64,000 nucleotides of DNA from Roseovarius sp. (GTDB lineage: Bacteria; Pseudomonadota; Alphaproteobacteria; Rhodobacterales; Rhodobacteraceae). Below, in pieces: positions 1 through 64,000 of the stretch. Under the pieces are notes generated by a model. That model did no database searches, was not told the DNA's origin, and worked only from the letters and a program-made list of their open reading frames with translations. Position numbers and translations under genes: made by a program. The stretch lies in NCBI GenBank assembly GCA_027493545.1, contig JAOSKR010000002.1, positions 930,001 to 994,000 of the forward strand, given 5' to 3'. How positions within the stretch are numbered: position 1 is the stretch's first letter; each line of letters opens with the position of its first letter.

Positions 1-396
1 CCGCCGGCCCTCGCCGTTCTTCACCGCCCGCACGGTGCGATAGCCGATGCTGAGCCCGTCGATGGCCCCCGCCGCGATCAGCGCCGCCGCCTCGCGCGCC
101 CGCGCCACCGTCTCGATCAGCCGGCCGCGGACGAACAGCCCGCGGCCGTCCTCGCGCACCTCGTCCCAGACCCCTATGGGCTGGGCCGGGTCGTGCTGCC
201 ACAGCATCTTGACCTGACGCCCCTCGACCGCAAGCCGCGCCAGCGAACCGGCATAGGCGCCCGGCTCGACGATATCGCCGCCGCGGTCGCAGTCGCCGAA
301 AAGGCTGGCATACCCCTCGATGACCTTGCCGTTGGTCACCGCCAACTCGCCGTCGAAGCGGCAGAATTTCCGCTCAAGCCGAAAGTCCGTATCCAT
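1..396 (-). CDS. HK97-family prohead protease, GTA gp4-like (3' end off window)
   Basis: Capsid maturation protease of the HK97 / U35 type, expected to trim the major capsid protein during head assembly. I translated this fragment by hand: it opens with MDTDFRLERKF at 396 and runs 132 codons before the window edge. The two residues expected for the serine-protease catalytic site are visible, His in LWQHDP and Ser in GLSIGY. It follows the portal gene and the small gp3.5-like gene on the same strand, the order known for rhodobacterial gene transfer agents (terminase, portal, gp3.5, protease, capsid). The capsid gene would lie just outside. A prophage head module is the alternative, but the close neighbours match GTA better. 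Confidence 0.85.
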   Translation of the reverse strand, partial: MDTDFRLERKFCRFDGELAVTNGKVIEGYASLFGDCDRGGDIVEPGAYAGSLARLAVEGRQVKMLWQHDPAQPIGVWDEVREDGRGLFVRGRLIETVARAREAAALIAAGAIDGLSIGYRTVRAVKNGEGRR

Positions 397-434
397 CCCG
401 TTTGTCCTTTCTTGCGCCCCGCCGGGCTCGCGTT

Positions 435-668
435 TCAGAGGTTCCCCGTCAGGAGTGGCCAGACCGCCTCGGCCAGCAGCGCGCCCGCGACCCCGTAAAC
501 CGCCAGCCACAGCCGCCGCTCAAACCGCTCCAGCGAGGTCTCAATCTTGTCCAGCCGCTGCGCCAGCGCCTCGTTCTGCAGCTCAAAGAACCGCTCCTGG
601 GCCTCGAGCCGCAAGGCCGGGGGCGCATTCGAAGGCCTCGAAACCATAGCGCCCGCGCCGCCTGTCAT
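435..668 (-). CDS. GTA gp3.5-like small membrane-anchored protein
   Basis: A 77-residue protein whose ATG (668) overlaps the portal stop codon as ATGA; this coupling decides the start over longer possibilities. The middle is charged and helical (residues about 20-52, rich in Glu, Gln and Arg, probably a short coiled coil) and the C-terminal 25 residues form one hydrophobic segment (WLAVYGVAGALLAEAVWPLL). A small ORF of this kind sits between portal and protease in rhodobacterial GTA clusters; its role is not established. The assignment rests on position and layout, not on a known motif. Confidence 0.7.
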   Translation of the reverse strand: MTGGAGAMVSRPSNAPPALRLEAQERFFELQNEALAQRLDKIETSLERFERRLWLAVYGVAGALLAEAVWPLLTGNL

Positions 669-1885
669 CGGGCATCGGCCGCCTCCGCGCCGCTCTCCCC
701 GTCCGCCAGTGCCGGCAGCCCCAGCAGCGCGCGCTTTTCCGCTCCGGTCAGGAAATCGGCATCCGCGACGCGGCGCCATTGCGCATCGCGCTCGGCCGCC
801 AGCGCCGGCACCCGATCGAGATCGGGCACCAGTTCCAGCGACTCGCCGGTGAACTGCCCCAGCCACTCCGCCACCCGCGCCGCGACCCGCGCCGTCAACG
901 GCAGCACCGTCAGCCGGTAAAACGCGCGGTTGGCCTCCTGGTAGTTGGCGTAGGTGGCGTCGCCCGGAATACCCAGCAGCATCGGCGGCACGCCAAAGGC
1001 CAGCGCGATCTCGCGCGCGGCGCTTTCCTTGGTCTTCTGGAATTCCATGTCCGAGGGCGAAAACCCCATCGGCTTCCAGTCGAGCCCGCCTTCCAGCAGC
1101 ATCGGCCGTCCGGCGTTGCGCGCGCCCTGATGGTGCGCCTCCATCTCGCTGACCAGCCGGTCGTACTGGTCGTGGCTGAGGCTGCCCTGCCCCTCGGCTC
1201 CGCGATAGACGATCGCGCCCGAGGGTCGCGCGGCATTGTCCAGCAGCGCCTTCGACCAGCGCGCGGCGGCATTGTGGACATCCACCGCCTGCGCCGCCGC
1301 CTGCAGCGGCGAGAGCCCGTAATGGTCGTCCTGTGGGTGAAAACTCTTGAGGTGGCAGACCGGCGCCGGCCCCTCGCCAACCTCGAAACGGTGCTTGCGC
1401 CCGCCGACGGCATATTCATAGCCCACCGGCCAGCCATCACGCCCCGGTACCACGCTCATCCGGTCCGAACGCAGAACGTGCAGCTCCAGCGGCAGCCGGC
1501 CCTCGGCCCCGCCCACCGCCTCGAGATAGGCGTTCCCGGTCAGCAGCAACTGACCGAAAAGCGCCTCGAACAGCTCCGCCCGCCCCTGCGCCGGGTTCGG
1601 CCGCGCGATCAGACCCAAGAGCCCATGCTCGGCGTAGCGCTCGCTGCGGTCCTGCAACACCAGCGGCATCGCGGCGGCGGCCTCGGCCACCATCTTGACA
1701 CAGCGAAACCCGACCGGGTTGCCCGCGAACCCCGTCTTTGTCAGCGTCACCGCATCACGCGGGCTCCACACCACGCGACCGACGCCGTGCCAGGCCATGA
1801 CCGGCCCGGTGGCGCTGGCCTTCTGCTCGGGCGGCACGGGCGCATCGGGCGCCGCCGCGCCCTGGCGGAAGAAATCCAAGATCAT
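665..1885 (-). CDS. Phage portal protein, HK97 type (GTA gp3-like)
   Basis: A 406-residue portal protein, the dodecameric ring through which DNA is packaged into the GTA head. Family features include the N-terminal block with VMAWHGVGRVVWSPRD, the early region FRCVKMVAEAAAAMPLVL, and the later EIALAFGVPPMLLGIPGDATYANYQEANRAFYRLTVLPL stretch (described, not a catalytic site) that typifies HK97-like portals. Length is normal for the family. A GGAG motif lies just before the ATG at 1885. It is separated from the terminase gene by 94 bases and overlaps gp3.5 by ATGA, so head genes are translated as one run. Confidence 0.92.
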   Translation of the reverse strand: MILDFFRQGAAAPDAPVPPEQKASATGPVMAWHGVGRVVWSPRDAVTLTKTGFAGNPVGFRCVKMVAEAAAAMPLVLQDRSERYAEHGLLGLIARPNPAQGRAELFEALFGQLLLTGNAYLEAVGGAEGRLPLELHVLRSDRMSVVPGRDGWPVGYEYAVGGRKHRFEVGEGPAPVCHLKSFHPQDDHYGLSPLQAAAQAVDVHNAAARWSKALLDNAARPSGAIVYRGAEGQGSLSHDQYDRLVSEMEAHHQGARNAGRPMLLEGGLDWKPMGFSPSDMEFQKTKESAAREIALAFGVPPMLLGIPGDATYANYQEANRAFYRLTVLPLTARVAARVAEWLGQFTGESLELVPDLDRVPALAAERDAQWRRVADADFLTGAEKRALLGLPALADGESGAEAADAR

Positions 1886-1979
1886 CTCCGGGGGGTCTCC
1901 TCGTATCTGCCTCGTTTCGCCGGCGTTATCTGCCCGCGCTCGAAGGGCATCAGACGGTCAAAGGTTTAGAAAAGCTTTA

Positions 1980-3274
1980 TCAGACCGCGCGCACCCGAGG
2001 CCGGCGCCACTTGGCGGCCGGCTCGATCATCAGATCGCTCAGCGCCCAGACCAGCGCATCGAGCCGGTCGGGGCTGCCCTTGCCGGCATAACCTTGCGCA
2101 GTCATCGCGCAGAGCTGTTCCTCAAGCGCGCCCAGATCGCCGCAATGGTATACCCGCCCCTGCTCATAAAGCGCCGCCACCGGCTCGGCCCGCGCCGCCT
2201 TGCCGCGGGTTGCGCGCACCTTGCGCACCGGCACCAGCGGATCGACCTGCCGGATCACCTCCTCCACCAGATCGCCGCCCTGGTTGACCTCGGCCACCAA
2301 CCGGTCGGCGCCAAAGCGCTCCATCGCCCGGATCGCGGCGGCCGCCCAGCCGGCGGGACTGGCGGCACTCACGCTGCAGTCGGCCAGCACAAAGGCGCGC
2401 CAGTCCTGCACCGGCCCGCGCGTCACCGCACCCGCAACCACAATGCCGCATTCATCTGATCGCGGCCCGCCAGTGACCGGCGGATCAACCGCCACCACCA
2501 CGCGGTCAAGCTCGGGCGGCGCCGCCACCCGGCACGCATCGAGCGCCGCGCCCGACCAGAGCGCGCCCTCGGTATCCTCGACCAGCACGCCATCCAGTTC
2601 CTGGCGCCCCAGCCGTGTGCCGGCATAGCGGGCGCGGACCTCCTCCAGAAAGGACCGCGCCAGATTGGCGGCGTTGGCCTCGGTGGGCGCGCTCGTCACC
2701 ACCGTGCTGTCGCGGCCCAGCAAGTCCTTCAGCGCCTTCACCCCGCGCGGCGTCGTGGTCACGCAGACCTGCGGTGTGTCGCCCAGGCGCAGCGCGAACT
2801 GCAGCATGTCCCAGGCGTCCTCGGCCTTCTTCCACTTGGCCATCTCGTCGGCCCAGGCGCAATCGAACTGCGGCCCGCGCAGGCTCTCGGGGTCTTGTGC
2901 CGAAAATATCTGCGCGGTGGCGCCGTTGGGCCAGACCAGCCGCCGCCGCGTCGCCTGCCATTCCGGGCGGCGGTCGGGCGGCGAGCAGGCAATGATGCCG
3001 CTTTCGCCAAAGACCATCACGTCGCGGGCCTGGTCGAGCGTCTCGCCGATCAGAGCCACCCGCCGGCAGCGCCCCGGATCGAGCGGCATCGCCCCCTCGA
3101 CCTGCGCGCGCACCCATTCGGCCCCGGCGCGGGTCTTGCCGGCCCCGCGCCCGCCCATGATCACCCAGGCCCGCCAATCACCCTCGGGCGGCAGCTGGTG
3201 CTCCATCGCCCAGAACTCGAAAATGTAGGGCAGCGCCAGCAGCGCCCCCTCATCGAGCCCGTCGAGAAACTCAT
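1980..3274 (-). CDS. Large terminase subunit TerL (GTA gp2-like), probable frameshift near start
   Basis: ATP-driven DNA packaging motor. The Walker A motif GGRGAGKT lies near residue 45, followed by typical terminase blocks (VALIGETLDQARDVMVFGESG, WPNGATAQIFSAQDPESLRG, CAWADEMAKWK) and a C-terminal nuclease domain. The open frame runs up to 3416, which would overlap the small terminase gene by about 146 bases and has no clear start. The ATG at 3274 overlaps the upstream stop as ATGA, but is out of frame by one; adding one T to the TTT at 3267-3269 joins it cleanly as MSFLDGLDEGALL, giving 431 residues. Given the many single-base indels elsewhere I prefer that start. The frame from about 3260 downwards is certain. 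Confidence 0.85.
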
Positions 3275-3600
3275 CCTCCGCCGCCCGCCCCTCTGAGACG
3301 ATCCAGGCGGCCGCGGATCGCAGTCCTCGCGGCGGCGAAATCAATGGCGAAATCGTGGACGATTCCTCTTTCGCGTAGTTTGCGTTTTTCAAGCTGTACC
3401 TCCGCATCCAGCGCAATCTTCAGCCATTTCCGGATTTCCTCGGTGGCCCGGGTCGCCTCTTTCAGCGCACCCGGATCGCCCTGTTTTATCCGGTGGTAGA
3501 TTTCTTCCAGCTCGGCGCGCATGTCGGCCAGTTGCCGCTCGACGCCAGCGATGGAAGAGCCGAGCCCCGTGGGCCCCTCGTCAGGTGTGATCAGAATCAT
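3271..3600 (-). CDS. Small terminase-like protein (GTA gp1-like)
   Basis: A 109-residue first gene of the GTA cluster, by position the small terminase / DNA-recognition partner of TerL. It begins MILITPDEGPTGLGSSI with a GGGAAGG ribosome binding site a few bases upstream of 3600. Residues about 20-75 are strongly helical and charged (ADMRAELEEIYHRIKQG, TRATEEIRKWLKIALDAEV), consistent with an oligomerising coiled-coil domain. The stop overlaps the proposed TerL start as ATGA. A longer reading from 3741 crosses the promoter and lacks coding character, so I reject it. Function is inferred from conserved gene order. Confidence 0.78.
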   Translation of the reverse strand: MILITPDEGPTGLGSSIAGVERQLADMRAELEEIYHRIKQGDPGALKEATRATEEIRKWLKIALDAEVQLEKRKLRERGIVHDFAIDFAAARTAIRGRLDRLRGAGGGG

Positions 3601-3711
3601 GCCTTCCCGCTCGTGCCGCGTGCCTGTTCTCAATCGCCCCGCGGGGACCGTCGACCCGATGCGCCGGGCAACGCCGAAACCCCGTGCCGGGTTTTTATTG
3701 CACGCCGACAA

Positions 3712-3741
3712 CCTATACGTGTTTTTCGCGAGAAAAGTCAA
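3712..3741 (-). promoter_or_regulatory. Candidate sigma-70-type promoter of the GTA cluster
   Basis: On the minus strand TTGACT (3741-3736) and TATAGG (3717-3712) are separated by 18 bases, about 110 bases before the first GTA gene. Farther upstream two TTAA half-sites (3783-3786 and 3793-3796) are spaced six bases apart, close to but not matching the CtrA spacing of seven. CtrA is known to influence GTA expression in Rhodobacterales; its direct binding here is speculation. Confidence 0.5.
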
Positions 3742-3820
3742 CGTGTTGCGCTTGAGAAGTACAGCGCAAGCGACCGTTTCAATTAAGTTTTCTTAAGGTT
3801 TTGGTTCGACTCGCCGCGCC

Positions 3821-4979
3821 TCATTCCGCGCTGCGTTCCGCCTCGATCCGGCGCCAGCGGGCGACGTTGGCGTTGTGCTCGTCGAGCGTCTCGGCAAAGG
3901 CGTGACCGCCGCTGCCATCGGCCACGAAGAACAGGTAATCGGTGTCGTCGGGGTTTGCCGCGGCCATCAGGCTCGCCTCGCCGGGATTGGCGATTGGCGT
4001 TGGCGGAAGCCCTTCTATTACATAGGTATTATAAGGTGTTGCACGGCGAAGTTCACTCTGCTTCAAACCCCGGCCAAGCACCCCCTGGCCGCCGGTGATG
4101 CCGTAGATCACCGTCGGGTCGGTCTGCAGCCGCATGCCCCGCTTCAGCCGGTTGACAAAGACACTCGCGACCCGGCCGCGCTCGTCCGCCACGCCGGTTT
4201 CCTTCTCGACCAGCGACGCGAGGATCAGCAGGTCGGCCGGGGTTTCCAGGGGCAGATCGGGGTCGTGCGCCTCCCAGGCGGCGGCCAGCCGCGTCTTCTG
4301 CACCTCCGTCATCCGCGCCAGCAGCGCGGCGCGGTCGTCGCCCTTTTCGACCTCGTAGTCGAACGGTGCCAGGCTGCCTTCGGGCGGGATCTCCCCGACC
4401 TCGCCCGACAGCACGTCGATGGCCCTGAGCGCCGTCGTCACCCGCCAGCTGGTCACCCCTTCGGCGACGTTGACGCGCAAGCGCGTGTCGACCTGGCCGC
4501 TGACCTCTCCATAAACCGCGGGCGGCGCCTCTTCCGGACAGCAGATCGAATGCCGCGACCTCGGCATACGCCTCGGCTTCAGGGTCGAGCTCGCGCACAT
4601 CGACGCGCACCTGGTTGACGCCGATTCGATAGACCACCTCGGTGCCGCAGGTGCTGGCGCCGCCGCGGGTGACGATGTCGACCACCTCGGCCATGCTGGC
4701 GCCTTCGGGGATCAGCCAGCTGCCGGCCTTGAGCCGGTCCTCCTTGCCGCTGTAGCCCGCGCCGATGCGGAACAACACCCCGCTGCCGATCGCGCCCCGC
4801 TCTTCCAGTTCGCGCGAGACCGCGCGCATGTTGCTGCCGCGTTCCACCCTGAGGCAGATCGACGCCTCAAGCGGGCCTTCAGCGGTATAGCGGCTTTGCC
4901 CCCACAGGATCACCCCGCCCAGCAGGAACACCACAACCACCAGAAAGGTCAGGAAATTCGATGCGATGTGTCGCCACAT
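3821..4979 (-). CDS. mltG: Endolytic murein transglycosylase MltG (single frameshift)
   Basis: Inner-membrane lytic transglycosylase that cuts nascent glycan strands and helps terminate peptidoglycan polymerisation. The N-terminal part (4979 to about 4536) has one membrane helix (FLTFLVVVVFLLGGVILWG) and the part after the shift carries the YceG / MltG catalytic region, including LASLVEKETGVADERGRVASVF with the catalytic Glu, and IYGITGG, YNTYVIEGLPPTPIANPG. The two halves are in different frames; removing one base in the GG at 4534-4535 joins them as a 385-residue protein of normal size. Its ATG overlaps the fabF stop (TGATG), so it is co-transcribed with fabF, the usual arrangement in this order. 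Confidence 0.9.
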
Positions 4980-6238
4980 CAGCGCAGCGCCCCCAGGCAG
5001 AGCGAGGCGTTGGTGCCCCCGAATCCGAAGCTGTTGGACATCGCCACCGCGATCTTGCGCTCGCGCCGGGCGTTGGGCGCCAGGTCGAGCGGTGTCTCCA
5101 CCGCCGGATTGTCGAGATTGATCGTCGGAGGCGCCACCTGGTCGCGGATCGCCAGGATCGAAAAGATCGCCTCGATCGCCCCCGCCGCGCCCAGCAGATG
5201 CCCGGTCGAGGACTTGGTCGAACTCATCGTCGCCTTGGCCGCCGCGTTGCCCAAGAGCCGCTCGACCGCCCTCAGCTCGATGGTGTCGGCCATGGTCGAG
5301 GTACCGTGCGCGTTGATGTAATCGACCTCCCCGGGATCGAGCCCGGCATTGCGCAGCGCCGCCTGCATCGCCCGCAACGCGCCATCGCCATCTTCGCTGG
5401 GCGCGGTGATGTGATAGGCGTCGCCCGACAGCCCGTAGCCCAGCACCTCGGCATATATGCGCGCGCCGCGCGCGCGCGCGTGCTCCAGCTCCTCCAGCAC
5501 CACGACGCCTGCGCCCTCGCCCATGACGAACCCGTCGCGGTCGACATCATAGGGGCGGCTGGCCGCCTGAGGGTTGTCCTCCCACTTGGTGCTGAGCGCC
5601 TTGCAGGCGTTGAACCCCGCGATCCCGATCTCGCAGATCGCCGCCTCGGCGCCGCCGGCGACCATCACCTCGGCGTCGCCGTGCTGGATCAGCCGCGCGG
5701 CATCGCCTATCGCGTGCGCACCGGTCGAACAGGCGGTGACCACCGCGTGATTGGGGCCCTTGAAACCGTAACGGATGCCGACCTGCCCGCTGACCAGGTT
5801 GATCAGCGCGCCGGGGATGAAGAAGGGCGACACCCGCCGCGGTCCGCGCTCGTGCATCAGAAGGGCCGTCTCCGCGATCGAGTCCAGCCCGCCGATGCCC
5901 GACCCGATCATCACCCCGGTGCGCAGCCGGCTTTCCTCGTCCTGCGGCATCCAGCCCGAATCGCGCACCGCCTGATCAGCGGCGGCGATCCCGTAGAGGA
6001 TGAAGTCCGAAACCTTGCGGCGTTCCTTGGGCTCCATATACGCGTCGGGGTTGAAACCGCCGTTGCTGCCATCGCCCAACGGCACCTCGCAGGCGTATTT
6101 CGTCACCACCCGGCTGGCGTCGAAACGGGTGATCGGACCCGCCCCCGAGCGGCCGTCAAGCAGCCGGCGCCAACTTTCCTCCACCCCGTCGGCGAGCGGC
6201 GTCACCAAACCCAGACCCGTGACAACGACACGACGCAT
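4979..6238 (-). CDS. fabF: Beta-ketoacyl-ACP synthase II
   Basis: Condensing enzyme that elongates acyl-ACP with malonyl-ACP in type II fatty acid synthesis. The 419-residue product has the whole thiolase-fold active site: nucleophile Cys170 in TACSTGAH, His in NAHGTSTMADT and His in SSTGHLLGAAG, with the GFGGTN motif near the C-terminus. The start MRRVVVTGLG at 6238 is chosen over an upstream ATG because AGGAGGGG precedes it and the family begins this way. It lies downstream of acpP and the HisA-like gene on the same strand and overlaps mltG by one base. Confidence 0.96.
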   Translation of the reverse strand: MRRVVVTGLGLVTPLADGVEESWRRLLDGRSGAGPITRFDASRVVTKYACEVPLGDGSNGGFNPDAYMEPKERRKVSDFILYGIAAADQAVRDSGWMPQDEESRLRTGVMIGSGIGGLDSIAETALLMHERGPRRVSPFFIPGALINLVSGQVGIRYGFKGPNHAVVTACSTGAHAIGDAARLIQHGDAEVMVAGGAEAAICEIGIAGFNACKALSTKWEDNPQAASRPYDVDRDGFVMGEGAGVVVLEELEHARARGARIYAEVLGYGLSGDAYHITAPSEDGDGALRAMQAALRNAGLDPGEVDYINAHGTSTMADTIELRAVERLLGNAAAKATMSSTKSSTGHLLGAAGAIEAIFSILAIRDQVAPPTINLDNPAVETPLDLAPNARRERKIAVAMSNSFGFGGTNASLCLGALR

Positions 6239-6357
6239 CCTGCTGTCCCCTCCTGACCTCATCGGCTGGTCTTAGCGCGCCTTGGCCCCGGTGGGCAAGC
6301 CCGCGCGCGACCGCGCGGCATGCCGCGCATGGCCGTGAATGCCCGGGAAGGTCGGCA

Positions 6358-7101
6358 TCAGATGAAATCCGCCACCGGCTCGGCGTCGCTCGCCGCCACC
6401 GCAAGCGCCTCGGCGAGATCGACATCCTTTGACAGGAGCGCCCGCCCGATCAGCGTGCCCGCGATGTTCTGGACGTATTTCAGCCGCGCCACGTCATCCA
6501 CGCTGCGCACCGTGCCGCGCGCGATGACCGGATGCCGGGTGGCCGCGGCCAGGCCGCTGATCACCGCCAGGCTGGCATCGGCGTCGGCGATGTCGGCGTC
6601 GATATCGGTCACGATGATCCCCGCCAGCGGCGCGTCGTCGAAGGCGCCGATATAGGTTTCGGGGTCGAACGCACTCTTGCTGCGCCAGCCTTCGGTCATC
6701 ACCGATCCCTCGAAGACGTCGACCGCCAGCACCATCTGGTCGGGGTGCCACTTGGCCAGCTCGCGCACCAGGTCGGGATCGTGTGCCGCCAGCGTGCCTG
6801 CGACGATCCGCCCCGCGCCGGTGTCGATCCAGCGCTCGATCGTCTCGCGCGAGCGGAACCCCCCGCCCAGCTGCACCGGGATGCCGGCGGCGCGGATGAT
6901 CTGCTCGATCAGTTCGGCATTGTCGCCGGTGCCCGCCAGCGCGTCGACATCGGTGACATGCAGCCATTCGGCCCCGGCGGCGGCATAGCCGCGCGCCGTC
7001 TCGACCGGGTCGACATGCCAGATCACCGGCTCCTCCAGCCGCCCGCGCGTGAGCGAGACGACCTTGCCGGCATGAAGTTCCAGGGTGGGATAGATGATCA
7101 T
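6358..7101 (-). CDS. HisA-like TIM-barrel protein (HisA/HisF family paralogue)
   Basis: A 247-residue (beta/alpha)8 protein related to ProFAR isomerase HisA. Visible family features are GKVVSLTRG near the N-terminus, the phosphate-binding loops PVQLGGGFRS (about 75-84) and ARGTVRSVDD, and Asp128 in LAVDVFEG plus the following GW. The position corresponding to the catalytic Asp8 of HisA is Glu8 here (YPTLELHAGK), which makes a straightforward HisA activity uncertain. It sits between acpP and fabF rather than in a histidine operon. The start at 7101 has AAGGGGA upstream. It could be a paralogue with a changed substrate; I do not assign the symbol hisA. Confidence 0.8.
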   Translation of the reverse strand: MIIYPTLELHAGKVVSLTRGRLEEPVIWHVDPVETARGYAAAGAEWLHVTDVDALAGTGDNAELIEQIIRAAGIPVQLGGGFRSRETIERWIDTGAGRIVAGTLAAHDPDLVRELAKWHPDQMVLAVDVFEGSVMTEGWRSKSAFDPETYIGAFDDAPLAGIIVTDIDADIADADASLAVISGLAAATRHPVIARGTVRSVDDVARLKYVQNIAGTLIGRALLSKDVDLAEALAVAASDAEPVADFI

Positions 7102-7235
7102 GTGTGGATCCCCTTGATTCGGCGTGTCCGCGTGATGCACGTCCGCCCGGACGATGGCTCCGCGCCGTCCGCCAGTATAACACCAAATCGGCGTTATCGG
7201 GTCCATTCGCGGCCCTGCAGGCGGAAAACCGCAAC

Positions 7236-7263
7236 GAAAAACCCCCGCCGGTCGGACGGGGGT
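7236..7263 (-). terminator. Rho-independent terminator after acpP
   Basis: On the minus strand a stem ACCCCCG / CGGGGGT (7263-7257 with 7247-7241), extended inside by CC/GG, is followed by a run of T. It lies 35 bases past the acpP stop and would end or attenuate acpP transcripts before the HisA-like gene and fabF. Confidence 0.85.
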
Positions 7264-7297
7264 CTCGAAAAATCGTGTATTTGGAACGTCGCCGCGC

Positions 7298-7531
7298 TTA
7301 CGACGCTTCCTTGATGAACTTCACGGCATCGCCAAAGGTCTGGATGGTCTCGGCGGCGTCGTCGGGGATTTCGATGCCGAACTCTTCCTCGAAGGCCATG
7401 ACCAGTTCGACCGTGTCGAGGCTGTCAGCGCCGAGATCGTCGATGAAAGAGGCGTTCTCGGTCACCTTGTCCTCTTCGACGCCCAGGTGCTCCACGACGA
7501 TCTTCTTAACGCGGTCGGCGATATCGCTCAT
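7298..7531 (-). CDS. acpP: Acyl carrier protein
   Basis: A 77-residue acidic carrier protein that holds acyl chains on a 4'-phosphopantetheine arm. The attachment serine is in the invariant GADSLDTVE motif (Ser37), followed by [12 protein letters not shown]. Start at 7531 is supported by GAGGAA upstream and by the standard opening [20 protein letters not shown]. It is placed after fabD-fabG with its own promoter candidate and terminator, so it can be expressed at a higher level than the flanking enzymes. Confidence 0.98.
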
Positions 7532-7716
7532 GTTGTCGTTCCTCATCTTGTCTCGGGCGATCCGGCCCGATTTCTTTCCGCCCCTGCCCCGTGTTCGGGA
7601 AGCGGCAATGAATTGTGCCCCCTCGGGGCGACTGGTTCGGCGCGGCTTTTCCAGCCCGGCCCGCCGGGCACCGGCCAAGCGCAACGCCGCCCCGCCCCCG
7701 GTCTGAAACTGCGCCG

Positions 7717-7744
7717 CCTATAGCACATGGCGCGGGATTGGCAA
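7717..7744 (-). promoter_or_regulatory. Candidate acpP promoter
   Basis: Minus-strand TTGCCA (7744-7739) and TATAGG (7722-7717) with a 16-base spacer, about 180 bases before the acpP start in the 262-base gap after fabG. No operator is evident. Confidence 0.5.
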
Positions 7745-7794
7745 ATCATTTCCCGGCCGCTGCGGCGCCCCCGGAAAATGCTCGCCGGCGGGGC

Positions 7795-8532
7795 TCAGAT
7801 CATCGCCATCCCGCCATTCACATGCAGCGTCGCGCCGGTCACGTAAGCGGCTTCGGGGCTTGCCAGATAGAGCACCGCCGCGGCGATTTCCTCGGGCGCG
7901 CCCATGCGGCCGGCGGGGATCTGGGCGTTGATCGCCTGCTTCTGGTCGTCGTTCAGCTTGTCCGTCATCGCGGTGGCGATGAACCCCGGCGCCACGGTGT
8001 TGGCGGTGATGCCGCGGCTGGCGATCTCCTGGGCGATGGCCTTGGTCATGCCGACGAGGCCGGCCTTGGCGGCGGCATAGTTGGCCTGGCCGGCGTTGCC
8101 GGTCGTGCCCACCACCGAGCCGATGTTGACGATCCGCCCCCAGCGCGCCTTCATCATCGGCCGCATCACCGCCCGGCAGAGCCGCATCGCGGCGGTGAGA
8201 TTGACGTCAATCACCGACTGCCAGTCGGCATCCGACATGCGCATGAAGATCTGGTCGCGGGTGATGCCGGCATTGTTGACCAGGATGTCGACCCCGCCCA
8301 TCGCCTCGGCGGCCTGCCGGGACAGCGCATCGACCGCCGCGCCGTCGCCCAGGTCGCAGGGCAGGACATGGGCGCGCGTGCCGAGCTCGGCCGCCAGTGC
8401 CTGCAACGGCTCGATCCGCGTGCCGCTGAGCCCGACAGTCGCTCCCGCGCCGTGCAGCGCCCGCGCCACCGCGCCGCCAATTCCGCCCGATGCGCCGGTC
8501 ACCAGCGCGGATTTTCCCGTCAGATCGAACAT
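7795..8532 (-). CDS. fabG: 3-oxoacyl-ACP reductase
   Basis: NADPH-dependent reductase of 3-ketoacyl-ACP, 245 residues, a classical short-chain dehydrogenase. The cofactor motif TGASGGIG is near residue 12, NNAG near 85, and the catalytic Ser-Tyr-Lys set is visible (IGSVVG, then YAAAKAG). The C-terminus VTGATLHVNGGMAMI matches FabG. Start MFDLTGKSALVTG at 8532 is chosen over an upstream ATG since the family begins here and AAGGGC precedes it. It follows fabD by 22 bases on the same strand, so the two form an operon. Confidence 0.96.
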   Translation of the reverse strand: MFDLTGKSALVTGASGGIGGAVARALHGAGATVGLSGTRIEPLQALAAELGTRAHVLPCDLGDGAAVDALSRQAAEAMGGVDILVNNAGITRDQIFMRMSDADWQSVIDVNLTAAMRLCRAVMRPMMKARWGRIVNIGSVVGTTGNAGQANYAAAKAGLVGMTKAIAQEIASRGITANTVAPGFIATAMTDKLNDDQKQAINAQIPAGRMGAPEEIAAAVLYLASPEAAYVTGATLHVNGGMAMI

Positions 8533-8554
8533 GCCCTTTTTCCCTTTCTTGCGC

Positions 8555-9496
8555 TCATGCCCGCAGGCTTTCGGCGGCGGCCGCCACATCCGCCGGCGCG
8601 CCCACCGCGCGGGTCGCGATGGTGCGGTCGATGCGCCGCACCATGCCGCTCAGCGCCTTGCCGGCACCGATCTCCCAGATCTCGTCCACCCCGGCGCGGC
8701 CCATGTATTCCACCGATTCCCGCCAGCGTACCGCGCCGGTGACCTGTTCGACCAGCAGCGCGCGGATGGTATCGGGATCGCTCACCGCCTCGGCGCGCAC
8801 ATTCGCCACCAGCGGCACCCGCGGCGCCACGATCTCGACCCCGGCCAGCGCCGCTTGCATCGCCCTGGCGGCGGGCTCCATCAGCGCGCAGTGAAAGGGC
8901 GCGCTCACCGGCAGCAGCATCGCGCGCTTGGCGCCATGTTCCTTTGCCACATCGACCGCGCGCTCGACCGCCGCGCGCGTGCCCGACACCACCACCTGGC
9001 CCGGATCGTTGTCGTTGGCGGCCTGCAGCACCTCGCCCCGGGCCGCCTCAAGGGCGACCTTGCGTACCGCCGCCAGGTCGAGTCCGAGGATCGCCGCCAT
9101 CGCGCCCTCGCCCACCGGCACCGCCGCCTGCATCGCCCGCCCGCGCACCCGCAGGAGCCGCGCGGTGTCGGCCACGCTCAGCGCGCCGGCGGCGGCGAGC
9201 GCCGAGTATTCGCCCAGCGAGTGCCCCGCCACCATCGCCGCAGCCTCGATCCCCGCGCCTTCGGCCTCGAGCGCCCTCAGCGCCGCCAGCGATGTCGCCA
9301 TCAGCGCCGGCTGCGCGTTCTCGGTCAGCGTGAGCTCGTCCTGCGCGCCCTCCCAAATGAGCGCGCTGAGCTTTTCCCCCAGCGCCTCGTCGACCTCGTC
9401 GAAAACCGCCCTGGCCGCGGGATAGGCCCGGGCGAGGTCGTGGCCCATGCCCACCGTCTGCGCCCCCTGGCCCGGAAACACGAATGCTCGGCTCAT
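8555..9496 (-). CDS. fabD: Malonyl-CoA:ACP transacylase
   Basis: Transfers malonyl from CoA to ACP to feed chain elongation. The 313-residue protein opens MSRAFVFPGQGAQTVGMG, has the GHSLGEYSAL nucleophile elbow with the catalytic Ser, and the SAPFHCALM motif with the catalytic His. The start at 9496 is fixed by the family opening and by GGAGG about ten bases upstream; the open frame extends much further upstream but there is no reason to use it. First gene of the fabD-fabG pair, divergent from the b561 gene at 9656. Confidence 0.96.
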   Translation of the reverse strand: MSRAFVFPGQGAQTVGMGHDLARAYPAARAVFDEVDEALGEKLSALIWEGAQDELTLTENAQPALMATSLAALRALEAEGAGIEAAAMVAGHSLGEYSALAAAGALSVADTARLLRVRGRAMQAAVPVGEGAMAAILGLDLAAVRKVALEAARGEVLQAANDNDPGQVVVSGTRAAVERAVDVAKEHGAKRAMLLPVSAPFHCALMEPAARAMQAALAGVEIVAPRVPLVANVRAEAVSDPDTIRALLVEQVTGAVRWRESVEYMGRAGVDEIWEIGAGKALSGMVRRIDRTIATRAVGAPADVAAAAESLRA

Positions 9497-9655
9497 CTCG
9501 CGGATATCCTCCCTGACGTTTCTCCTCCGATAGCGCGCCGGCGCCGGCGAGGCAACGCCCGCCCGCATCCGCGCACCGCGCCTGTGCGCGGATTGTGGTT
9601 GCCAGACGCCGCCGCCGGCATAGGCTGAAAGGTCTGAAAAACCGGAGCTTCGCGC

Positions 9656-10876
9656 ATGGCCCTGACCAACACCGCCAAGAGCTACGGCGCCGTCACCAAG
9701 GGATTTCACTGGCTGACCGCGCTGCTTGTGCTCACCGTGATCCCGCTGGGGCTCGTGGCGAGCGATCTGGCGCAGGATCTGCGCAACCCCGGCATCGGCG
9801 CGACCGACGCCCTGGCCGCCCGCGCCACGCTGCTCTTCTCGATCCACAAGACCCTTGGCGTCGCGATCTTCCTCATGGCGCTGGCGCGCATCCTCTGGGG
9901 GCTCGCCCAGCCCCGGCCGGGACTGCTGAACGGCGACCGGCCGGCCGAGGCGGCGCTGGCGGCCAGCATGCACTGGCTGCTCTACGGCTCGCTCATCGTG
10001 GTGCCGCTCTCGGGGTGGGTACATCATGCCGCCACCACCGGCTTGGCGCCGATCTGGTGGCCGTTCGGCCAGTCGCTGCCCTTCGTGCCCGAATCAGAGG
10101 CTGTCGCCAACTTCGCCGCCACCTTGCACTACGTTCTGCAATGGGTGCTGATCGGCGCGCTGACGCTGCACGCCCTCGGCGCGTTCAAGCACCATTTCAT
10201 CGACCGTGACGCCACCCTGCGCCGGATGCTGCCCGGTCACGCCCCTGCCGAGCCCACCGCCGCCCAGCCGGGGCAGGCGCTGCCCGTCCTGGTGGCGGTG
10301 ACGGTCTGGGCGGTGACGCTGGGCGGAGCCGGCGCGCTGGGCTGGTTCGCGCCCGAAGGCCGCGCGCCGCAGACCCGGCTGGCGGCGGTGACAAGCGACT
10401 GGCAGGTCTCCGACGGCACGCTCTCGATCGCCGTCAACCTGATGGGCTCGACGGTCACCGGGAAATTCGCCGACTGGACCGCCGACATCGCCTATTCCGA
10501 AACGCCCGATGCCGCAGGCCGTCACGGCGACGTCACGGTCACGGTCGCGATCCCGTCGCTGACGCTCGGCTCGGTCACCGATCAGGCGATGACGGCGGCG
10601 TATTTCGACGCCGAAGGCTTTCCGACCGCCACCTTCGCGGCCGACCTGCTGGCTCTTGACGGCGGCCACGTCGCCCGCGGCACGCTGACCATCAAGGGCC
10701 ATTCCGTGCCGGTCGAGATGCCGTTTTCGCTCGCGCTCGTGAACGCCACCGCCACCGCCGAGGGACACCTCAGCGTCGACCGGCGCAGCTTCGGCATCGG
10801 GACCGGCACGACCGACGCCGACACGCTGGGCTTTACCGTCGACGTCGCCTTTCTCCTCACCGCCGGGCGGCGCTGA
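9656..10876 (+). CDS. Cytochrome b561 / YceI fusion protein
   Basis: A 406-residue fusion. Residues 1-200 are a four-helix cytochrome b561 of the CybB type with candidate haem histidines in FHWLTA, IHKTLG, HWLLYG and ALHALGAFKHHF. After a linker and a further membrane helix (about 215-232) comes a periplasmic YceI lipocalin-like domain (about 240-400) with SLTLGSVTDQAMTAAYFDAEGFPTATF and GTLTIKGHSVPVEMPF. YceI domains bind long isoprenoids, so a quinone-linked electron transfer role is plausible but unproven. It faces a separate yceI gene across a terminator. The fusion architecture is known in this order. Confidence 0.9.
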   Translation: MALTNTAKSYGAVTKGFHWLTALLVLTVIPLGLVASDLAQDLRNPGIGATDALAARATLLFSIHKTLGVAIFLMALARILWGLAQPRPGLLNGDRPAEAALAASMHWLLYGSLIVVPLSGWVHHAATTGLAPIWWPFGQSLPFVPESEAVANFAATLHYVLQWVLIGALTLHALGAFKHHFIDRDATLRRMLPGHAPAEPTAAQPGQALPVLVAVTVWAVTLGGAGALGWFAPEGRAPQTRLAAVTSDWQVSDGTLSIAVNLMGSTVTGKFADWTADIAYSETPDAAGRHGDVTVTVAIPSLTLGSVTDQAMTAAYFDAEGFPTATFAADLLALDGGHVARGTLTIKGHSVPVEMPFSLALVNATATAEGHLSVDRRSFGIGTGTTDADTLGFTVDVAFLLTAGRR

Positions 10877-10907
10877 GACGCCGGACCGAACCGCCGGGTG
10901 CGCAAAC

Positions 10908-10941
10908 CGAAAAACGGCGGCCGGGACATTCCCGACCGCCG
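10908..10941 (-). terminator. Rho-independent terminator of the yceI gene
   Basis: Inverted repeat 10915-10941 (GGCGGcCGGGA facing TCCCGaCCGCC, one mismatch, three-base loop) followed on the minus strand by TTTTT. It sits 25 bases after the yceI stop, between two convergent genes. Confidence 0.85.
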
Positions 10942-10965
10942 CACTCTCACCGATTGCAGCCTTGT

Positions 10966-11538
10966 TCAGTCCGCCTTGCCGGCCTCGATCGAGATCACCA
11001 CCTCGACCTCGTCGCTGATTGCCGGGGCAAACATGTCCAGCCCGAAATCCGACCGCTTCACCATCGCGGTGGCGTCGAACCCGGCCCAGGGCTTGCCGGC
11101 CATGGGATGATCGGCGGCCTTGTTCAACCGCGCGTCGAGCACCACCTCGCGGGTCACCCCGTTCATGGTCAGATCGCCGGTGATCTTCGCGGTCTCATCC
11201 CCGGTCACCTCGATCCCGGTCGAGACGAAGGTGACCATGTCGCCTTCGGCAGCGCCGAAAAACTCTTCGGACATGAAATGCCCGAGCCGTTCCTGCCAGC
11301 CGGTAAACATCGACATCACCGGAATCGCCACCTCGACTGACGAATTCGCCGGATCCTCCCGGTCGAACATGATCGCGCCCTCGAAGCCGGCGAACATGTT
11401 GTAAGTAGTTGAAAACCCGAGGTGGTTGTAGCTGAACACAACCTGGCTGTGGGCCGGTTCGAGGATGTATTTCTCGGGGGCGGCCAGAGCACCGCCGGCC
11501 ATCAGGGCCAGGGTCGTGGCTGTCACGATCGTCTTCAT
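10966..11538 (-). CDS. Periplasmic YceI family protein
   Basis: A 190-residue secreted lipocalin-fold protein. A signal peptide is clear (MKTIVTATTLALMAGGALA, cleavage before APEK), followed by the YceI pattern YILEPAHSQVVFSYNHLGFS, ITGDLTMNGVTREVVLDARL and KRSDFGLDMF. Start at 11538 has GGAG upstream. YceI proteins bind isoprenoid quinone-like molecules; the ligand here is unknown. The adjacent gene carries a second YceI domain fused to cytochrome b561, so the two may act on the same lipid or redox pathway. Confidence 0.92.
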   Translation of the reverse strand: MKTIVTATTLALMAGGALAAPEKYILEPAHSQVVFSYNHLGFSTTYNMFAGFEGAIMFDREDPANSSVEVAIPVMSMFTGWQERLGHFMSEEFFGAAEGDMVTFVSTGIEVTGDETAKITGDLTMNGVTREVVLDARLNKAADHPMAGKPWAGFDATAMVKRSDFGLDMFAPAISDEVEVVISIEAGKAD

Positions 11539-11702
11539 GGTGCAATCTCCTGCAGGTAAGTTCGGAACAATGGCCATAAGATTAGGTGGACGGCGCCCCG
11601 AATCAATCCGGCACCGCTCAACAGCCCCTGTTGAGAAAGGAACAGACCTTTGCTCCCGCGCCGGGGCAAACGGCACAGGGCCGCATGCCGGTGCAGGGCC
11701 GC

Positions 11703-12209
11703 TCAGACCAGCGCCAGCGCCTGACGGATCGCCCGCGCCCGCGCGCGACCGGCGACCGGAACCGAGACCACCACCCGGCCCTCGCCGTCACGGGCCGTGA
11801 AGGTGCCGTCGCGCAGGCTGATTTCGGACATCTGATCCAGCCCGTGGCGCCCGGTCAGGAACACGCGCCCGCGCGAATCGATATCATAGGTGCGGATTTC
11901 GCGGCTTCGGGTGTCGATCTCGGCCCGTCCGCGCGTGGTCCGGGCAGACAGCGTGCCCAGCACGACCGCGCCGATTCCGAAAAGGCCCAGCGACGCCCCG
12001 AGCCTGATCAGCCGTTCGGCATGATCGACCGAGGGAAACGCCCAGATGCCCGCCGCCGCCAGCATCAGCCCGAGCCCCGCGCAAAGGATCAGGGCGTTGC
12101 GCCAGAGCATCCCCGCTCCACCGGTGGTTCCAACCGGTTCACGCAGCTCCGCGCGGCGCTCGAAAGCCTCGAAATTCTCGGCCAGATCAGGCAAACTGGT
12201 CATGGTCAT
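11703..12209 (-). CDS. Membrane protein of unknown function
   Basis: A 168-residue protein I do not recognise. After a charged N-terminus (LPDLAENFEAFERRAELREP) come two hydrophobic helices (about residues 32-52 and 64-84), then a soluble C-terminal half with a beta-rich look (RAEIDTRSREIRTYDIDSRG, GTFTARDGEGRVVVSVPV). The C-terminal part resembles small PH-like or immunoglobulin-like domains attached to a membrane hairpin, but there is no diagnostic motif. The start at 12209 has AAGGAG in good position; a second ATG lies two codons inside. It is divergent from the rpsF promoter. Confidence 0.72.
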   Translation of the reverse strand: MTMTSLPDLAENFEAFERRAELREPVGTTGGAGMLWRNALILCAGLGLMLAAAGIWAFPSVDHAERLIRLGASLGLFGIGAVVLGTLSARTTRGRAEIDTRSREIRTYDIDSRGRVFLTGRHGLDQMSEISLRDGTFTARDGEGRVVVSVPVAGRARARAIRQALALV

Positions 12210-12323
12210 GGTGGCCGCTCCTTTTGCGATTCCGGGCCCGCACCGGGTCTCGCATCGAAAACTGCCGGCAATGGGGCGGCGCGGGGGCGATATCCCGACA
12301 TGTTCGGGACCAGCTTGCGGCCC

Positions 12324-12352
12324 TTGCCCCGACGCGCGATCCATCGTATACG
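12324..12352 (+). promoter_or_regulatory. Candidate promoter of the rpsF operon
   Basis: TTGCCC (12324-12329) and TATACG (12347-12352) with a 17-base spacer, about 110 bases upstream of rpsF, leaving a leader of roughly 100 bases. Confidence 0.5.
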
Positions 12353-12414
12353 CGCCAATCCTTTCGCAAACGTTGTGAACCGCGCAGTCTCTCGTGGACG
12401 GGCCGCGAAAGGGT

Positions 12415-12431
12415 CAAAGGGCCCGCCTTTG
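12415..12431 (+). promoter_or_regulatory. Leader hairpin before rpsF
   Basis: CAAAGG and CCTTTG enclose a GCCCG loop within the rpsF leader, ending 29 bases before the start codon. S6:S18 operons in many bacteria are autoregulated through a leader RNA bound by the S6-S18 complex; whether this hairpin belongs to that motif cannot be decided by eye. Confidence 0.3.
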
Positions 12432-12460
12432 AAATGCGCCTCGAAAGAAACGGAGATCGC

Positions 12461-12832
12461 ATGCCGCTCTACGAGCATGTACTGATTGCGCGCCAGGACC
12501 TGTCGGGCGCGCAGGCCGAAGGCCTCATCGAACATTTCGGCACCGTCCTCGCCGACAACGGCGGCAAGCTCGTCGACAGCGAGTACTGGGGCGTCAAGAC
12601 GATGGCCTACAAGATCAACAAGAACCGCAAGGGCCACTATGCCTTTCTCAGGACCGACGCGCCGGCGCCGGCGGTGCACGAGATGGAGCGCCTGATGCGC
12701 CTGCACGACGACGTCATGCGCGTGCTGACGATCAAGGTCGATGCCCACAAGGAGCTGCCCTCGGTGCAGATGCAAAAGCGCGAAGAGCGTGGCGACCGCG
12801 GTGACCGCGGCGACCGCCGCGACCGCCGTTGA
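12461..12832 (+). CDS. rpsF: 30S ribosomal protein bS6
   Basis: A 123-residue small-subunit protein that pairs with bS18 on the platform. The family opening MPLYEHVLIARQDLS and the central WGVKTMAYKINKNRKGHY are unmistakable. The C-terminus has a charged extension of Gly-Asp-Arg repeats (RGDRGDRGDRRDRR), as often seen in alphaproteobacteria. The start codon follows a GGAG element. First gene of the conserved rpsF-rpsR-rplI operon. Confidence 0.97.
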   Translation: MPLYEHVLIARQDLSGAQAEGLIEHFGTVLADNGGKLVDSEYWGVKTMAYKINKNRKGHYAFLRTDAPAPAVHEMERLMRLHDDVMRVLTIKVDAHKELPSVQMQKREERGDRGDRGDRRDRR

Positions 12833-12861
12833 TCGCCCGAGTGAAGAAAGGACAGTAAACC

Positions 12862-13089
12862 ATGGCCGTAAAACCGTTTTTCCGCCGCCGCAAGGTCTGC
12901 CCGTTCTCGGGCGACGACGCGCCCGAGATCGACTACAAGGACACAAGGCTGCTGCAGCGCTACATTTCCGAGCGGGGCAAGATCGTGCCCTCGCGGATCA
13001 CCGCAGTCTCGTCCAAGAAGCAGCGTGAACTGGCCCGTGCGATCAAGCGCGCGCGCTTTCTCGCGCTTCTGCCCTACGCCGTGAAGTAA
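12862..13089 (+). CDS. rpsR: 30S ribosomal protein bS18
   Basis: A 75-residue basic protein, partner of bS6. The typical core is visible: [28 protein letters not shown], and the C-terminal [22 protein letters not shown] precedes the ATG. It sits 29 bases after rpsF and 12 bases before rplI, the standard order. Confidence 0.97.
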
Positions 13090-13101
13090 GGAGGAACCCC
13101 C

Positions 13102-13722
13102 ATGCAAGTCATCCTTCTCGAACGTGTCGCCAAGCTGGGCCAGATGGGCGAGGTGGTCGACGTCAAGCCGGGCTTCGCGCGCAACTTCCTGCTGCCACAG
13201 GGCAAGGCGCTGTCGGCATCCGCCGCCAACATCGCCCGCTTCGAGGCCGACAAGGTCCAGTTCGAAACCCGCAACCTGGAGAGCCGCAAGGAAGCCGAGA
13301 AACTGGCCGAAACGCTCGACGGGCAGAAATTCGTCGTGATTCGCCGGGCCTCCGACGCCGGCTCGCTCTACGGTTCGGTCACCACCCGCGACGTCGCCGA
13401 TGCCGCCACCGAGGCCGGCTTCACCGTCGATCGCAGGCAGGTGGTGATGCCCGGCCCGATCAAGGAACTGGGACTGCACGCCGTCACCATGACGCTGCAC
13501 CCCGAGGTGGAGGTCACCATCACCCTCAACGTTGCCCGCTCGACCGAGGAAGCCGAGCTTCAGGCCAGCGGCCGGACCATCCAGGAGGCCGCCGCCGAGG
13601 AAGAGCAGGCCGCCGATTTCGAGATTGCCGAGCTTTTCGACGATATCGGATCCGCCGCCGCCGACGACGACGACCTCGCCGAAGCGGTGGAAGAGGTACT
13701 GCCCGAGGACACCGATCGGTAA
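13102..13722 (+). CDS. rplI: 50S ribosomal protein bL9
   Basis: A 206-residue large-subunit protein. The N-terminal domain is diagnostic ([37 protein letters not shown]), followed by the long connecting helix rich in Glu, Lys and Arg, and the C-terminal domain with [12 protein letters not shown]. It carries an acidic tail of about 50 residues ([17 protein letters not shown] and beyond) beyond the usual length, common in this group. AAGGAGG precedes the start. Last gene of the operon, followed by a hairpin. Confidence 0.96.
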
Positions 13723-13782
13723 TCACCCGACCCCGGAATCCGCAAGATCGAAAGACGGCCCCCGGATTGCCCGAGACCGGGA

Positions 13783-13825
13783 TCGCGCCCGACCCTGACC
13801 CTAGGGCGGGCGCGACTTCATTTTA
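13783..13825 (+). terminator. Probable terminator of the rpsF-rpsR-rplI operon
   Basis: TCGCGCCC (13783-13790) and GGGCGCGA (13808-13815) form an eight-base stem, with a further internal CCCT/AGGG pairing, followed after a few bases by TTTT. The remaining gap to the Hint gene (13826-14079) shows no ORF with coding character. Confidence 0.6.
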
Positions 13826-14079
13826 TGTATCAACCTGTTGCAGGATTTCCGCACCACTGTGCCGGCGCGGCTGGCTGGACTGCGCCCCTCGCTCGGGGGC
13901 GGCGCCCACCTGTTCTGATCGCAGGCACCGTTGCGCCCGGGCAGGGCTCTGAGCTGACCGCCACCCCCGGCGCGTCCCCGGGAGCCGCCTCGCCACCCTC
14001 CTCAGAAAAGGCGCGACATTAACCGAATGTTGCCGTATTGTGGTGGAAAAACCGAGGCAGAATACAGCAGGAACCGCAC

Positions 14080-14569
14080 ATGAAAACGGCATTCGTTCGG
14101 CAGGACGGGGGCACGCTTTCCCCCTCTCGACACCCGCGAGGACACGGGCCTTCTGGGGCCGTCGCTGATCATGACACTCGATGGCGAACGGCCGGTGGAC
14201 GGATTGCGCCCCGGCACCCGCATCATCACCCGCGACAGCGGCACCGCCGTGCTGCGCAGCATCCGCCGCCGGCGGATCGTGGCGCGCTCGGTCCATGTAC
14301 GCGCCGGATCGCTGGGCCACAACCGGCCCGAACACGACGCCATCCTCGCCGCCGGCCAGCCGGTGCTGGTGCGCGACTGGCGCGCGCAGGCGCTGTTTGG
14401 CGCGCCACAGGCGCTGGTGCCGGCCGAACGGCTGGCGGATGGCGAATTCGTCACCCTGCGCGACCCGGCGCCGATGGTGGTCCATGACCTCGCCTTCGAC
14501 ACCCCGCACGTGCTCTATGTCGACGGGCTCGAACTCGCCAGCGCGCTTGTCCGGTATGCGACGACCTGA
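14080..14569 (+). CDS. Hint (Hedgehog/intein) domain protein, single frameshift
   Basis: A small protein of the Hint_2 type, abundant in Rhodobacteraceae and related to intein autoprocessing domains. The N-terminal stretch MKTAFVRQDGGTL is in one frame; the remainder (LDTREDTGLLGPSLIMTLDG, RPGTRIITRDSGTAVLRSI, HNRPEHDAILAAGQPVLVRD, APHVLYVDGLEL-like end) is in another. Removing one C from the run at 14120-14124 joins them into 162 residues. No extein or secretion signal is visible and the usual catalytic cysteine at the Hint start is absent, so splicing is unlikely. Function is unknown. It converges on nnr. Confidence 0.75.
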
Positions 14570-14598
14570 ACCGCTTTGACCAGTTCCCTCCAGGAAGC

Positions 14599-14634
14599 GT
14601 GGAAATCCCGGGGCTTCGGCCCCGGGGTTTCCAC
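14599..14634. terminator. Shared hairpin between convergent genes
   Basis: A 16-base stem with one mismatch (GTGGAAAtCCCGGGGC facing GCCCCGGGgTTTCCAC) and a TTCG tetraloop lies between the Hint gene and nnr, ending three bases before the nnr stop. No T tail on either side; the very stable UUCG-type loop suggests a bidirectional terminator or 3'-end protector. Confidence 0.6.
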
Positions 14635-14637
14635 CAA

Positions 14638-16704
<2,067 letters not shown>

Positions 16705-16752
16705 GCTGGCGGCGGCCACCGGAATTACCCCAAGTCAAGAGGACGACACACC

Positions 16753-18159
16753 ATGAGCGCACAGGATATGCTCAACCTGATCCGCGAAGAAGAAGTCGAC
16801 TATGTCGACATCCGCTTCACCGACCCGCGCGGCCGGCTGCAGCACGTCACCGTGCTGGCCGACCAGGTCGACGAGGATTTCCTCGAGGAAGGCTTCATGT
16901 TCGATGGCTCGTCGATCGCCGGCTGGAAGTCGATCGAGGCCTCCGACATGAAGCTGCTGCCCGACACGGAAAGCGGCTACATCGACCCCTTCTATGCCGA
17001 AAAGACGCTGTGCGTGCACTGTTCGGTGGTCGAGCCCGACACCGGCGAGCCCTACAACCGCGACCCGCGCGGCACCGCCGAAAAGGCCGAGGCCTATCTC
17101 AAATCCTCGGGCATCGGCGACGAGTTCTTCGTCGGACCCGAGGCCGAGTTCTTTCTCTTCGACGACGTCCGCTTTTCCAACACCATCAACAAGGTCTCCT
17201 ACGAGGTCGACGCGATGGACGGGTCGTGGAACTCGGACACCGAATACGAGATGGGCAACATGGGCCACCGCCCCGGCCTCAAGGGCGGTTATTTCCCGGT
17301 CAACCCCACCGACGACGCCCAGGACATCCGCTCCGAGATGCTCTCGACGATGAAGCGGCTCGGCATGAAGGTCGACAAGCACCATCACGAGGTGGGCTCG
17401 TGCCAGCACGAACTGGGGCTGATCTTCGGCACCCTGACCCGTCAGGCCGACGAGATGCAAAAGCACAAGTACGTCATCCACAACGTCGCCCAGGCCTATG
17501 GCAAGACCGCGACCTTCATGCCCAAGCCGATCGCCGGCGACAACGGCTCGGGCATGCATGTGAACATGTCGATCTGGAAGGAGGGCAAGCCGCTCTTTGC
17601 CGGCGACAAGTACGCCGATCTCAGCCAGGAGGCGCTGTGGTTCATCGGCGGCATCCTCAGGCACGCCAGGACGCTCAATGCCTTCACCAACCCCACCACC
17701 AACAGCTACAAGCGCCTGGTCCCGGGGTTCGAGGCGCCGGTGCTCCGCGCCTATTCGGCGCGCAACCGCTCGGGCTGCGTACGCATCCCCTGGACCGAGA
17801 GCCCCAAGGCCAAGCGCGTCGAGGCCCGTTTCCCCGACCCCGCCGCCAACCCCTACCTGGCGTTCTCGGCGCTCCTGATGGCCGGGCTCGACGGCATCAA
17901 GTCCAAGACCGACCCGGGCGAGGCGATGGACAAGAACCTCTACGACCTGCCGGCCGAAGAGCTCGAAGGCATCCCCACCGTCTGCGGCTCGCTGCGCGAG
18001 GCCATCGAGGCGCTCAGCTCCGATCACGCCTTCCTGCTGGCGGGCGATGTCTTTACCCGCGACCAGATCGACGGCTACATCGAGCTCAAGATGCAGGAGG
18101 TCGTGCGCTACGAACAGACCCCGCACCCGGTCGAGTTCCAGATGTACTACAGCTGCTGA
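16753..18159 (+). CDS. glnA: Glutamine synthetase type I
   Basis: ATP-dependent amidation of glutamate, dodecameric GSI. The 468-residue protein contains [18 protein letters not shown], the metal-binding [41 protein letters not shown], the ATP-site [12 protein letters not shown] and [10 protein letters not shown]. The adenylylation motif [10 protein letters not shown] with the regulatory Tyr is present, consistent with GSI-beta regulation by PII through GlnE. AGAGGA precedes the start. Confidence 0.98.
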
Positions 18160-18182
18160 ACCGCCCGGCAACGACACGTGCA

Positions 18183-18205
18183 GGGGCGCCCCGGCGGGGC
18201 GCCCC
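18183..18205 (+). terminator. GC-rich hairpin after glnA
   Basis: Two copies of GGGGCGCCCC (18183-18192 and 18196-18205) form a strong hairpin 24 bases past the glnA stop. There is no T run, so it may be a weak terminator or a 3'-end stabiliser. The rest of 18206-18617 holds no ORF with coding character and no structure that I can name. Confidence 0.45.
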
Positions 18206-18617
18206 CCGGCCCGCGCCGCGATGACGTTGGGGCGCGATTGCCGCCAAGGGCCGCGCCGCCGGCAAGAAGCACGCCTGGCGACAGGGGGAATGACGCGGAT
18301 CGGGATTGGTGACGCGCCTGAAAACAACGCGATCAAGCCATGTATCCCGTCCGGAAACGGCTGCAAGATACCCATCCGGCACCACCGGGACGTGCCGCGT
18401 CAAGTCAGACCCGCCCCTGCCCCTTCCATCATCCACGGATGCCTCAAGGCCGCCTTCGACACCCGGTCAAGGTTCCCTGCGAGAGAGCCGGAACACCGTC
18501 CCCGCCGAAACCGCGTTTTCGGGAAATACCTCTCTCAGGCTGTGAAAAACAGTGCTGTCGCGCTACAGTCACATCTGGCGGTTATCGGCAACATGGCGTG
18601 ACGCCCCGAGAAAAAGA

Positions 18618-18646
18618 TTGAACTGAACCGGCCGGTTCAGCATAAG
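18618..18646 (+). promoter_or_regulatory. Promoter with nested 18-bp palindromic operator
   Basis: TTGAAC (18618-18623) and CATAAG (18641-18646) are spaced exactly 17 bases apart, and the spacer is filled by the perfect palindrome CTGAACCGGCCGGTTCAG (18623-18640). This is the classic layout of a TetR-type repressor site occluding a promoter. It lies 72 bases before the efflux operon. No regulator gene is present nearby in the window. Confidence 0.65.
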
Positions 18647-18717
18647 AACCTGTTGCAATCCCCGGTCATGTCCCCATCTGGTCGGACACCCGGACCGTTC
18701 GAGCCGAAAGAGATCAG

Positions 18718-20052
18718 ATGCGCCTGTTCCCGATCCTTGCCGCCATTGTGGCAATCGCGGCGATCTATATGCTCGTGTTCGAGCGCGACCGGCTGGCGAC
18801 GTTGCTGGCGCCGGGCGGGGAGGCCGTCACCACCGCGAAGGCCGCCGCCCCGGCGCCGGACGCCGCCGCCGCCGCGCCCGCCGACACCGGCGGGGCGCCC
18901 GTTGGCGTGGTTGTCCTGCGCTCCACCGCCCGCCAGATCGACCGTGCCGTCACCCTGCGCGGGCGCACCGAGGCCGACCGTCAGGTCGAGCTGCGCGCCG
19001 AGACCAGCGGACAGGTGGTCTCGGACCCGCTGCGCAAGGGCGCGCTGGTCGAGGCCGGCCAGACGCTCTGCGCCATCGACCCCGGCACCCGCGCCTCCGA
19101 TCTCGCGACCGCCCGCGCCCGGCTGGCCGAGGCCCGTGCCCGGGTGCCCGAGGCCGAAGCGCGCAAGCCCGAGGCCGAGGCGCGCGTCGACGAGGCAAGG
19201 GCGCGGGTCACCGAGGCGCAATCGCGCCTCGAGGAGGCCGAGATCAACTACACCGCCGCCAGCAAGCTCGGCGAGCAGGGCTTTGCCGCCGAGACCCGCG
19301 TCGCCGCCACCCGTGCCGCGATGCGCGGCGCCGAGGCGGCGGTGGTCAGCGCCCGCGCCGGGCTCAAGGCCGCGCAATCGGGGCTCAAGGGCGTCGCCGC
19401 CGGGATCGAGGCCGCCCGCGCCGGGGTCGAAAGCGCCCGCGCCGCCGTCGCCGCCGCCGAGCGCGAGATCGCGCAGCTGAGCATTACCGCGCCTTTCGGC
19501 GGACTGCTGGAAAGCGACACCGCCGAGCTGGGCAGCCTGCTGCAGCCCGGCGACCTCTGCGCCACGGTGATCCGGCTCGATCCGATGGTGCTGGTGGGAT
19601 TCGTGGCGGAAACCGAGGTCGGCCGGGTCAGGGTCGGCGCCGCCGCCACCGCCCGGCTGGCATCGGGCGAGACCGCGACGGGAGAGGTGGTGTTCGTGTC
19701 GCGCGCGGCCGACCCGGCGACACGCACCTTCCGCGTCGAGGCCCGCGCCGCCAACCCCGACTTGGTCTTGCGCGACGGCCAGACCGCCGAAATCAGCATC
19801 GAGGCCGACGGCACCCTGGCGCATCTTTTGCCGCAATCGGCGCTGACGCTGAGCGACGAGGGCACGCTCGGGCTGCGCACGGTCGATGCCGAAAACCGCG
19901 TCCACTTCGCTCCCGTCACGCTGGTGCGCGACGCCCCCGACGGGGTCTGGGTCACCGGGCTGCCCGACGTGGCCGACGTCATCGTGATCGGCCAGGAATA
20001 CGTCTCCGAGGGCGTGCAGGTCGCGCCGAGCTATCGCGAGATCGGCCAATGA
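18718..20052 (+). CDS. RND efflux periplasmic adaptor (HlyD / MFP family)
   Basis: Membrane fusion protein linking an RND pump to an outer-membrane channel. The 444-residue product has an N-terminal anchor helix (LFPILAAIVAIAAIYMLVF), an Ala/Pro linker, the lipoyl half ETSGQVVSDPLRKGALVEAGQTLCAIDP, a long alpha-hairpin with heptad-like Glu-Ala-Arg repeats (about 130-245), then SITAPFGGLLESDTAELGSLL and the beta-barrel domain. The stop overlaps the RND gene as ATGA. Likely controlled by the palindromic promoter upstream. Confidence 0.92.
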   Translation: MRLFPILAAIVAIAAIYMLVFERDRLATLLAPGGEAVTTAKAAAPAPDAAAAAPADTGGAPVGVVVLRSTARQIDRAVTLRGRTEADRQVELRAETSGQVVSDPLRKGALVEAGQTLCAIDPGTRASDLATARARLAEARARVPEAEARKPEAEARVDEARARVTEAQSRLEEAEINYTAASKLGEQGFAAETRVAATRAAMRGAEAAVVSARAGLKAAQSGLKGVAAGIEAARAGVESARAAVAAAEREIAQLSITAPFGGLLESDTAELGSLLQPGDLCATVIRLDPMVLVGFVAETEVGRVRVGAAATARLASGETATGEVVFVSRAADPATRTFRVEARAANPDLVLRDGQTAEISIEADGTLAHLLPQSALTLSDEGTLGLRTVDAENRVHFAPVTLVRDAPDGVWVTGLPDVADVIVIGQEYVSEGVQVAPSYREIGQ

Positions 20053-23000
20053 CCGGCATCGTCGACTGGGCCGCCGCGCGCGCCCGGATGATCGTCGCGC
20101 TGATCGTGCTGTCGATTCTCGCCGGCGCGCTCGCCTATGTCGGCCTGCCCAAGGAGGGCGAGCCCGACATCGAGATCCCGGCACTCTTCGTGTCGGTGGA
20201 TTTCCCCGGCATCTCGGCCGAGGACAGCGAAAAGCTGCTGGTCAAGGTGATGGAGGCCGAGCTGTCCGATCTCGACGGGCTCGACAAGATGACCGGCACC
20301 GCCGCCGAGAACTATGCCGGCGTGGCGCTGGAGTTCGAATTCGGCTGGGACAAGACCAAGACCATGGCCGACGTGCGCGACGCCATGAGCGCGGCCGAGG
20401 CCAAGTTTCCCGAGGGCGGCGAGAAATACCAGATCACCGAGATCAACTTCAGCGAGTTCCCGATCATCGTCGTCTCGCTTTCGGGCGCGGTGCCCGACCG
20501 CACCATGGTGCATCTGGCGCGCGACCTGCAGGACCGGCTGGAGGGGCTGGAGCCGGTGCTCGAGGCCGGCATCGCCGGTGACCGCGAGGAGATGGTCGAG
20601 GTGCTGCTCGACCCGCTCAGGCTGGAATCCTACAACGTCACCGCCACTGAGCTGATTAACGTGGTGCGCAACAACAACCTGCTCATCCCGGCCGGCGATG
20701 TCGACACGCCCGAGGGCTCGTTCTCGGTCAAGATCCCGTCCTCGTTCGACGGTCCGCGCGACATCTACGACCTGCCGATCAAGACCAATGGCGACCGGGT
20801 GGTGCGGCTGGGCGATCTCGCGACCATCAACCTGACCTTCGAGGACCGCACCGGCACCGCGCGCTTCAACGGCGAGAACACCGTTGCGCTGCAGGTGGTC
20901 AAGCGCAAGGGCTTCAACATCATCGACACCGCCCAGCTGGTGCGCCGCACCGTCGCCGCGGCCGAGGCGGAATGGCCGGACCAGTTGCGCGCGGCGGTGC
21001 GGGTCTCGATCTCGAACGATCAGTCCACGGTGATCGAATCGATGGTCAGCCAGCTCGAGGGCTCGGTACTGACCGCCATCGCGCTGGTGATGCTGGTCAC
21101 GCTGGCGGCCCTCGGCATCCGCCCGGCGCTGCTGGTAGGCTTCGCGATCCCGACCTCGTTCCTTTTGTGCTTCGCGCTCCTGGCGGTAATGGACGTGGCG
21201 ATCTCCAACATCGTCATGTTCGGACTGATCCTGGCGGTGGGGATGCTGGTCGACGGGGCGATCGTGGTGGTCGAATACGCCGACAAGCGCATTGCCGAGG
21301 GCGAGGGCCCGATGCATGCCTATGTCGGCGCCGCCAAGCGCATGTTCTGGCCGGTGGCCAGTTCGACCGCGACGACGCTCTGCGCGTTCCTGCCGATGCT
21401 CTTCTGGCCCGGGGTGCCGGGGCAGTTCATGGGCATGCTGCCGGTGACGCTCATCTTCGTGCTGCTGGCCTCGCTGCTGGTGGCGCTGGTCTTTCTGCCG
21501 GTGATGGGGGGGGTCACCGGCCGCGTCGAGCGCTGGTTCGACATCCGCATCCGCCAGATCGCGCACGGGTTCTGGCTGTGGCACTGGTCCTGTTCCCGCT
21601 GGCCGCGGGCGCGATCATGGCCGCCGCCGCGGGGGCGCCGCCGCTGCTGGCGGAGATCAACGCCCGCTTCGCGGCGATGGACGGCGCCAGCCTTCTGGGT
21701 TCGGTGGTGCCGACCCTGGCGACGGTCTTCGTGCTGGCGCTTGGCGTGGTGGCGATCGCCGCCGCCGGGGTGGCCGGCGTCGTGGCCGCGCTTCTGGGGC
21801 TGATGGCGGTGCCGCGGCGGCTGCGCTACGGGCTGCGCTGGCTCGGGGCCCGGCTCTGGCCGCGTCCGCCCGAGCGGCTGCGCGCGGGCCACCGCCGCAC
21901 GCCCTTCGGCCGGCTGATCCGCCTTGTTGCCGGCAACCCGGTGGCGCCGCTGCTGACCTTCGGGGCGATCTTCGTCTTCGTCGGCACGGTGCTGATGTTC
22001 TACATGAACAACAACAACGGCACCGAGTTCTTCGTCGAATCCGAGCCCGAGAACGCCATCGTCTATGTCCGCGCCCGCGGCAACCTGTCGATCGGGCAGA
22101 AGGACGCGCTGGTGCGCGAGGTCGAAGAGATCGTGCGCACCCATCCCAATGTCCGCAACGCCTTTGCCTTCGCCGGCGAAAGCGGGCTCAACAACAACAC
22201 CGGCGGCGCCCAGCCGCCACGCGACACCATCGGTCAGGTGCAGGTGGAACTGGTCAAGTGGAAGGACCGCCCCAAGGTCAGCGAGACCTGGTTTACCCTG
22301 CCGCTGATCGGCACCGAGGTGGCCCGTGACGTCGTCGCGCCCGAGGCGGACGGCGACCGCACCATCGACGAGCTGACCGCCGCCCTGTCGCAGATCCCAG
22401 GCATCAGGATCGAGATCCTCGCGCTTGAACTGGGGCCGGCCTCGGCCAAGCCGGTGCATCTGCGCATCAAGGGCGACGACTGGGACGAGCTCGTGGCCTT
22501 CACCGAGGAGGTGCGCCACAAGTTCGAACAGACCCGCGGGCTCGACCTGATCGAGGACACCCTGCCCCTGCCCGGTATCGACTGGCAGATTGACGTCGAC
22601 GTGGAAAAGGCCGGCCGCTTTGGCGCCGACGTCGCCACCGTGGGCGCGATGGTGCAACTGGTCACGAGGGGGCTCTTTCTCGACACCATGCGGGTGCCGA
22701 GCTCGGACGAGGAGATCGAGATCCGCGTGCGCCTGCCCAAAAAGGACCGGGTGCTTTCGACCCTCGATACGCTGAGGGTGCGCACCGAGGGCGGGCTGGT
22801 GCCGCTGTCGAATTTCGTCACCCGAACTCCGGTCGAGAAACTGGCGCAGATCGACCGCATCGACCAGACCCGGTTCTTCGACGTCAGGGCCGCCGTCACC
22901 GCCGGTCTCAGCAAGACCGTGACCGACGCGGCGGGCGACACCAGGACGGTGCCGATCACCGCCAACGAACGCATCGCGACGCTGACCGAATGGCTGGAAA

Positions 23001-23836
23001 GCGGCGTCGTGCCCAGGGGCATCGGCTATGAATGGACCGGCGACCAGGAGGATCAGGAGGAATCGGCGGCGTTCCTGCAAAAGGCCTTCGCCGGCGCGCT
23101 GGGGCTGATGTTCATCATCCTGCTGGCGCAGTTCAACAGCGTCTACAATGCCGTTCTGGTGTTGGCGGCGGTGGTGCTCAGCACCACCGGCGTGCTGATC
23201 GGGATGCTGACCATGAACCAGCCCTTCTCGATCATCATGACCGGCACCGGCATCGTCGCGCTGGCGGGCATCGTGGTGAACAACAACATCGTGCTGATCG
23301 ACACCTATCAGGAATATTCGCGCTACATGCCGCGCATCGAGGCGATCATCCGCACCGCCGAGGCGCGCATCCGCCCGGTGCTGCTGACCACCATCACCAC
23401 CATGGCCGGCCTCACCCCGATGATGCTGGGCATCAGCCTCGATTTCGCCGAAGGCGGCTATTCCGTCGACAGCCCCACCGCGCTGTGGTGGAAGCAGCTT
23501 GCCACGGCGGTGGTGTTCGGGCTCGGCATCGCCACGGTGCTGACGCTGGTCTTCACGCCGGCGATGCTGGCGCTCAGGGTCTGGGCGGGCACCTATCTGA
23601 TCTGGGGCGCGCGGCTGGTGGCGCGGCTGACCACCGGGCGGCGCAGCCGGCTGGCGCGCGACTGGGCGCTGGAACGCGCCGCGCGCCGGCTGCGCGCACC
23701 CGAGATCGTCTGGGAGGACGAACGCGACACCGAAACCGCCTTTGCCCCCGAACTGGGCGAGGACGGCCCCAGCCTCGACGAGTTCCGCCGCGTTCTGGGG
23801 ATGCGCAACGGCAACCCGCTCAAGGCGGCCGAGTAA
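20049..23836 (+). CDS. RND efflux transporter permease (single frameshift)
   Basis: Proton-driven inner-membrane efflux pump of the HAE1/AcrB superfamily, about 1262 residues when repaired. The first part (20049 to about 21580) has the first membrane helix, the periplasmic porter domain and membrane helices with VGMLVDGAIVVVEYADK, holding the essential intramembrane Asp, and AVASSTATTLCAFLPM-like helix 6. The second part continues in another frame with a second porter domain and helices including GIVALAGIVVNNNIVLIDTY. A missing base near 21571-21582 (for example CTGTGG for CTGGTGG) accounts for the break. The substrate is unknown; no outer-membrane channel gene is adjacent. Confidence 0.9.
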
Positions 23837-24082
23837 CCGGCAACGCGGGCACACAAGCGCCGTGCTGCCCACCACCGGTGGCGATTCGGCGATCAGATAT
23901 CCGCAAGACGGCTCGGGTCTCCCGATCCGGGACAATCATCCGCCAGCGACGGGATTGCCGCCGGGACAGACACCAAAGTCCGTGCAAACGGGTGCAAAAG
24001 GCGCGCCGCATTTGCCGCGGCCGCACGGAATATGGCAGAATTGCGGCGGTTGGGTATCTGTATCAATTCGGAGAGACGGGTC

Positions 24083-24309
24083 ATGAAGGCACGCATCATA
24101 ACGCTCGGCTGCACCGCCGGGATATACCTCGGCGGCACCATGTCCGCCTCGGCACAGGGGGGTGGGACCGCGTCTGCCAGCTTCACCGCCGCTATTGCGG
24201 CGGCGGCTACGACGTGCCCGAGATCGACGTCTCGAGCGGCCTTCTGGCGGTCGCGGCGGTCGCGGCCACGCTGGCGCTGGTGTGGGAACTGCGCCGCCGC
24301 CGGGGCTGA
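24083..24309 (+). CDS. VPEID-CTERM sorting-domain protein, exosortase E substrate (single frameshift)
   Basis: A tiny secreted protein, 75 residues after repair. It starts with a signal peptide (MKARIITLGCTAGIYLGG, probable cleavage after SASA), then about 20 residues with two Cys (CQLHRRYC), then the sorting signal: VPEID at 45-49, a hydrophobic helix (SSGLLAVAAVAATLALVW) and the basic tail ELRRRRG. The signal peptide and the sorting domain are in different frames; adding one G to the run at 24157-24162 joins them. The gene ends 21 bases from exosortase E on the opposite strand. Cargo role is unknown; recognition by XrtE is inferred from the named family pairing. Confidence 0.85.
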
Positions 24310-24330
24310 CCGGGACCAGGCGGGGGTTGA

Positions 24331-25896
24331 TCAGATCAGCCCCCAGTCACCCCGCCACGCCGCCACCGCGGCGATGAGCGCGTTGGCGACGGCATGGGCA
24401 GCAACGGCGTCGATCAGCCGCCCGCGCCGCAGATAGACCAGGGCAAAGATCACCCCCGCCAACCCGGCGGCGACAAAGCGGCCGTGCAGCGCCGCAAAGA
24501 GCGCGGCCGAGACCGCCACCGACATCACCCGCCGCGCCGGGGAGTCCCCGTCGAGGCGCCGCTGCACATAGCCGCGAAAGAAGAGCTCCTCGACCGCCGG
24601 CACCAGCAGCACCGTGCCCGCGATGCGGATCATCGCCCAGAGCACGAAAGCCACCGGAGAAAGCGCCAGTAGCGCCACCGGTGCGGGGGCCGGGGCCGGC
24701 GCGGTCCAGACCCAGCCCAGCCCCACCACCGCTCCGGCAAGTAACGCCGGCGCGTCAGGCCGCGCCAGCAGGGGCACCAGCGCCCGCCGCCCCCACCAGA
24801 GCGCCGCCGCCTGCACCGGATAGGCCAGCTCGGGCGTGGTCCAGAACGCCTGCGCGATCACGCCCGAGACCATGAAGACCACGAAAGGCACGATGCGGGT
24901 GGCGATCTCGTCCTCGGCCAGGGGCGACGCGGGCGCGGACGCCGCCCCGCCGGGGCGATGCAGCCACGCCAGCCGGTCGGCGGCGACAAGCACGGCGAAA
25001 GCCAGCACCATGAAGAAGAGCCAGCCGGCAAAGCTGTGAAACCCGTTCTCGGCCAAAGCGGGCGAGACATGGGCACCGATCAGCACCAGCGCGGCGATGC
25101 GCAGCACGTTGAGCGCCCAGCTGAGCGCCAGCGCCACCGGCAGCACCGCGCCCCAGAACCGCCCCATCCGCAGGCTGTCACGAAAGAGCCAGGCATAAAC
25201 GCCCATGAAGGCGGAAATGAGCGCGAAGCCCTCGACGCCCGAGCACGACTGCGCCACCGCCACGGCAAAGCCACCGGTGCCGATGACGTGCATCTCGGGC
25301 AGCACCAGCACCTCGGCCGAGACCGCCGACAGCACGGCCGCCGCGGCGGCAAAGGTGACCTCGGTCAGCACGCCCCCGTCCCAGAGCGGGCCGAGAAGCG
25401 CGGCGACATCAGGCAGCACCAGCGCAATCACCGCGATCGCCGCCAACACGCCCGCCCGCCCCCGCAGCCAGCCCGCCCACGCAGCCGGCGCCGCGAGCCA
25501 GAAAAGCCCCGAGACGACCGCCGCCAGCCCGCCGGCGGCAAGGACCACCAGCACCCGGGCGAAATGCGCGTTGAGCTCGGCTGGCGCGATCACCGCAAGC
25601 GGTGCAAAGATCGCCGCCACCGCCAGTGCGTGCATCACCGCCCAGCCCCGCCCGCCGCCCGCCCGCGCCGCGGCGATGGCCAGCAGGCCGGCCCGCGCAG
25701 CCGGCACCGCCCAGAGCCAGAGCGTCATCAGTGCCCCCAGCGACAGACCCCGCACCGCCGCGCCGCGCAGGCCGCGGCAGGCGGTCTCGACGCCGGTGAG
25801 ACGGCACTCGACCGGCGCCAGCACCTGGTAGGCCAGCACGATCAGCACCGCCTCGGCGGCGAAAAGGCCGCATATCAACCAGACCCGTTTCGGCAT
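24331..25896 (-). CDS. xrtE: Exosortase E / CPBP intramembrane protease fusion (VPEID-CTERM system)
   Basis: A polytopic membrane protein of about 521 residues that should cleave and re-attach VPEID-CTERM proteins. The exosortase core shows the Cys-Arg-His set: Cys218 in AQSCSGVEGF, Arg266 in NVLRIAAL and His287 in NGFHSFAGW. The C-terminal third is a CPBP (Abi-type) protease with Glu-Glu 436-437 in EELFFRGY, His471 in LHGRF and His501 in HAVANAL. This fusion is the hallmark of XrtE. The start at 25896 (MPKRVW) is chosen by family opening; an ATG four codons upstream is equally usable. The adjacent small gene encodes its likely substrate. Confidence 0.92.
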   Translation of the reverse strand: MPKRVWLICGLFAAEAVLIVLAYQVLAPVECRLTGVETACRGLRGAAVRGLSLGALMTLWLWAVPAARAGLLAIAAARAGGGRGWAVMHALAVAAIFAPLAVIAPAELNAHFARVLVVLAAGGLAAVVSGLFWLAAPAAWAGWLRGRAGVLAAIAVIALVLPDVAALLGPLWDGGVLTEVTFAAAAAVLSAVSAEVLVLPEMHVIGTGGFAVAVAQSCSGVEGFALISAFMGVYAWLFRDSLRMGRFWGAVLPVALALSWALNVLRIAALVLIGAHVSPALAENGFHSFAGWLFFMVLAFAVLVAADRLAWLHRPGGAASAPASPLAEDEIATRIVPFVVFMVSGVIAQAFWTTPELAYPVQAAALWWGRRALVPLLARPDAPALLAGAVVGLGWVWTAPAPAPAPVALLALSPVAFVLWAMIRIAGTVLLVPAVEELFFRGYVQRRLDGDSPARRVMSVAVSAALFAALHGRFVAAGLAGVIFALVYLRRGRLIDAVAAHAVANALIAAVAAWRGDWGLI

Positions 25897-25938
25897 CGTT
25901 CCCGCCATGCCCGTTGCCCATCCCGTCGCATCGCAATC

Positions 25939-26007
25939 CCCGCCCCGGGCTTGACCCGGGGCCTCTGCCCCTGGTTGCACGGGGCCCCGGGTCAAGCCCG
26001 GGGCGGG
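25939..26007. repeat. Palindromic repeat, 25-nt perfect arms
   Basis: Arms 25939-25963 and 25983-26007 are exact reverse complements of each other with a 19-base loop. The arm sequence (core CCCCGGGCTTGACCCGGGGC) recurs with small changes at 50698-50766 and as single arms inside the elements at 37585 and 63322. It lies just upstream of xrtE. Looks like a REP-type dispersed repeat. Confidence 0.8.
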
Positions 26008-26189
26008 AGTTTCCGGTTGAGCCGGGTAGTCCACAAACCTGTTGATTTCATGGCGGATCGCGGGTGAATCCGGTGCGATCGCAAAACCTCCGGCTCGTGT
26101 CGCGTGGACGTTCCCGCCAGCGGGCACCGCGGGCGGCATCCCCGGACTGGCGCCGGCTGCGGCATGTTCCCCTCATCGCCCTTCTTCGC

Positions 26190-28022
26190 CTACTGTGCCG
26201 CGATCCCATCCTCGCTGGCCTGGCGCTGCCACAGACCGGCATAGCGCCCGTCCAGTGCCAGAAGCGCCGCGTGGCTGCCCTCCTCGACGATGCGGCCGTC
26301 CTCGAGCACCACGATGAGATCGGCCTCAGCCACCGTCGAGAGCCGGTGCGCGATGGTGATGACGCTGCGCCCCTGCCCGGCGCGCCTCAGCGAATCCTGG
26401 ATGTCGCGCTCGGTCTCGGTGTCGAGCGCGCTGGTGGCCTCGTCGAGCAGCAGGATCGGCGGGTTCTTGAGCAGCGCCCGCGCGATCCCCACCCGCTGTT
26501 TCTCGCCGCCCGAGAGCTTGAGCCCGCGCTCGCCCACCCGGGTGTCGTAGCCGCGCGGCAGGGCGGCGATGAAATCGTGGATCTGGGCGGCGCGGGCGGC
26601 GTCCTCGATCTCGGCCGTGGTGGCGCCCTCGCGGCCATAGGCGATGTTGTAGCGGATGGTGTCATTGAACAGGACCGTGTCCTGCGGCACCACGCCGATG
26701 GCCTCGTGCAGGCTCTCTTGCGTCACGTCGCGCACGTCCTGCCCGTCGATGCGCACCGCGCCCGAGGTCACGTCGTAAAAGCGGAAAAGCAGCCGTCCGA
26801 TGGTCGACTTGCCGGCCCCCGACGGCCCCACCACCGCCACCGTTTGCCCCGCCGGAACGCTCAGGCTGACGCCGCGCAGGATCGGACGGTCGGGGTCATA
26901 GCCGAAATGCACGTCGTCGAACTCGACGGTACCGCCGGTCACGCCCAGCGCCGCGGCGCCGGGGCGGTCGCGCACATCGGGGGGCTGTTGCAGCAGGTCG
27001 AACATCTCGCCCATGTCGACGAGGCTCTGGCGGATTTCGCGGTAGACCGTGCCGAGAAAGTTGAGCGGCATGGTGATCTGGATCATGTAGGCGTTGACCA
27101 TCACGAAATCGCCGGTGGTGAGCTGCCCCGCCTGCACCCCCATCGCCGCCATCACCATCACCGCCACCAGCCCGATGGTGATCAGGAACGCCTGACCGAA
27201 ATTGAGCAGCGCCAGCGAATAGGCGGTCTTGATCGCCGCCGCCTCATAACCCGCCATCGCGCGGTCGTAACGCGCCGCCTCGCGCCCCTCGGCGCCGAAA
27301 TACTTGACCGTCTCGAAATTGAGCAGGCTGTCGATGGCCTTCTGGTTGGCGTCGGTGTCCTGGTCGTTCATCTCCTTGCGCAGCTTGACCCGCCATTCGG
27401 TGACGCGGAAGGTGAAGACGATGTAGACCGCGATCACCCCGGCCACTACCGCCAGATACCAGATGTCGAAAAACGTCCACAGCACCACGGCCACCAGCAG
27501 CAGCTCCAGCACCAGCGGGCCGACCGAGAAGAGCAGGAAGCGCAGCAGGAACTCGACCCCCTTGACGCCACGCTCGACGATGCGGCTCAGCCCGCCGGTC
27601 TTGCGGCTGATGTGGTATCTGAGCGAGAGCGCATGGATGTGGCGGAAGGTTCTGAGCGCCAGTTTCCTCAGCGCGCGCTGCGCCACCCGGGCAAAGAGCG
27701 CGTCGCGCAGCTGCTGAAACCCGGTGCTCAGCAGCCGGGCCATGCCATAGGCCACGGTGAGCCCGATGGCGCCCAGCGCCAGCATCCACGCCTCGTTTGT
27801 CCCGGTTCCGGCGCCCTCGCCCGAGAGCGCATCGACCGCGCCCTTGTAGAAAAACGGCGTGCCCACCGCCACCAGCTTGGCCACGACCAGCGCCACCAGC
27901 GCCAGCACCACCCGGCGTTTCGCCCAGCCCTCGCCCTCGGGCCAGAGATAGGGCGCAACCTGCGCGATCGTGCGCCAGCCGTTTTCCGGCGCGCGGGTGG
28001 TGGTCAGTTGTCGGCGGCGCAT
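26190..28022 (-). CDS. ABC transporter with fused membrane and ATPase domains, ATM1/HMT1 type
   Basis: A 610-residue half-transporter that works as a homodimer. The N-terminal two thirds hold six membrane helices, with the family-typical [22 protein letters not shown] and [12 protein letters not shown] of ATM1-like exporters, which carry glutathione-linked sulfur or metal compounds in mitochondria and alphaproteobacteria. The ATPase has Walker A GPSGAGKS, signature LSGGEKQR and Walker [13 protein letters not shown], then the H-loop AHRLST. The product is intact. The substrate is inferred only from family resemblance. It is divergent in transcription from no close partner; the LysM gene lies 77 bases upstream on the same strand. 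Confidence 0.93.
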
Positions 28023-28099
28023 GATGTCTTCTTACCGGGATGCCGGCATGACATAGCCCCGCGCGGCGCCGCGGGCCAGTGCCGATCCGCGGGCGCGGT

Positions 28100-29579
28100 C
28101 TATTGCGGTACGGTGAAGACCTGACCGGGGTAGATCAGGTCGGGGTCGCGGATGCGGTCGCGGTTGGCCTCGAATATGCGCACATAGAGGATGCCCTCGC
28201 CGTAGCGGTCGCGCGAGATCGCCCAGAGCGTGTTGCCCGGCTGCACGGTGATGGCCTCGATCCGCCGGCCAATGCGATCCGCCGCCAGAAGCGAGCGATC
28301 CTCGCGCTTGAACGGGGGTCTCGACGCGCGAAACCACGGTGCCGCCCTCATCGACCTGATCGATGCGCAGGGTATAGACGCCGGCATCGACCGGCGGCAA
28401 CTCGGCGTCCCAGCTGCCGTCGGGCGCCACCGGCGCGGTGACAACCGGGGTGTTGTCGATGTAGACCCGCACGAATCCGTCACCGGGCGCACGACCGCTC
28501 AGCGCGACATCGCCTTGGGCATCGTAGCTGATCGCGTCGAGCGCCACCACCGACATCACCTCGGGCGGGGTACCGGCGGCGACCGGCGGCTGGATCACCC
28601 GCACGCCGCTGCGATCCGAAAGCAGCACCGCCTGTGACCCGGCGGGCTCGGTCGCAAGTCCCGCCACGGGTTCGGCTGCGGCCACGGATTCGGAGCCGGA
28701 AACGCCCGGTTCGGCACGGTCGGGGGCCGGCGCGCCGGTCTCGTCGGCGACGTCAGCGGTTTCGGGGGTCCGCGGCTCTGCCGCCTGTCCGCTGTCCGCA
28801 CTTTCCGCCGACGTTTCGCCAGTGGTCCGGTCGCGCATCTCCGGTGGCGCGGCGGTATCGGCGCGGGGTTCGTCGCCCGCGCCTGCGCCGGCAGACGGCG
28901 CCATGGGCGCGGCGCGTTCGGGTCCGCCTCCCGCGCCGGCCGGTTCATCGAGCGCCGCCACGGCGCGTGGCGGGGTCGGCGCGATGATGATCTCGTCGTC
29001 CGAGACCGCCTCGGCCCCGCTGGCGGGGTCACGCATCCTGAGCGACAGGATTCGCGGCTCCGCGCTGGGCGGAAGGTCGAGAAAGGCCACGAACTCGCCC
29101 CGGTCGTCGGGGCGCAGGGTGGCGAGCGCCTCCTCGTCGACAAGGACCGAGACATCCCAGCCGGGTTCGGCGCGGCCGGCGACCAGCATCCGCCCGTCGG
29201 GATCGAGCCGGAAAGTGCTGATGGCGGGCACGCCGGCCAGGGCAGGTTTCCGGGGCGCCTCGGTCGCCGGTGGTGTGCCGGGCGCCGCGACCGTGTCGGT
29301 CGCGCTCTCGGGAGTGACAGTCGGCGGGGTGACGGTGTCGGGGGCCGCAATTTCCGGGCTGGCCGCCTCGGCGGGCACGTCCCCGGGGGTTGCGGTTCCG
29401 GAAGCGGCCGGCGCGGCGTCACCGGTATCATGAGTGGCGGGTTGGGGTACGGGGGTGTCCGGCGCATCGGGCCTGAACACCCCGGCCAGATAGAGCGCCG
29501 CGACAAGGACGGCGGCTGCCGCCGCCGCGCCCGCGATCAAGGCGCCCGGCCCGCCCCCCAGTCCAGCCCGCTTGCTCAT
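28100..29579 (-). CDS. Membrane-anchored LysM domain protein (single frameshift)
   Basis: About 492 residues after repair. One N-terminal membrane helix (ALIAGAAAAAAVLVAALYLAG) is followed by a long low-complexity Ala/Pro/Thr region interspersed with Ig-like or bacterial-adhesin-like segments (RKPALAGVPAISTFRLDPDG, VALDAISYDAQGDVALSGRA, VYIDNTPVVTAPVAPDGSWD) and a C-terminal LysM domain (ITVQPGNTLWAISRDRYGEG through YPGQVFTVPQ) that should bind peptidoglycan. The LysM part is out of frame; removing one base from the five-G run at 28314-28318 restores it. The start is uncertain because GGGGAG directly abuts the ATG. Confidence 0.85.
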
Positions 29580-29682
29580 CTCTCCCCTTTTCGTCCGCAC
29601 CCGCCCGCCAGCGCTGTTGCGGGACAGTAGCAACAAGCGTATCGAGGGTCAAAACAACCCTTTCACAAGTTCGAGGACGCCC

Positions 29683-30234
29683 ATGCCAGTGCGATCGGTC
29701 TGTGTCTTTTGCGGCGCACATGCCGGGGGCAACCCGGCTTATGAGGCCGACGCCGAAGCGTTGGGGCGGGCGCTCGCGGAAGAGGGATGGAGGCTGGTCT
29801 ACGGCGCCGGCGATGTCGGCCTGATGGGTGCCGCGGCGCGGGCCGCCAAGACCGCTGGCGGGCTGACGCTGGGGATCGTTCCCGCGCATCTCGCGCAGCG
29901 CGAGGCGGGCCGCTCGGATCCGGCCACCCATGTCGTGACCGAGACCATGCACGAGCGCAAGAAGGTCATGTTCATGAATTCCGATGCCATCGCGGTGCTG
30001 CCCGGCGGCGCGGGATCGCTCGACGAATTCTTCGAGGCGCTGACCTGGCGCCAGCTGGGACTGCATGCCAAACCGGTCGTCCTGCTCGATACCGCCGGCT
30101 ACTGGCGCCCGCTGGTCGCCCTCATCGACCATGTCATCACCGAGGGCTTCGCCGATGCCGGGCTGCGCGACTACGTCACCGTGTGCGGCACCGTGGCCGA
30201 GTTGCGCGCCAGTCTGCGCGCGGCCTTCTCCTGA
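29683..30234 (+). CDS. LOG family protein (TIGR00730-type nucleotide hydrolase)
   Basis: A 183-residue Rossmann-like protein of the family that includes plant LOG cytokinin riboside 5'-monophosphate phosphoribohydrolase. Motifs: VCVFCGAHAGGNPAY at the start, GAGDVGLMG, MHERKKVMF and the diagnostic PGGAGSLDEFFE. In bacteria such proteins hydrolyse nucleoside monophosphates; the natural substrate here is unknown. GAGGA precedes the ATG. Its 3' end overlaps the rarD-like gene on the other strand by about 64 bases. Confidence 0.9.
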   Translation: MPVRSVCVFCGAHAGGNPAYEADAEALGRALAEEGWRLVYGAGDVGLMGAAARAAKTAGGLTLGIVPAHLAQREAGRSDPATHVVTETMHERKKVMFMNSDAIAVLPGGAGSLDEFFEALTWRQLGLHAKPVVLLDTAGYWRPLVALIDHVITEGFADAGLRDYVTVCGTVAELRASLRAAFS

Positions 30235-31092
30235 CGCCAGAACGCGACCGTGTAGATCGCCAGCGCCAGCCAGATCAGGGGAAAGGCCGCCGCGTGCCAC
30301 AAGGTGAAGGTCTCGCGGAAGATCAGGGTGGCGACGAGAAACTGCAGCGTCGGGTTGAGGTATTGCGAGAGCCCCAGCGTCGCCAGCCGCAGCCGCCGCG
30401 CGGCATAGCTGAACATCATCAGCGGCACCGCCGTCAGCGGCCCCGACAGCATCAGCAGCAGGCTGTCGGACAGGCCGCGCCCGAAATATCCCCCGCCCGA
30501 GCCATGTATCCACCACAGCAGGCCCAGCGCGAAGGGCGACAACAGCAGCACCTCGGCGGTGACCGAGACCACCGGCCCCCACCGGGAGCGATTTCTTGAC
30601 CGCTCCGTAGAGCCCGAACGAACCCGCCAGCATCAGCGCGATCCAGGGCGCCGCGCCCAGCCCGAAGGCCAGCAGCCCCAGCGCCAGCGCCGCCAGCGCC
30701 ACCGCCAGGCTCTGCGCCCGGCCGAGCCGTTCACCGAAGAACACCACCCCCAGCAGCACCGACGCCAGCGGAACCGTGAAATAGCCCAGCGACGCCTCGG
30801 TCGCCCGGTCCCACTGGATGGCGGTGATGAACGTGATCCAGTTGGCCGAGATCAGCACCGCCGCCACCGCCAGAACGGCGGCGCTGCGCCGGCACGTCAG
30901 CGCCCCGCGCAACAACCCCGGCCGGCCCTGCACGACCAGCACCGCGAAAAAGAAGACCAGCGACCACAAGGTGCGGTGCGCCAGTATCTCGAGCGGCGGG
31001 ATGTGGTCGATCAGCTTGAAATAGATCGACATCAGACCCCAGATGACGCCGGTACCGAGGATCGCGGCCACCCCTTTGGTACTCTCCGTCAT
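30171..31092 (-). CDS. rarD: RarD-like EamA/DMT permease (single frameshift)
   Basis: An inner-membrane transporter of the drug/metabolite superfamily, 306 residues after repair, with ten predicted helices. The opening MTESTKGVAAILGTGVIWGL, ILAHRTLWSLVFF and ANWITFITAIQWDRATEASLGYF are typical of RarD. The C-terminal half (SVTAEVLLLSPFALG, LSQYLNPTLQFLVATLIFRE) lies in another frame; removing one base from the run at 30576-30580 gives the join KKSLPVGPVVSVTAE. Substrate unknown. Converges on and overlaps the LOG gene. Confidence 0.88.
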
Positions 31093-31180
31093 CTTCCGCC
31101 CTCGTCTTCCGCGCACCCGGCACCGCGCATGCTGTGCTGCCCCGGCGCGCGGGCGAAGGCAAGCCGTTTCGGCGCGCGCG

Positions 31181-31639
31181 TCAGGCGGCGGGGTCGAGCT
31201 CGGCCTTGAGCATCTCCTCGACCTTGTGGAGCGGGTGGTTGGTCAGGTCCTTGGACACCTCGGCGACCACGCGGTCGGTGACCACCTTGTGCATCTTGTC
31301 GCGCAACTCGCCCAGAATGCGCGACGGCGCCACCAGCACGATGCGGTCGAACTTGCCGCCATGTGCGTAACGATAGAGGATGTCGGCCATCTCGTCGGCA
31401 AAGCGCTCCTTGGCAATGGCGTGCCAGTCCGGTGTCTCCATCGCCGAACGCTGGCCCGGGCCGAGATCGGGCCGGCGCCCCGGCCGGTCGTCCATGTATT
31501 CGCTGTCCGACCGGATTTCCTGTTCTTCGAGCCGCACCACGCTCAGGCCCGGGTTGATTTCGTCGAGGTCGTTGCGCAGAAACATCGCCTTTTCGCCATT
31601 GGCGATCAGGACCCAGGTTCCGTTGGTCAGCGTCGGCAT
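31181..31639 (-). CDS. Host attachment family protein
   Basis: A 152-residue cytoplasmic protein resembling the host-attachment protein family (named from Agrobacterium, related to archaeal release-factor-like folds). Features: TWVLIANGEKAMFLRN near the start, the variable acidic middle and FDRIVLVAPSRILGELRD, DLTNHPLHKVEEML at the end. It starts MPTLTNGTWVLI at 31639. Biochemical role is not established. It lies 88 bases downstream of rarD on the same strand. Confidence 0.82.
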   Translation of the reverse strand: MPTLTNGTWVLIANGEKAMFLRNDLDEINPGLSVVRLEEQEIRSDSEYMDDRPGRRPDLGPGQRSAMETPDWHAIAKERFADEMADILYRYAHGGKFDRIVLVAPSRILGELRDKMHKVVTDRVVAEVSKDLTNHPLHKVEEMLKAELDPAA

Positions 31640-31963
31640 GTTCGACAGTATCCTTGCTTTGGATTTCCACCCGCCATTCTGGCAAGCCCGAGGGGCACGC
31701 CGCAATGACCCCGGTCAAGACGAGGCGGATTCACGCCGCTGCGGTGATGAAAATAGCACCGCCATGCGGCTGACATGTTGCCGGCTGCGCGGCGCCTCGC
31801 CCGCGCTGTGCCCCAGGGGAATGGCAGCTTTGAGGTCATTCTGACTGGATGCTGCGGAGCGCTCGCACTGGGGCTTGGCGCGCATTGCCGACATTCGATA
31901 GTTCCGGTACGATAAACAATGGCAGCTAGGGAAATGCAGAAAAAGCCAAACTGAAGGGCAATC
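31640..31963. other. Intergenic region with no gene seen
   Basis: The base composition falls from the high GC of neighbours to a more mixed sequence as it approaches the low-GC gene at 31964. No ORF with coding character on either strand and no clear repeat; promoter elements for the divergent genes may be here but none stands out. Confidence 0.5.
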
Positions 31964-32559
31964 ATGAGCGCCGAAGAACCTGTCAACAGAACGATCATCG
32001 ACCGGGAAAGCCTTCCGGAGATGTTTCCTACTCATCGCCATGACCCGGAGTTTTGGGAGCATCTCGGACGAGCAATCGCTTCGTTAGGATTCTAGAGGAA
32101 GTCTTAGGAAAGGCGATCTTTGCGTTTACGGCTACTCGGCAATACAGCAGAAATCAAATTGATGCGGCATATGAAGCCTGGCTGCCAAAGCTTGAGCGGG
32201 CATTGACAGACCAGCTAGTAAAGCTTGCAGAAGCGTATGGCAAAGCGACACGAGAGAATCCCGAGACGACAACCGAAAACGTCTCCGATCTTGTAGAGGA
32301 CATCAAGGCGGCTGCCGCCATCCGGAATGTGCTGTGCCACGGGTCATGGCGTACACCCGATAACAGTGGCGCATCTATTCCCTTGTTCGTGAACCGCAAG
32401 AAAGAGGTATTCGAGACTCCAATCGACGTGGCGTATCTTCGACAAGTTCAAGCTTATGTTGCCGAACTTTCGTGCAGTGTCATAGACACGGTCACGCACA
32501 TGGGATGGCAATTTCCCGGCGGCACGGGTCCGGGAAAGCGTATCTGGCAGAGTGACTGA
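31964..32559 (+). CDS. Low-GC protein with HEPN-like RNxxxH motif (single frameshift)
   Basis: About 198 residues after repair. The first 43 residues (MSAEEPVNRTIIDRESLPEM, HDPEFWEHLGRAIASLGF) are followed in another frame by LEEVLGKAIFAFTATR and the rest; a missing base in TTCTAG near 32090-32094 creates the stop. Helical throughout. Residues 121-126 read RNVLCH, matching the R-x4-H motif of HEPN ribonuclease domains, followed by GSW. C-terminus SVIDTVTHMGWQFPG. Codon use and base composition are clearly lower in GC than flanking genes, suggesting transfer. Function unknown; HEPN membership is inference from one motif and helical context. Confidence 0.65.
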
Positions 32560-32689
32560 AGGTGTTAAGCGGCCATTGGACCGAGCTGAACGAACGTCGG
32601 CTCTGTCCCGCTTAGCCGATATTCGCAATGACCGCGACCTCACGAACTCCTGCCTGCACCACACCCCCACCCACTCGCGCAGCACACAC

Positions 32690-32720
32690 GAAAAAGGGCC
32701 CCGCCATGCGGCAGGGCCCT
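32690..32720 (-). terminator. Rho-independent terminator of sodB
   Basis: AGGGCCC-GCC faces GGC-GGGCCCT (one mismatch) and on the minus strand is followed by TTTTT. It lies 26 bases past the sodB stop. Confidence 0.85.
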
Positions 32721-32746
32721 CCTGGATCGAACCTGCCGTCCGGGGC

Positions 32747-33345
32747 TCAGAGCCCGGCGGCGACGGCTTCCCAGTTCACCAGCTTGTCGAGGAAGTTCTC
32801 CGGTAGGCGGGGCGCTTGTTGCGAAAGTCGATGTAGTAGGAATGCTCCCACACGTCGCACCCCAGAAGCGCGGTCTGCCCGAAGCAGAGCGGGTTGACGC
32901 CGTTCTCGGTCTTGGTGACCTTGAGGCTGCCGTCGCGGTCCCTGACCAGCCAGCACCAGCCCGAGCCGAACTGGCCCGTACCGGCGGCGGCGAATTCCTG
33001 CTTGAACTTGTCCACCGAGCCGAAGCTTTCGGCCAGCGCCTTTTCGAGGTTGCCCGGAATCTTGCTGCCGCCCGGGGTCATCCAGCCCCAGAACTGGCTG
33101 TGGTTCCAGTGCTGGCTGGCGTTGTTGAAGATGCCCGACTGCGCCACGGCACCGGCTTTGTAGGTGCCCTTGACGATTTCCTCGACGGGCTTGCCGTCCC
33201 ACTCGGTGCCGGAAACCAGCTTGTTGCCGTTGTCGACATAGGCCTTGTGGTGGATGTCGTGGTGATACTCCAGCGTCTCGCGGCTCATGCCGTTGGCGGC
33301 AAGCGCGTCGTGGGCGTAGGGAAGATCGGGTAGTTCGAATGCCAT
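32747..33345 (-). CDS. sodB: Superoxide dismutase, Fe/Mn type (frameshift near C-terminus)
   Basis: Dismutates superoxide, 199 residues after repair. Metal ligands are visible in the usual order: YHHDIHHKAYVD (first His), NNASQHWNHSQFW (second His), and DVWEHSYYIDF (Asp and His). QFGSGWCWLV and the overall pattern suit the iron-preferring form, though Fe versus Mn cannot be settled by eye. The last part NFLDKLVNWEAVAAGL is out of frame; one missing base near 32800-32804 explains it. Start MAFELPDLPYAHDAL at 33345. Confidence 0.93.
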
Positions 33346-33466
33346 GAGGGGCCCCCTGTTCTTTACCATGTCAAAATCTCTGAGCCTTACATGGTAACCG
33401 CCGGGCGCGGAAATCAAGAGTAAATCGCTCACCTTTTCCGCCCGGCGGATGTTTCGGGCCGGGTTC

Positions 33467-34042
33467 TCAGCCGAAAAGACCGACTTCGCCACCGGGCAGG
33501 CCCGCGTCCCGCAAAAGGCCGAAGACGTACTCCGCGACCGAGCGGAAACAGACCACCCGGATCGTGCCTTCATCGACCATCCAGAAGGCCGCGGCGACCT
33601 GGCCCATGCGCGTACGCCGGATCTGCCCGGGCGCGAAGGCGTCATGCCCCATGTCGACCGGGCAGAGCTTGGCGATGGCCTCGCGCACCGCGCCGGGCTT
33701 GCCGGTGACCTCGAACATCGCGCGCGCATCGGAGACATCGACCGCGAGGTGATGCGCCCCCTTGAGCGCGGCGCCGATCGCCGCCAGCGCCTCGGGCACG
33801 CGGGCGTATTCAGTCATCACCAGCAGCTCGTCGGGCGACATCCACGCCACCGAAGACGCGCCTTCGTGCACGATCTCGCGCCGCCCCGGCACGGCCGTTC
33901 CGGCGGCGTCCCTGACCGCCTCGGCCATCGCCGATGCCCCCAGATCGCCGCGCAGGGTGATCATGCCGCAAAGCCCCGTCTCGCGGACGGTGTGGGCGCC
34001 CTCGAAGGCGGCGCCGGGCATGGCGCTTTGAGCCTCAGACAT
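33467..34042 (-). CDS. soxG: Sarcosine oxidase gamma subunit
   Basis: Smallest catalytic-complex partner of heterotetrameric sarcosine oxidase, 191 residues. The SoxG pattern is visible in the middle and C-terminus (SVAWMSPDELLVM, VSDARAMFEVTGKPGAVREA, AFAPGQIRRTRMGQVAAAFW, FRSVAEYVFGLL). It overlaps the soxA stop by eight bases, so translation is coupled. SoxG resembles the folate-binding GcvT fold and contributes structurally. Confidence 0.93.
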   Translation of the reverse strand: MSEAQSAMPGAAFEGAHTVRETGLCGMITLRGDLGASAMAEAVRDAAGTAVPGRREIVHEGASSVAWMSPDELLVMTEYARVPEALAAIGAALKGAHHLAVDVSDARAMFEVTGKPGAVREAIAKLCPVDMGHDAFAPGQIRRTRMGQVAAAFWMVDEGTIRVVCFRSVAEYVFGLLRDAGLPGGEVGLFG

Positions 34043-37000
34043 TCTGCTTCTCCCCGTCCTTGTCGTAAAACACCTGATCGACGATCTTTGCCTTCATCAC
34101 GGTGCCGTCCACGCGCGGAAACTCCAGCACCTCGCCCATCCGGTCCGGCCCGTTCAGGACCAGCCCCATGGCGATGCCGCGCCCCAGCGTCGGCGAATGG
34201 TAGGTCGAGGTCACGCGGCCCTGCACGTTGCGCTGGCCGTTGGCGTTCACCCCCCGGGCAGTGGCATAGGCGCCGTCGGGCAGCACACCGCCATCGAGGG
34301 TTTCGAGCCCGACCAGCTTCCAGCGGTTGGGATCGGTCATGTGCGTGCGTTCCTGCGCGCGCTTGCCGATATAGTCCGCCTTCTTCTTCGAGATCGCCCA
34401 GCCGAGCCCCAGATCCTGCGGGATCACGGTGCCATCGGTTTCGTCCCCGATCATGATGAAGCCCTTCTCGGCGCGCATCACGTGCATCGCCTCGGTGCCG
34501 TAGGGCATGACCCCGAACTCGGCGCCCGCCTCCATCAGCGCGTCCCAGAGCGCCCTGCCCCGGCCCGCCGCCACCGCCAGCTCGAACGACAGCTCGCCCG
34601 TGAACGAGATGCGAAAGACGCGCGCGGGGATGCCGGCGATGGTGATCTCCTTGAAGCCCATGAAGCTCAGCGCCTCGGCCGAGATGTCGTCATCCGTCAG
34701 CTTTTCCAGCACCTTGCGGGCATTGGGGCCGGCGACACCCACCTGCGCGTATTGCTCGGTGACGTTGGCGACATGGACCTTCCAGTCCCACCATTCGGTC
34801 TGGAGCCATTCCTCCATGTGGCCATGGACGCTCTCGGCACCGCCGGTGGTGGTGTGGCAAAGGAAGGTGTCCTCGTCGAGCCGGACCACGACACCGTCGT
34901 CGGTCAGGAAACCGTTTTCGCTGCACATCAGGCCATAACGGCAGCGCCCCGGCTTCAGCGTCGACATCATGTTGGTGTAGAGCATGTCCAGAAACCGCCC
35001 GGCATCGGGCCCCCTGACGACCAGCTTGCCCAGCGTCGAGGCGTCGAGCAGGCCGAGGCTGCCGCGAACCTGCCCGATCTCGCGGTGAACCGCCTCCTCG
35101 CGGCTTTCCTGGCCGCGGCGAAAGGTATAGGGGCGGCGCCACTGGCCCACCGGCTCGAAATCGGCGCCGTTCGCCTCGTGCCAGTCGTGCATCGGCGTCC
35201 GGCGCAGCGGCTGAAACAGCGCCCCGCGCGCCTGGCCCGCGATCGAGGCCATCGAGATCGGCGTGTAGGGCGGGCGAAAGGTGGTGGTGCCGGTCTGCGG
35301 GATGGGCTGGCCCAGCGCGTCCGACAGGATCGCCAGGCCGTTGATGTTGCTGAGTTTGCCCTGATCGGTCGCCATGCCGAGCGTGGTATAGCGCTTGGCG
35401 TGCTCGACGCTGGCGTAGCCCTCGCGCGCGGCGAGCTGGATGTCGCTGACCTTGACGTCGTTCTGGTAGTCGAGCCACGCCTTCATGCGCAGCTGCACCT
35501 TCGCGCCCTGCGGCATCAGCCAGACCGCGGCCATCGGCGCCTCGGGCGCGGGCGCCGCTTCGGGGGCGGCTGCCTTGCCCCCGGGTTTGTGGCCCGTGGC
35601 CGCCGCCGCGGCCCGCCCGGCGGCATGGGCGTCAGTCAGCCCCGAGGCCAGATCGAGCGCGCCGTTCGCGGCCCCGGCGGGGATGACAAATGGCTTGCCG
35701 TCGGCGCCTGTGGGCGACTTGTCCACATCCGGGCGGAAATGCGCGTGCGCCTCGTCCCAGATCAGCTTGCCGCCGCAATGGGACCACAGGTGCACCACCG
35801 GCGACCAGCCGCCCGACATCGCCACCGCGTCGCACCTGATCTCTTCGAGCACCGCGCCCTCGCCGGCCTGGGCGCAGACGGCCACGCCCTCGACGCGGCG
35901 CCCGCCCCTGACCCTGGCGACGGCCTTGCCGGTTTCCACGCGGATGCCCAAGCCGCGCGCCTCCTCCATCAGCGCACCGCCCCCCGCGGCCCGCGCGTCC
36001 AGGATCACCGGCACTTCGAGGCCGAGGTTTTTCAGGGTAATCGCAGTGCGATAGGCGTCGTCGTTGTTGGTCACCACGACGGTGCGGTCGCCCGCGGAAA
36101 CCCCGTAATCGACCGCATAATCCCGCACGGCCGAGGCCAGCATCACGCCCGGCACGTCGTTGCCGGCAAAGCTGAGCGGGCGCTCGATGGCGCCGGTGGC
36201 GGTGACGACCTGTCCGGCGCGGATGCGCCACAGCCGATGCCGGGGGCCCGGCGTGCCGGGGGCGTGGTCGCGCACCTGCTCGTAGCCCAGCACATAACCG
36301 TGGTCGTAGACGCCGACGCCCATCATCCTGCGGCGCAGCGTCACATTGCCCATCGCCTCAAGCGCGGCAACCGATTCGTCCACAAACTTGTCCACAGGCG
36401 CGCCGGCCACCTCGCCACCGTCGACGGGGGCACGACCGCCCCAATGCGGCGTCTGCTCCATCACCAGCACCCTTGCCCCGGCCTCGCCCGCGGCAAGCGC
36501 CGCCGTCAGTCCGGCCGTGCCGCCGCCGATCACCACCACGTCGAAGAACGCGTAGAAATGCTCGTAGCGGTCCTCGTCGCGGTCCTTCGGCACCCGCCCG
36601 AGCCCCGCCGACTGGCGGATGAAGGGTTCGTAGACGTGTTTCCAGAACGACCGCGGGGCCATGAAGGTCTTGTAGTAGAACCCCGCCGGCAGAAACCGCG
36701 CCAGCTTGCTGTTGATCGCGCCGATGTCGAATTCGAGGCTCGGCCAGTGGTTCTGGCTTTGCACCTCGAGCCCCTCGAAGAGCTCGGTCGTGGTGGCGCG
36801 CTGGTTGGGCTCGAACCGTGCGCCCGCGCCCATGTTGAAGAGCGCGTTGGGCTCCTCCGCTCCCGAGGCGACGATGCCGCGCGGGCGGTGATACTTGAAC
36901 GAGCGCCCGACCATCATCTGGTCATTGGCCAGCAGCGCCGAGGCGAGCGTGTCGCCCTCCATGCCGCTCAGCCGCTTGCCGTTGAACGAAAAACCGATCC

Positions 37001-37049
37001 GGCGGTCGCGGCGCAAGAGCCGCCCGCCGCTGCCAAGACGCGTGCTCAT
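34035..37049 (-). CDS. soxA: Sarcosine oxidase alpha subunit
   Basis: Largest subunit (1004 residues) of the four-subunit enzyme that oxidatively demethylates sarcosine to glycine, passing the methylene group to tetrahydrofolate. Residues 1-120 resemble a ferredoxin-like (2Fe-2S superfamily) domain, 171-180 carry the NAD-binding VVVIGGGTAG, and the C-terminal 380 residues are a GcvT-like aminomethyltransferase domain (GLLDASTLGKLVVRGPDAG, ISFTGELSFELAV). The start at 37049 (MSTRLGSGGR) has GGAGGG upstream and an ATGA overlap with soxD. Confidence 0.95.
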   Translation of the reverse strand: MSTRLGSGGRLLRRDRRIGFSFNGKRLSGMEGDTLASALLANDQMMVGRSFKYHRPRGIVASGAEEPNALFNMGAGARFEPNQRATTTELFEGLEVQSQNHWPSLEFDIGAINSKLARFLPAGFYYKTFMAPRSFWKHVYEPFIRQSAGLGRVPKDRDEDRYEHFYAFFDVVVIGGGTAGLTAALAAGEAGARVLVMEQTPHWGGRAPVDGGEVAGAPVDKFVDESVAALEAMGNVTLRRRMMGVGVYDHGYVLGYEQVRDHAPGTPGPRHRLWRIRAGQVVTATGAIERPLSFAGNDVPGVMLASAVRDYAVDYGVSAGDRTVVVTNNDDAYRTAITLKNLGLEVPVILDARAAGGGALMEEARGLGIRVETGKAVARVRGGRRVEGVAVCAQAGEGAVLEEIRCDAVAMSGGWSPVVHLWSHCGGKLIWDEAHAHFRPDVDKSPTGADGKPFVIPAGAANGALDLASGLTDAHAAGRAAAAATGHKPGGKAAAPEAAPAPEAPMAAVWLMPQGAKVQLRMKAWLDYQNDVKVSDIQLAAREGYASVEHAKRYTTLGMATDQGKLSNINGLAILSDALGQPIPQTGTTTFRPPYTPISMASIAGQARGALFQPLRRTPMHDWHEANGADFEPVGQWRRPYTFRRGQESREEAVHREIGQVRGSLGLLDASTLGKLVVRGPDAGRFLDMLYTNMMSTLKPGRCRYGLMCSENGFLTDDGVVVRLDEDTFLCHTTTGGAESVHGHMEEWLQTEWWDWKVHVANVTEQYAQVGVAGPNARKVLEKLTDDDISAEALSFMGFKEITIAGIPARVFRISFTGELSFELAVAAGRGRALWDALMEAGAEFGVMPYGTEAMHVMRAEKGFIMIGDETDGTVIPQDLGLGWAISKKKADYIGKRAQERTHMTDPNRWKLVGLETLDGGVLPDGAYATARGVNANGQRNVQGRVTSTYHSPTLGRGIAMGLVLNGPDRMGEVLEFPRVDGTVMKAKIVDQVFYDKDGEKQNV

Positions 37050-37375
37050 GAAAATTCCCTCCAGCGCCAGCCGGGTCGTCTGGCGGCGATCTTGTCGCGG
37101 ATGTCCTTGGGCGGCTCGGCGGTCTGCGCCGGGTAGGTGCCGAAGACCTCGAGCGTCAGGGTGTCGCGCGCGGCGTGAAACCACTTGCCGCAGCCGTTGG
37201 CGTGGCGCCAACGCTCGAAATGCACGCCCCTGGGGTTCTCCTTTTCAAAGAGGTAGGCGTGGAAATCGTCCTCCGACGAGCCCGGCCCGAAGCGCTTGAG
37301 GTGCGCCTCGCCGCCGGGGGCGAATTCGGTCTCTTCGCCTTTGACGCCGCAACAGGGGCATTCAAGGATCAGCAT
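37046..37375 (-). CDS. soxD: Sarcosine oxidase delta subunit
   Basis: A 109-residue zinc-binding subunit. The N-terminal CPCCG (Cys6, Cys9) and the later HANGCGKWF motif match the SoxD zinc site. Between them is FHAYLFEKENPRGVHFERWRH, typical for the family. It overlaps soxA by ATGA. A repeat-filled gap separates it from soxB. Confidence 0.93.
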   Translation of the reverse strand: MLILECPCCGVKGEETEFAPGGEAHLKRFGPGSSEDDFHAYLFEKENPRGVHFERWRHANGCGKWFHAARDTLTLEVFGTYPAQTAEPPKDIRDKIAARRPGWRWREFS

Positions 37376-37584
37376 TGAAAATACTCCCTTATTTCCGTGT
37401 CAACCCCCATCTAGGGAGCGTGCATTGGCAGGAAAGGCGACCCCGCTTAGCCTGATTCGCGACCGAATTCTCAAAGCGAGAGTGCAGCACGAATGCATAG
37501 ACATCCCGAAGTCGAAGCCTGGGCCCGGGAACATTCGGATTCCGATATAGCGGGCCGTTGGGCGCGTTGGGAGCAGAGGCCAGA

Positions 37585-37704
37585 GCGCGTCGCGTCTGAT
37601 CATTTCCAATACCCGTCCCGGCCCCGGGCCGGAACCTCCTGTCGCGATGGCGAGGCCCCGGGTCACGCCCGGGGCGGGTGGACAACCGATCAGACGCGAC
37701 GCGC
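37585..37704. repeat. 120-bp MITE-like element with 17-bp perfect terminal inverted repeats
   Basis: Ends are GCGCGTCGCGTCTGATC (37585-37601) and its exact reverse complement (37688-37704). The interior holds two GC palindromic arms related to the repeats at 25939 and 50698. A copy of nearly the same sequence lies at 63322-63442 in the opposite orientation. No ORF inside. The size, terminal repeats and copy number suggest a non-autonomous mobile element; no target duplication is obvious. Confidence 0.8.
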
Positions 37705-37906
37705 CCTGGTCTTTGATGACTTTCAGGATTTGCTGAACGACGAGGCCCATGCGACGAGCGCGCAGGCGAAACGCCTCGAAGCGCTTCCCTATAGGACCGA
37801 ATCGCGCCCGGCCCGGGGCGGGGGCGATGAAATCGCGCCCGCCCATGGGGGCGGGTCGGGCGCGATCCGGGGCTGCGCCCCGGGAAGGTCATCAGAGTGA
37901 ACGCCA
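37705..37906. other. Remainder of the soxB-soxD gap
   Basis: Together with 37376-37584 this makes up a 531-base gap in the sox operon. It contains no convincing ORF. Hairpins are present, notably the GC-rich inverted repeat ATCGCGCCCGCCC / GGGCGGG..GGGCGCGAT near 37832-37871. In most relatives soxB and soxD are close together, so the gap looks like inserted repeat DNA. Confidence 0.5.
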
Positions 37907-39151
37907 TCAGTGCGCCACCCCCGCCGCGACGCTCTCGTCGATGAAGCGGCCTTCCTTGAAGCGGTCGAGCGAGAACGCGGCGCAAAGCGGCGATTGTCCC
38001 CGCGCCATCAGTTCGGCAAAGCCCCAGCCCGAGCCGGGGATGGCCTTGAACCCGCCGGTGCCCCAGCCGCCGTTGATGAAGCAGCCCTCGAGCGGCGTTT
38101 TCGACAGGATCGGCGAGCGGTCGCCGGTCATGTCGACGATGCCGCCCCACTGCCGCAGCATCTTGAGCCGCTGGATCATCGGAAAGGTCTCGCAAAGCGC
38201 GCGAACTGTTTCCTCGACATGGTGGAAGCTGCCGCGCTGGGTATAGTTGTTGAACCCGTCGGCGCCGCCGCCGATCACCATCTCGCCCTTGTCGGACTGA
38301 CTGATGTAGCCGTGCACCGTGTTGGCCATGACGACGCAGTCCATGCAGGGCTTGATCGGCTCGCTGACCAGCGCCTGCAGCGCCACGCTCTCGATCGGCA
38401 GGCGAAAGCCGGCCATCCCGGCCAGCTGCCCCGAATGCCCCGCCACCACGATCCCGAGCTTGTCGCAGCCGATATCGCCGCGGCTGGTGTTGACGCCGGT
38501 GACCTTGCCACCCTCCGAGGTGACGCCGGTGACTTCGCAGTTCTGGATCACGTGCATGCCCATGTCCGAGCAGGCGCGGGCATAGCCCCAGGCGACCGCG
38601 TCGTGGCGGGCGGTGCCGGCGCGCGCCTGCCAGATCCCGCCCAGGACCGGATAGCGCGGCCCATCGAGGTTGATGATCGGAACCAGTTCCTTGACGCGGG
38701 CGGGCGTGATGAACTCGGTCGTCACGCCCTGCAGGGCGTTGGCCTGCGCGGTGCGCTTGTAGCCGCGCACTTCGTGCTCGGTCTGGGCCAGCATGATCAC
38801 GCCGCGGGGGCTGAACATGACGTTGTAGTTCAGATCCTGGCTCAGGGTCTCGTAGAGCGAGCGGGCCTTTTCATAGATCGCCGCCGAGGCGTCCTGCAGG
38901 TAGTTCGAGCGGATGATGGTGGTGTTGCGCCCGGTGTTGCCGCCGCCGAGCCAGCCCTTTTCGAGGATGGCGACGTTGGTGATCCCGTGGTTTCGGCCAA
39001 GATAATAGGCGGTGGCCAGCCCGTGCCCGCCGGCGCCGACAATGATGGCGTCGTACTTGCGGCGCGGCTCGGGGCTCGCCCAGGCCCGTTCCCAGCCCAT
39101 GTGGTTGCGGAGGGCTTCCCTGGCGACGGCAAAGGCGGAATAGCGTTTCAT
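37907..39151 (-). CDS. soxB: Sarcosine oxidase beta subunit
   Basis: Flavoprotein subunit, 414 residues, of the DAO family. The FAD-binding dinucleotide motif is IIVGAGGHGLATAYYLG (about 36-52). His183 in TARHDAVAWGYARA corresponds to the His that binds FMN covalently in related enzymes. SPILSKTPLEGCFINGGWGTGGFKAIPGSG at the C-terminus (described in part) is the second flavin-contact block. Start MKRYSAFAVAREAL at 39151. First gene of the sox operon, separated from soxD by repeats. Confidence 0.95.
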   Translation of the reverse strand: MKRYSAFAVAREALRNHMGWERAWASPEPRRKYDAIIVGAGGHGLATAYYLGRNHGITNVAILEKGWLGGGNTGRNTTIIRSNYLQDASAAIYEKARSLYETLSQDLNYNVMFSPRGVIMLAQTEHEVRGYKRTAQANALQGVTTEFITPARVKELVPIINLDGPRYPVLGGIWQARAGTARHDAVAWGYARACSDMGMHVIQNCEVTGVTSEGGKVTGVNTSRGDIGCDKLGIVVAGHSGQLAGMAGFRLPIESVALQALVSEPIKPCMDCVVMANTVHGYISQSDKGEMVIGGGADGFNNYTQRGSFHHVEETVRALCETFPMIQRLKMLRQWGGIVDMTGDRSPILSKTPLEGCFINGGWGTGGFKAIPGSGWGFAELMARGQSPLCAAFSLDRFKEGRFIDESVAAGVAH

Positions 39152-39367
39152 GGGCATCCCCGAGGCTTGGATTCGCCGGTCTGGCGGTTCTGCCCAGTGT
39201 AATGCGTCATCCCGTCCCTGCAAAAGACACTTAGTGCGGCAGAAGACATGCGATTCGCGACACCGGCGCCAAGGGGGCGTCACCCGCGGGCTGGCAAGGT
39301 TGTGACCACTTGCCTCTTTCTATCACGGGGCCGCGCCGTTACATGGGGCGCAGCCAACGGAGGCGCC

Positions 39368-40609
39368 ATGCTGTTCTGGATCACCGTCATCGCCCTTGCG
39401 CTCATTTGCGGCGCGGTGCTGGCGCGCGCGGCGATCGCCGGTCACGCCGGCGGCGCGGCGCCGGCGGACTACGACCTGCGGGTCTACCGCGACCAGCTCC
39501 GGGAGGTCGAGCGCGACCGCACCCGCGGCCTCATTGGCGCCGACGAGGCCGAGCGGATGCGCACCGAGGTGTCGCGCCGCATCCTCGCCGCCGACGCCAG
39601 GCAGCGCGCGGGCGGCTCCGGTGGCGGCCAGCCCCGCGCCGCCGGCTGGGCGCTGGCGGCGCTGGCGGTGATCGGGCTGACCGGCGGCGCCGGCCTGCTT
39701 TACGACCGTATCGGCTCGCCCGGCTACCGCGACCTGCCCATCGCCCGGCGCCTCGCGGCGTCCGAGGCCGCCCGCACCGACCGTCTGTCCCAGGCGCAGG
39801 CCGAGGCGCGCGCGCCGGCCACCGCGCCGTCCCCGCCGCCCGAGGCCGGCGCCGAATACCTCGCCCTGGTCGAGCGGCTGCGCGCGGCGGTGGCAAATCG
39901 CCCCGACGATCTGCGCGGGCTGCGCCTTCTGGTGCGCAACGAGGCGGCGCTGGGCAATTTCGCCGCCGCGCACGCCGCCCAGGCGAGGGTGATCGAAATC
40001 GAGGGCGACGGGGCGCAGGCGTGGGAATACGGGCTTTGGGCCGATCTGATGGTGTCGGCCGCGCGCGGCTATGTCTCGCAGGAGGCCGAGACGGCGATCC
40101 GCGCCGCGCTGGAACGCGACGCGCGCGAGCCGCGCGCGCGCTACTACCTCGGGCTCTACCTGATGCAGGTCGACCGCCCCGACGCCGCCTTCCGGACCTG
40201 GGAGGGGCTCCTGAACGACAGCGCCCCCGACGCGCCCTGGGTGCCGCTGATCCGCGGCCAGATCGAGGAGGTGGCCTGGCGCGCCGGCATCGACTACCGG
40301 TTGCCACCGGCAGCGGCGGCACCCGAAGTACCGGGCCCCGACGCCGCCGCGATCGACGCCGCCGGCGACATGACCGATGCCGAGCGCACCGAGATGATCC
40401 GCGGCATGGTCGAGGGGCTCGCCGCCCGGCTGAACGACGAGGGCGGCAGCGCCCGCGAATGGGCCCGCCTCATCGCCGCCTACGGCGTGCTGGACCGGCG
40501 CGAGGACGCGCAGAACGCCTGGGAAGAAGCGAAGGCCGCCCTTGCCGGGCAGGAGGCCGAACTGTTGATCCTCGATGACGCCGCGCGCCGGGCGGGGCTC
40601 ATCGAATGA
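39368..40609 (+). CDS. ccmI: c-type cytochrome biogenesis protein CcmI
   Basis: Apocytochrome c chaperone of the System I maturation pathway, 413 residues. Two N-terminal membrane helices (WITVIALALICGAVLARAA and AAGWALAALAVIGLTGGAGLL) flank a cytoplasmic segment with YRDQLREVERDRTRGLIGADEAE, characteristic of CcmI/CycH, and the periplasmic part is a helical TPR-like domain with LARYYLGLYLMQVDRPDAAF-type repeats. ATGA overlap with ruvX. No other ccm genes nearby. Confidence 0.88.
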   Translation: MLFWITVIALALICGAVLARAAIAGHAGGAAPADYDLRVYRDQLREVERDRTRGLIGADEAERMRTEVSRRILAADARQRAGGSGGGQPRAAGWALAALAVIGLTGGAGLLYDRIGSPGYRDLPIARRLAASEAARTDRLSQAQAEARAPATAPSPPPEAGAEYLALVERLRAAVANRPDDLRGLRLLVRNEAALGNFAAAHAAQARVIEIEGDGAQAWEYGLWADLMVSAARGYVSQEAETAIRAALERDAREPRARYYLGLYLMQVDRPDAAFRTWEGLLNDSAPDAPWVPLIRGQIEEVAWRAGIDYRLPPAAAAPEVPGPDAAAIDAAGDMTDAERTEMIRGMVEGLAARLNDEGGSAREWARLIAAYGVLDRREDAQNAWEEAKAALAGQEAELLILDDAARRAGLIE

Positions 40610-41082
40610 TCTTCGACGATTTCGCCGACTTCGCCGCGGCGCTCGAACCGATGCGCCCGCTGATCGGGCTCGACACCGGCACAAGGACCGTGGGCGTCGC
40701 CGCCTCCGACGCGCTCCTGGCCTCGGCCGGCGCGGTCGAGACCGTCCGGCGCACCCGTTTCGCCGCCGACGCCGCCCGCATCCTCGCCATCGCCCGGGAT
40801 CGCGACGCGGCCGGGATCGTGCTGGGTCTGCCGCGCAACATGGACGGGTCGGAAGGCCCGCGCTGCCAGTCGGTGCGCGCGTTTGCCCGCAACCTCGCCC
40901 GGCTGAGCGACCTGCCGATCGGGTTCTGGGACGAGCGGTTGTCGACGGTGGCGGCCGAACGGGCGCTCCTCGAGGCCGATTTGACCCGAAAGCGTCGCAA
41001 AGAGGTTATCGACGCGGTGGCAGCCGCCTATATTCTGCAAGGAGCCCTCGACCGGCTGAGACATCTGAGGACAGAGCAGTGA
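40606..41082 (+). CDS. ruvX: Holliday junction resolvase-like protein RuvX (YqgF)
   Basis: A 158-residue RNase H-fold nuclease involved in 16S rRNA 5'-end processing in other bacteria. The metal-binding first strand is LIGLDTGTRTVGVAASD, followed by VLGLPRNMDGSEG, FWDERLSTVAAERAL and the last conserved Asp in KRRKEVIDAVAAAYILQ. The start overlaps ccmI (ATGA) and the stop overlaps the DUF1289 gene (GTGA), a tight translational cluster. Confidence 0.92.
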   Translation: MIFDDFADFAAALEPMRPLIGLDTGTRTVGVAASDALLASAGAVETVRRTRFAADAARILAIARDRDAAGIVLGLPRNMDGSEGPRCQSVRAFARNLARLSDLPIGFWDERLSTVAAERALLEADLTRKRRKEVIDAVAAAYILQGALDRLRHLRTEQ

Positions 41083-41315
41083 ACGATATCCCCGTCTGGA
41101 CCCGCGACGAAATCGAAAGCCCCTGTATCCGCGTCTGCGTGGTCCACCCCGAGGCGGGCATCTGCACCGGCTGCTATCGCACCACCGACGAAATCGCCGG
41201 CTGGTCGCGCATGGGCGCCAAGGAACGGCGCGAGATCATGGCGGCCCTGCCGGATCGCGCGCCGCTGCTCAGGAAACGCCGGGGCGGGCGCGCGGCGCGG
41301 CTGGCAAGGGGCTGA
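41079..41315 (+). CDS. DUF1289 family cysteine-rich protein
   Basis: A 78-residue protein starting at GTG 41079, which overlaps the ruvX stop. The DUF1289 pattern is clear: SPCIRVCVVHPEAGICTGCYRTTDEIAGW, with four Cys that may bind a metal, then SRMGAKERREIMAALPDR and a basic tail. Function unknown; often near ruvX in this order. Confidence 0.88.
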   Translation: MNDIPVWTRDEIESPCIRVCVVHPEAGICTGCYRTTDEIAGWSRMGAKERREIMAALPDRAPLLRKRRGGRAARLARG

Positions 41316-41419
41316 GGGGCCGGCCGGACGTGCGGCACGTGGCGGCGGGGCGACGCCGGGGGGGCAACCGCCGGGCGACCGGGGCAACGCAGCCGGAACG
41401 TGAAGCGGCGGGGGAACAG

Positions 41420-42084
41420 ATGCGCGGCCTAAAAAAATACAAGAACGCGAATTTGCCCTTCTCTTTGACGGGATACGATACTCGCTATTTGCTTCGCAAC
41501 GTGCATTCAAATCACTAGAACGCGACATACGCGCAGTCGAAGAGGTTGTTCCTCGTGACCTAGGGATAGAAAAAAACATTCGATATTCTAATGTATTGCT
41601 GGCAGATATTGGACCACACCTACCGCTCGCATGAGATATTCGGACAACTTGCGCCGTTTCGGTTAAAAGACAACCGAACAAGGACTTTTGTCAGGTGCGG
41701 CGAGAATGTCTCGGCATTTCGGAGCATCTATCATCACCTTCGACGAAGTATCTCAGAAATACCCGAGAAAGCTCCACCAATTATCGGGTCGTTAAGTTGG
41801 ATGGATTCAAGGAACAACCAGCGCTGTCTAACGCTTTCGCTAAGTTCAGGTGCCTCAGAATTTACGATTCCGACGCTCGTTGTTGACACCGGACTGGAGA
41901 GTTCGCTAAGGACTACATGTTCCATGTCGGTAATAAAGGCATCTCGATTCTTGACGTTGCAAAAGCATGCGCTGGGGCCACGGAAGCTATCGAGCAGTTT
42001 CTCGAAGACAGGGGTGTATTTGACAAACACGACGTCAAGCCTGTTATCTTTTCAACTGAATTCCCACGGTTGCTCGGGATGTAA
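41420..42084 (+). pseudogene. Broken low-GC gene of unknown function
   Basis: Base composition is well below the neighbours. Coding-looking pieces occur in succession but in changing frames: after MRGLKK comes IQEREFALLFDGIRYSLF and FKSLERDIRAVEEVVPRDLG, then HEIFGQLAPFRLKDN, ASIITFDEVSQKYPRKLHQL, KLDGFKEQPALSNAFAKF, SEFTIPTLVVDTGLE and lastly MFHVGNKGISILDVAKAC through FSTEFPRLLGM with stop at 42084. At least four indels would be needed, more than elsewhere. I do not recognise the product. GGGGAA precedes the ATG at 41420. Could be a decayed transferred gene or a badly sequenced one. Confidence 0.55.
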
Positions 42085-42133
42085 CGCGCGTGGGGTGGGT
42101 TTCCAATCCACCATACCCGGAACCCCGTGCTTC

Positions 42134-42152
42134 GGTGGGGTGAAACCCCACC
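42134..42152. repeat. Short palindrome before gatB
   Basis: GGTGGGGT and ACCCCACC flank GAA, part of a longer GC-rich patch with repeated TGGGGTG elements at 42089-42160. It may terminate transcription from the broken gene. No T run. Confidence 0.4.
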
Positions 42153-42253
42153 CTACGGGCACCGACCCGCTTGTCCGGCAATCCCCCACGCCCCTTGCCC
42201 ACGCACCCGCGCCGGTCTAGAACCGCGACCGGAACCCAACCGGAGCGGCGCGC

Positions 42254-43762
42254 ATGCTTGACCTGACCTATGAGGCCCCGAAACCCCGCGTGATCGCCGG
42301 GGCCCGGCACGACTGGGAACTGGTGATCGGCATGGAGGTGCATGCCCAGGTCGCCTCCAACGCCAAGCTCTTTTCCGGCGCCTCGACCGAATTCGGCGCC
42401 GAGCCCAACTCGAACGTCTCGTTCATTGATGCCGCCATGCCCGGCATGCTGCCGGTGATCAACGAATTCTGCGTCGAGCAGGCGGTGCGCACCGGGCTGG
42501 GGCTCAACGCCCGGATCAACCTGCGCTCGGCCTTTGACCGCAAGAACTATTTCTACCCCGACCTGCCGCAGGGCTATCAGATCAGCCAGCTTTACCACCC
42601 CATCGTCGGCGACGGCGAAATCCTCGTCGACATGGCGCCGGGGATCGCGCGGCGCGTGCGCATCGAGCGCATCCACATGGAACAGGACGCCGGCAAGTCG
42701 ATCCACGACATGGACCCCCACATGTCCTTCGTCGACCTCAACCGCACCGGTGTCTGCCTGATGGAGATCGTCTCGAAGCCGGATATCCGCGGCCCCGAGG
42801 AGGCCGCCGCCTATATCGCCAAGCTGCGCCAGATCCTGCGCTATCTCGGCACCTGCGACGGCAACATGCAGGAGGGCAGCCTGCGCGCCGACGTCAACGT
42901 CTCGATCTGCCGCCCCGGCGCCCATGAGCGCTACATGGAAAGCCGAGGATTTCGGCCATCTCGGCACCCGCTGCGAGATCAAGAACATGAACTCGATGCG
43001 CTTCATCCAGGCCGCCATCGAGTTCGAGGCCCGCCGCCAGATCGCGATTGTCGAAGGCGGCGGCGAGGTGGTGCAGGAAACCCGGCTTTTCGACCCCGAC
43101 AGGGGCGAGACCCGCTCGATGCGCTCCAAGGAAGAGGCGCATGACTACCGCTATTTCCCCGACCCCGACCTGCTGCCGCTGGAGATCGAGCAGGGCTGGG
43201 TCGACGCGATCAAGGCCTCGCTGCCCGAACTGCCCGATGCCAAGAAGGCGCGGTTCATCGCGGACTACGGGGTTACCGAATACGACGCCGGCGTCCTGAC
43301 CGCAGAGGCGGACCTCGCGGACTACTTCGAGGAATCGGTGGGCGGCGGCGACGGCAAGAAGACCGCCAACTGGGTGATCAACGAGGTGCTGGGCCGCGCG
43401 AACAAGGCCGACATCGCGCCCCGGCAGCTGGTGGCGCCGTCGGCAAATACCGCGATCATGGCGATGGTGAGTTCGGGCGAGATCAGCTCCAGGATCGCCA
43501 AGGACGTTCTCGAAATCCACATCGACACCGGCCGCGACCCCGCCGAGATCGTCGAGACCGAGGGCATGAAACAGGTCACCGACACCGGCGCCATCGAGGC
43601 CGCGGTCGCGCGCATCATCGCCGAGAACCCCGCCCAGGTGGAAAAGGCTCGGGCCAACCCCAAGCTCGCCGGCTGGTTCGTGGGCCAGGTGATGAAGGCC
43701 ACGGGGGCAAGGCCAATCCCAAGGCCGTGAACGATATCGTTCAGCAGAAACTGGGGCTCTGA
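42254..43762 (+). CDS. gatB: Aspartyl/glutamyl-tRNA amidotransferase subunit B (two frameshifts)
   Basis: Kinase/tRNA-recognition subunit of GatCAB, which amidates Glu-tRNA(Gln) and Asp-tRNA(Asn). 502 residues after repair, the normal length. Diagnostic segments: [80 protein letters not shown], and the C-terminal Yqey-type tail [11 protein letters not shown]. Frame break one is at AAA 42939-42941 (one extra base), break two at the five-G run 43703-43707 (one missing base, then [17 protein letters not shown]). Both are homopolymer sites. Confidence 0.94.
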
Positions 43763-44133
43763 GCGACGCGGGAGGCCGGCTGCGGCGACATCCGATCCGA
43801 GCCGGTTGTTGTGGGCTGCGCGGCACTGGGTGACGACCTGTCGAAACGGAAATCTCATTTGGGGGGTGTGTTTCGTTATGTCGGATACGGTTCGACGACG
43901 GGCGCGCGCCCGCCCGGGTGGGCGCGGAACGCGCCCGCCTTGGGGGCGGGCGGGCGCGTGCCCGTCACTGGCGCGACGGGCGGGTGAATCCCATCAGAAG
44001 AAAGGTGCTATACGTGGCGTCACAGACAACGTGTAAGCAGGAGGTGTTTTTGGCTGACAGCCGAAAGCCGGACCGCGCCCGAGAGCAACGGAGTGACAGG
44101 CGAGTCACCGATGTGGGCCTCGGAAGAAAGAAG
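43763..44133. other. Gap after gatB with a strong hairpin
   Basis: No ORF with coding character. ACGCGCCCGCC (43929-43939) and GGCGGGCGCGT (43949-43959) form an eleven-base stem with a nine-base loop, inside a patch of GC repeats resembling that near 37832. Possibly the gatB terminator, although far from the stop. Confidence 0.5.
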
Positions 44134-44280
44134 ATGTCCGACGCACTCATCGAAGAAGTGGCGGAGGAAGCCGTCGATTGGTTGGAACGCGGGGGACTGC
44201 GGAGGGTTTGGGCGGTGATCAAGATAACGGCATTGATCGTTGTATTGATTATTGGAGTAGCTGTTCTGTATATTATCTAG
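44134..44280 (+). CDS. Small single-helix membrane protein
   Basis: A 48-residue ORF with an amphipathic acidic N-terminus (MSDALIEEVAEEAVDWLERG) and one hydrophobic C-terminal helix (VIKITALIVVLIIGVAVLYII). GGAAGAAAG lies just upstream of the ATG. Lower in GC than the surroundings. I do not recognise it; size and layout resemble small membrane stress peptides or toxin-like peptides but nothing specific supports that. Confidence 0.5.
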   Translation: MSDALIEEVAEEAVDWLERGGLRRVWAVIKITALIVVLIIGVAVLYII

Positions 44281-44485
44281 GTTGCCAACTTGGGGTCGTC
44301 TTGCCGCCGACATGCAGCATTCCAACAAGGATGACCCCGCCGCGGATTTTTTTGACACGCCTGCCGCTGCCTCGAGCGGTACAACGGGACAAGTGCCGCC
44401 CATCGCCTTGCGGCAGGGCGCGCTATCGAAACAGGACGCGGGGGCAAAACTCGGTTCTGCTTCCGCGCCCCGTCGCCGCCCCGCC

Positions 44486-44969
44486 TCACCCCTTGCGCGA
44501 AATGCCGATGCGTCCGCCCACGCCGTCTGGCCGCGGCAAACGGGCATGGGCCTGCGCAATCGCCGCGACCCGCGCCATGATGTCGGCGGGCATCGGCACC
44601 ACTTTCGGCCCGGACGTATCGACGTGCAGGATCATCCCCTCGCCGGTGGCCGCGAGCCAGCCGTCGCGATGGCGCAGTTCCTGAAAGGTGTGCAGCCGCT
44701 TGGCGTCGTGATCGACCATCCAGACGACGGAATGGAGCCGGTCGCCGAGCTTGACCTCGCGCAGGTAGCGGATGTGGAACTCGGCGGCATAGGTGGTGTG
44801 GCCGGTGGCCTCGAGATATGCCGGACCGAAGCCGAGCCGCTCCCAGAACTCGTCGGTCGCCCGGTCGAAGAGCACCGTGTAGTAACCCATGTTGAGATGG
44901 CCGTTATAGTCGATCCATTCCGGCTCGATCTCGATCGGGGGAAGAAAGGAACGGCGCGGGTTCGGTCAT
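44486..44969 (-). CDS. Acyl-CoA thioesterase-like hotdog protein (single frameshift)
   Basis: A 160-residue protein of the 4-hydroxybenzoyl-CoA thioesterase family after repair. The active-site segment EWIDYNGHLNMGYYTVLFDRATDEF contains the family Asp; FHIRYLREVKLGDRLHSVVW and GEGMILHVD follow. The first dozen codons (MTEPAPFLS) are out of frame with the rest; one extra base near 44937-44946 is the cause. Substrate unknown; such genes often accompany carnitine or betaine catabolism, but none is here. Confidence 0.8.
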
Positions 44970-45045
44970 GCTCGCTCGCGGGCTGGCTGCGGATCCGCGA
45001 CACCTTAGGTCGATGAAACCCGGGAATGCAAAGCCTTTGCGCCGC

Positions 45046-46713
45046 TCAGCCCGCCGTCATCGCGGTGCCGAGCCTCGCGGCCCGCGCCCCGCGCCCCTCG
45101 CTGCCCAGCGACCGGCACAGGATCGCCACCGGCACCAGCCCGAACGCCACCAGTACCAGCGACGGCACCGCCGCTTCCGACAGGCGCTCGTCGGCCGCCA
45201 GCCGGTGCGCCTGCACCGCCAGCGTCTGAAAGTTGAAGGGATGCAGGATCAGCGTCGCCGGCAGCTCCTTCATCGCGTCGACGAAGACGATCAGCAGCGC
45301 CGTGAGCACCGAGGCCCGCGCCACCGGCAGATGGACCCGCCACAGGAGCCTTGGCCCGGTCTGGCCGAGCGAACGGCCGATGGCGTCGAAATGGCCCGGG
45401 ATGGTGGCCATGCCGCTGTCGTAGGTATTGAGCGCGGCGGCCATGAACCGGGCAATGTAGGCCACCACCATCAGCCAGATCGAACCGGTGATCAGCAGCC
45501 CGGTGCTGATGCCGAAGCGCGCCTCCATCACCGCGTCGATGAGGTTGTCGAGAGCCGCCATCGGCACCATCAGCCCGACCGCGATGACGCCGCCGGGCAC
45601 GGCATAGCCCATCCCGGCGCCGATCACGATCAGCTTTGACGCGCGCGTGGGCCGGGTGCGGGCGCGAAAGCCGATCAGCACCGCACCCGCCACCGTCAGC
45701 ACCGCCGCCACCCCGGCCACCGTGACCGAGTTCCGCATCAGCCCCAGATAGCGCGGCGACAGCAGGTCCTGCGACGAGCCCATCGCCATCGTGCCCAGCA
45801 TCAGCACCGGGATGACAAAGCCCACCAACACCGGCGTCAGGCAGAGCACGAACGCCAGCCAACCGGCCGCGCCGGTCAGGCGCGGGCGTTCCATCGCCTC
45901 GAAACGCGCGCCGCGCCCGGCAGTGCGCGCGCGTCCGCGCTGGGCGCGCTCGAGCCCCGCGACAAGCAGCGCGAAGGTCAGCAGGCAGAGCGAGAGCTGC
46001 GCCGCCGCCGGCCGGTCGCCGAGGCTGAACCACGCCTGATAGATGCCGGTGGCAAAGGTCTGCACGTTGAAGAACGCCACCGTGCCGTAATCGGCGATGG
46101 TCTCCATCACCGCCAGAAGGGCGCCGCCGGCGATCGCCGGCCGCGCCATCGGCAGCGCCACCCGCAGGAACGCCTGCATCGGCGAGCGCCCCAGCGTGCG
46201 CGCGACCAGAAAGGCGTTGGACGACTGCTGCCGGAACGAGGCCCGCGCCAGCAGGTAGACATACGGGTAGAGCACCACCGTCAGCATCACCGCCGCGCCG
46301 CCCGGGGAGCGCACCTCGGGAAACCAGTAGTCGCGCGGTCCCCAGCCGGTCACATCGCGCAACAGCGTCTGCACGGGGCCGGGATGGTCGAGCAGATAGG
46401 TATAGGCGTAGGCCATCACATAGGCCGGAAACGCCAGCGGCAGCGCCAGCGCGATCTCGAGCCAGCGCACGCCGGGAAAGCGGTAGACGGTCACCAGCCA
46501 CGCCGTCACCGACCCGATGATCGCGGTCGAACATCCCACGATCACGACCAGGAACAGCGTGGTGAGCGCATAGCGCGGCATCACCGTCGAGAGAACCTCG
46601 CGCCAGGTCTGCAGATCGCCGGTGAACGCCGCCAGCGCGGCGGCGATGATCGGCGCCACGCAGACGGCGACGACGATCCAGGCCAGGCGGTGCAGAAAGC
46701 GTTCGGTCGACAT
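45046..46713 (-). CDS. Iron(III)-type ABC transporter permease, fused double unit
   Basis: A 555-residue inner-membrane permease with about twelve helices, two fused units like FbpB/SfuB. Both halves carry an EAA-type loop: ARTLGRSPMQAFLRVALPMARPA and GRSLGQTGPRLLWRVHLPVARAS (each described in part). MKELPATLILHPFNFQTLA is typical of ferric iron permeases. MSTERFLHRLAWIV at 46713 is preceded by GGAG. No periplasmic binding protein or ATPase gene is adjacent, which is odd; partners must be elsewhere. Last gene of the 47942-46713 series on the minus strand. Confidence 0.88.
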   Translation of the reverse strand: MSTERFLHRLAWIVVAVCVAPIIAAALAAFTGDLQTWREVLSTVMPRYALTTLFLVVIVGCSTAIIGSVTAWLVTVYRFPGVRWLEIALALPLAFPAYVMAYAYTYLLDHPGPVQTLLRDVTGWGPRDYWFPEVRSPGGAAVMLTVVLYPYVYLLARASFRQQSSNAFLVARTLGRSPMQAFLRVALPMARPAIAGGALLAVMETIADYGTVAFFNVQTFATGIYQAWFSLGDRPAAAQLSLCLLTFALLVAGLERAQRGRARTAGRGARFEAMERPRLTGAAGWLAFVLCLTPVLVGFVIPVLMLGTMAMGSSQDLLSPRYLGLMRNSVTVAGVAAVLTVAGAVLIGFRARTRPTRASKLIVIGAGMGYAVPGGVIAVGLMVPMAALDNLIDAVMEARFGISTGLLITGSIWLMVVAYIARFMAAALNTYDSGMATIPGHFDAIGRSLGQTGPRLLWRVHLPVARASVLTALLIVFVDAMKELPATLILHPFNFQTLAVQAHRLAADERLSEAAVPSLVLVAFGLVPVAILCRSLGSEGRGARAARLGTAMTAG

Positions 46714-46840
46714 CCGGGCTCCAGGCTGCGGTTGACGGTGGCGCTCAGGGATTGCCACAGACCGGGGCCGGATGCCAGCAGCAACGCGGGCGACACCCGG
46801 CAGCGACCCGGCCGCCGCCGCCGGCGGCAGGGTCTTGCGC

Positions 46841-47221
46841 TCAGCGGTCGAGCAGCTTCGCCTGCTCGAGATAGACCTCGGCCACGCCCCTCAGCCGCGC
46901 CGGGTTGTCGCCCTCCGACGACAGGTGAACCTCTTCCAGCACCGTCGGCAGAGCGCCCAGTTCCTCGTTGATCCTGGCCAGCGCCACCTCGAGTGTATAG
47001 GTCAGCTCGTGCACCTCCTCCATGTCATCGACGGTCAACGGGTCGCGGGCGATGATCGCTTCCATCCGGCGGTTGTAGGTGACGAAGTTGTCCATGGCCT
47101 GGGCCAGGGTTTCGGATGTCTCGGGCTCGTAATGGCTGACGCGCTCTTCGGCGATGCCCGCAACGGCACCGGCCAGCGCGACGGCGGCAGCGGCGGTCAT
47201 CAGTTTCAGCGTGGTGGTCAT
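46841..47221 (-). CDS. Periplasmic protein resembling DUF6746
   Basis: A 126-residue secreted helical protein. The signal peptide is MTTTLKLMTAAAAVALAGAVAG; mature part has HYEPETSETLAQAMDNFVTY, VDDMEEVHELTYTLEVALAR and LEEVHLSSEGD. The resemblance to DUF6746 is from memory and not checked. Downstream of the PiuC-like gene by 48 bases, upstream of the iron permease by 127 bases, suggesting a role in iron acquisition, unproven. Confidence 0.7.
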   Translation of the reverse strand: MTTTLKLMTAAAAVALAGAVAGIAEERVSHYEPETSETLAQAMDNFVTYNRRMEAIIARDPLTVDDMEEVHELTYTLEVALARINEELGALPTVLEEVHLSSEGDNPARLRGVAEVYLEQAKLLDR

Positions 47222-47269
47222 GTCCTTGTCCCTCGGGTTCTGGATTGTCGGCTGCCTTGAGCGGGGGGG

Positions 47270-47929
47270 TCAGTCGTCGGCCCACATCCGCATCAGGTTG
47301 CTTTTTGCCTTGAACAGGCGGTCGAATTCCGGCGTCCTGCCGTTTCGGTCGAACACCGCGCGCGCGGCGACATCGAGGTCGTGCAGCACCTCGCGGCGGG
47401 CGGGGTCGCGCACCCAGCTGGTCACCCAGCCGACGACGGCCATGCGCTCGCCCCTCGTGACGGGCTCGACCCGGTGCAGGGCCGAGGTGGGATAAAGCAC
47501 CATGTCGCCGGCCTCGATGCGGATCACCCGATCCTCCATCGCGTCCTCGATCACCAGCCCGCCGCCCGCGTAATCGGTGGTTGCGCTGAGCGGCAGGGTA
47601 AACGACAGGTCGGTGCGCGCGCCCTGCATGATGGGATCGTCGACATGGGTGCCGTATTCCATGCCGGGGCGATAGCGCGACACCAGCATCCGGGCAAAGC
47701 CGCGCGGACGCGCGACCGAGCGGAAGACCTCGTTGGCCATCAGCCGCCGGCGCACCTGTTCGAGCACCGCATCGAGCGCCTCGCCGGGCTTCGCCTGCTG
47801 GTTGGCCTTGACGCCGCGCGCATAGCGCCCGGCGGTGGCCCTGCCGTCGGTGAAGTCGAGCTCGCCCGCCGCCTCGCACAGGGTGGCCAGCATGTGTGCG
47901 TCGAGAACCTCGCCGATGACGATGAACAC
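47270..47929 (-). CDS. PKHD-type Fe(II)/2-oxoglutarate hydroxylase (PiuC/YbiX family)
   Basis: A 219-residue dioxygenase. The family signature is strong: DGRATAGRYARGVKANQQ, SRYRPGMEYGTHVDDPIM with the His-x-Asp iron ligands, GGGLVIED, AGDMVLYPTSALHRVEPVTRGERM with the distal His and the 2-oxoglutarate Arg, then SWVRDPARREVLHDLD. PiuC-like genes are commonly iron-regulated and sit beside siderophore receptors. It starts 12 bases after the upstream secreted-protein gene stop, so the two are one operon. Confidence 0.92.
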   Translation of the reverse strand: MFIVIGEVLDAHMLATLCEAAGELDFTDGRATAGRYARGVKANQQAKPGEALDAVLEQVRRRLMANEVFRSVARPRGFARMLVSRYRPGMEYGTHVDDPIMQGARTDLSFTLPLSATTDYAGGGLVIEDAMEDRVIRIEAGDMVLYPTSALHRVEPVTRGERMAVVGWVTSWVRDPARREVLHDLDVAARAVFDRNGRTPEFDRLFKAKSNLMRMWADD

Positions 47930-47941
47930 CGCCCGCCGCCC

Positions 47942-48793
47942 CTATTTCAGCCGTACCGCGGCGAATTCCATCCGCGCCGCTGCGCCATAGATCGCGCCCG
48001 GGTCCATGTCGAAGCTGCCCTGCCCCTGCAGATCGCCAAAGACGGCATCGGTGGCCTTGAGCGCATCGAGCATCCTTGTCGCCACCGTGGCGATGTCGGC
48101 ATCGCCATCCCCGGCGATTTTCACCAGCTGGTCGCGCACCACCTGCAGAAAGCCCCAGCTGTCCTGGTATTCGTGCAGGTTGGCAATCCTGCCGCCCGCC
48201 GTGCCGGCGGTGTATTCGTCGCCCGCCACGCGGGTGAGCGCAATCAGCCCGCCGATGCGGTGGGTCATCGAAGCGCCGGCGCGGGCCTCGTCGATGGTGG
48301 CCGCGACGCGGTCGTAAAGCGGCGCGATCCCGGCCATCGGCGTCTCCGCCTCGGCGGCGTCGGCCAGCGCCGAAATCCCGGCCTTGAGCCGGTCGAGGCC
48401 ACGCTCGGCCAGCGGCGCGGCAACGGCGTCGTATTTCTCCTTGATCGGGTGGCCCATATGGGTCCTGGCAGCGTCGAGGTCGCCGGCCTCGTAAAGCGCC
48501 AGCCCGGCGCGCAGATGGCCCTGCATGAAGCCCAGATCGCGCATCAGCGCGGCCTCGGGATCGAGCGCCGCACCCTCGCCGCCCTCGCCCTCGCCGCCTT
48601 CGCCCTCGCCCTCGCCCTCTCCCTCGCCCGCAGCCAGCATCACATGGCCCGGCGCGTGCCCGCCGAGCGGTACGATCGGGGCGGCGCCGGCCGCGACCCC
48701 GGTCACGGCGGCGGCGAGCGTACCCAGCACCACGGTACGACGCGCGGTGATCTCGCGGCGCGGCTTGCCGGTGTCGTCGGTGTCGTCGGTCAT
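47942..48793 (-). CDS. Probable Tat-secreted protein with Gly-Glu repeat, unknown function
   Basis: A 283-residue protein. The N-terminus has an RR pair before a hydrophobic stretch (ARRTVVLGTLAAAVTGVAAG), like a twin-arginine signal. Then comes a low-complexity GEGEGEGEGGEGEGGEG segment (about residues 57-73), and a helical domain of roughly 200 residues with several His/Met/Glu positions (GFMQGHLRAGLALYEAGDLD, THMGHPIKEKYDAV). The helical part recalls periplasmic iron-associated proteins such as the EfeO/imelysin class, but no motif proves it. First gene of the operon with the PiuC-like hydroxylase, DUF6746-like protein and Fe3+ permease. Confidence 0.75.
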   Translation of the reverse strand: MTDDTDDTGKPRREITARRTVVLGTLAAAVTGVAAGAAPIVPLGGHAPGHVMLAAGEGEGEGEGEGGEGEGGEGAALDPEAALMRDLGFMQGHLRAGLALYEAGDLDAARTHMGHPIKEKYDAVAAPLAERGLDRLKAGISALADAAEAETPMAGIAPLYDRVAATIDEARAGASMTHRIGGLIALTRVAGDEYTAGTAGGRIANLHEYQDSWGFLQVVRDQLVKIAGDGDADIATVATRMLDALKATDAVFGDLQGQGSFDMDPGAIYGAAARMEFAAVRLK

Positions 48794-48829
48794 GGCGTCC
48801 GTCTCCCTGCTTAATCCTGAGTCTTTCAC

Positions 48830-48858
48830 TTGGTAAGACGTCGGAAAATCTGCGTCAA
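48830..48858 (-). promoter_or_regulatory. Candidate promoter of the iron-type operon
   Basis: Minus-strand TTGACG (48858-48853) and TACCAA (48835-48830) with a 17-base spacer, 37 bases before the start codon at 48793. The rest of the 321-base divergent gap (48794-49114) shows no ORF; a promoter for the plus-strand importer operon must also lie here but no strong match stands out. Confidence 0.45.
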
Positions 48859-49114
48859 CGGTTTCTTATGCTTTTCGTCGGGATCAACCGCAAAATCCGG
48901 CTGCCCCGCGGCCCTGCCGCGATAACCCCTTTACCGGATGGTAAAATTTCCGTTTAGACCTTGGAATGGCGGCGTTTCTCGGACCAGGGGCACGCCCGAC
49001 ATGGCGGATCAGAGGCTTTACACGCGCCTGCAATCGCGACTACCTTCCGGCCATGTGCCGGGACGCGGCCGAGATGTGGCCCAAACGCGCCCCGCTCAGT
49101 TCAGGGAGACAGAC

Positions 49115-50653
49115 ATGAAAATCCTACGAAACCTCGCGACAGCGTCGGCCATTGTGCTGGCGGCAGCCGGCATCGGATCGGCACAGACGCTGAATTTCGC
49201 CTATGATGCCGATCCGGTCTCGCTCGACCCGCACGAGCAGCTTTCGGGCGGCACGCTGCAGCTCAGCCACATGGTGTTCGACCCGCTCCTGCGCTGGAAC
49301 AAGGAGCTGGGATTCGACCCGCGCCTGGCCGAGAGCTGGGAGCGCGTGGACGACACCACCGTGATCTTCAAGCTGCGCCAGGGGGTGAAGTTCCACACCG
49401 GCAACGACATGACCGCCGAAGACGTGGTCTGGACCATCGAGCGGCTGAAATCCTCGCCCGACTTCAAGGGCCTCTTCGCCGGCTGGACCTCGGCCCGGGC
49501 GGTCGATGACTACACCATCGAGATCAAGACCGAGGGTCCGAGCCCGCTGATCCTGCACACCGCCACCTATGTCTTTCCGATGGACAAGGATTTCTACGAG
49601 GAAGGCGGCGCCGAGATCACCAAGCACGGCGACAGCTTCGCCAGCCAGCACGCCTCGGGCACCGGCCCCTTCACAATCGAATCGCGCGAACAGGGCGTGA
49701 AGATGGTGTTCAAGCGCAATCCCGACTACTGGGACACCGCGAGCCCCGGCAACGTGCAGACCGCGGTGCTGACCCCGATCAAGGAGGCGCCGACCCGCGT
49801 CGCCGCGATCCTGTCGGGCGATGTCGACTTCATCGCGCCGGTGCCGCCCACCGATCTGGAACGCATCGACGCCGACCCCAACGTCGACCTCGTGACCATG
49901 ACCGGCACCCGCATCATCACCCTTCAGATGAACCAGACCCGCAACGAGGCGCTGGCCAACATGAAGGTCCGCCAGGCGATCGTCTATGCCATCAACAACG
50001 AAGGCATCGTCGAGAAGATCATGAAGGGCTTCGGTACCGTCGCGGCGCAGAACTCGCCCGCGGGCTATGTCGGCCACAATCCCGACCTCAAGCCGCGCTT
50101 CGATCTGGCCAGGGCCAAGGCGCTGATGGAGGAAGCGGGCTATCCGGACGGCTTCAACGCGACGATGATGTGCCCCAACAACCGCTACGTCAACGACTAC
50201 AAGATCTGCGAGGCGGCGGCGGCGATGCTGGCCAAGATCGGCATCAAGATCGACCTCACGACCATGCCCAAGGCGCAGTACTGGCCCAAATACGACGAGC
50301 GCGCCGCCGACATCATGATGATCGGCTGGCATGCGGACACCGAGGACAGCGCCAACTTCTTCGAGTTCCTCAACATGACCCCCGATACCGACACCGGGCG
50401 CGGACAGTACAACTCGGGCAACTACTCCAACGAGATGGTGGACAAGCTGACGCTGGCGTCGCTGACCGAGACCGACCCGCAAAAGCGCGCCGAGATGCTG
50501 CAGCAGGTCGAGAAGATCCTCTATGACGAGGCCGCCTTCGTGCCGCTGCACTGGCAGGATCTGGCCTGGGCCGCGCGCCGGGGCGTCGAGATCGAGCCGG
50601 TGCTCAACGTGATGAACTTCCCCTATCTGGGCGATCTGGTCATCAGCGACTGA
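49115..50653 (+). CDS. ABC transporter substrate-binding protein, peptide/nickel family 5
   Basis: Periplasmic binding protein of 512 residues. Signal peptide MKILRNLATASAIVLAAAGIGSAQ, then LNFAYDADPVSLDPHEQLSGG and the family block LRQGVKFHTGNDMTAEDVVWTIERL. Family 5 proteins bind oligopeptides, nickel complexes, glutathione or opines; the ligand cannot be read from sequence. GGGAGA precedes the ATG. First gene of a five-gene importer operon, with two hairpins between it and the first permease, an arrangement that commonly allows more binding protein than permease. Confidence 0.92.
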   Translation: MKILRNLATASAIVLAAAGIGSAQTLNFAYDADPVSLDPHEQLSGGTLQLSHMVFDPLLRWNKELGFDPRLAESWERVDDTTVIFKLRQGVKFHTGNDMTAEDVVWTIERLKSSPDFKGLFAGWTSARAVDDYTIEIKTEGPSPLILHTATYVFPMDKDFYEEGGAEITKHGDSFASQHASGTGPFTIESREQGVKMVFKRNPDYWDTASPGNVQTAVLTPIKEAPTRVAAILSGDVDFIAPVPPTDLERIDADPNVDLVTMTGTRIITLQMNQTRNEALANMKVRQAIVYAINNEGIVEKIMKGFGTVAAQNSPAGYVGHNPDLKPRFDLARAKALMEEAGYPDGFNATMMCPNNRYVNDYKICEAAAAMLAKIGIKIDLTTMPKAQYWPKYDERAADIMMIGWHADTEDSANFFEFLNMTPDTDTGRGQYNSGNYSNEMVDKLTLASLTETDPQKRAEMLQQVEKILYDEAAFVPLHWQDLAWAARRGVEIEPVLNVMNFPYLGDLVISD

Positions 50654-50661
50654 TGCGTTCA

Positions 50662-50689
50662 GGGCGGGCCGGGGTTTTCCGGCCCGCCC
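50662..50689 (+). terminator. Intercistronic hairpin after the binding-protein gene
   Basis: GGGCGGGCCGG (50662-50672) and CCGGCCCGCCC (50679-50689) form a perfect eleven-base stem with a six-base loop, starting nine bases past the stop codon. No T run follows, so partial termination or mRNA 3' protection is likely. Confidence 0.6.
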
Positions 50690-50697
50690 GGCACGCT

Positions 50698-50766
50698 GCC
50701 CGCCCCGGGCCTGATCCGGGGCCTCCCTGGGGGCTTGCGAGGCCCCGGATCAGGCCCGGGGCGGGC
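50698..50766. repeat. Palindromic repeat, 28-nt perfect arms
   Basis: Arms 50698-50725 and 50739-50766 are exact reverse complements with a 13-base loop. Same family as the repeat at 25939 (core CCCCGGGC.TGA.CCGGGGC). It lies within the operon between the binding protein and first permease genes, 38 bases before the permease start. Confidence 0.8.
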
Positions 50767-50804
50767 TTTCCTCCCCAACTGCTGCCGGAGACGAACCCGC
50801 GCCC

Positions 50805-51791
50805 ATGCATATCCTCGCCTTTCTCATCCGTCGCACCGTACAGGCCATGGTGGTGATGTTTGTCATCTCGCTCATCGGCTTTTCGATCCGCGACAACCTC
50901 GGCGATCCGCTGCGCGAGCTGGTGGGCCAGTCGGTCTCGATGGCCGAGCGCGAGGCGCTGCGCGATCGCATGGGCCTCAACGACCCCTTCGTGGTGCAAT
51001 ACGCCCGCTTTCTCGGCGACGCCGTGCAGGGCGATCTGGGCACCTCCTACTTCTTCAAGCGCCCCGCCCTCGACGTCATCCTCGACAAGTTCCCTGCCAC
51101 CTTCGAACTGGTGCTGGGCGCCACCTTCATCTTTGTCGGGCTGTCGATCCCGGGCGGCATCTACTGCGCCATCAACCGCGAATCGTGGCTCGCCCGGATC
51201 ATCATGACCGGCTCGATCATCGGCATATCGGTGCCGGTCTTCCTGACCGCGATCTTCCTGGTCTGGATTTTCGGGGTCGAGCTGAAATGGCTGCCCGCCT
51301 TCGGGCGCGGCGAGACCGTCACCCTGCCCTGGGGCTGGCAGACCGGATTTCTCACCCGGGACGGGCTGGCGCACCTGATCCTGCCATCCATCGCGCTTTC
51401 CTCGATCATGCTGCCGCTCTTCATCCGCCTCATCCGCGCCGAGATGATGGAGACGATGGCCACCGACTATGTCCGCTTTGCCCGCGCCAAGGGGCTTTCC
51501 ACCACGCGGGTGCGCTACGTTCACGCCTTCCGCAACACGCTCCTGCCGGTGGTGACCGTGGGCGGGCTGATGATCGGCACGCTGATCGCCTACACCATCC
51601 TGACCGAGACCGTGTTCCAGTGGCCGGGGATGGGCTTTCTCTTTCTCGAGGCGGTGAACCGGGTCGATACCCCGCTGATCATCGCCTACATCATCGTCGT
51701 CGGGCTGATCTTCGTCGTCGTCAACACCATCGTCGATTTCGTCTACACGCTGATCAACCCGATGGTGAAGCTGCCGGGGGCCAGGGCATGA
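50805..51791 (+). CDS. ABC transporter permease, DppB/OppB type
   Basis: Inner-membrane permease of 328 residues, six helices. The opening MHILAFLIRRTVQAMVVMF and the LGLNDPFVVQYARFL-like block are typical (here MGLNDPFVVQYARFLGDAVQGDLG). The EAA loop TDYVRFARAKGLSTTRVRYVHAFRNTLLPVVT contacts the ATPases. Overlaps the next permease by ATGA. No frameshift. Confidence 0.93.
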   Translation: MHILAFLIRRTVQAMVVMFVISLIGFSIRDNLGDPLRELVGQSVSMAEREALRDRMGLNDPFVVQYARFLGDAVQGDLGTSYFFKRPALDVILDKFPATFELVLGATFIFVGLSIPGGIYCAINRESWLARIIMTGSIIGISVPVFLTAIFLVWIFGVELKWLPAFGRGETVTLPWGWQTGFLTRDGLAHLILPSIALSSIMLPLFIRLIRAEMMETMATDYVRFARAKGLSTTRVRYVHAFRNTLLPVVTVGGLMIGTLIAYTILTETVFQWPGMGFLFLEAVNRVDTPLIIAYIIVVGLIFVVVNTIVDFVYTLINPMVKLPGARA

Positions 51792-52695
51792 TTTCATGGC
51801 GCGGCATCGTTGCCCGGTTCCTGGCCGATCCTGTGGCGATCGGAGCGGCGGCGGTGCTGCTGGCGCTGATCCTGATGGCGGTCTTTGCGCCGCTCATCGC
51901 GCCGCAGAACCCCTATGACCTGATGCAGATCGACATCATGGACAGCGAGATGCCCCCCGCCTGGCGCGCGGGCGGCGACGACCGCTTTCTGCTGGGGACC
52001 GACGCGCAGGGGCGCGGGGTGCTCAGCACGATCATGTACGGCACCGGCATCTCGCTGCTGATCGGCGTCGGCGCGGTGGTGGTGCAGGCGGTGCTGGGCA
52101 TCACGCTGGGGCTCGTCGCGGGTTATCGCGGCGGCTGGATCGACGCCTTTCTGATGCGGCTCGCCGACATCCAGATGTCGCTCTCGACGCTGATGATCGC
52201 GATCATCGTGCTGGCGATCTTCTCGGCCGGGTTCGACGCCAACACCTATGCCGACTATGCGATCTTCATGCTGATCGTGATCATCGGCGTGGCCGAGTGG
52301 CCGAAGTTCGCGCGCACCGTGCGGTCCTCGGTGCTGGGCGAGCGAAGCAAGGAATATGTCGATGCCGCCCGCGTCATCGGCCTGCCGGCGCGGCGCATCA
52401 TGTGGGGGCATATCCTGCCCAATACGCTGACGCCGGTGCTGGTGATCTCGACCATCCAGGTGGCCGAGGCCATCATGACCGAGGCGGCGCTGTCGTTTCT
52501 GGGCCTCGGCATGCCGGTCGACCGGCCCTCGCTCGGCTCGCTCATCCGCTCGGGCTTCGAGTTCATCTTCTCGGGATCGTGGTGGATCACCTTCTACCCC
52601 GCGATGGTGCTGATCGCGCTGGTGCTGGCGCTCAACCTTTTGGGCGACTGGCTGCGCGACGTGCTCAATCCCAAGCTGCGGCGGGGAGAGGACTG

Positions 52696-52696
<1 letters not shown>
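51788..52696 (+). CDS. ABC transporter permease, DppC/OppC type
   Basis: Second permease, 302 residues. N-terminal helix then the periplasmic segment with FLLGTDAQGRGVLSTIMYGTGISLLIG, and the EAA loop SKEYVDAARVIGLPARRIMWGHILPN. Later SFLGLGMPVDRPSLGSLI is typical of DppC. The ATG overlaps the preceding stop (ATGA) and the stop overlaps the next ATG (TGATG), so all four downstream genes are translationally linked. Confidence 0.93.
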
Positions 52697-53660
<964 letters not shown>

Positions 53661-53664
<4 letters not shown>

Positions 53665-54633
53665 CCGGCACGCCCATCGTCGAGACCCGCGGGCTCGAGG
53701 TCCGCTTTCCGCTGCCGACGCATTTCCTGTCGCGCGAAAGGCCGGTGCTGCACGCGCTCAACACCGTCGACATCGCGATCCGTGCGGGCGAGAGCTTTTG
53801 CGTGGTGGGCGAATCGGGTTGCGGCAAGACCACGCTGGGGCGCGCCATCATCGGGCTGCAACGGCCCACCGCGGGCGAGGTGTATTTCCGCGGCACCCGC
53901 ATCGACACCATGGACGAGGCCACGCGCAAGCCGGTGCGCCGCGACATGCAGATGGTGTTCCAGAACCCCTATGCCTCGCTCAACCCGCGCCGCAACGTCT
54001 TTGACACCCTGGCCGAGCCGGTGCGCCACCTCATGCCGGAGATGAGCGCGCGGGACGCCCGCACCCGCGTCGAGGAGGTGCTCGCCGCCACCGGCTGCGA
54101 TCCCTCATGGCAGCGCCGGCTGCCGCACGAATTCTCGGGCGGGCAGCGCCAGCGCATCGCCATCGCCCGCGCGCTGGTCACCAACCCCGCCTTCATCGTC
54201 GCCGACGAGCCGATTTCGGCGCTCGACGTGTCGATCCAGGCGCAGATCCTCAACCTGCTGAGCGATCTTCAGGCCGAACGCGGCCTGACCTATCTCTTCA
54301 TCACCCATGACCTGAGCGTGGTCGAGCATTTCGGCACCCGCGTGGCGGTGATGTATCTGGGCCAGGTGATGGAGCTGGCCGAGACCGCGACGCTCTTCGC
54401 CGCGCCCAAACACCCCCTATACGCAGCTCCTGCTCGCGGCGATCCCCAAGCTCGAGGGCGGCTCCTTCGACCGTCCGCGCGAGCCTGGCGAACTGCCCGA
54501 TCCGGTCAACCTGCCGCCCGGCTGCCCGTTCGCGCCGCGCTGCCCGATCGCGGTGGCGCGCTGCCGCACCGAGCGCCCCGAACTGCGCCGGCTCGCCAAC
54601 GGCACCGAAGCCGCCTGCCATCTCGCCGAATAG
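53661..54633 (+). CDS. ABC transporter ATP-binding protein, DppF/OppF type (single frameshift)
   Basis: Second ATPase, 323 residues after repair. Walker A GESGCGKT, MVFQNPYASLNPRR, signature FSGGQRQR, Walker B FIVADEPISALD, and the C-terminal PGCPFAPRCPIAVARC extension. One extra C in the run at 54413-54417 breaks the frame at KHP; repaired it reads KHPYTQLLLAAIPKLEGGSF. Last gene of the importer, followed by a terminator hairpin. Confidence 0.93.
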
Positions 54634-54638
54634 CGAAC

Positions 54639-54675
54639 GGGCGGCCCCGGAAAGGGCCGCCCCGCGCTTCATCTT
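54639..54675 (+). terminator. Terminator of the importer operon
   Basis: GGGCGGCCC (54639-54647) and GGGCCGCCC (54654-54662) form a perfect nine-base stem six bases after the stop, followed by a pyrimidine-rich TTCATCTTTCC. Confidence 0.65.
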
Positions 54676-54678
54676 TCC

Positions 54679-54731
54679 AGAAAATACTCCTGGGGAGGTC
54701 GCCGCCTTGCGGCGACGGGGGCAGCGCCCCC
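54679..54731. repeat. Double-hairpin repeat between convergent genes, copy 1
   Basis: GTCGCCGC / GCGGCGAC (54698-54705, 54709-54716) is followed directly by GGGGGC-AGC-GCCCCC (54717-54731), preceded by GAAAATACTCCTGGGGAG. A related copy is at 62576-62629. This copy ends one base before the bfr stop codon and lies between convergent operons, suggesting a shared 3'-end element. Confidence 0.75.
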
Positions 54732-55217
54732 TTACTCCGCCTCGTCGGCGCTCGTCGCGTTCAGGAGCCCGTAGCGCTCGGCGCCGAGGCTGTCGTAGAG
54801 GCCGATCTGGGTCTCGAGATAGTCGATATGGCCTTCCTCGTCGGCGATGAGCTCCTCGAAGAGGTTCTTCGAAACGTGGTCGCCGACGCTGTCGCAATGG
54901 CCGCGCGCCTCGATATAGAGGTTGCGCGCGTCGTGTTCGGCGGCGAGGTCGGCGGCGAGGGTCTCGCGCAGGGTCTCGCCGATGCGCAGCGTGTCGAGTT
55001 TCTGCAGGTTGGGATGGCCGCCCAGAAAGATGATCCGCCCGACCAGCTTGTCGGCGTGGTGCATCTCCTCGATGGACTCGGTGCGCGACTTGGCTGCGAT
55101 CTTGCCGTAGCCCCAATCCTCCTGCAGCCGGTAGTGCAGCCAGTACTGGCTGACCGCCGTCAGTTCGCTGCGCAGCGCCTTGTTGAGATACTCGATAACC
55201 TTGTCGTCGCCCTTCAT
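54732..55217 (-). CDS. bfr: Bacterioferritin
   Basis: Haem-containing iron storage protein, 161 residues, forming a 24-mer. The ferroxidase ligands are in place: Glu18, Glu51 and His54 (EEMHHAD), Glu in AAEHDAR and the Glu and His of [12 protein letters not shown]. Met52 is the haem ligand. It is three bases downstream of bfd, its iron-release partner, on the same strand. Confidence 0.97.
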
Positions 55218-55220
55218 CGC

Positions 55221-55466
55221 TCATTCCTCTCCCTGTGTTGCGGCGCGGCGGGTCTCGCCGCGCTCATGCATGGGTATGACGAAACTGTCACATTGCTGCA
55301 TGGTGTCAAGGAAGAGCGGCAGGCAACCGCCGCACTGGGATCTGCGCCCCAGCGCCCGAAAGACCTTGCCCGTGGTGATCAGCGTGCCGGGGTCGGCGGC
55401 GCGCATCCAGTCCACGGCGGCGCGGATGTCGCGGTCGGTGATCGCGTTGCAGTGGCAGATGATCAT
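55221..55466 (-). CDS. bfd: Bacterioferritin-associated ferredoxin
   Basis: An 81-residue [2Fe-2S] protein that reduces bacterioferritin iron. Starts MIICHCNAITDRDIRAAV with Cys4 and Cys6, and has CGGC later (Cys45, Cys48), the Bfd cluster pattern. Operon with bfr. Downstream of the hemP pair, so this whole block concerns iron. Confidence 0.94.
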   Translation of the reverse strand: MIICHCNAITDRDIRAAVDWMRAADPGTLITTGKVFRALGRRSQCGGCLPLFLDTMQQCDSFVIPMHERGETRRAATQGEE

Positions 55467-55595
55467 CGCGTCCTTTTCCGGGTCGGCATGTCGGCCCCTG
55501 TCCTGCGGTCAGCATGCGCGGCTTCGGGCATCATTCCCAGAGCTTTCTGGCCGGTTGACGCTGTCCGGGTCCTCATGCCGCACCATTCCCTGTGC

Positions 55596-56070
55596 TCAAT
55601 GCACGCTCTCGCGGGCCTGTTCGAAAAGCGCGCGCGGCCGCGCCAGTTCGGCGCGCAGGAGCTCGAGACCCACGCGGCGGGCGGCGTCGGTGAAGGGCAG
55701 CAGCAGCGGCCCCTCGACCATCAGCGCGCCCATCAGCATGGCATCCTCGCGCTCGCCGGTGGCGGCCTGCATGACGAACTGCGCAAACACCGCCTCGTCA
55801 GAGCTGACGCAGGAGCAGGCCAGCTTGTGGCGCATCAGCCGGCGCCGGCCGTGCCGGGCGATGGTGGCAAACATCTCTTCGAGCGCGTCCCGCACGGTCT
55901 GCGCCGCCTGGACCCCCCATCCGCGCCTCGAGCATCCGTGCAATGCGTGTCGGGCCCTGCGCCTCGTCCACGGCGTAGCGCAACGCCTTGACCAGTGTCT
56001 GTTCGGGCCCCGTCAGGGTGTCGATAGCGGCTACCGGAAAGGCGCCGCGCATGTCGCGATGAATGTTCAT
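55596..56070 (-). CDS. Unknown protein coupled to hemP (single frameshift)
   Basis: 157 residues after repair. The first third is MNIHRDMRGAFPVAAIDTLT, PEQTLVKALRYAVDEAQGPT and RIARMLEARMG; the rest continues VQAAQTVRDALEEMFATIARHG, RRRLMRHKLACSCVSSDEAV, FAQFVMQAATGEREDAML (each part quoted). One extra base in the six-C run 55913-55918 breaks it. Helical; a CxC pair (ACSC) may bind metal. I do not recognise the family. Its ATG overlaps the hemP stop as ATGA, so a role in haem or iron handling is likely. Confidence 0.7.
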
Positions 56071-56249
56071 TTTGTCAGGATCAGCTTGCCGGACCGGGTG
56101 ATCCGGAGGGTGTATATCTGCCCGTCGAGCGCGATCGAGGCGGTGGGGCCCTCACCGACCAGGTCACGGGCGTCGTATTGCGGCTGCGGGTCATGTTGCG
56201 GTCGCACAAGGGCACCGCCTTCGGTGGCGGAACTGCGCAGCGGGATCAT
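56067..56249 (-). CDS. hemP: Hemin uptake protein HemP
   Basis: A 60-residue protein of the HemP family, conserved near haem-uptake genes and needed for efficient haem-transporter expression in some bacteria. The C-terminal half carries the signature YDARDLVGEGPTASIALDG then IYTLRITRSGKLILTK. The start at 56249 is the ATG before IPLRSSATEGG; the longer ORF start lacks support. Overlaps the next gene by ATGA. No haem receptor gene in the window. Confidence 0.9.
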   Translation of the reverse strand: MIPLRSSATEGGALVRPQHDPQPQYDARDLVGEGPTASIALDGQIYTLRITRSGKLILTK

Positions 56250-56385
56250 GCGACACGCCCCCGGCCGGGTGTTCCGCCGCCCCATGCGATGTCCGCGTGA
56301 AACCCATCCGTTGCTCTGTCATCTCTCGCTCCCTCTTTGGCACAATCATGGCGCGATGGCTGCCCGGTGCGGGTTGGCTGGGGGT

Positions 56386-56414
56386 AATCTGACAATTTTA
56401 CTTGGGTCTGTCAA
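56386..56414 (-). promoter_or_regulatory. Candidate hemP promoter with inverted repeat
   Basis: Minus-strand TTGACA (56414-56409) and CAGATT (56391-56386), spacer 17 bases. TGACA and TGTCA (56390-56394, 56409-56413) make an inverted repeat covering the promoter, as an iron-responsive repressor site would. The region is strikingly AT-rich compared with its surroundings. Fur, RirA or Irr binding cannot be told apart by eye. Confidence 0.5.
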
Positions 56415-56564
56415 TTCTGATTATTTTGATAAGTTTTTGAAGTTACAATCCCGCCCGCGCGCCCGGCGATTTCGGGCAATCCGGCGCGCCTTGTCCTGCG
56501 GGGGCAACTTGATTTACCCTGCCCGACGGTTATTTAGAGTCCTGTCGGTATTGGAGCTTTCCGC

Positions 56565-57001
56565 GTGATTCAGTTCAGCCTCAGATGCGACCGTGACCAC
56601 CGTTTCGACAGCTGGTTCCAGTCCGCCGCCGCCTTCGACAAGCTCACCGCGGCCGGCATGATCGCCTGTGCGGTCTGCGGCTCGACCGCGGTGGAAAAGG
56701 CGTTGATGGCGCCCAGCGTCCGCGCGGGCCGCGACGAGCCCGCCGCTCCGCGTCCCCAGGACCGCTTTCCGCCCCGGCAAGCCCGGCCGAGCAGGCGATG
56801 GCCGAGCTCAGGCGCAGGATCGAGGCCAGTTCCGAATATGTCGGTGCGGATTTCGTCCGCGAGGCCCGCGACATCCACGAGGGAAACGCGCCCGCACGCT
56901 CGATCCACGGCGAGGCCCGCACTGACGAGGCCCGCCAGCTGATCGAGGACGGCGTGCCGGTGGCGCCGCTGCCCTTCCGCCCCGGTCGCAAGACGAACTG
57001 A
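56565..57001 (+). CDS. DUF1178 family protein (single frameshift)
   Basis: 145 residues after repair, GTG start at 56565 with GGAG upstream. The N-terminal DUF1178 pattern is MIQFSLRCDRDHRFDSWFQS, then CAVCGSTAVEKALMAP with a Cys pair. The C-terminal part (MAELRRRIEASSEYVGADFV, REARDIHEGNAPARSIHGEA, DEARQLIEDGVPVAPLPF) is in another frame; one missing base around 56755-56775 connects them. Function unknown. Confidence 0.87.
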
Positions 57002-57036
57002 ACCCGGGCGCAACCGCGCCGATCGCGCCGGCCGCC

Positions 57037-58131
57037 TCAGCGCCGCAGCCAGCGGTGCAGGACATCTCCGTCCACCGGACGCGTCTCGACCAGGCGAAAG
57101 CGGTGCGCCTCGGACAGCGCCGATATTCCCATTGCGCCGACCGCCGGCAGCCCTTCGGCCCCGAGCGCGATGCCGGCGGTGAAGCCGACAAGCTCGTCCA
57201 CCAGCCCGGCGGTCATCAGCGAGGCCGCCAGCGCGGCGCCGCCCTCGCAAAAGACCCGCGTGAGACCCGCCTGACCGAGCGCGTCGCTGACGCTTGCCGG
57301 GTCGAGCTGCCGCCCCGCCAGCGCGCAGGGCAACAGCCGCGCGCCACGCGCCTCCCATGCGGCGCGGCGGTCCTCGTCGGCATCGGGCCCGTGGCAGATC
57401 CAGAGCGGCACCTCGCGCGCGCTTTGCGCCAGCCTGCCCGCCTCCGGCAGGTCGAGCCGGCGCGACACCACCACGCGCACCGGCTGATGCGTCACCCCGA
57501 GCCCGCGCACCGTCAGCATCGGGTCGTCGGCGCGGGCGGTACCCGCCCCCACCATCACCGCGTCGTGGCGGGCGCGCAGCGCATGCACCTCGCGGCGCGC
57601 CCGAGGCCCCGTGATCCACTGGCTGGCGCCGCTCGCGGTGGCGATGCGGCCGTCGAACGAACTTGCCAGCTTGAGCGTGATCCAGGGCAGGCCGCCTGCG
57701 GCGCGTCGCAGGAAGCCGGCAAGATCGGCGCGCGCCTCATCGGCCAGAACCCCCGACGTCACCGCGATCCCGGCCGCGCGCAGCGCTGCCAGCCCCTGCC
57801 CGGCAACGCGGGCGTCGGTGTCCGCGACCGCGACCACCACCCGCGCCACGCCGGCGGCGATCAGCGCGTCGGTGCAGGGCGGTGTGACCCCGTGATGGGC
57901 ACAAGGCTCCAGGCTGACATAGGCGGTGGCGCCGCGCGCGCCGTCGCCGGCCTGCGCCAGCGCCAGCGTTTCGGCATGAGGCCGGCCGCCCGGCCCGGTG
58001 GTGGCGCGCCCGAGGATGCGGCCGTCGCGAACGATCACGCAGCCTACCGCCGGGTTGGGCCAGCACCGCCCCTGCCCGCGCCGCCCCAGCCCCAGCGCCA
58101 GCCGCATGAAGCGGATGTCGGCGGCGTTCAC
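57037..58131 (-). CDS. ribD: Bifunctional riboflavin deaminase/reductase
   Basis: Two consecutive steps of riboflavin synthesis, 364 residues. The deaminase domain (about 1-145) has the zinc motif [11 protein letters not shown] and [19 protein letters not shown]; the reductase domain (about 150-364) has [35 protein letters not shown] and [12 protein letters not shown]. The start overlaps the nrdR stop as ATGA, a common nrdR-ribD pairing. Confidence 0.95.
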
Positions 58132-58619
58132 TTGCCTGAAGGCGCGTCTTCGGCGGCGGTCTCGGCGGGGTTCGGGCGCAGTTCGCTCACGAACTTGTCG
58201 AAGTCGTCCGCGGCCTGGAAGTTCTTGTAGACACTGGCAAAACGCACATAGGCCACGGTATCTATCCGGGCCAGCGTCTCCATCACGATCTCGCCGATCA
58301 CCTTGGAGGGAATGTCGGTCTCGCCCATCGATTCCAGCCGCCGCACGATGCCCGAAATCATCTGCTCGATCCGTTCGGGCTCGATCGGGCGTTTCTGCAA
58401 AGCGATGCGCACCGAGCGTTCGAGCTTGTCGCGGTCGAACTCCTCGCGCCGGCCGTTCGACTTGACGACGACCAGATCGCGCAGTTGCACCCGCTCATAA
58501 GTGGTAAAACGCCCGCCACAGGCCGGGCAGAACCGCCGCCGCCGGATCGAGACGTGCTCCTCGGCGGGTCGCGAATCCTTTACCTGCGTGTCAATGTTGC
58601 CGCAAAACGGGCACCGCAT
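58128..58619 (-). CDS. nrdR: Transcriptional repressor NrdR
   Basis: Nucleotide-sensing repressor of ribonucleotide reductase genes, 163 residues. The zinc ribbon has [20 protein letters not shown] and [15 protein letters not shown] (Cys3, Cys6, Cys31, Cys34), followed by the ATP-cone [20 protein letters not shown]. Start MRCPFCG at 58619 is fixed by the family opening. ATGA overlap with ribD. Confidence 0.96.
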
Positions 58620-58769
58620 CGCCCAGCCCCTTTTCTTCTCTGTCGCGCATGGTCGTGGGTCTTTTGCCCGGTTATCCACAGCGACTATAGGCCAGCCGCA
58701 AGGTTTTGGGTAGAGGGGAATTCAAGACGCAACATACCGGCGGCGCCTGCCCGGGATCGGGCCCGGTAC

Positions 58770-58798
58770 CCGGCCCCGATCAACCGCATCGGGGCCGG
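58770..58798. terminator. GC-rich hairpin between nrdR and the downstream small gene
   Basis: CCGGCCCCGAT (58770-58780) and ATCGGGGCCGG (58788-58798) form an eleven-base stem with a seven-base loop, 17 bases past the stop of the gene at 58816. No T run on either strand. Confidence 0.55.
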
Positions 58799-58815
58799 AC
58801 GGCATTCAGGCGCCG

Positions 58816-59073
58816 CTATTCGGCGGCTTCGACCCTGGGCGCGGCCGGAACGATGGCAAGGCCCGCGAGCTCGATCTGCCTGAGCGCGCGCATGCCGATC
58901 CTGGTCTGTGCCTTGCGCGCCGCTTTCCACGCCGCCTTGCGGTCTTCCTTGCTGGCCTGCGGGTTGTCGGCCTTGTAGTTGGCGGTGAAGAACGCCAATC
59001 CGATGCTGCGGCCGACCCGGCGCCGCTGTTTCTGCTCTTCGGTGAGCGGGGTCTTGGTGGTGTCGTCGGTCAT
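58816..59073 (-). CDS. Small conserved basic protein, unknown function
   Basis: An 85-residue protein starting MTDDTTKTPLTEEQKQRRRV at 59073, with AAGGA upstream. Mostly helical with many Lys/Arg/Ala (KADNPQASKEDRKAAWKAAR), no membrane helix. I recognise no family. The reading frame has good codon character for this genome. Confidence 0.65.
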   Translation of the reverse strand: MTDDTTKTPLTEEQKQRRRVGRSIGLAFFTANYKADNPQASKEDRKAAWKAARKAQTRIGMRALRQIELAGLAIVPAAPRVEAAE

Positions 59074-59308
59074 GTTTATAGTCCTTCTCGACTTCTCCCG
59101 CGCGGGGTCGCGCGGCCGTTTCAGGGCAAGATCGCCCTGATTCGCTTGTACCCCGAAACCGCAATCTTGCAATTGCTATTCCCGGTTGGTGCCAACTGCG
59201 CGCCAAGATGCGTGAAACGGGTTTCCTTTCGCGCCGGGCGATTGTAGGGCTCGCGGCAGCGGCCCCGACCGGACATTCAAGGCCGCGCACACCGGAGACA
59301 GCCCTCTC

Positions 59309-60343
59309 GTGAGCCGAACCTGTATCCTGCACGCCGGCATGCACAAGACCGGCTCGACCTCGATCCAGGTGGCGTTCGAGGGCTACGCCGACGAACGGCT
59401 GGTCTATGCGCCGCTGATATCGAGCAACCATTCCTATGCCGTGGTGGACCTCTTCGCGGGGCTCGGCGAGAGCGCACTCGCCGAATTCCTCGCCGGCCGC
59501 GCGCCGCAGGCCTATCTGCAGCGACGCGCTACCCTGCGCCGCGCCTTCCGGGCCCTGCTGGAAAGCGACACCCGCGACCTGCTGATTTCGGCGGAGGCCC
59601 TGACCGGGGAGATGCTGGAGAGCGACGGCATCGACAATCTGCTGGCCGCGCTCGGGCCGCATTTCGATCGCATCCGGTTCATCGCCTATGTGCGCGAGCC
59701 AAAAAGCTTTGTCGTCAGCATGCAGAACCAGAGGCTGCGCGAACGCGTCACCGATTTCGACCCCGGGCGCTGGTATCCCGGCTATCGCGCGAAGTTCGAG
59801 CCCTGGATCGACCGGCTCGGGGCGGAAAATGTCGAGCTGGTTCTCTATGACCGCTCCGCGCTGGCGGGCGGCGACGCGATCGGCGATTTGGCCCGACGTG
59901 TCGGCGCGCGGCTGCCCGAACGCGGGTTGCGCCACGTCAATATCGGCTACAGCGCCGAAGCCACGGCCCTGCAACAGCTCTGGCTGCGCCGCCTCGCCTC
60001 CGCGCGCCCCTCGTTCCGGGCGCGGGCGGCGATCTCCTATGGCAAGCGGCGGGTGATGGAGTTTGGCGACACGCCCTTTGGCATCGATCCGGACATTCTT
60101 GCCGACGTGGTGGCCGGACAGGCCGACGACATCGGCTGGATCGAGGCGCGGCTCGGGCGTGGTTTCCCCGAACACCGCCAGAAGCCCGGCACCCGGCTCT
60201 TTCACAGCCAGGCCGAACTGATCGCCTGTGCCACCGAGGCCGAGGCCGCCTTCTGGCGCTTCATCCGTGACGGATGGCGGCCGTGGAAGGACAGCGTTCT
60301 GGCGCTCGAGGCCGCCGGGCGCACGCTGACGGGCCAGGATTGA
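59309..60343 (+). CDS. Sulfotransferase-fold protein
   Basis: A 344-residue protein starting at GTG 59309. The N-terminal [15 protein letters not shown] is the PAPS 5'-phosphosulfate loop of sulfotransferases, and [20 protein letters not shown] is the 3'-phosphate-binding Arg/Ser region. The middle is rich in Arg and aromatic residues. The substrate is unknown; surface polysaccharide is usual for such genes. GGAG lies upstream of the start. It is 24 bases before the AEC transporter gene. Confidence 0.82.
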
Positions 60344-60367
60344 GCGAACGGGAGCGCGGTACCGGCG

Positions 60368-61279
60368 ATGATCCCGATCCTGCTGACCGGCCTTCTGCCC
60401 GTGGTGCTGCTGGTGGCGCTCGGCGGCGCCGTGCGCGAACGGCTGAGCGAAACCGCCTGGGCCGGGCTCGACCGGCTGAATTTCGAGGTTCTGTTTCCGG
60501 CGCTGATCTTTGCCGCCGCCGCCAGCCGGCCGATCGCACCGGCAAGCCTCTTGGTGGTCGGGCCGCTGGTCTGGGCGATTCTGACGCTGGGGCTGGGGCT
60601 GGGCTGGCTCGCGCGCCCGTTCGGGCCGGCGCGGTTTCTCGACTTCGCCGGCGGCTGGCAGACGGCATGGCGGTTCAACACCGCGCTGGGCTTTGTCATC
60701 GTCGACGCGCTGCCCTCGGCCGATCTGGGGCTTTACGCGGTCGCCATCGGGCTGGCGATCCCGCTGGCCAACATCTTCGCGGTGACCGCGCTGTCACGCG
60801 GCGAAGGGCTGGCCGCGGCAAGCGCGCTGAAACGGGTGGCACTCAACCCGTTCCTGCTCGCGAGCCTCGCCGGGGTCGCGGTCGGGGTGGCGGGGGTGAC
60901 GCTGCCGCGCCCGGTGCTGGCACCGATCGAGATGCTGGCCGGCGCCGCCATCCCCATCGCGCTCATTTCCATCGGCGCGACACTGCGCTGGGGCGCCCTA
61001 GCGCGGCTCGACCGGTTCTCGGCCATGATCGTCGCGACCAAGCTGGTGGCGCTGCCGCTTGCCGTCACGCTGGTGGCGCTGGCGCTGGGCAGCCGCGCGC
61101 CCATCGTGCCGGTGCTGATCGTGTTCGCGGCGCTGCCCACCGCCTCGGCGGCGCATGTGCTGGCGGCGGGGTTCGGCGCCGACCGGCGGCTGGCGGCACG
61201 GCTGATCGCGCAATCGACGATCCTGAGCGCCGCGACGCTGCCGGTCTGGATGACGGTGGCCGAGGCAATCGCGCGTTAG
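60368..61279 (+). CDS. AEC family transporter
   Basis: A 303-residue inner-membrane protein of the auxin efflux carrier class with about ten helices (opening [20 protein letters not shown]; later [12 protein letters not shown]-type and [20 protein letters not shown] segments). AEC carriers in bacteria often move malonate or other dicarboxylates; nothing here fixes the substrate. Upstream of hisF by 206 bases. Confidence 0.88.
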
Positions 61280-61485
61280 GGCGCGGCGGCGGCACCGCAC
61301 ACGGACCGCCACACGGGCGATCGGGTCGCGGTGCCGCCTCGGGCGCACCCACCCGACGGCACCACCCAAACCCCCGCATTCAGACCCACAAACGCACAAC
61401 AAGGCTCCATCCGGCTGGCATGACACGCGCTTTGCCCTTATGGAGAGCCCCGAGACCTCACCGACCCCGACACCACGGCACCCCC

Positions 61486-62249
61486 ATGCTCAAGATCCGC
61501 ATCATCCCCTGCCTCGACGTGGCCGATGGCCGCGTGGTCAAGGGGGTCAATTTCGTCAATCTGCGCGATGCCGGCGATCCGGTCGACGCGGCGCGCGCCT
61601 ATGACGCCGCCGGCGCCGACGAGCTCTGCTTTCTCGACATCAACGCGACCCATGAAAACCGCGACACCATGTACGACGTGGTGCGCCGCACCGCCGAGGC
61701 GTGCTACATCCCGCTCACGGTGGGCGGGGGGTGCGCAGCCCCGAGGACGTGCGCGCCCTGCTGCTGGCGGGCGCCGACAAGGTCAGCTTCAATTCCGCCG
61801 CCGTGACCGATCCGCAGGTCGTGGCCCGCGCCGCCGACCGCTTCGGCAGCCAGTGCATCGTCGTGGCCATCGACGCCAAGACCGTGGCCCCGGACCGCTG
61901 GGAGATCTTCACCCACGGCGGACGCCGGGCAACCGGCATCGACGCGGTGGATTTCGCGCGCCGCGTCGCCGGGCTGGGCGCCGGCGAAATCCTGCTCACC
62001 TCGATGGATCGCGACGGTACCCGCGCCGGCTTCAACCTTCCCCTCACCCGCGCCGTCTCCGACGCGGTCGGGGTCCCGGTGATCGCGTCGGGCGGCGTCG
62101 GCACGCTCGACCACCTCGTCGAGGGCGTGACCCTGGGCGGCGCCTCGGCGGTGCTCGCGGCCTCGATCTTTCACTTCGGCACCCATACCATCGCCGAGGC
62201 CAAGGCCCACATGGCCGCGGCCGGCATCCCGGTCAGGCTGGGCCCATGA
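61486..62249 (+). CDS. hisF: Imidazole glycerol phosphate synthase cyclase subunit (single frameshift)
   Basis: Closes the imidazole ring in histidine synthesis and releases AICAR. 254 residues after repair, normal length. The TIM barrel starts [20 protein letters not shown] with Asp11, and VAIDAK carries the second catalytic Asp (near 130); [13 protein letters not shown] and [14 protein letters not shown] are the phosphate loops. The G run 61726-61731 is one base short; with seven G it reads [24 protein letters not shown] overlap with hisE. The expected hisH and hisA are not adjacent. Confidence 0.95.
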
Positions 62250-62556
62250 CGCTCGACGATCTCGAAGCCATCATCGCCGCCCGCGCCAATGCCTCGCCCG
62301 AGGAAAGCTGGACCGCGCAACTGCTGGCCAAGGGCCCTGAAAAGGCGGCCGGGAAATTCGGCGAGGAGGCCATCGAGGCGGTGATCGAGGCGGTCCGGGG
62401 CGACCGCGAGCGCCTGACCGCCGAGGCCGCCGACGTGCTCTTTCACCTGCTGGTGATGCTGCGCTCCCGGGAGGTGGCGCTCGCCGACGTCATGGCCGAA
62501 CTCGAGCGCCGCCAGGCCCGCTCCGGGCTCGCCGAAAGGCCGCGCGCAAGCGCTGA
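62246..62556 (+). CDS. hisE: Phosphoribosyl-ATP pyrophosphatase (single frameshift at C-terminus)
   Basis: Second step of histidine synthesis, an all-alpha MazG-like enzyme; 103 residues after repair. [20 protein letters not shown] and [19 protein letters not shown] are the metal-binding helices with the conserved Glu and Asp. Near the end the run AAA at 62534-62536 is one short; with four A it ends EKAARKR and stop at 62556. Without repair the frame would run on by more than 300 bases. Confidence 0.93.
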
Positions 62557-62575
62557 TCGGGCTCGTTCATCTGGC

Positions 62576-62629
62576 TGGAAATACCTCGGGGGAGTCGCGG
62601 AGAAACTCCGCGACGGGGGCAGCGCCCCC
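62576..62629. repeat. Double-hairpin repeat between convergent genes, copy 2
   Basis: GTCGCGGAG / CTCCGCGAC (62594-62602, 62606-62614) is followed by GGGGGC-AGC-GCCCCC (62615-62629) and preceded by GGAAATACCTCGGGGGAG, as in copy 1 at 54679. It lies between hisE and the CoA-binding gene, again a convergent pair. Confidence 0.75.
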
Positions 62630-62637
62630 GACCGCGC

Positions 62638-63120
62638 TCAGATTTTCGACGAGATCACCCCGGTGTTGAACCCGCCCATGCGCAGCTCACCGAAGAGCCG
62701 CTGGTATTCGATCTTGGGGCAGCGGTTCATCACCACGTCGATCCCGCGCGCGCGGGCCATCGCTGCCGCCCCGTCGTGCCGGACACCGATCTGCATCCAG
62801 ATCGTCCGCAGGTCCGGGAACACCTCGAGCGCCTCCTCGACGATCGGCGGCACATGCTCGGGGCGGCGGAAGATGTCGACCATGTCCACCCCGCCATCGG
62901 TCTCGGCGACCTCGCGCAGGCTGGCGCGCACGGTCGCGCCGAAGGCGGTCTTGCCGGCATGGCCGGGGTTGACGGGGATGACCGCGAACCCCTTGAGCCG
63001 CAGGTAGCGCGCCACGTAAAAGCTCGGTCGCACCTCGTTCATCGACACCCCCACCACCGCGATGCGGCGGGTGCGGGTCAGGATGTCGCGCAAATGGGAA
63101 TCGGAATAGCTCTCGGTCAT
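62638..63120 (-). CDS. CoA-binding domain protein (YccU-like)
   Basis: A 160-residue single Rossmann domain of the succinyl-CoA synthetase alpha type. [20 protein letters not shown] is the cofactor loop region; [20 protein letters not shown] and [20 protein letters not shown] follow, typical of YccU-like proteins. No catalytic domain. Start at 63120 by family opening; an ATG four codons upstream is possible. Cellular role unknown. Confidence 0.9.
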
Positions 63121-63321
63121 GCCCGCTTTCATAGCCCGGCGTCGCCAGAGAAAAAAGCGCCCGGGAGAACCCCGGGCGCCAGTCGCGGAACGAGGGACAG
63201 TGAAGAGAAACGCCGATGTTCCATACCGACGCCTCTGCCCCAAAAGATAGGCACGATCGCGGAAAAATAAAGGTGGGGGGGACTGCCGGCATCGCCGTTG
63301 TAACGCGAACGTGATCCCGGG

Positions 63322-63442
63322 GCATGTCGCGCCTGATCGGTTGTCCACCCGCCCCGGGCGTGACCCGGGGCCTTCGCCATCGCGAAAGGAGGTTCCGGCC
63401 CGGGGCCGGGACGGGTATCGGATATGATCAGACGCGACACTC
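63322..63442. repeat. 121-bp MITE-like element, second copy in inverse orientation
   Basis: Almost identical to the reverse complement of 37585-37704, including the block CCCGTCCCGGCCCCGGGCC and the GATCAGACGCGAC end. Its terminal repeats have diverged (GCATGTCGCGCCTGATC against GATCAGACGCGACACTC). It fills the gap between the CoA-binding gene and the zinc-ribbon gene; the rest of 63121-63321 shows no gene. Confidence 0.8.
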
Positions 63443-63443
63443 T

Positions 63444-63792
63444 CTAGTCGAGGAAATCCTCAGATTTCGTCCCGGATTTCGTCCAGCATCCGCCACAGCA
63501 TCGGCTTGCGCGGCTTGCGCGGCTTGCGGGCCGCAGATGCGGCCGCACGCCGCCGCCGGGCGCCGGCGATGTGGCACTCCGGCGACGCCGCGCGCGGATT
63601 TTGCGGCAGGCGCCGGCCCTGCTTCGGTTTGCGGCAGGATGGCTGCGGCAGGGACTTCAGGTCGTGCAGCGGGGCGCCGCACCCGGCGCAGGCCAGTTCG
63701 TGCCGGACCCGGTCCAGGACCAGCACCGCCCGGGTTCCGCAATAACAGCAGGTGGCGATCTTGCGGCCCGCGGTCTTGCTGTTTTTCGCCAT
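63444..63792 (-). CDS. Small zinc-ribbon protein (probable frameshift at C-terminus)
   Basis: The uninterrupted frame gives 110 residues (63460-63792): a zinc ribbon IATCCYCGTRAVLVL and CAGCGAPLHDLKSL with four Cys, a variable basic linker, and a helical tail MLWRMLDEIRDEI. One extra T near the end gives the stop at 63460; removing it extends the tail as EDFLD to a stop at 63444, which suits small proteins I recall from this order. Function unknown. The repeat element ends right next to its 3' end. Confidence 0.68.
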
Positions 63793-63882
63793 GCATGCCT
63801 CTTCCGCTCCGTCCGGTGGAAAATGGCGCGTGCCCGGTCAGGAACAAGCCTCCGCGCGCCCCGCGATGCCGCGACCGGGCAG

Positions 63883-63911
63883 GAAAAACGCCGCCCCGGA
63901 CCGGGACGGCG
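63883..63911 (-). terminator. Rho-independent terminator of the rightmost gene
   Basis: On the minus strand CGCCGTCCCG faces CGGGGCGGCG (one wobble pair) and is followed by TTTTT. It lies 35 bases after the stop codon at 63946. Confidence 0.82.
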
Positions 63912-63945
63912 TATCCGTCACGTGGCAGGGCCCGTTTGCGGAGCC

Positions 63946-64000
63946 TCAGCCCCGGCTGCGGGCACGCACGGCTTTCCAGCCGCCCCAGAGCACCATCGCC
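63946..64000 (-). CDS. C-terminal end of an unidentified protein (partial)
   Basis: The last 17 codons before a TGA read AMVLWGGWKAVRARSRG when translated leftwards from the window edge. The terminator just downstream supports a real 3' end. Too short to identify. Confidence 0.45.
   Translation of the reverse strand, partial: AMVLWGGWKAVRARSRG

Follow-up and report, generated by a model that had tools for sequence, protein, structure and literature searches.

An exosortase E/VPEID-CTERM pair in a Roseovarius genome and the pattern of its very small substrates

In the model proposed for the PEP-CTERM/EpsH system, the exosortase recognises the tail of a protein at the outer face and then hands the protein over to a nucleophile (PMC1569441). 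PEP-CTERM proteins have been described as always carrying a signal peptide (PMC3237569), and one was present on 97% of them after correction of the start sites (PMC1569441). The accessible parts of PMC11980579 and PMC1569441 do not settle what is attached by bacterial exosortases or what it is attached to; for archaeosortases a lipid anchor has been named (PMC7157517). It has further been reported that a CPBP enzyme alone is able to cut MYXO-CTERM tails (PMC11980579). The closest described system, exosortase E/VPEID-CTERM, is catalogued through the models TIGR04162 and TIGR04161. Our literature search, which covered few subscription papers, found no paper on it, and the short substrates may have been described before.

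The pair analysed here lies in a window of 64,000 nucleotides and belongs to this catalogued system; it is not a new one, and the part worth following is the wider pattern of the family. As in exosortase E/VPEID-CTERM, both models match far over their cut-offs and one enzyme stands adjacent to one substrate, but the substrate gene of the window is frame-broken in this assembly. With PEP-CTERM/EpsH (PMC1569441) the pair shares the tripartite tail and the core of the exosortase family, for which TIGR04178 and PF09721 both score over cut-off. However, its motif is VPEID instead of Pro-Glu-Pro, one substrate match was found rather than many, a CPBP domain is fused to the enzyme, and some substrates of its relatives seemingly lack the signal peptide stated to be general in PMC3237569. 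The PEP-CTERM model TIGR02595 gave no match in the window genome, and none in the control genomes either. The myxosortases and the JDVT-CTERM enzyme MrtJ (PMC11980579) have the same CPBP motifs, EExxxR and HxxxN, and MrtJ likewise pairs one enzyme with one target, whereas in the window the CPBP domain is fused to an exosortase and the Mrt model scores are below the cut-offs.

The enzyme gene (24331-25896, minus strand) encodes an exosortase E/protease, XrtE, of 521 residues with an exosortase domain and a CPBP (Rce1-like) domain. TIGR04162 matched it with 560 bits (cut-off 150) over positions 2-516 of 516, and besides PF09721 and TIGR04178 it exceeded the cut-off of PF02517 (66.9 bits, cut-off 22.4). 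Counting the M at 25896 as residue 1, sequence and alignment place the exosortase residues Cys218 at 25243-25245, Arg266 at 25099-25101 and His287 at 25036-25038, and the CPBP residues Glu436-Glu437 at 24586-24591, all on the minus strand. Cys218, Arg266, His287, E436, E437, R441 and H471 were found in 36/36 rows of a 36-row alignment, in which H501 and N505 were nearly invariant, and the nine catalytic residues including these two were kept in 34/34 rows of a 34-row alignment. The preliminary description had read the catalytic residues of both domains correctly, and the CPBP motifs EExxxR (E436 E437 R441), H471 and HxxxN (H501 N505) are present. The predicted structure of XrtE has a pLDDT of 90.1. 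A Foldseek search with the whole model returned nothing from the PDB at E 0.001 or better, the best hit having an E of 2.0, and the XrtE profile returned nothing from the PDB sequences at E 0.1 or better in a search that also missed any Rce1 structure and is therefore insensitive. From the residues and the confident model, XrtE is predicted to join exosortase and CPBP activities in one chain.

The substrate gene lies on the plus strand. A GGAGAG resembling a ribosome-binding site (24070-24075) precedes the first half (24083-24157), which in the frame of the ATG at 24083 encodes a signal peptide ending in ...SASAQ, as seen from the sequence and from the intact homologue in the genome G260. After a run of six G (24157-24162), the VPEID frame continues with a mature core containing two cysteines (WDRVCQLHRRYCGGGYD; 24163-24213), and with the VPEID-CTERM sorting domain and the stop codon (24214-24309). 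TIGR04161 matched the tail at 24214-24306 on the plus strand with 57 bits (cut-off 33) over positions 1-31 of 31. Since both models match far over their cut-offs, the pair is not a chance finding, and the assignment to these two families made from the sequence is borne out. The two genes are indeed on opposite strands and 21 bases apart, between the substrate stop at 24307-24309 and the XrtE stop at 24331-24333. Each model has a single match in the window genome (profile search; 3.33 Mb in 5 contigs, 91.5% complete).

G260 is the nearest relative that we found, with 78% DNA identity over 24017-25915. Its homologue is read in one frame of 75 residues, with a 31-residue tail identical to that of the window, a core 60% identical and a signal peptide 48% identical. 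Intact homologues with a signal peptide, a similar core and two cysteines were also found in G213, G293 and G294, in agreement with the two cysteines described for the window.

We consider it likely, with a probability of about 0.7, that the pair is a dedicated exosortase system in which XrtE processes and transfers a tiny VPEID peptide. The family membership, the conserved catalytic residues, the pairing, the single substrate match and the intact homologues are observed features of the locus and its relatives. We found no biochemistry of XrtE in the literature searched, and its reaction is assigned by analogy, as are the export route, the cutting, the transfer, the role of the CPBP domain and what becomes of the peptide. 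The small protein would be exported by Sec and lose its signal peptide, while its C-terminal helix would hold it in the inner membrane, the RRRR tail lying on the cytoplasmic side. At the outer face, XrtE would recognise VPEID, cut there with its Cys218-Arg266-His287 site, and hand the peptide of about 20 residues to some carrier in the envelope. The fused CPBP glutamic protease would probably clear the leftover helix or assist the cut. This would leave a short peptide tethered to the cell surface, made up of a Trp/Cys head followed by a flexible linker. With one enzyme and one substrate of some 57-75 residues, the system is nearly as small as such a system can be. Peptides this short are open to chemical synthesis, and mass spectrometry can read the modified end in full. 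The substrates seemingly without signal peptide, and the partner adhesin present in one branch, offer two handles beyond the catalogue entry.

Enzyme and tail gene occur together. TIGR04162 matched 37 of the 198 sampled family genomes (24 over cut-off) and TIGR04161 matched 23 (16 over cut-off). Within the genus, XrtE is over cut-off in 24/84 genomes, and a tail gene adjoins it in all 24, including the frame-broken window and G304, which has VTEMD. In a sample of the class, enzyme matches at E 1e-20 or better were present in 3/289 genomes, the window's among them.

From the loci we collected 78 distinct tail hits and kept 74. The four left out were two IPEL/IPEV matches inside a longer gene (L115; L117/L120), the broken frame of the window, and one L128 copy without a plausible start. 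Starts and cleavage sites were set by script rules, or by hand for L006 and L110. The signal-peptide-free set was picked by hand from a hydropathy table, with the remaining rows counted as having a signal peptide; on this basis a signal peptide was counted as present in 50/74 (median of 69 residues in total and of 16 in the mature core) and judged absent in 24/74 (median total 57 residues), one of the latter being doubtful (MKHLLC..., G027). The estimated mature part comprises 6-35 residues in 70/74 substrates; the core length of 4 in L020 is a bad cut. Tryptophan reaches 6.5% and 9.0% in the substrate cores versus 1.5% in surrounding ORFs, and 15/74 cores contain two or more cysteines. In 253/253 pairs, formed by the window and 22 of the 23 distinct substrates of the same genus (class 2 L088 left out), the core was less conserved than the tail, with mean identities of 0.37 and 0.77. 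A tail more conserved than the core is as expected if XrtE reads the tail. Taken together, these data suggest that VPEID substrates are tiny, tryptophan-rich and fast-changing, and that some have no signal peptide.

Many of the 24 substrates judged to be signal-peptide-free begin with MFDWFWNGWYGG or MWWDSWRIFFGGG, followed by Gly/Ser-rich linkers into the tail. An in-frame stop lies 12 or fewer codons upstream of the chosen start in 13/24, which rules out an in-frame signal peptide for these 13 and not for the other 11. A search of the other frames at these loci gave one weak candidate, which was not signal-peptide-like. On the XrtE tree, built by a quick method and with long branches joined, the signal-peptide state has to change at least 5 times over 63 labelled rows of 68; the five unlabelled rows include L079, whose substrate also seems to be signal-peptide-free. 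Such peptides would be exceptions to the signal-peptide rule.

Some single loci deserve mention. In L079 (G304), VTEMD replaces VPEMD in the substrate, and the motif search missed it. The genome G027 carries four VPEID-type tails (L025-L027, L007), three of them on consecutive small genes beside XrtE; in at least two, no clear signal peptide is seen. In L010 (G048), an APEID-type tail is found on a charged protein of 96 residues, in a genome with no TIGR04162 match.

The window has the two genes in convergent orientation (class 1). In a second architecture (class 2) the small gene and XrtE point in the same direction, and in 15/61 loci examined (L127, L131-L135, L198-L206) they are preceded, on their own strand, by the gene of a large protein. 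SdrD_B and Big_9 domains were present in the four of these proteins scanned with Pfam, and some carry cadherin-like or weak CBM6 domains. Their last 195 residues contain, in 15/15, an invariant Cys, an invariant Gln within xQxAIW and a final C-x-C. The thioester model PF08341 matched 13/15 of these C-terminal domains at E up to 1 (best 3e-7) and was over cut-off in two of four whole adhesins. An AlphaFold model of the domain (pLDDT 85.9) matched seven PDB chains at E 0.001 or better and no others; these belong to thioester domains, 5a0d, 5a0g and 4c0z among them, and to the Cpa tip domain, with a TM of about 0.5. These class 2 adhesins thus resemble the Gram-positive thioester adhesins in their PF08341 matches, their fold matches and the invariant Cys and Gln. 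They differ in that the domain is C-terminal, before the final C-x-C, in Alphaproteobacteria, and in that the thioester-like profile found nothing among the PDB sequences at E 1. No such adhesin was found in the window genome at E 0.001 (profile search; 91.5% complete).

How far this pattern changes the view of the enzyme can be put as one joint reading, which we offer tentatively. XrtE might be a maturation enzyme of minimal peptides and not a general sorter, the head of the peptide being the product, the signal peptide dispensable and, in one branch, a thioester adhesin being added. As part of that reading, each peptide might consist of a head, either aromatic or with two cysteines, joined by a Gly/Ser linker to a disposable tail, and the head would not be a folded protein. 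At least five gains or losses of the signal peptide may likewise belong to it. If true, a C-terminal thioester adhesin encoded just upstream would, with the peptide, form a covalent adhesion system around an exosortase in Gram-negative bacteria.

The peptide could also be a message. XrtE would then mature and export a short, fast-diverging signal or antagonist with a disposable tail, and would not be an anchor-attaching sortase. Consistent with this are the estimated mature length of 6-35 residues for 70/74 substrates, the faster divergence of cores than of tails in all 253 pairs, the tryptophan content of 6.5-9% against 1.5% in nearby ORFs, the 24 of 74 substrates judged signal-peptide-free, and a weak hit of XrtE in the MroQ model, with 20.8 bits against a cut-off of 270. 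MroQ is linked to agr peptide signalling. We nevertheless regard a message as unlikely. Beside the pairs, where most neighbours are unannotated, we recognised neither a receptor nor an immunity gene, and the substrates of exosortases, archaeosortases and rhombosortases seem to stay anchored (PMC11980579).

The class 2 loci raise the idea that the large adhesin is held on the cell surface by the small protein, as its anchor or cofactor. Besides the 15/61 loci in which adhesin, peptide gene and XrtE are consecutive, the thioester-like profile was found in 13/198 family genomes, 11/13 of which have a VPEI tail gene beside the thioester-like protein, 10/11 with XrtE over cut-off. Against this, the adhesin was not found in the window genome, at 91.5% completeness; 14/24 family genomes with XrtE over cut-off have no thioester-like profile, and in the genus the profile occurs in 1/84 genomes (G259, class 2). 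Moreover, the loci L128, L139, L140, L141 and L142 have both genes in the same direction with no adhesin within the DNA examined, and the profile occurs without XrtE in G001, G063 and G134. Such a role is therefore quite unlikely in our view. In G134 (L225, L264) a VPEI tail gene adjoins the thioester-like C-terminus with no XrtE match, and in G063 (L229) and G001 (L230) neither a VPEI tail gene nor XrtE accompanies it.

Returning to the dedicated system, we asked whether its neighbours take part in it. An RND pump gene and an ATM1-like ABC exporter gene were considered as partners of the pair and judged unlikely. The ABC gene is found in 83/84 genus genomes. Among the best 30 of these 83 matches, the window's own included, 8 loci have XrtE adjoining the ABC gene, 14 have an RND gene within 1.5 kb of it and no XrtE, and 8 have neither nearby. 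The matched ends of the RND and ABC genes are less than 0.5 kb apart in 11 of the 14 loci and 0.7-1.35 kb apart in the other 3, and none of these 14 genomes has XrtE over cut-off. In view of the pairless RND-ABC loci, the pair looks like a cassette-like unit that was gained or lost at this site. An RND pump with its adaptor adjoins the pair in 16/61 loci examined, from several genera, whereas the pair of G260 (L197) has no RND match next to it. We take the RND pump to be a bystander, a functional link being unlikely. The preliminary description had called the pair self-contained; for this architecture the pairless loci support that view, although, given the 16 loci with pump and adaptor, the pair may not be entirely so.

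The last point concerns the state of the substrate gene. That its halves stand in different frames, one starting from the ATG at 24083 and the other carrying VPEID, is as the preliminary description had it, and G260 reads through in one frame. The description had the gene masked by a frameshift. The break is there, and in our assessment it is most likely an artefact: judged from the sequence, a single-base length difference near the six-G run is very probably an assembly error. We scanned this genome (the window and five other 20-kb stretches) and three relatives (seven 20-kb stretches) for apparent frameshifts by codon usage with frameshift states. In this genome 45 were found in 136 kb of coding sequence (3.3 per 10 kb), 14 of them inside the window, and in the relatives 4 in 117 kb (0.34 per 10 kb); a stricter penalty gave 33 and 3. 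The assembly-error reading follows from this roughly ten-fold higher density. For this particular base it rests on the rate and on the relatives, as the small gene was too short for the scan to flag. The run itself is not conserved (four G in G260, none in G213) and therefore probably has no biological meaning.

A recent true loss of the system in this strain is possible. The small gene would then be a fresh pseudogene and the system of the window dead or dying, a reading to which we give a small chance. It accounts for the two frames in the assembly and for the absence, in the VPEID frame, of any start close enough to the tail to be used, the nearest upstream ATG being 425 codons and the nearest GTG 105 codons before the gene end. 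However, XrtE is open with every catalytic residue kept, the whole tail and both cysteines are retained, and the excess of frameshifts over the relatives extends to the RND pump gene just upstream, which is likewise split between frames. Programmed frameshifting or transcript slippage on the six G at the join, yielding the full peptide, was rejected as barely credible, because the slippery site is not conserved in G260 and G213, whose genes lie in one frame, and frame breaks are common throughout this assembly.

With 14 flagged places in the window, many genes there will look broken. The RND pump gene (20049-23836), a LysM-like gene (28032-29636) and an EamA/RarD-like gene (29428-31116) each seem to be frame-split. 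A palindromic repeat of the GGCTTGACCCGGGGC type occupies 25936-26023, and similar copies occur on both strands in this genome and in many genomes of the genus.
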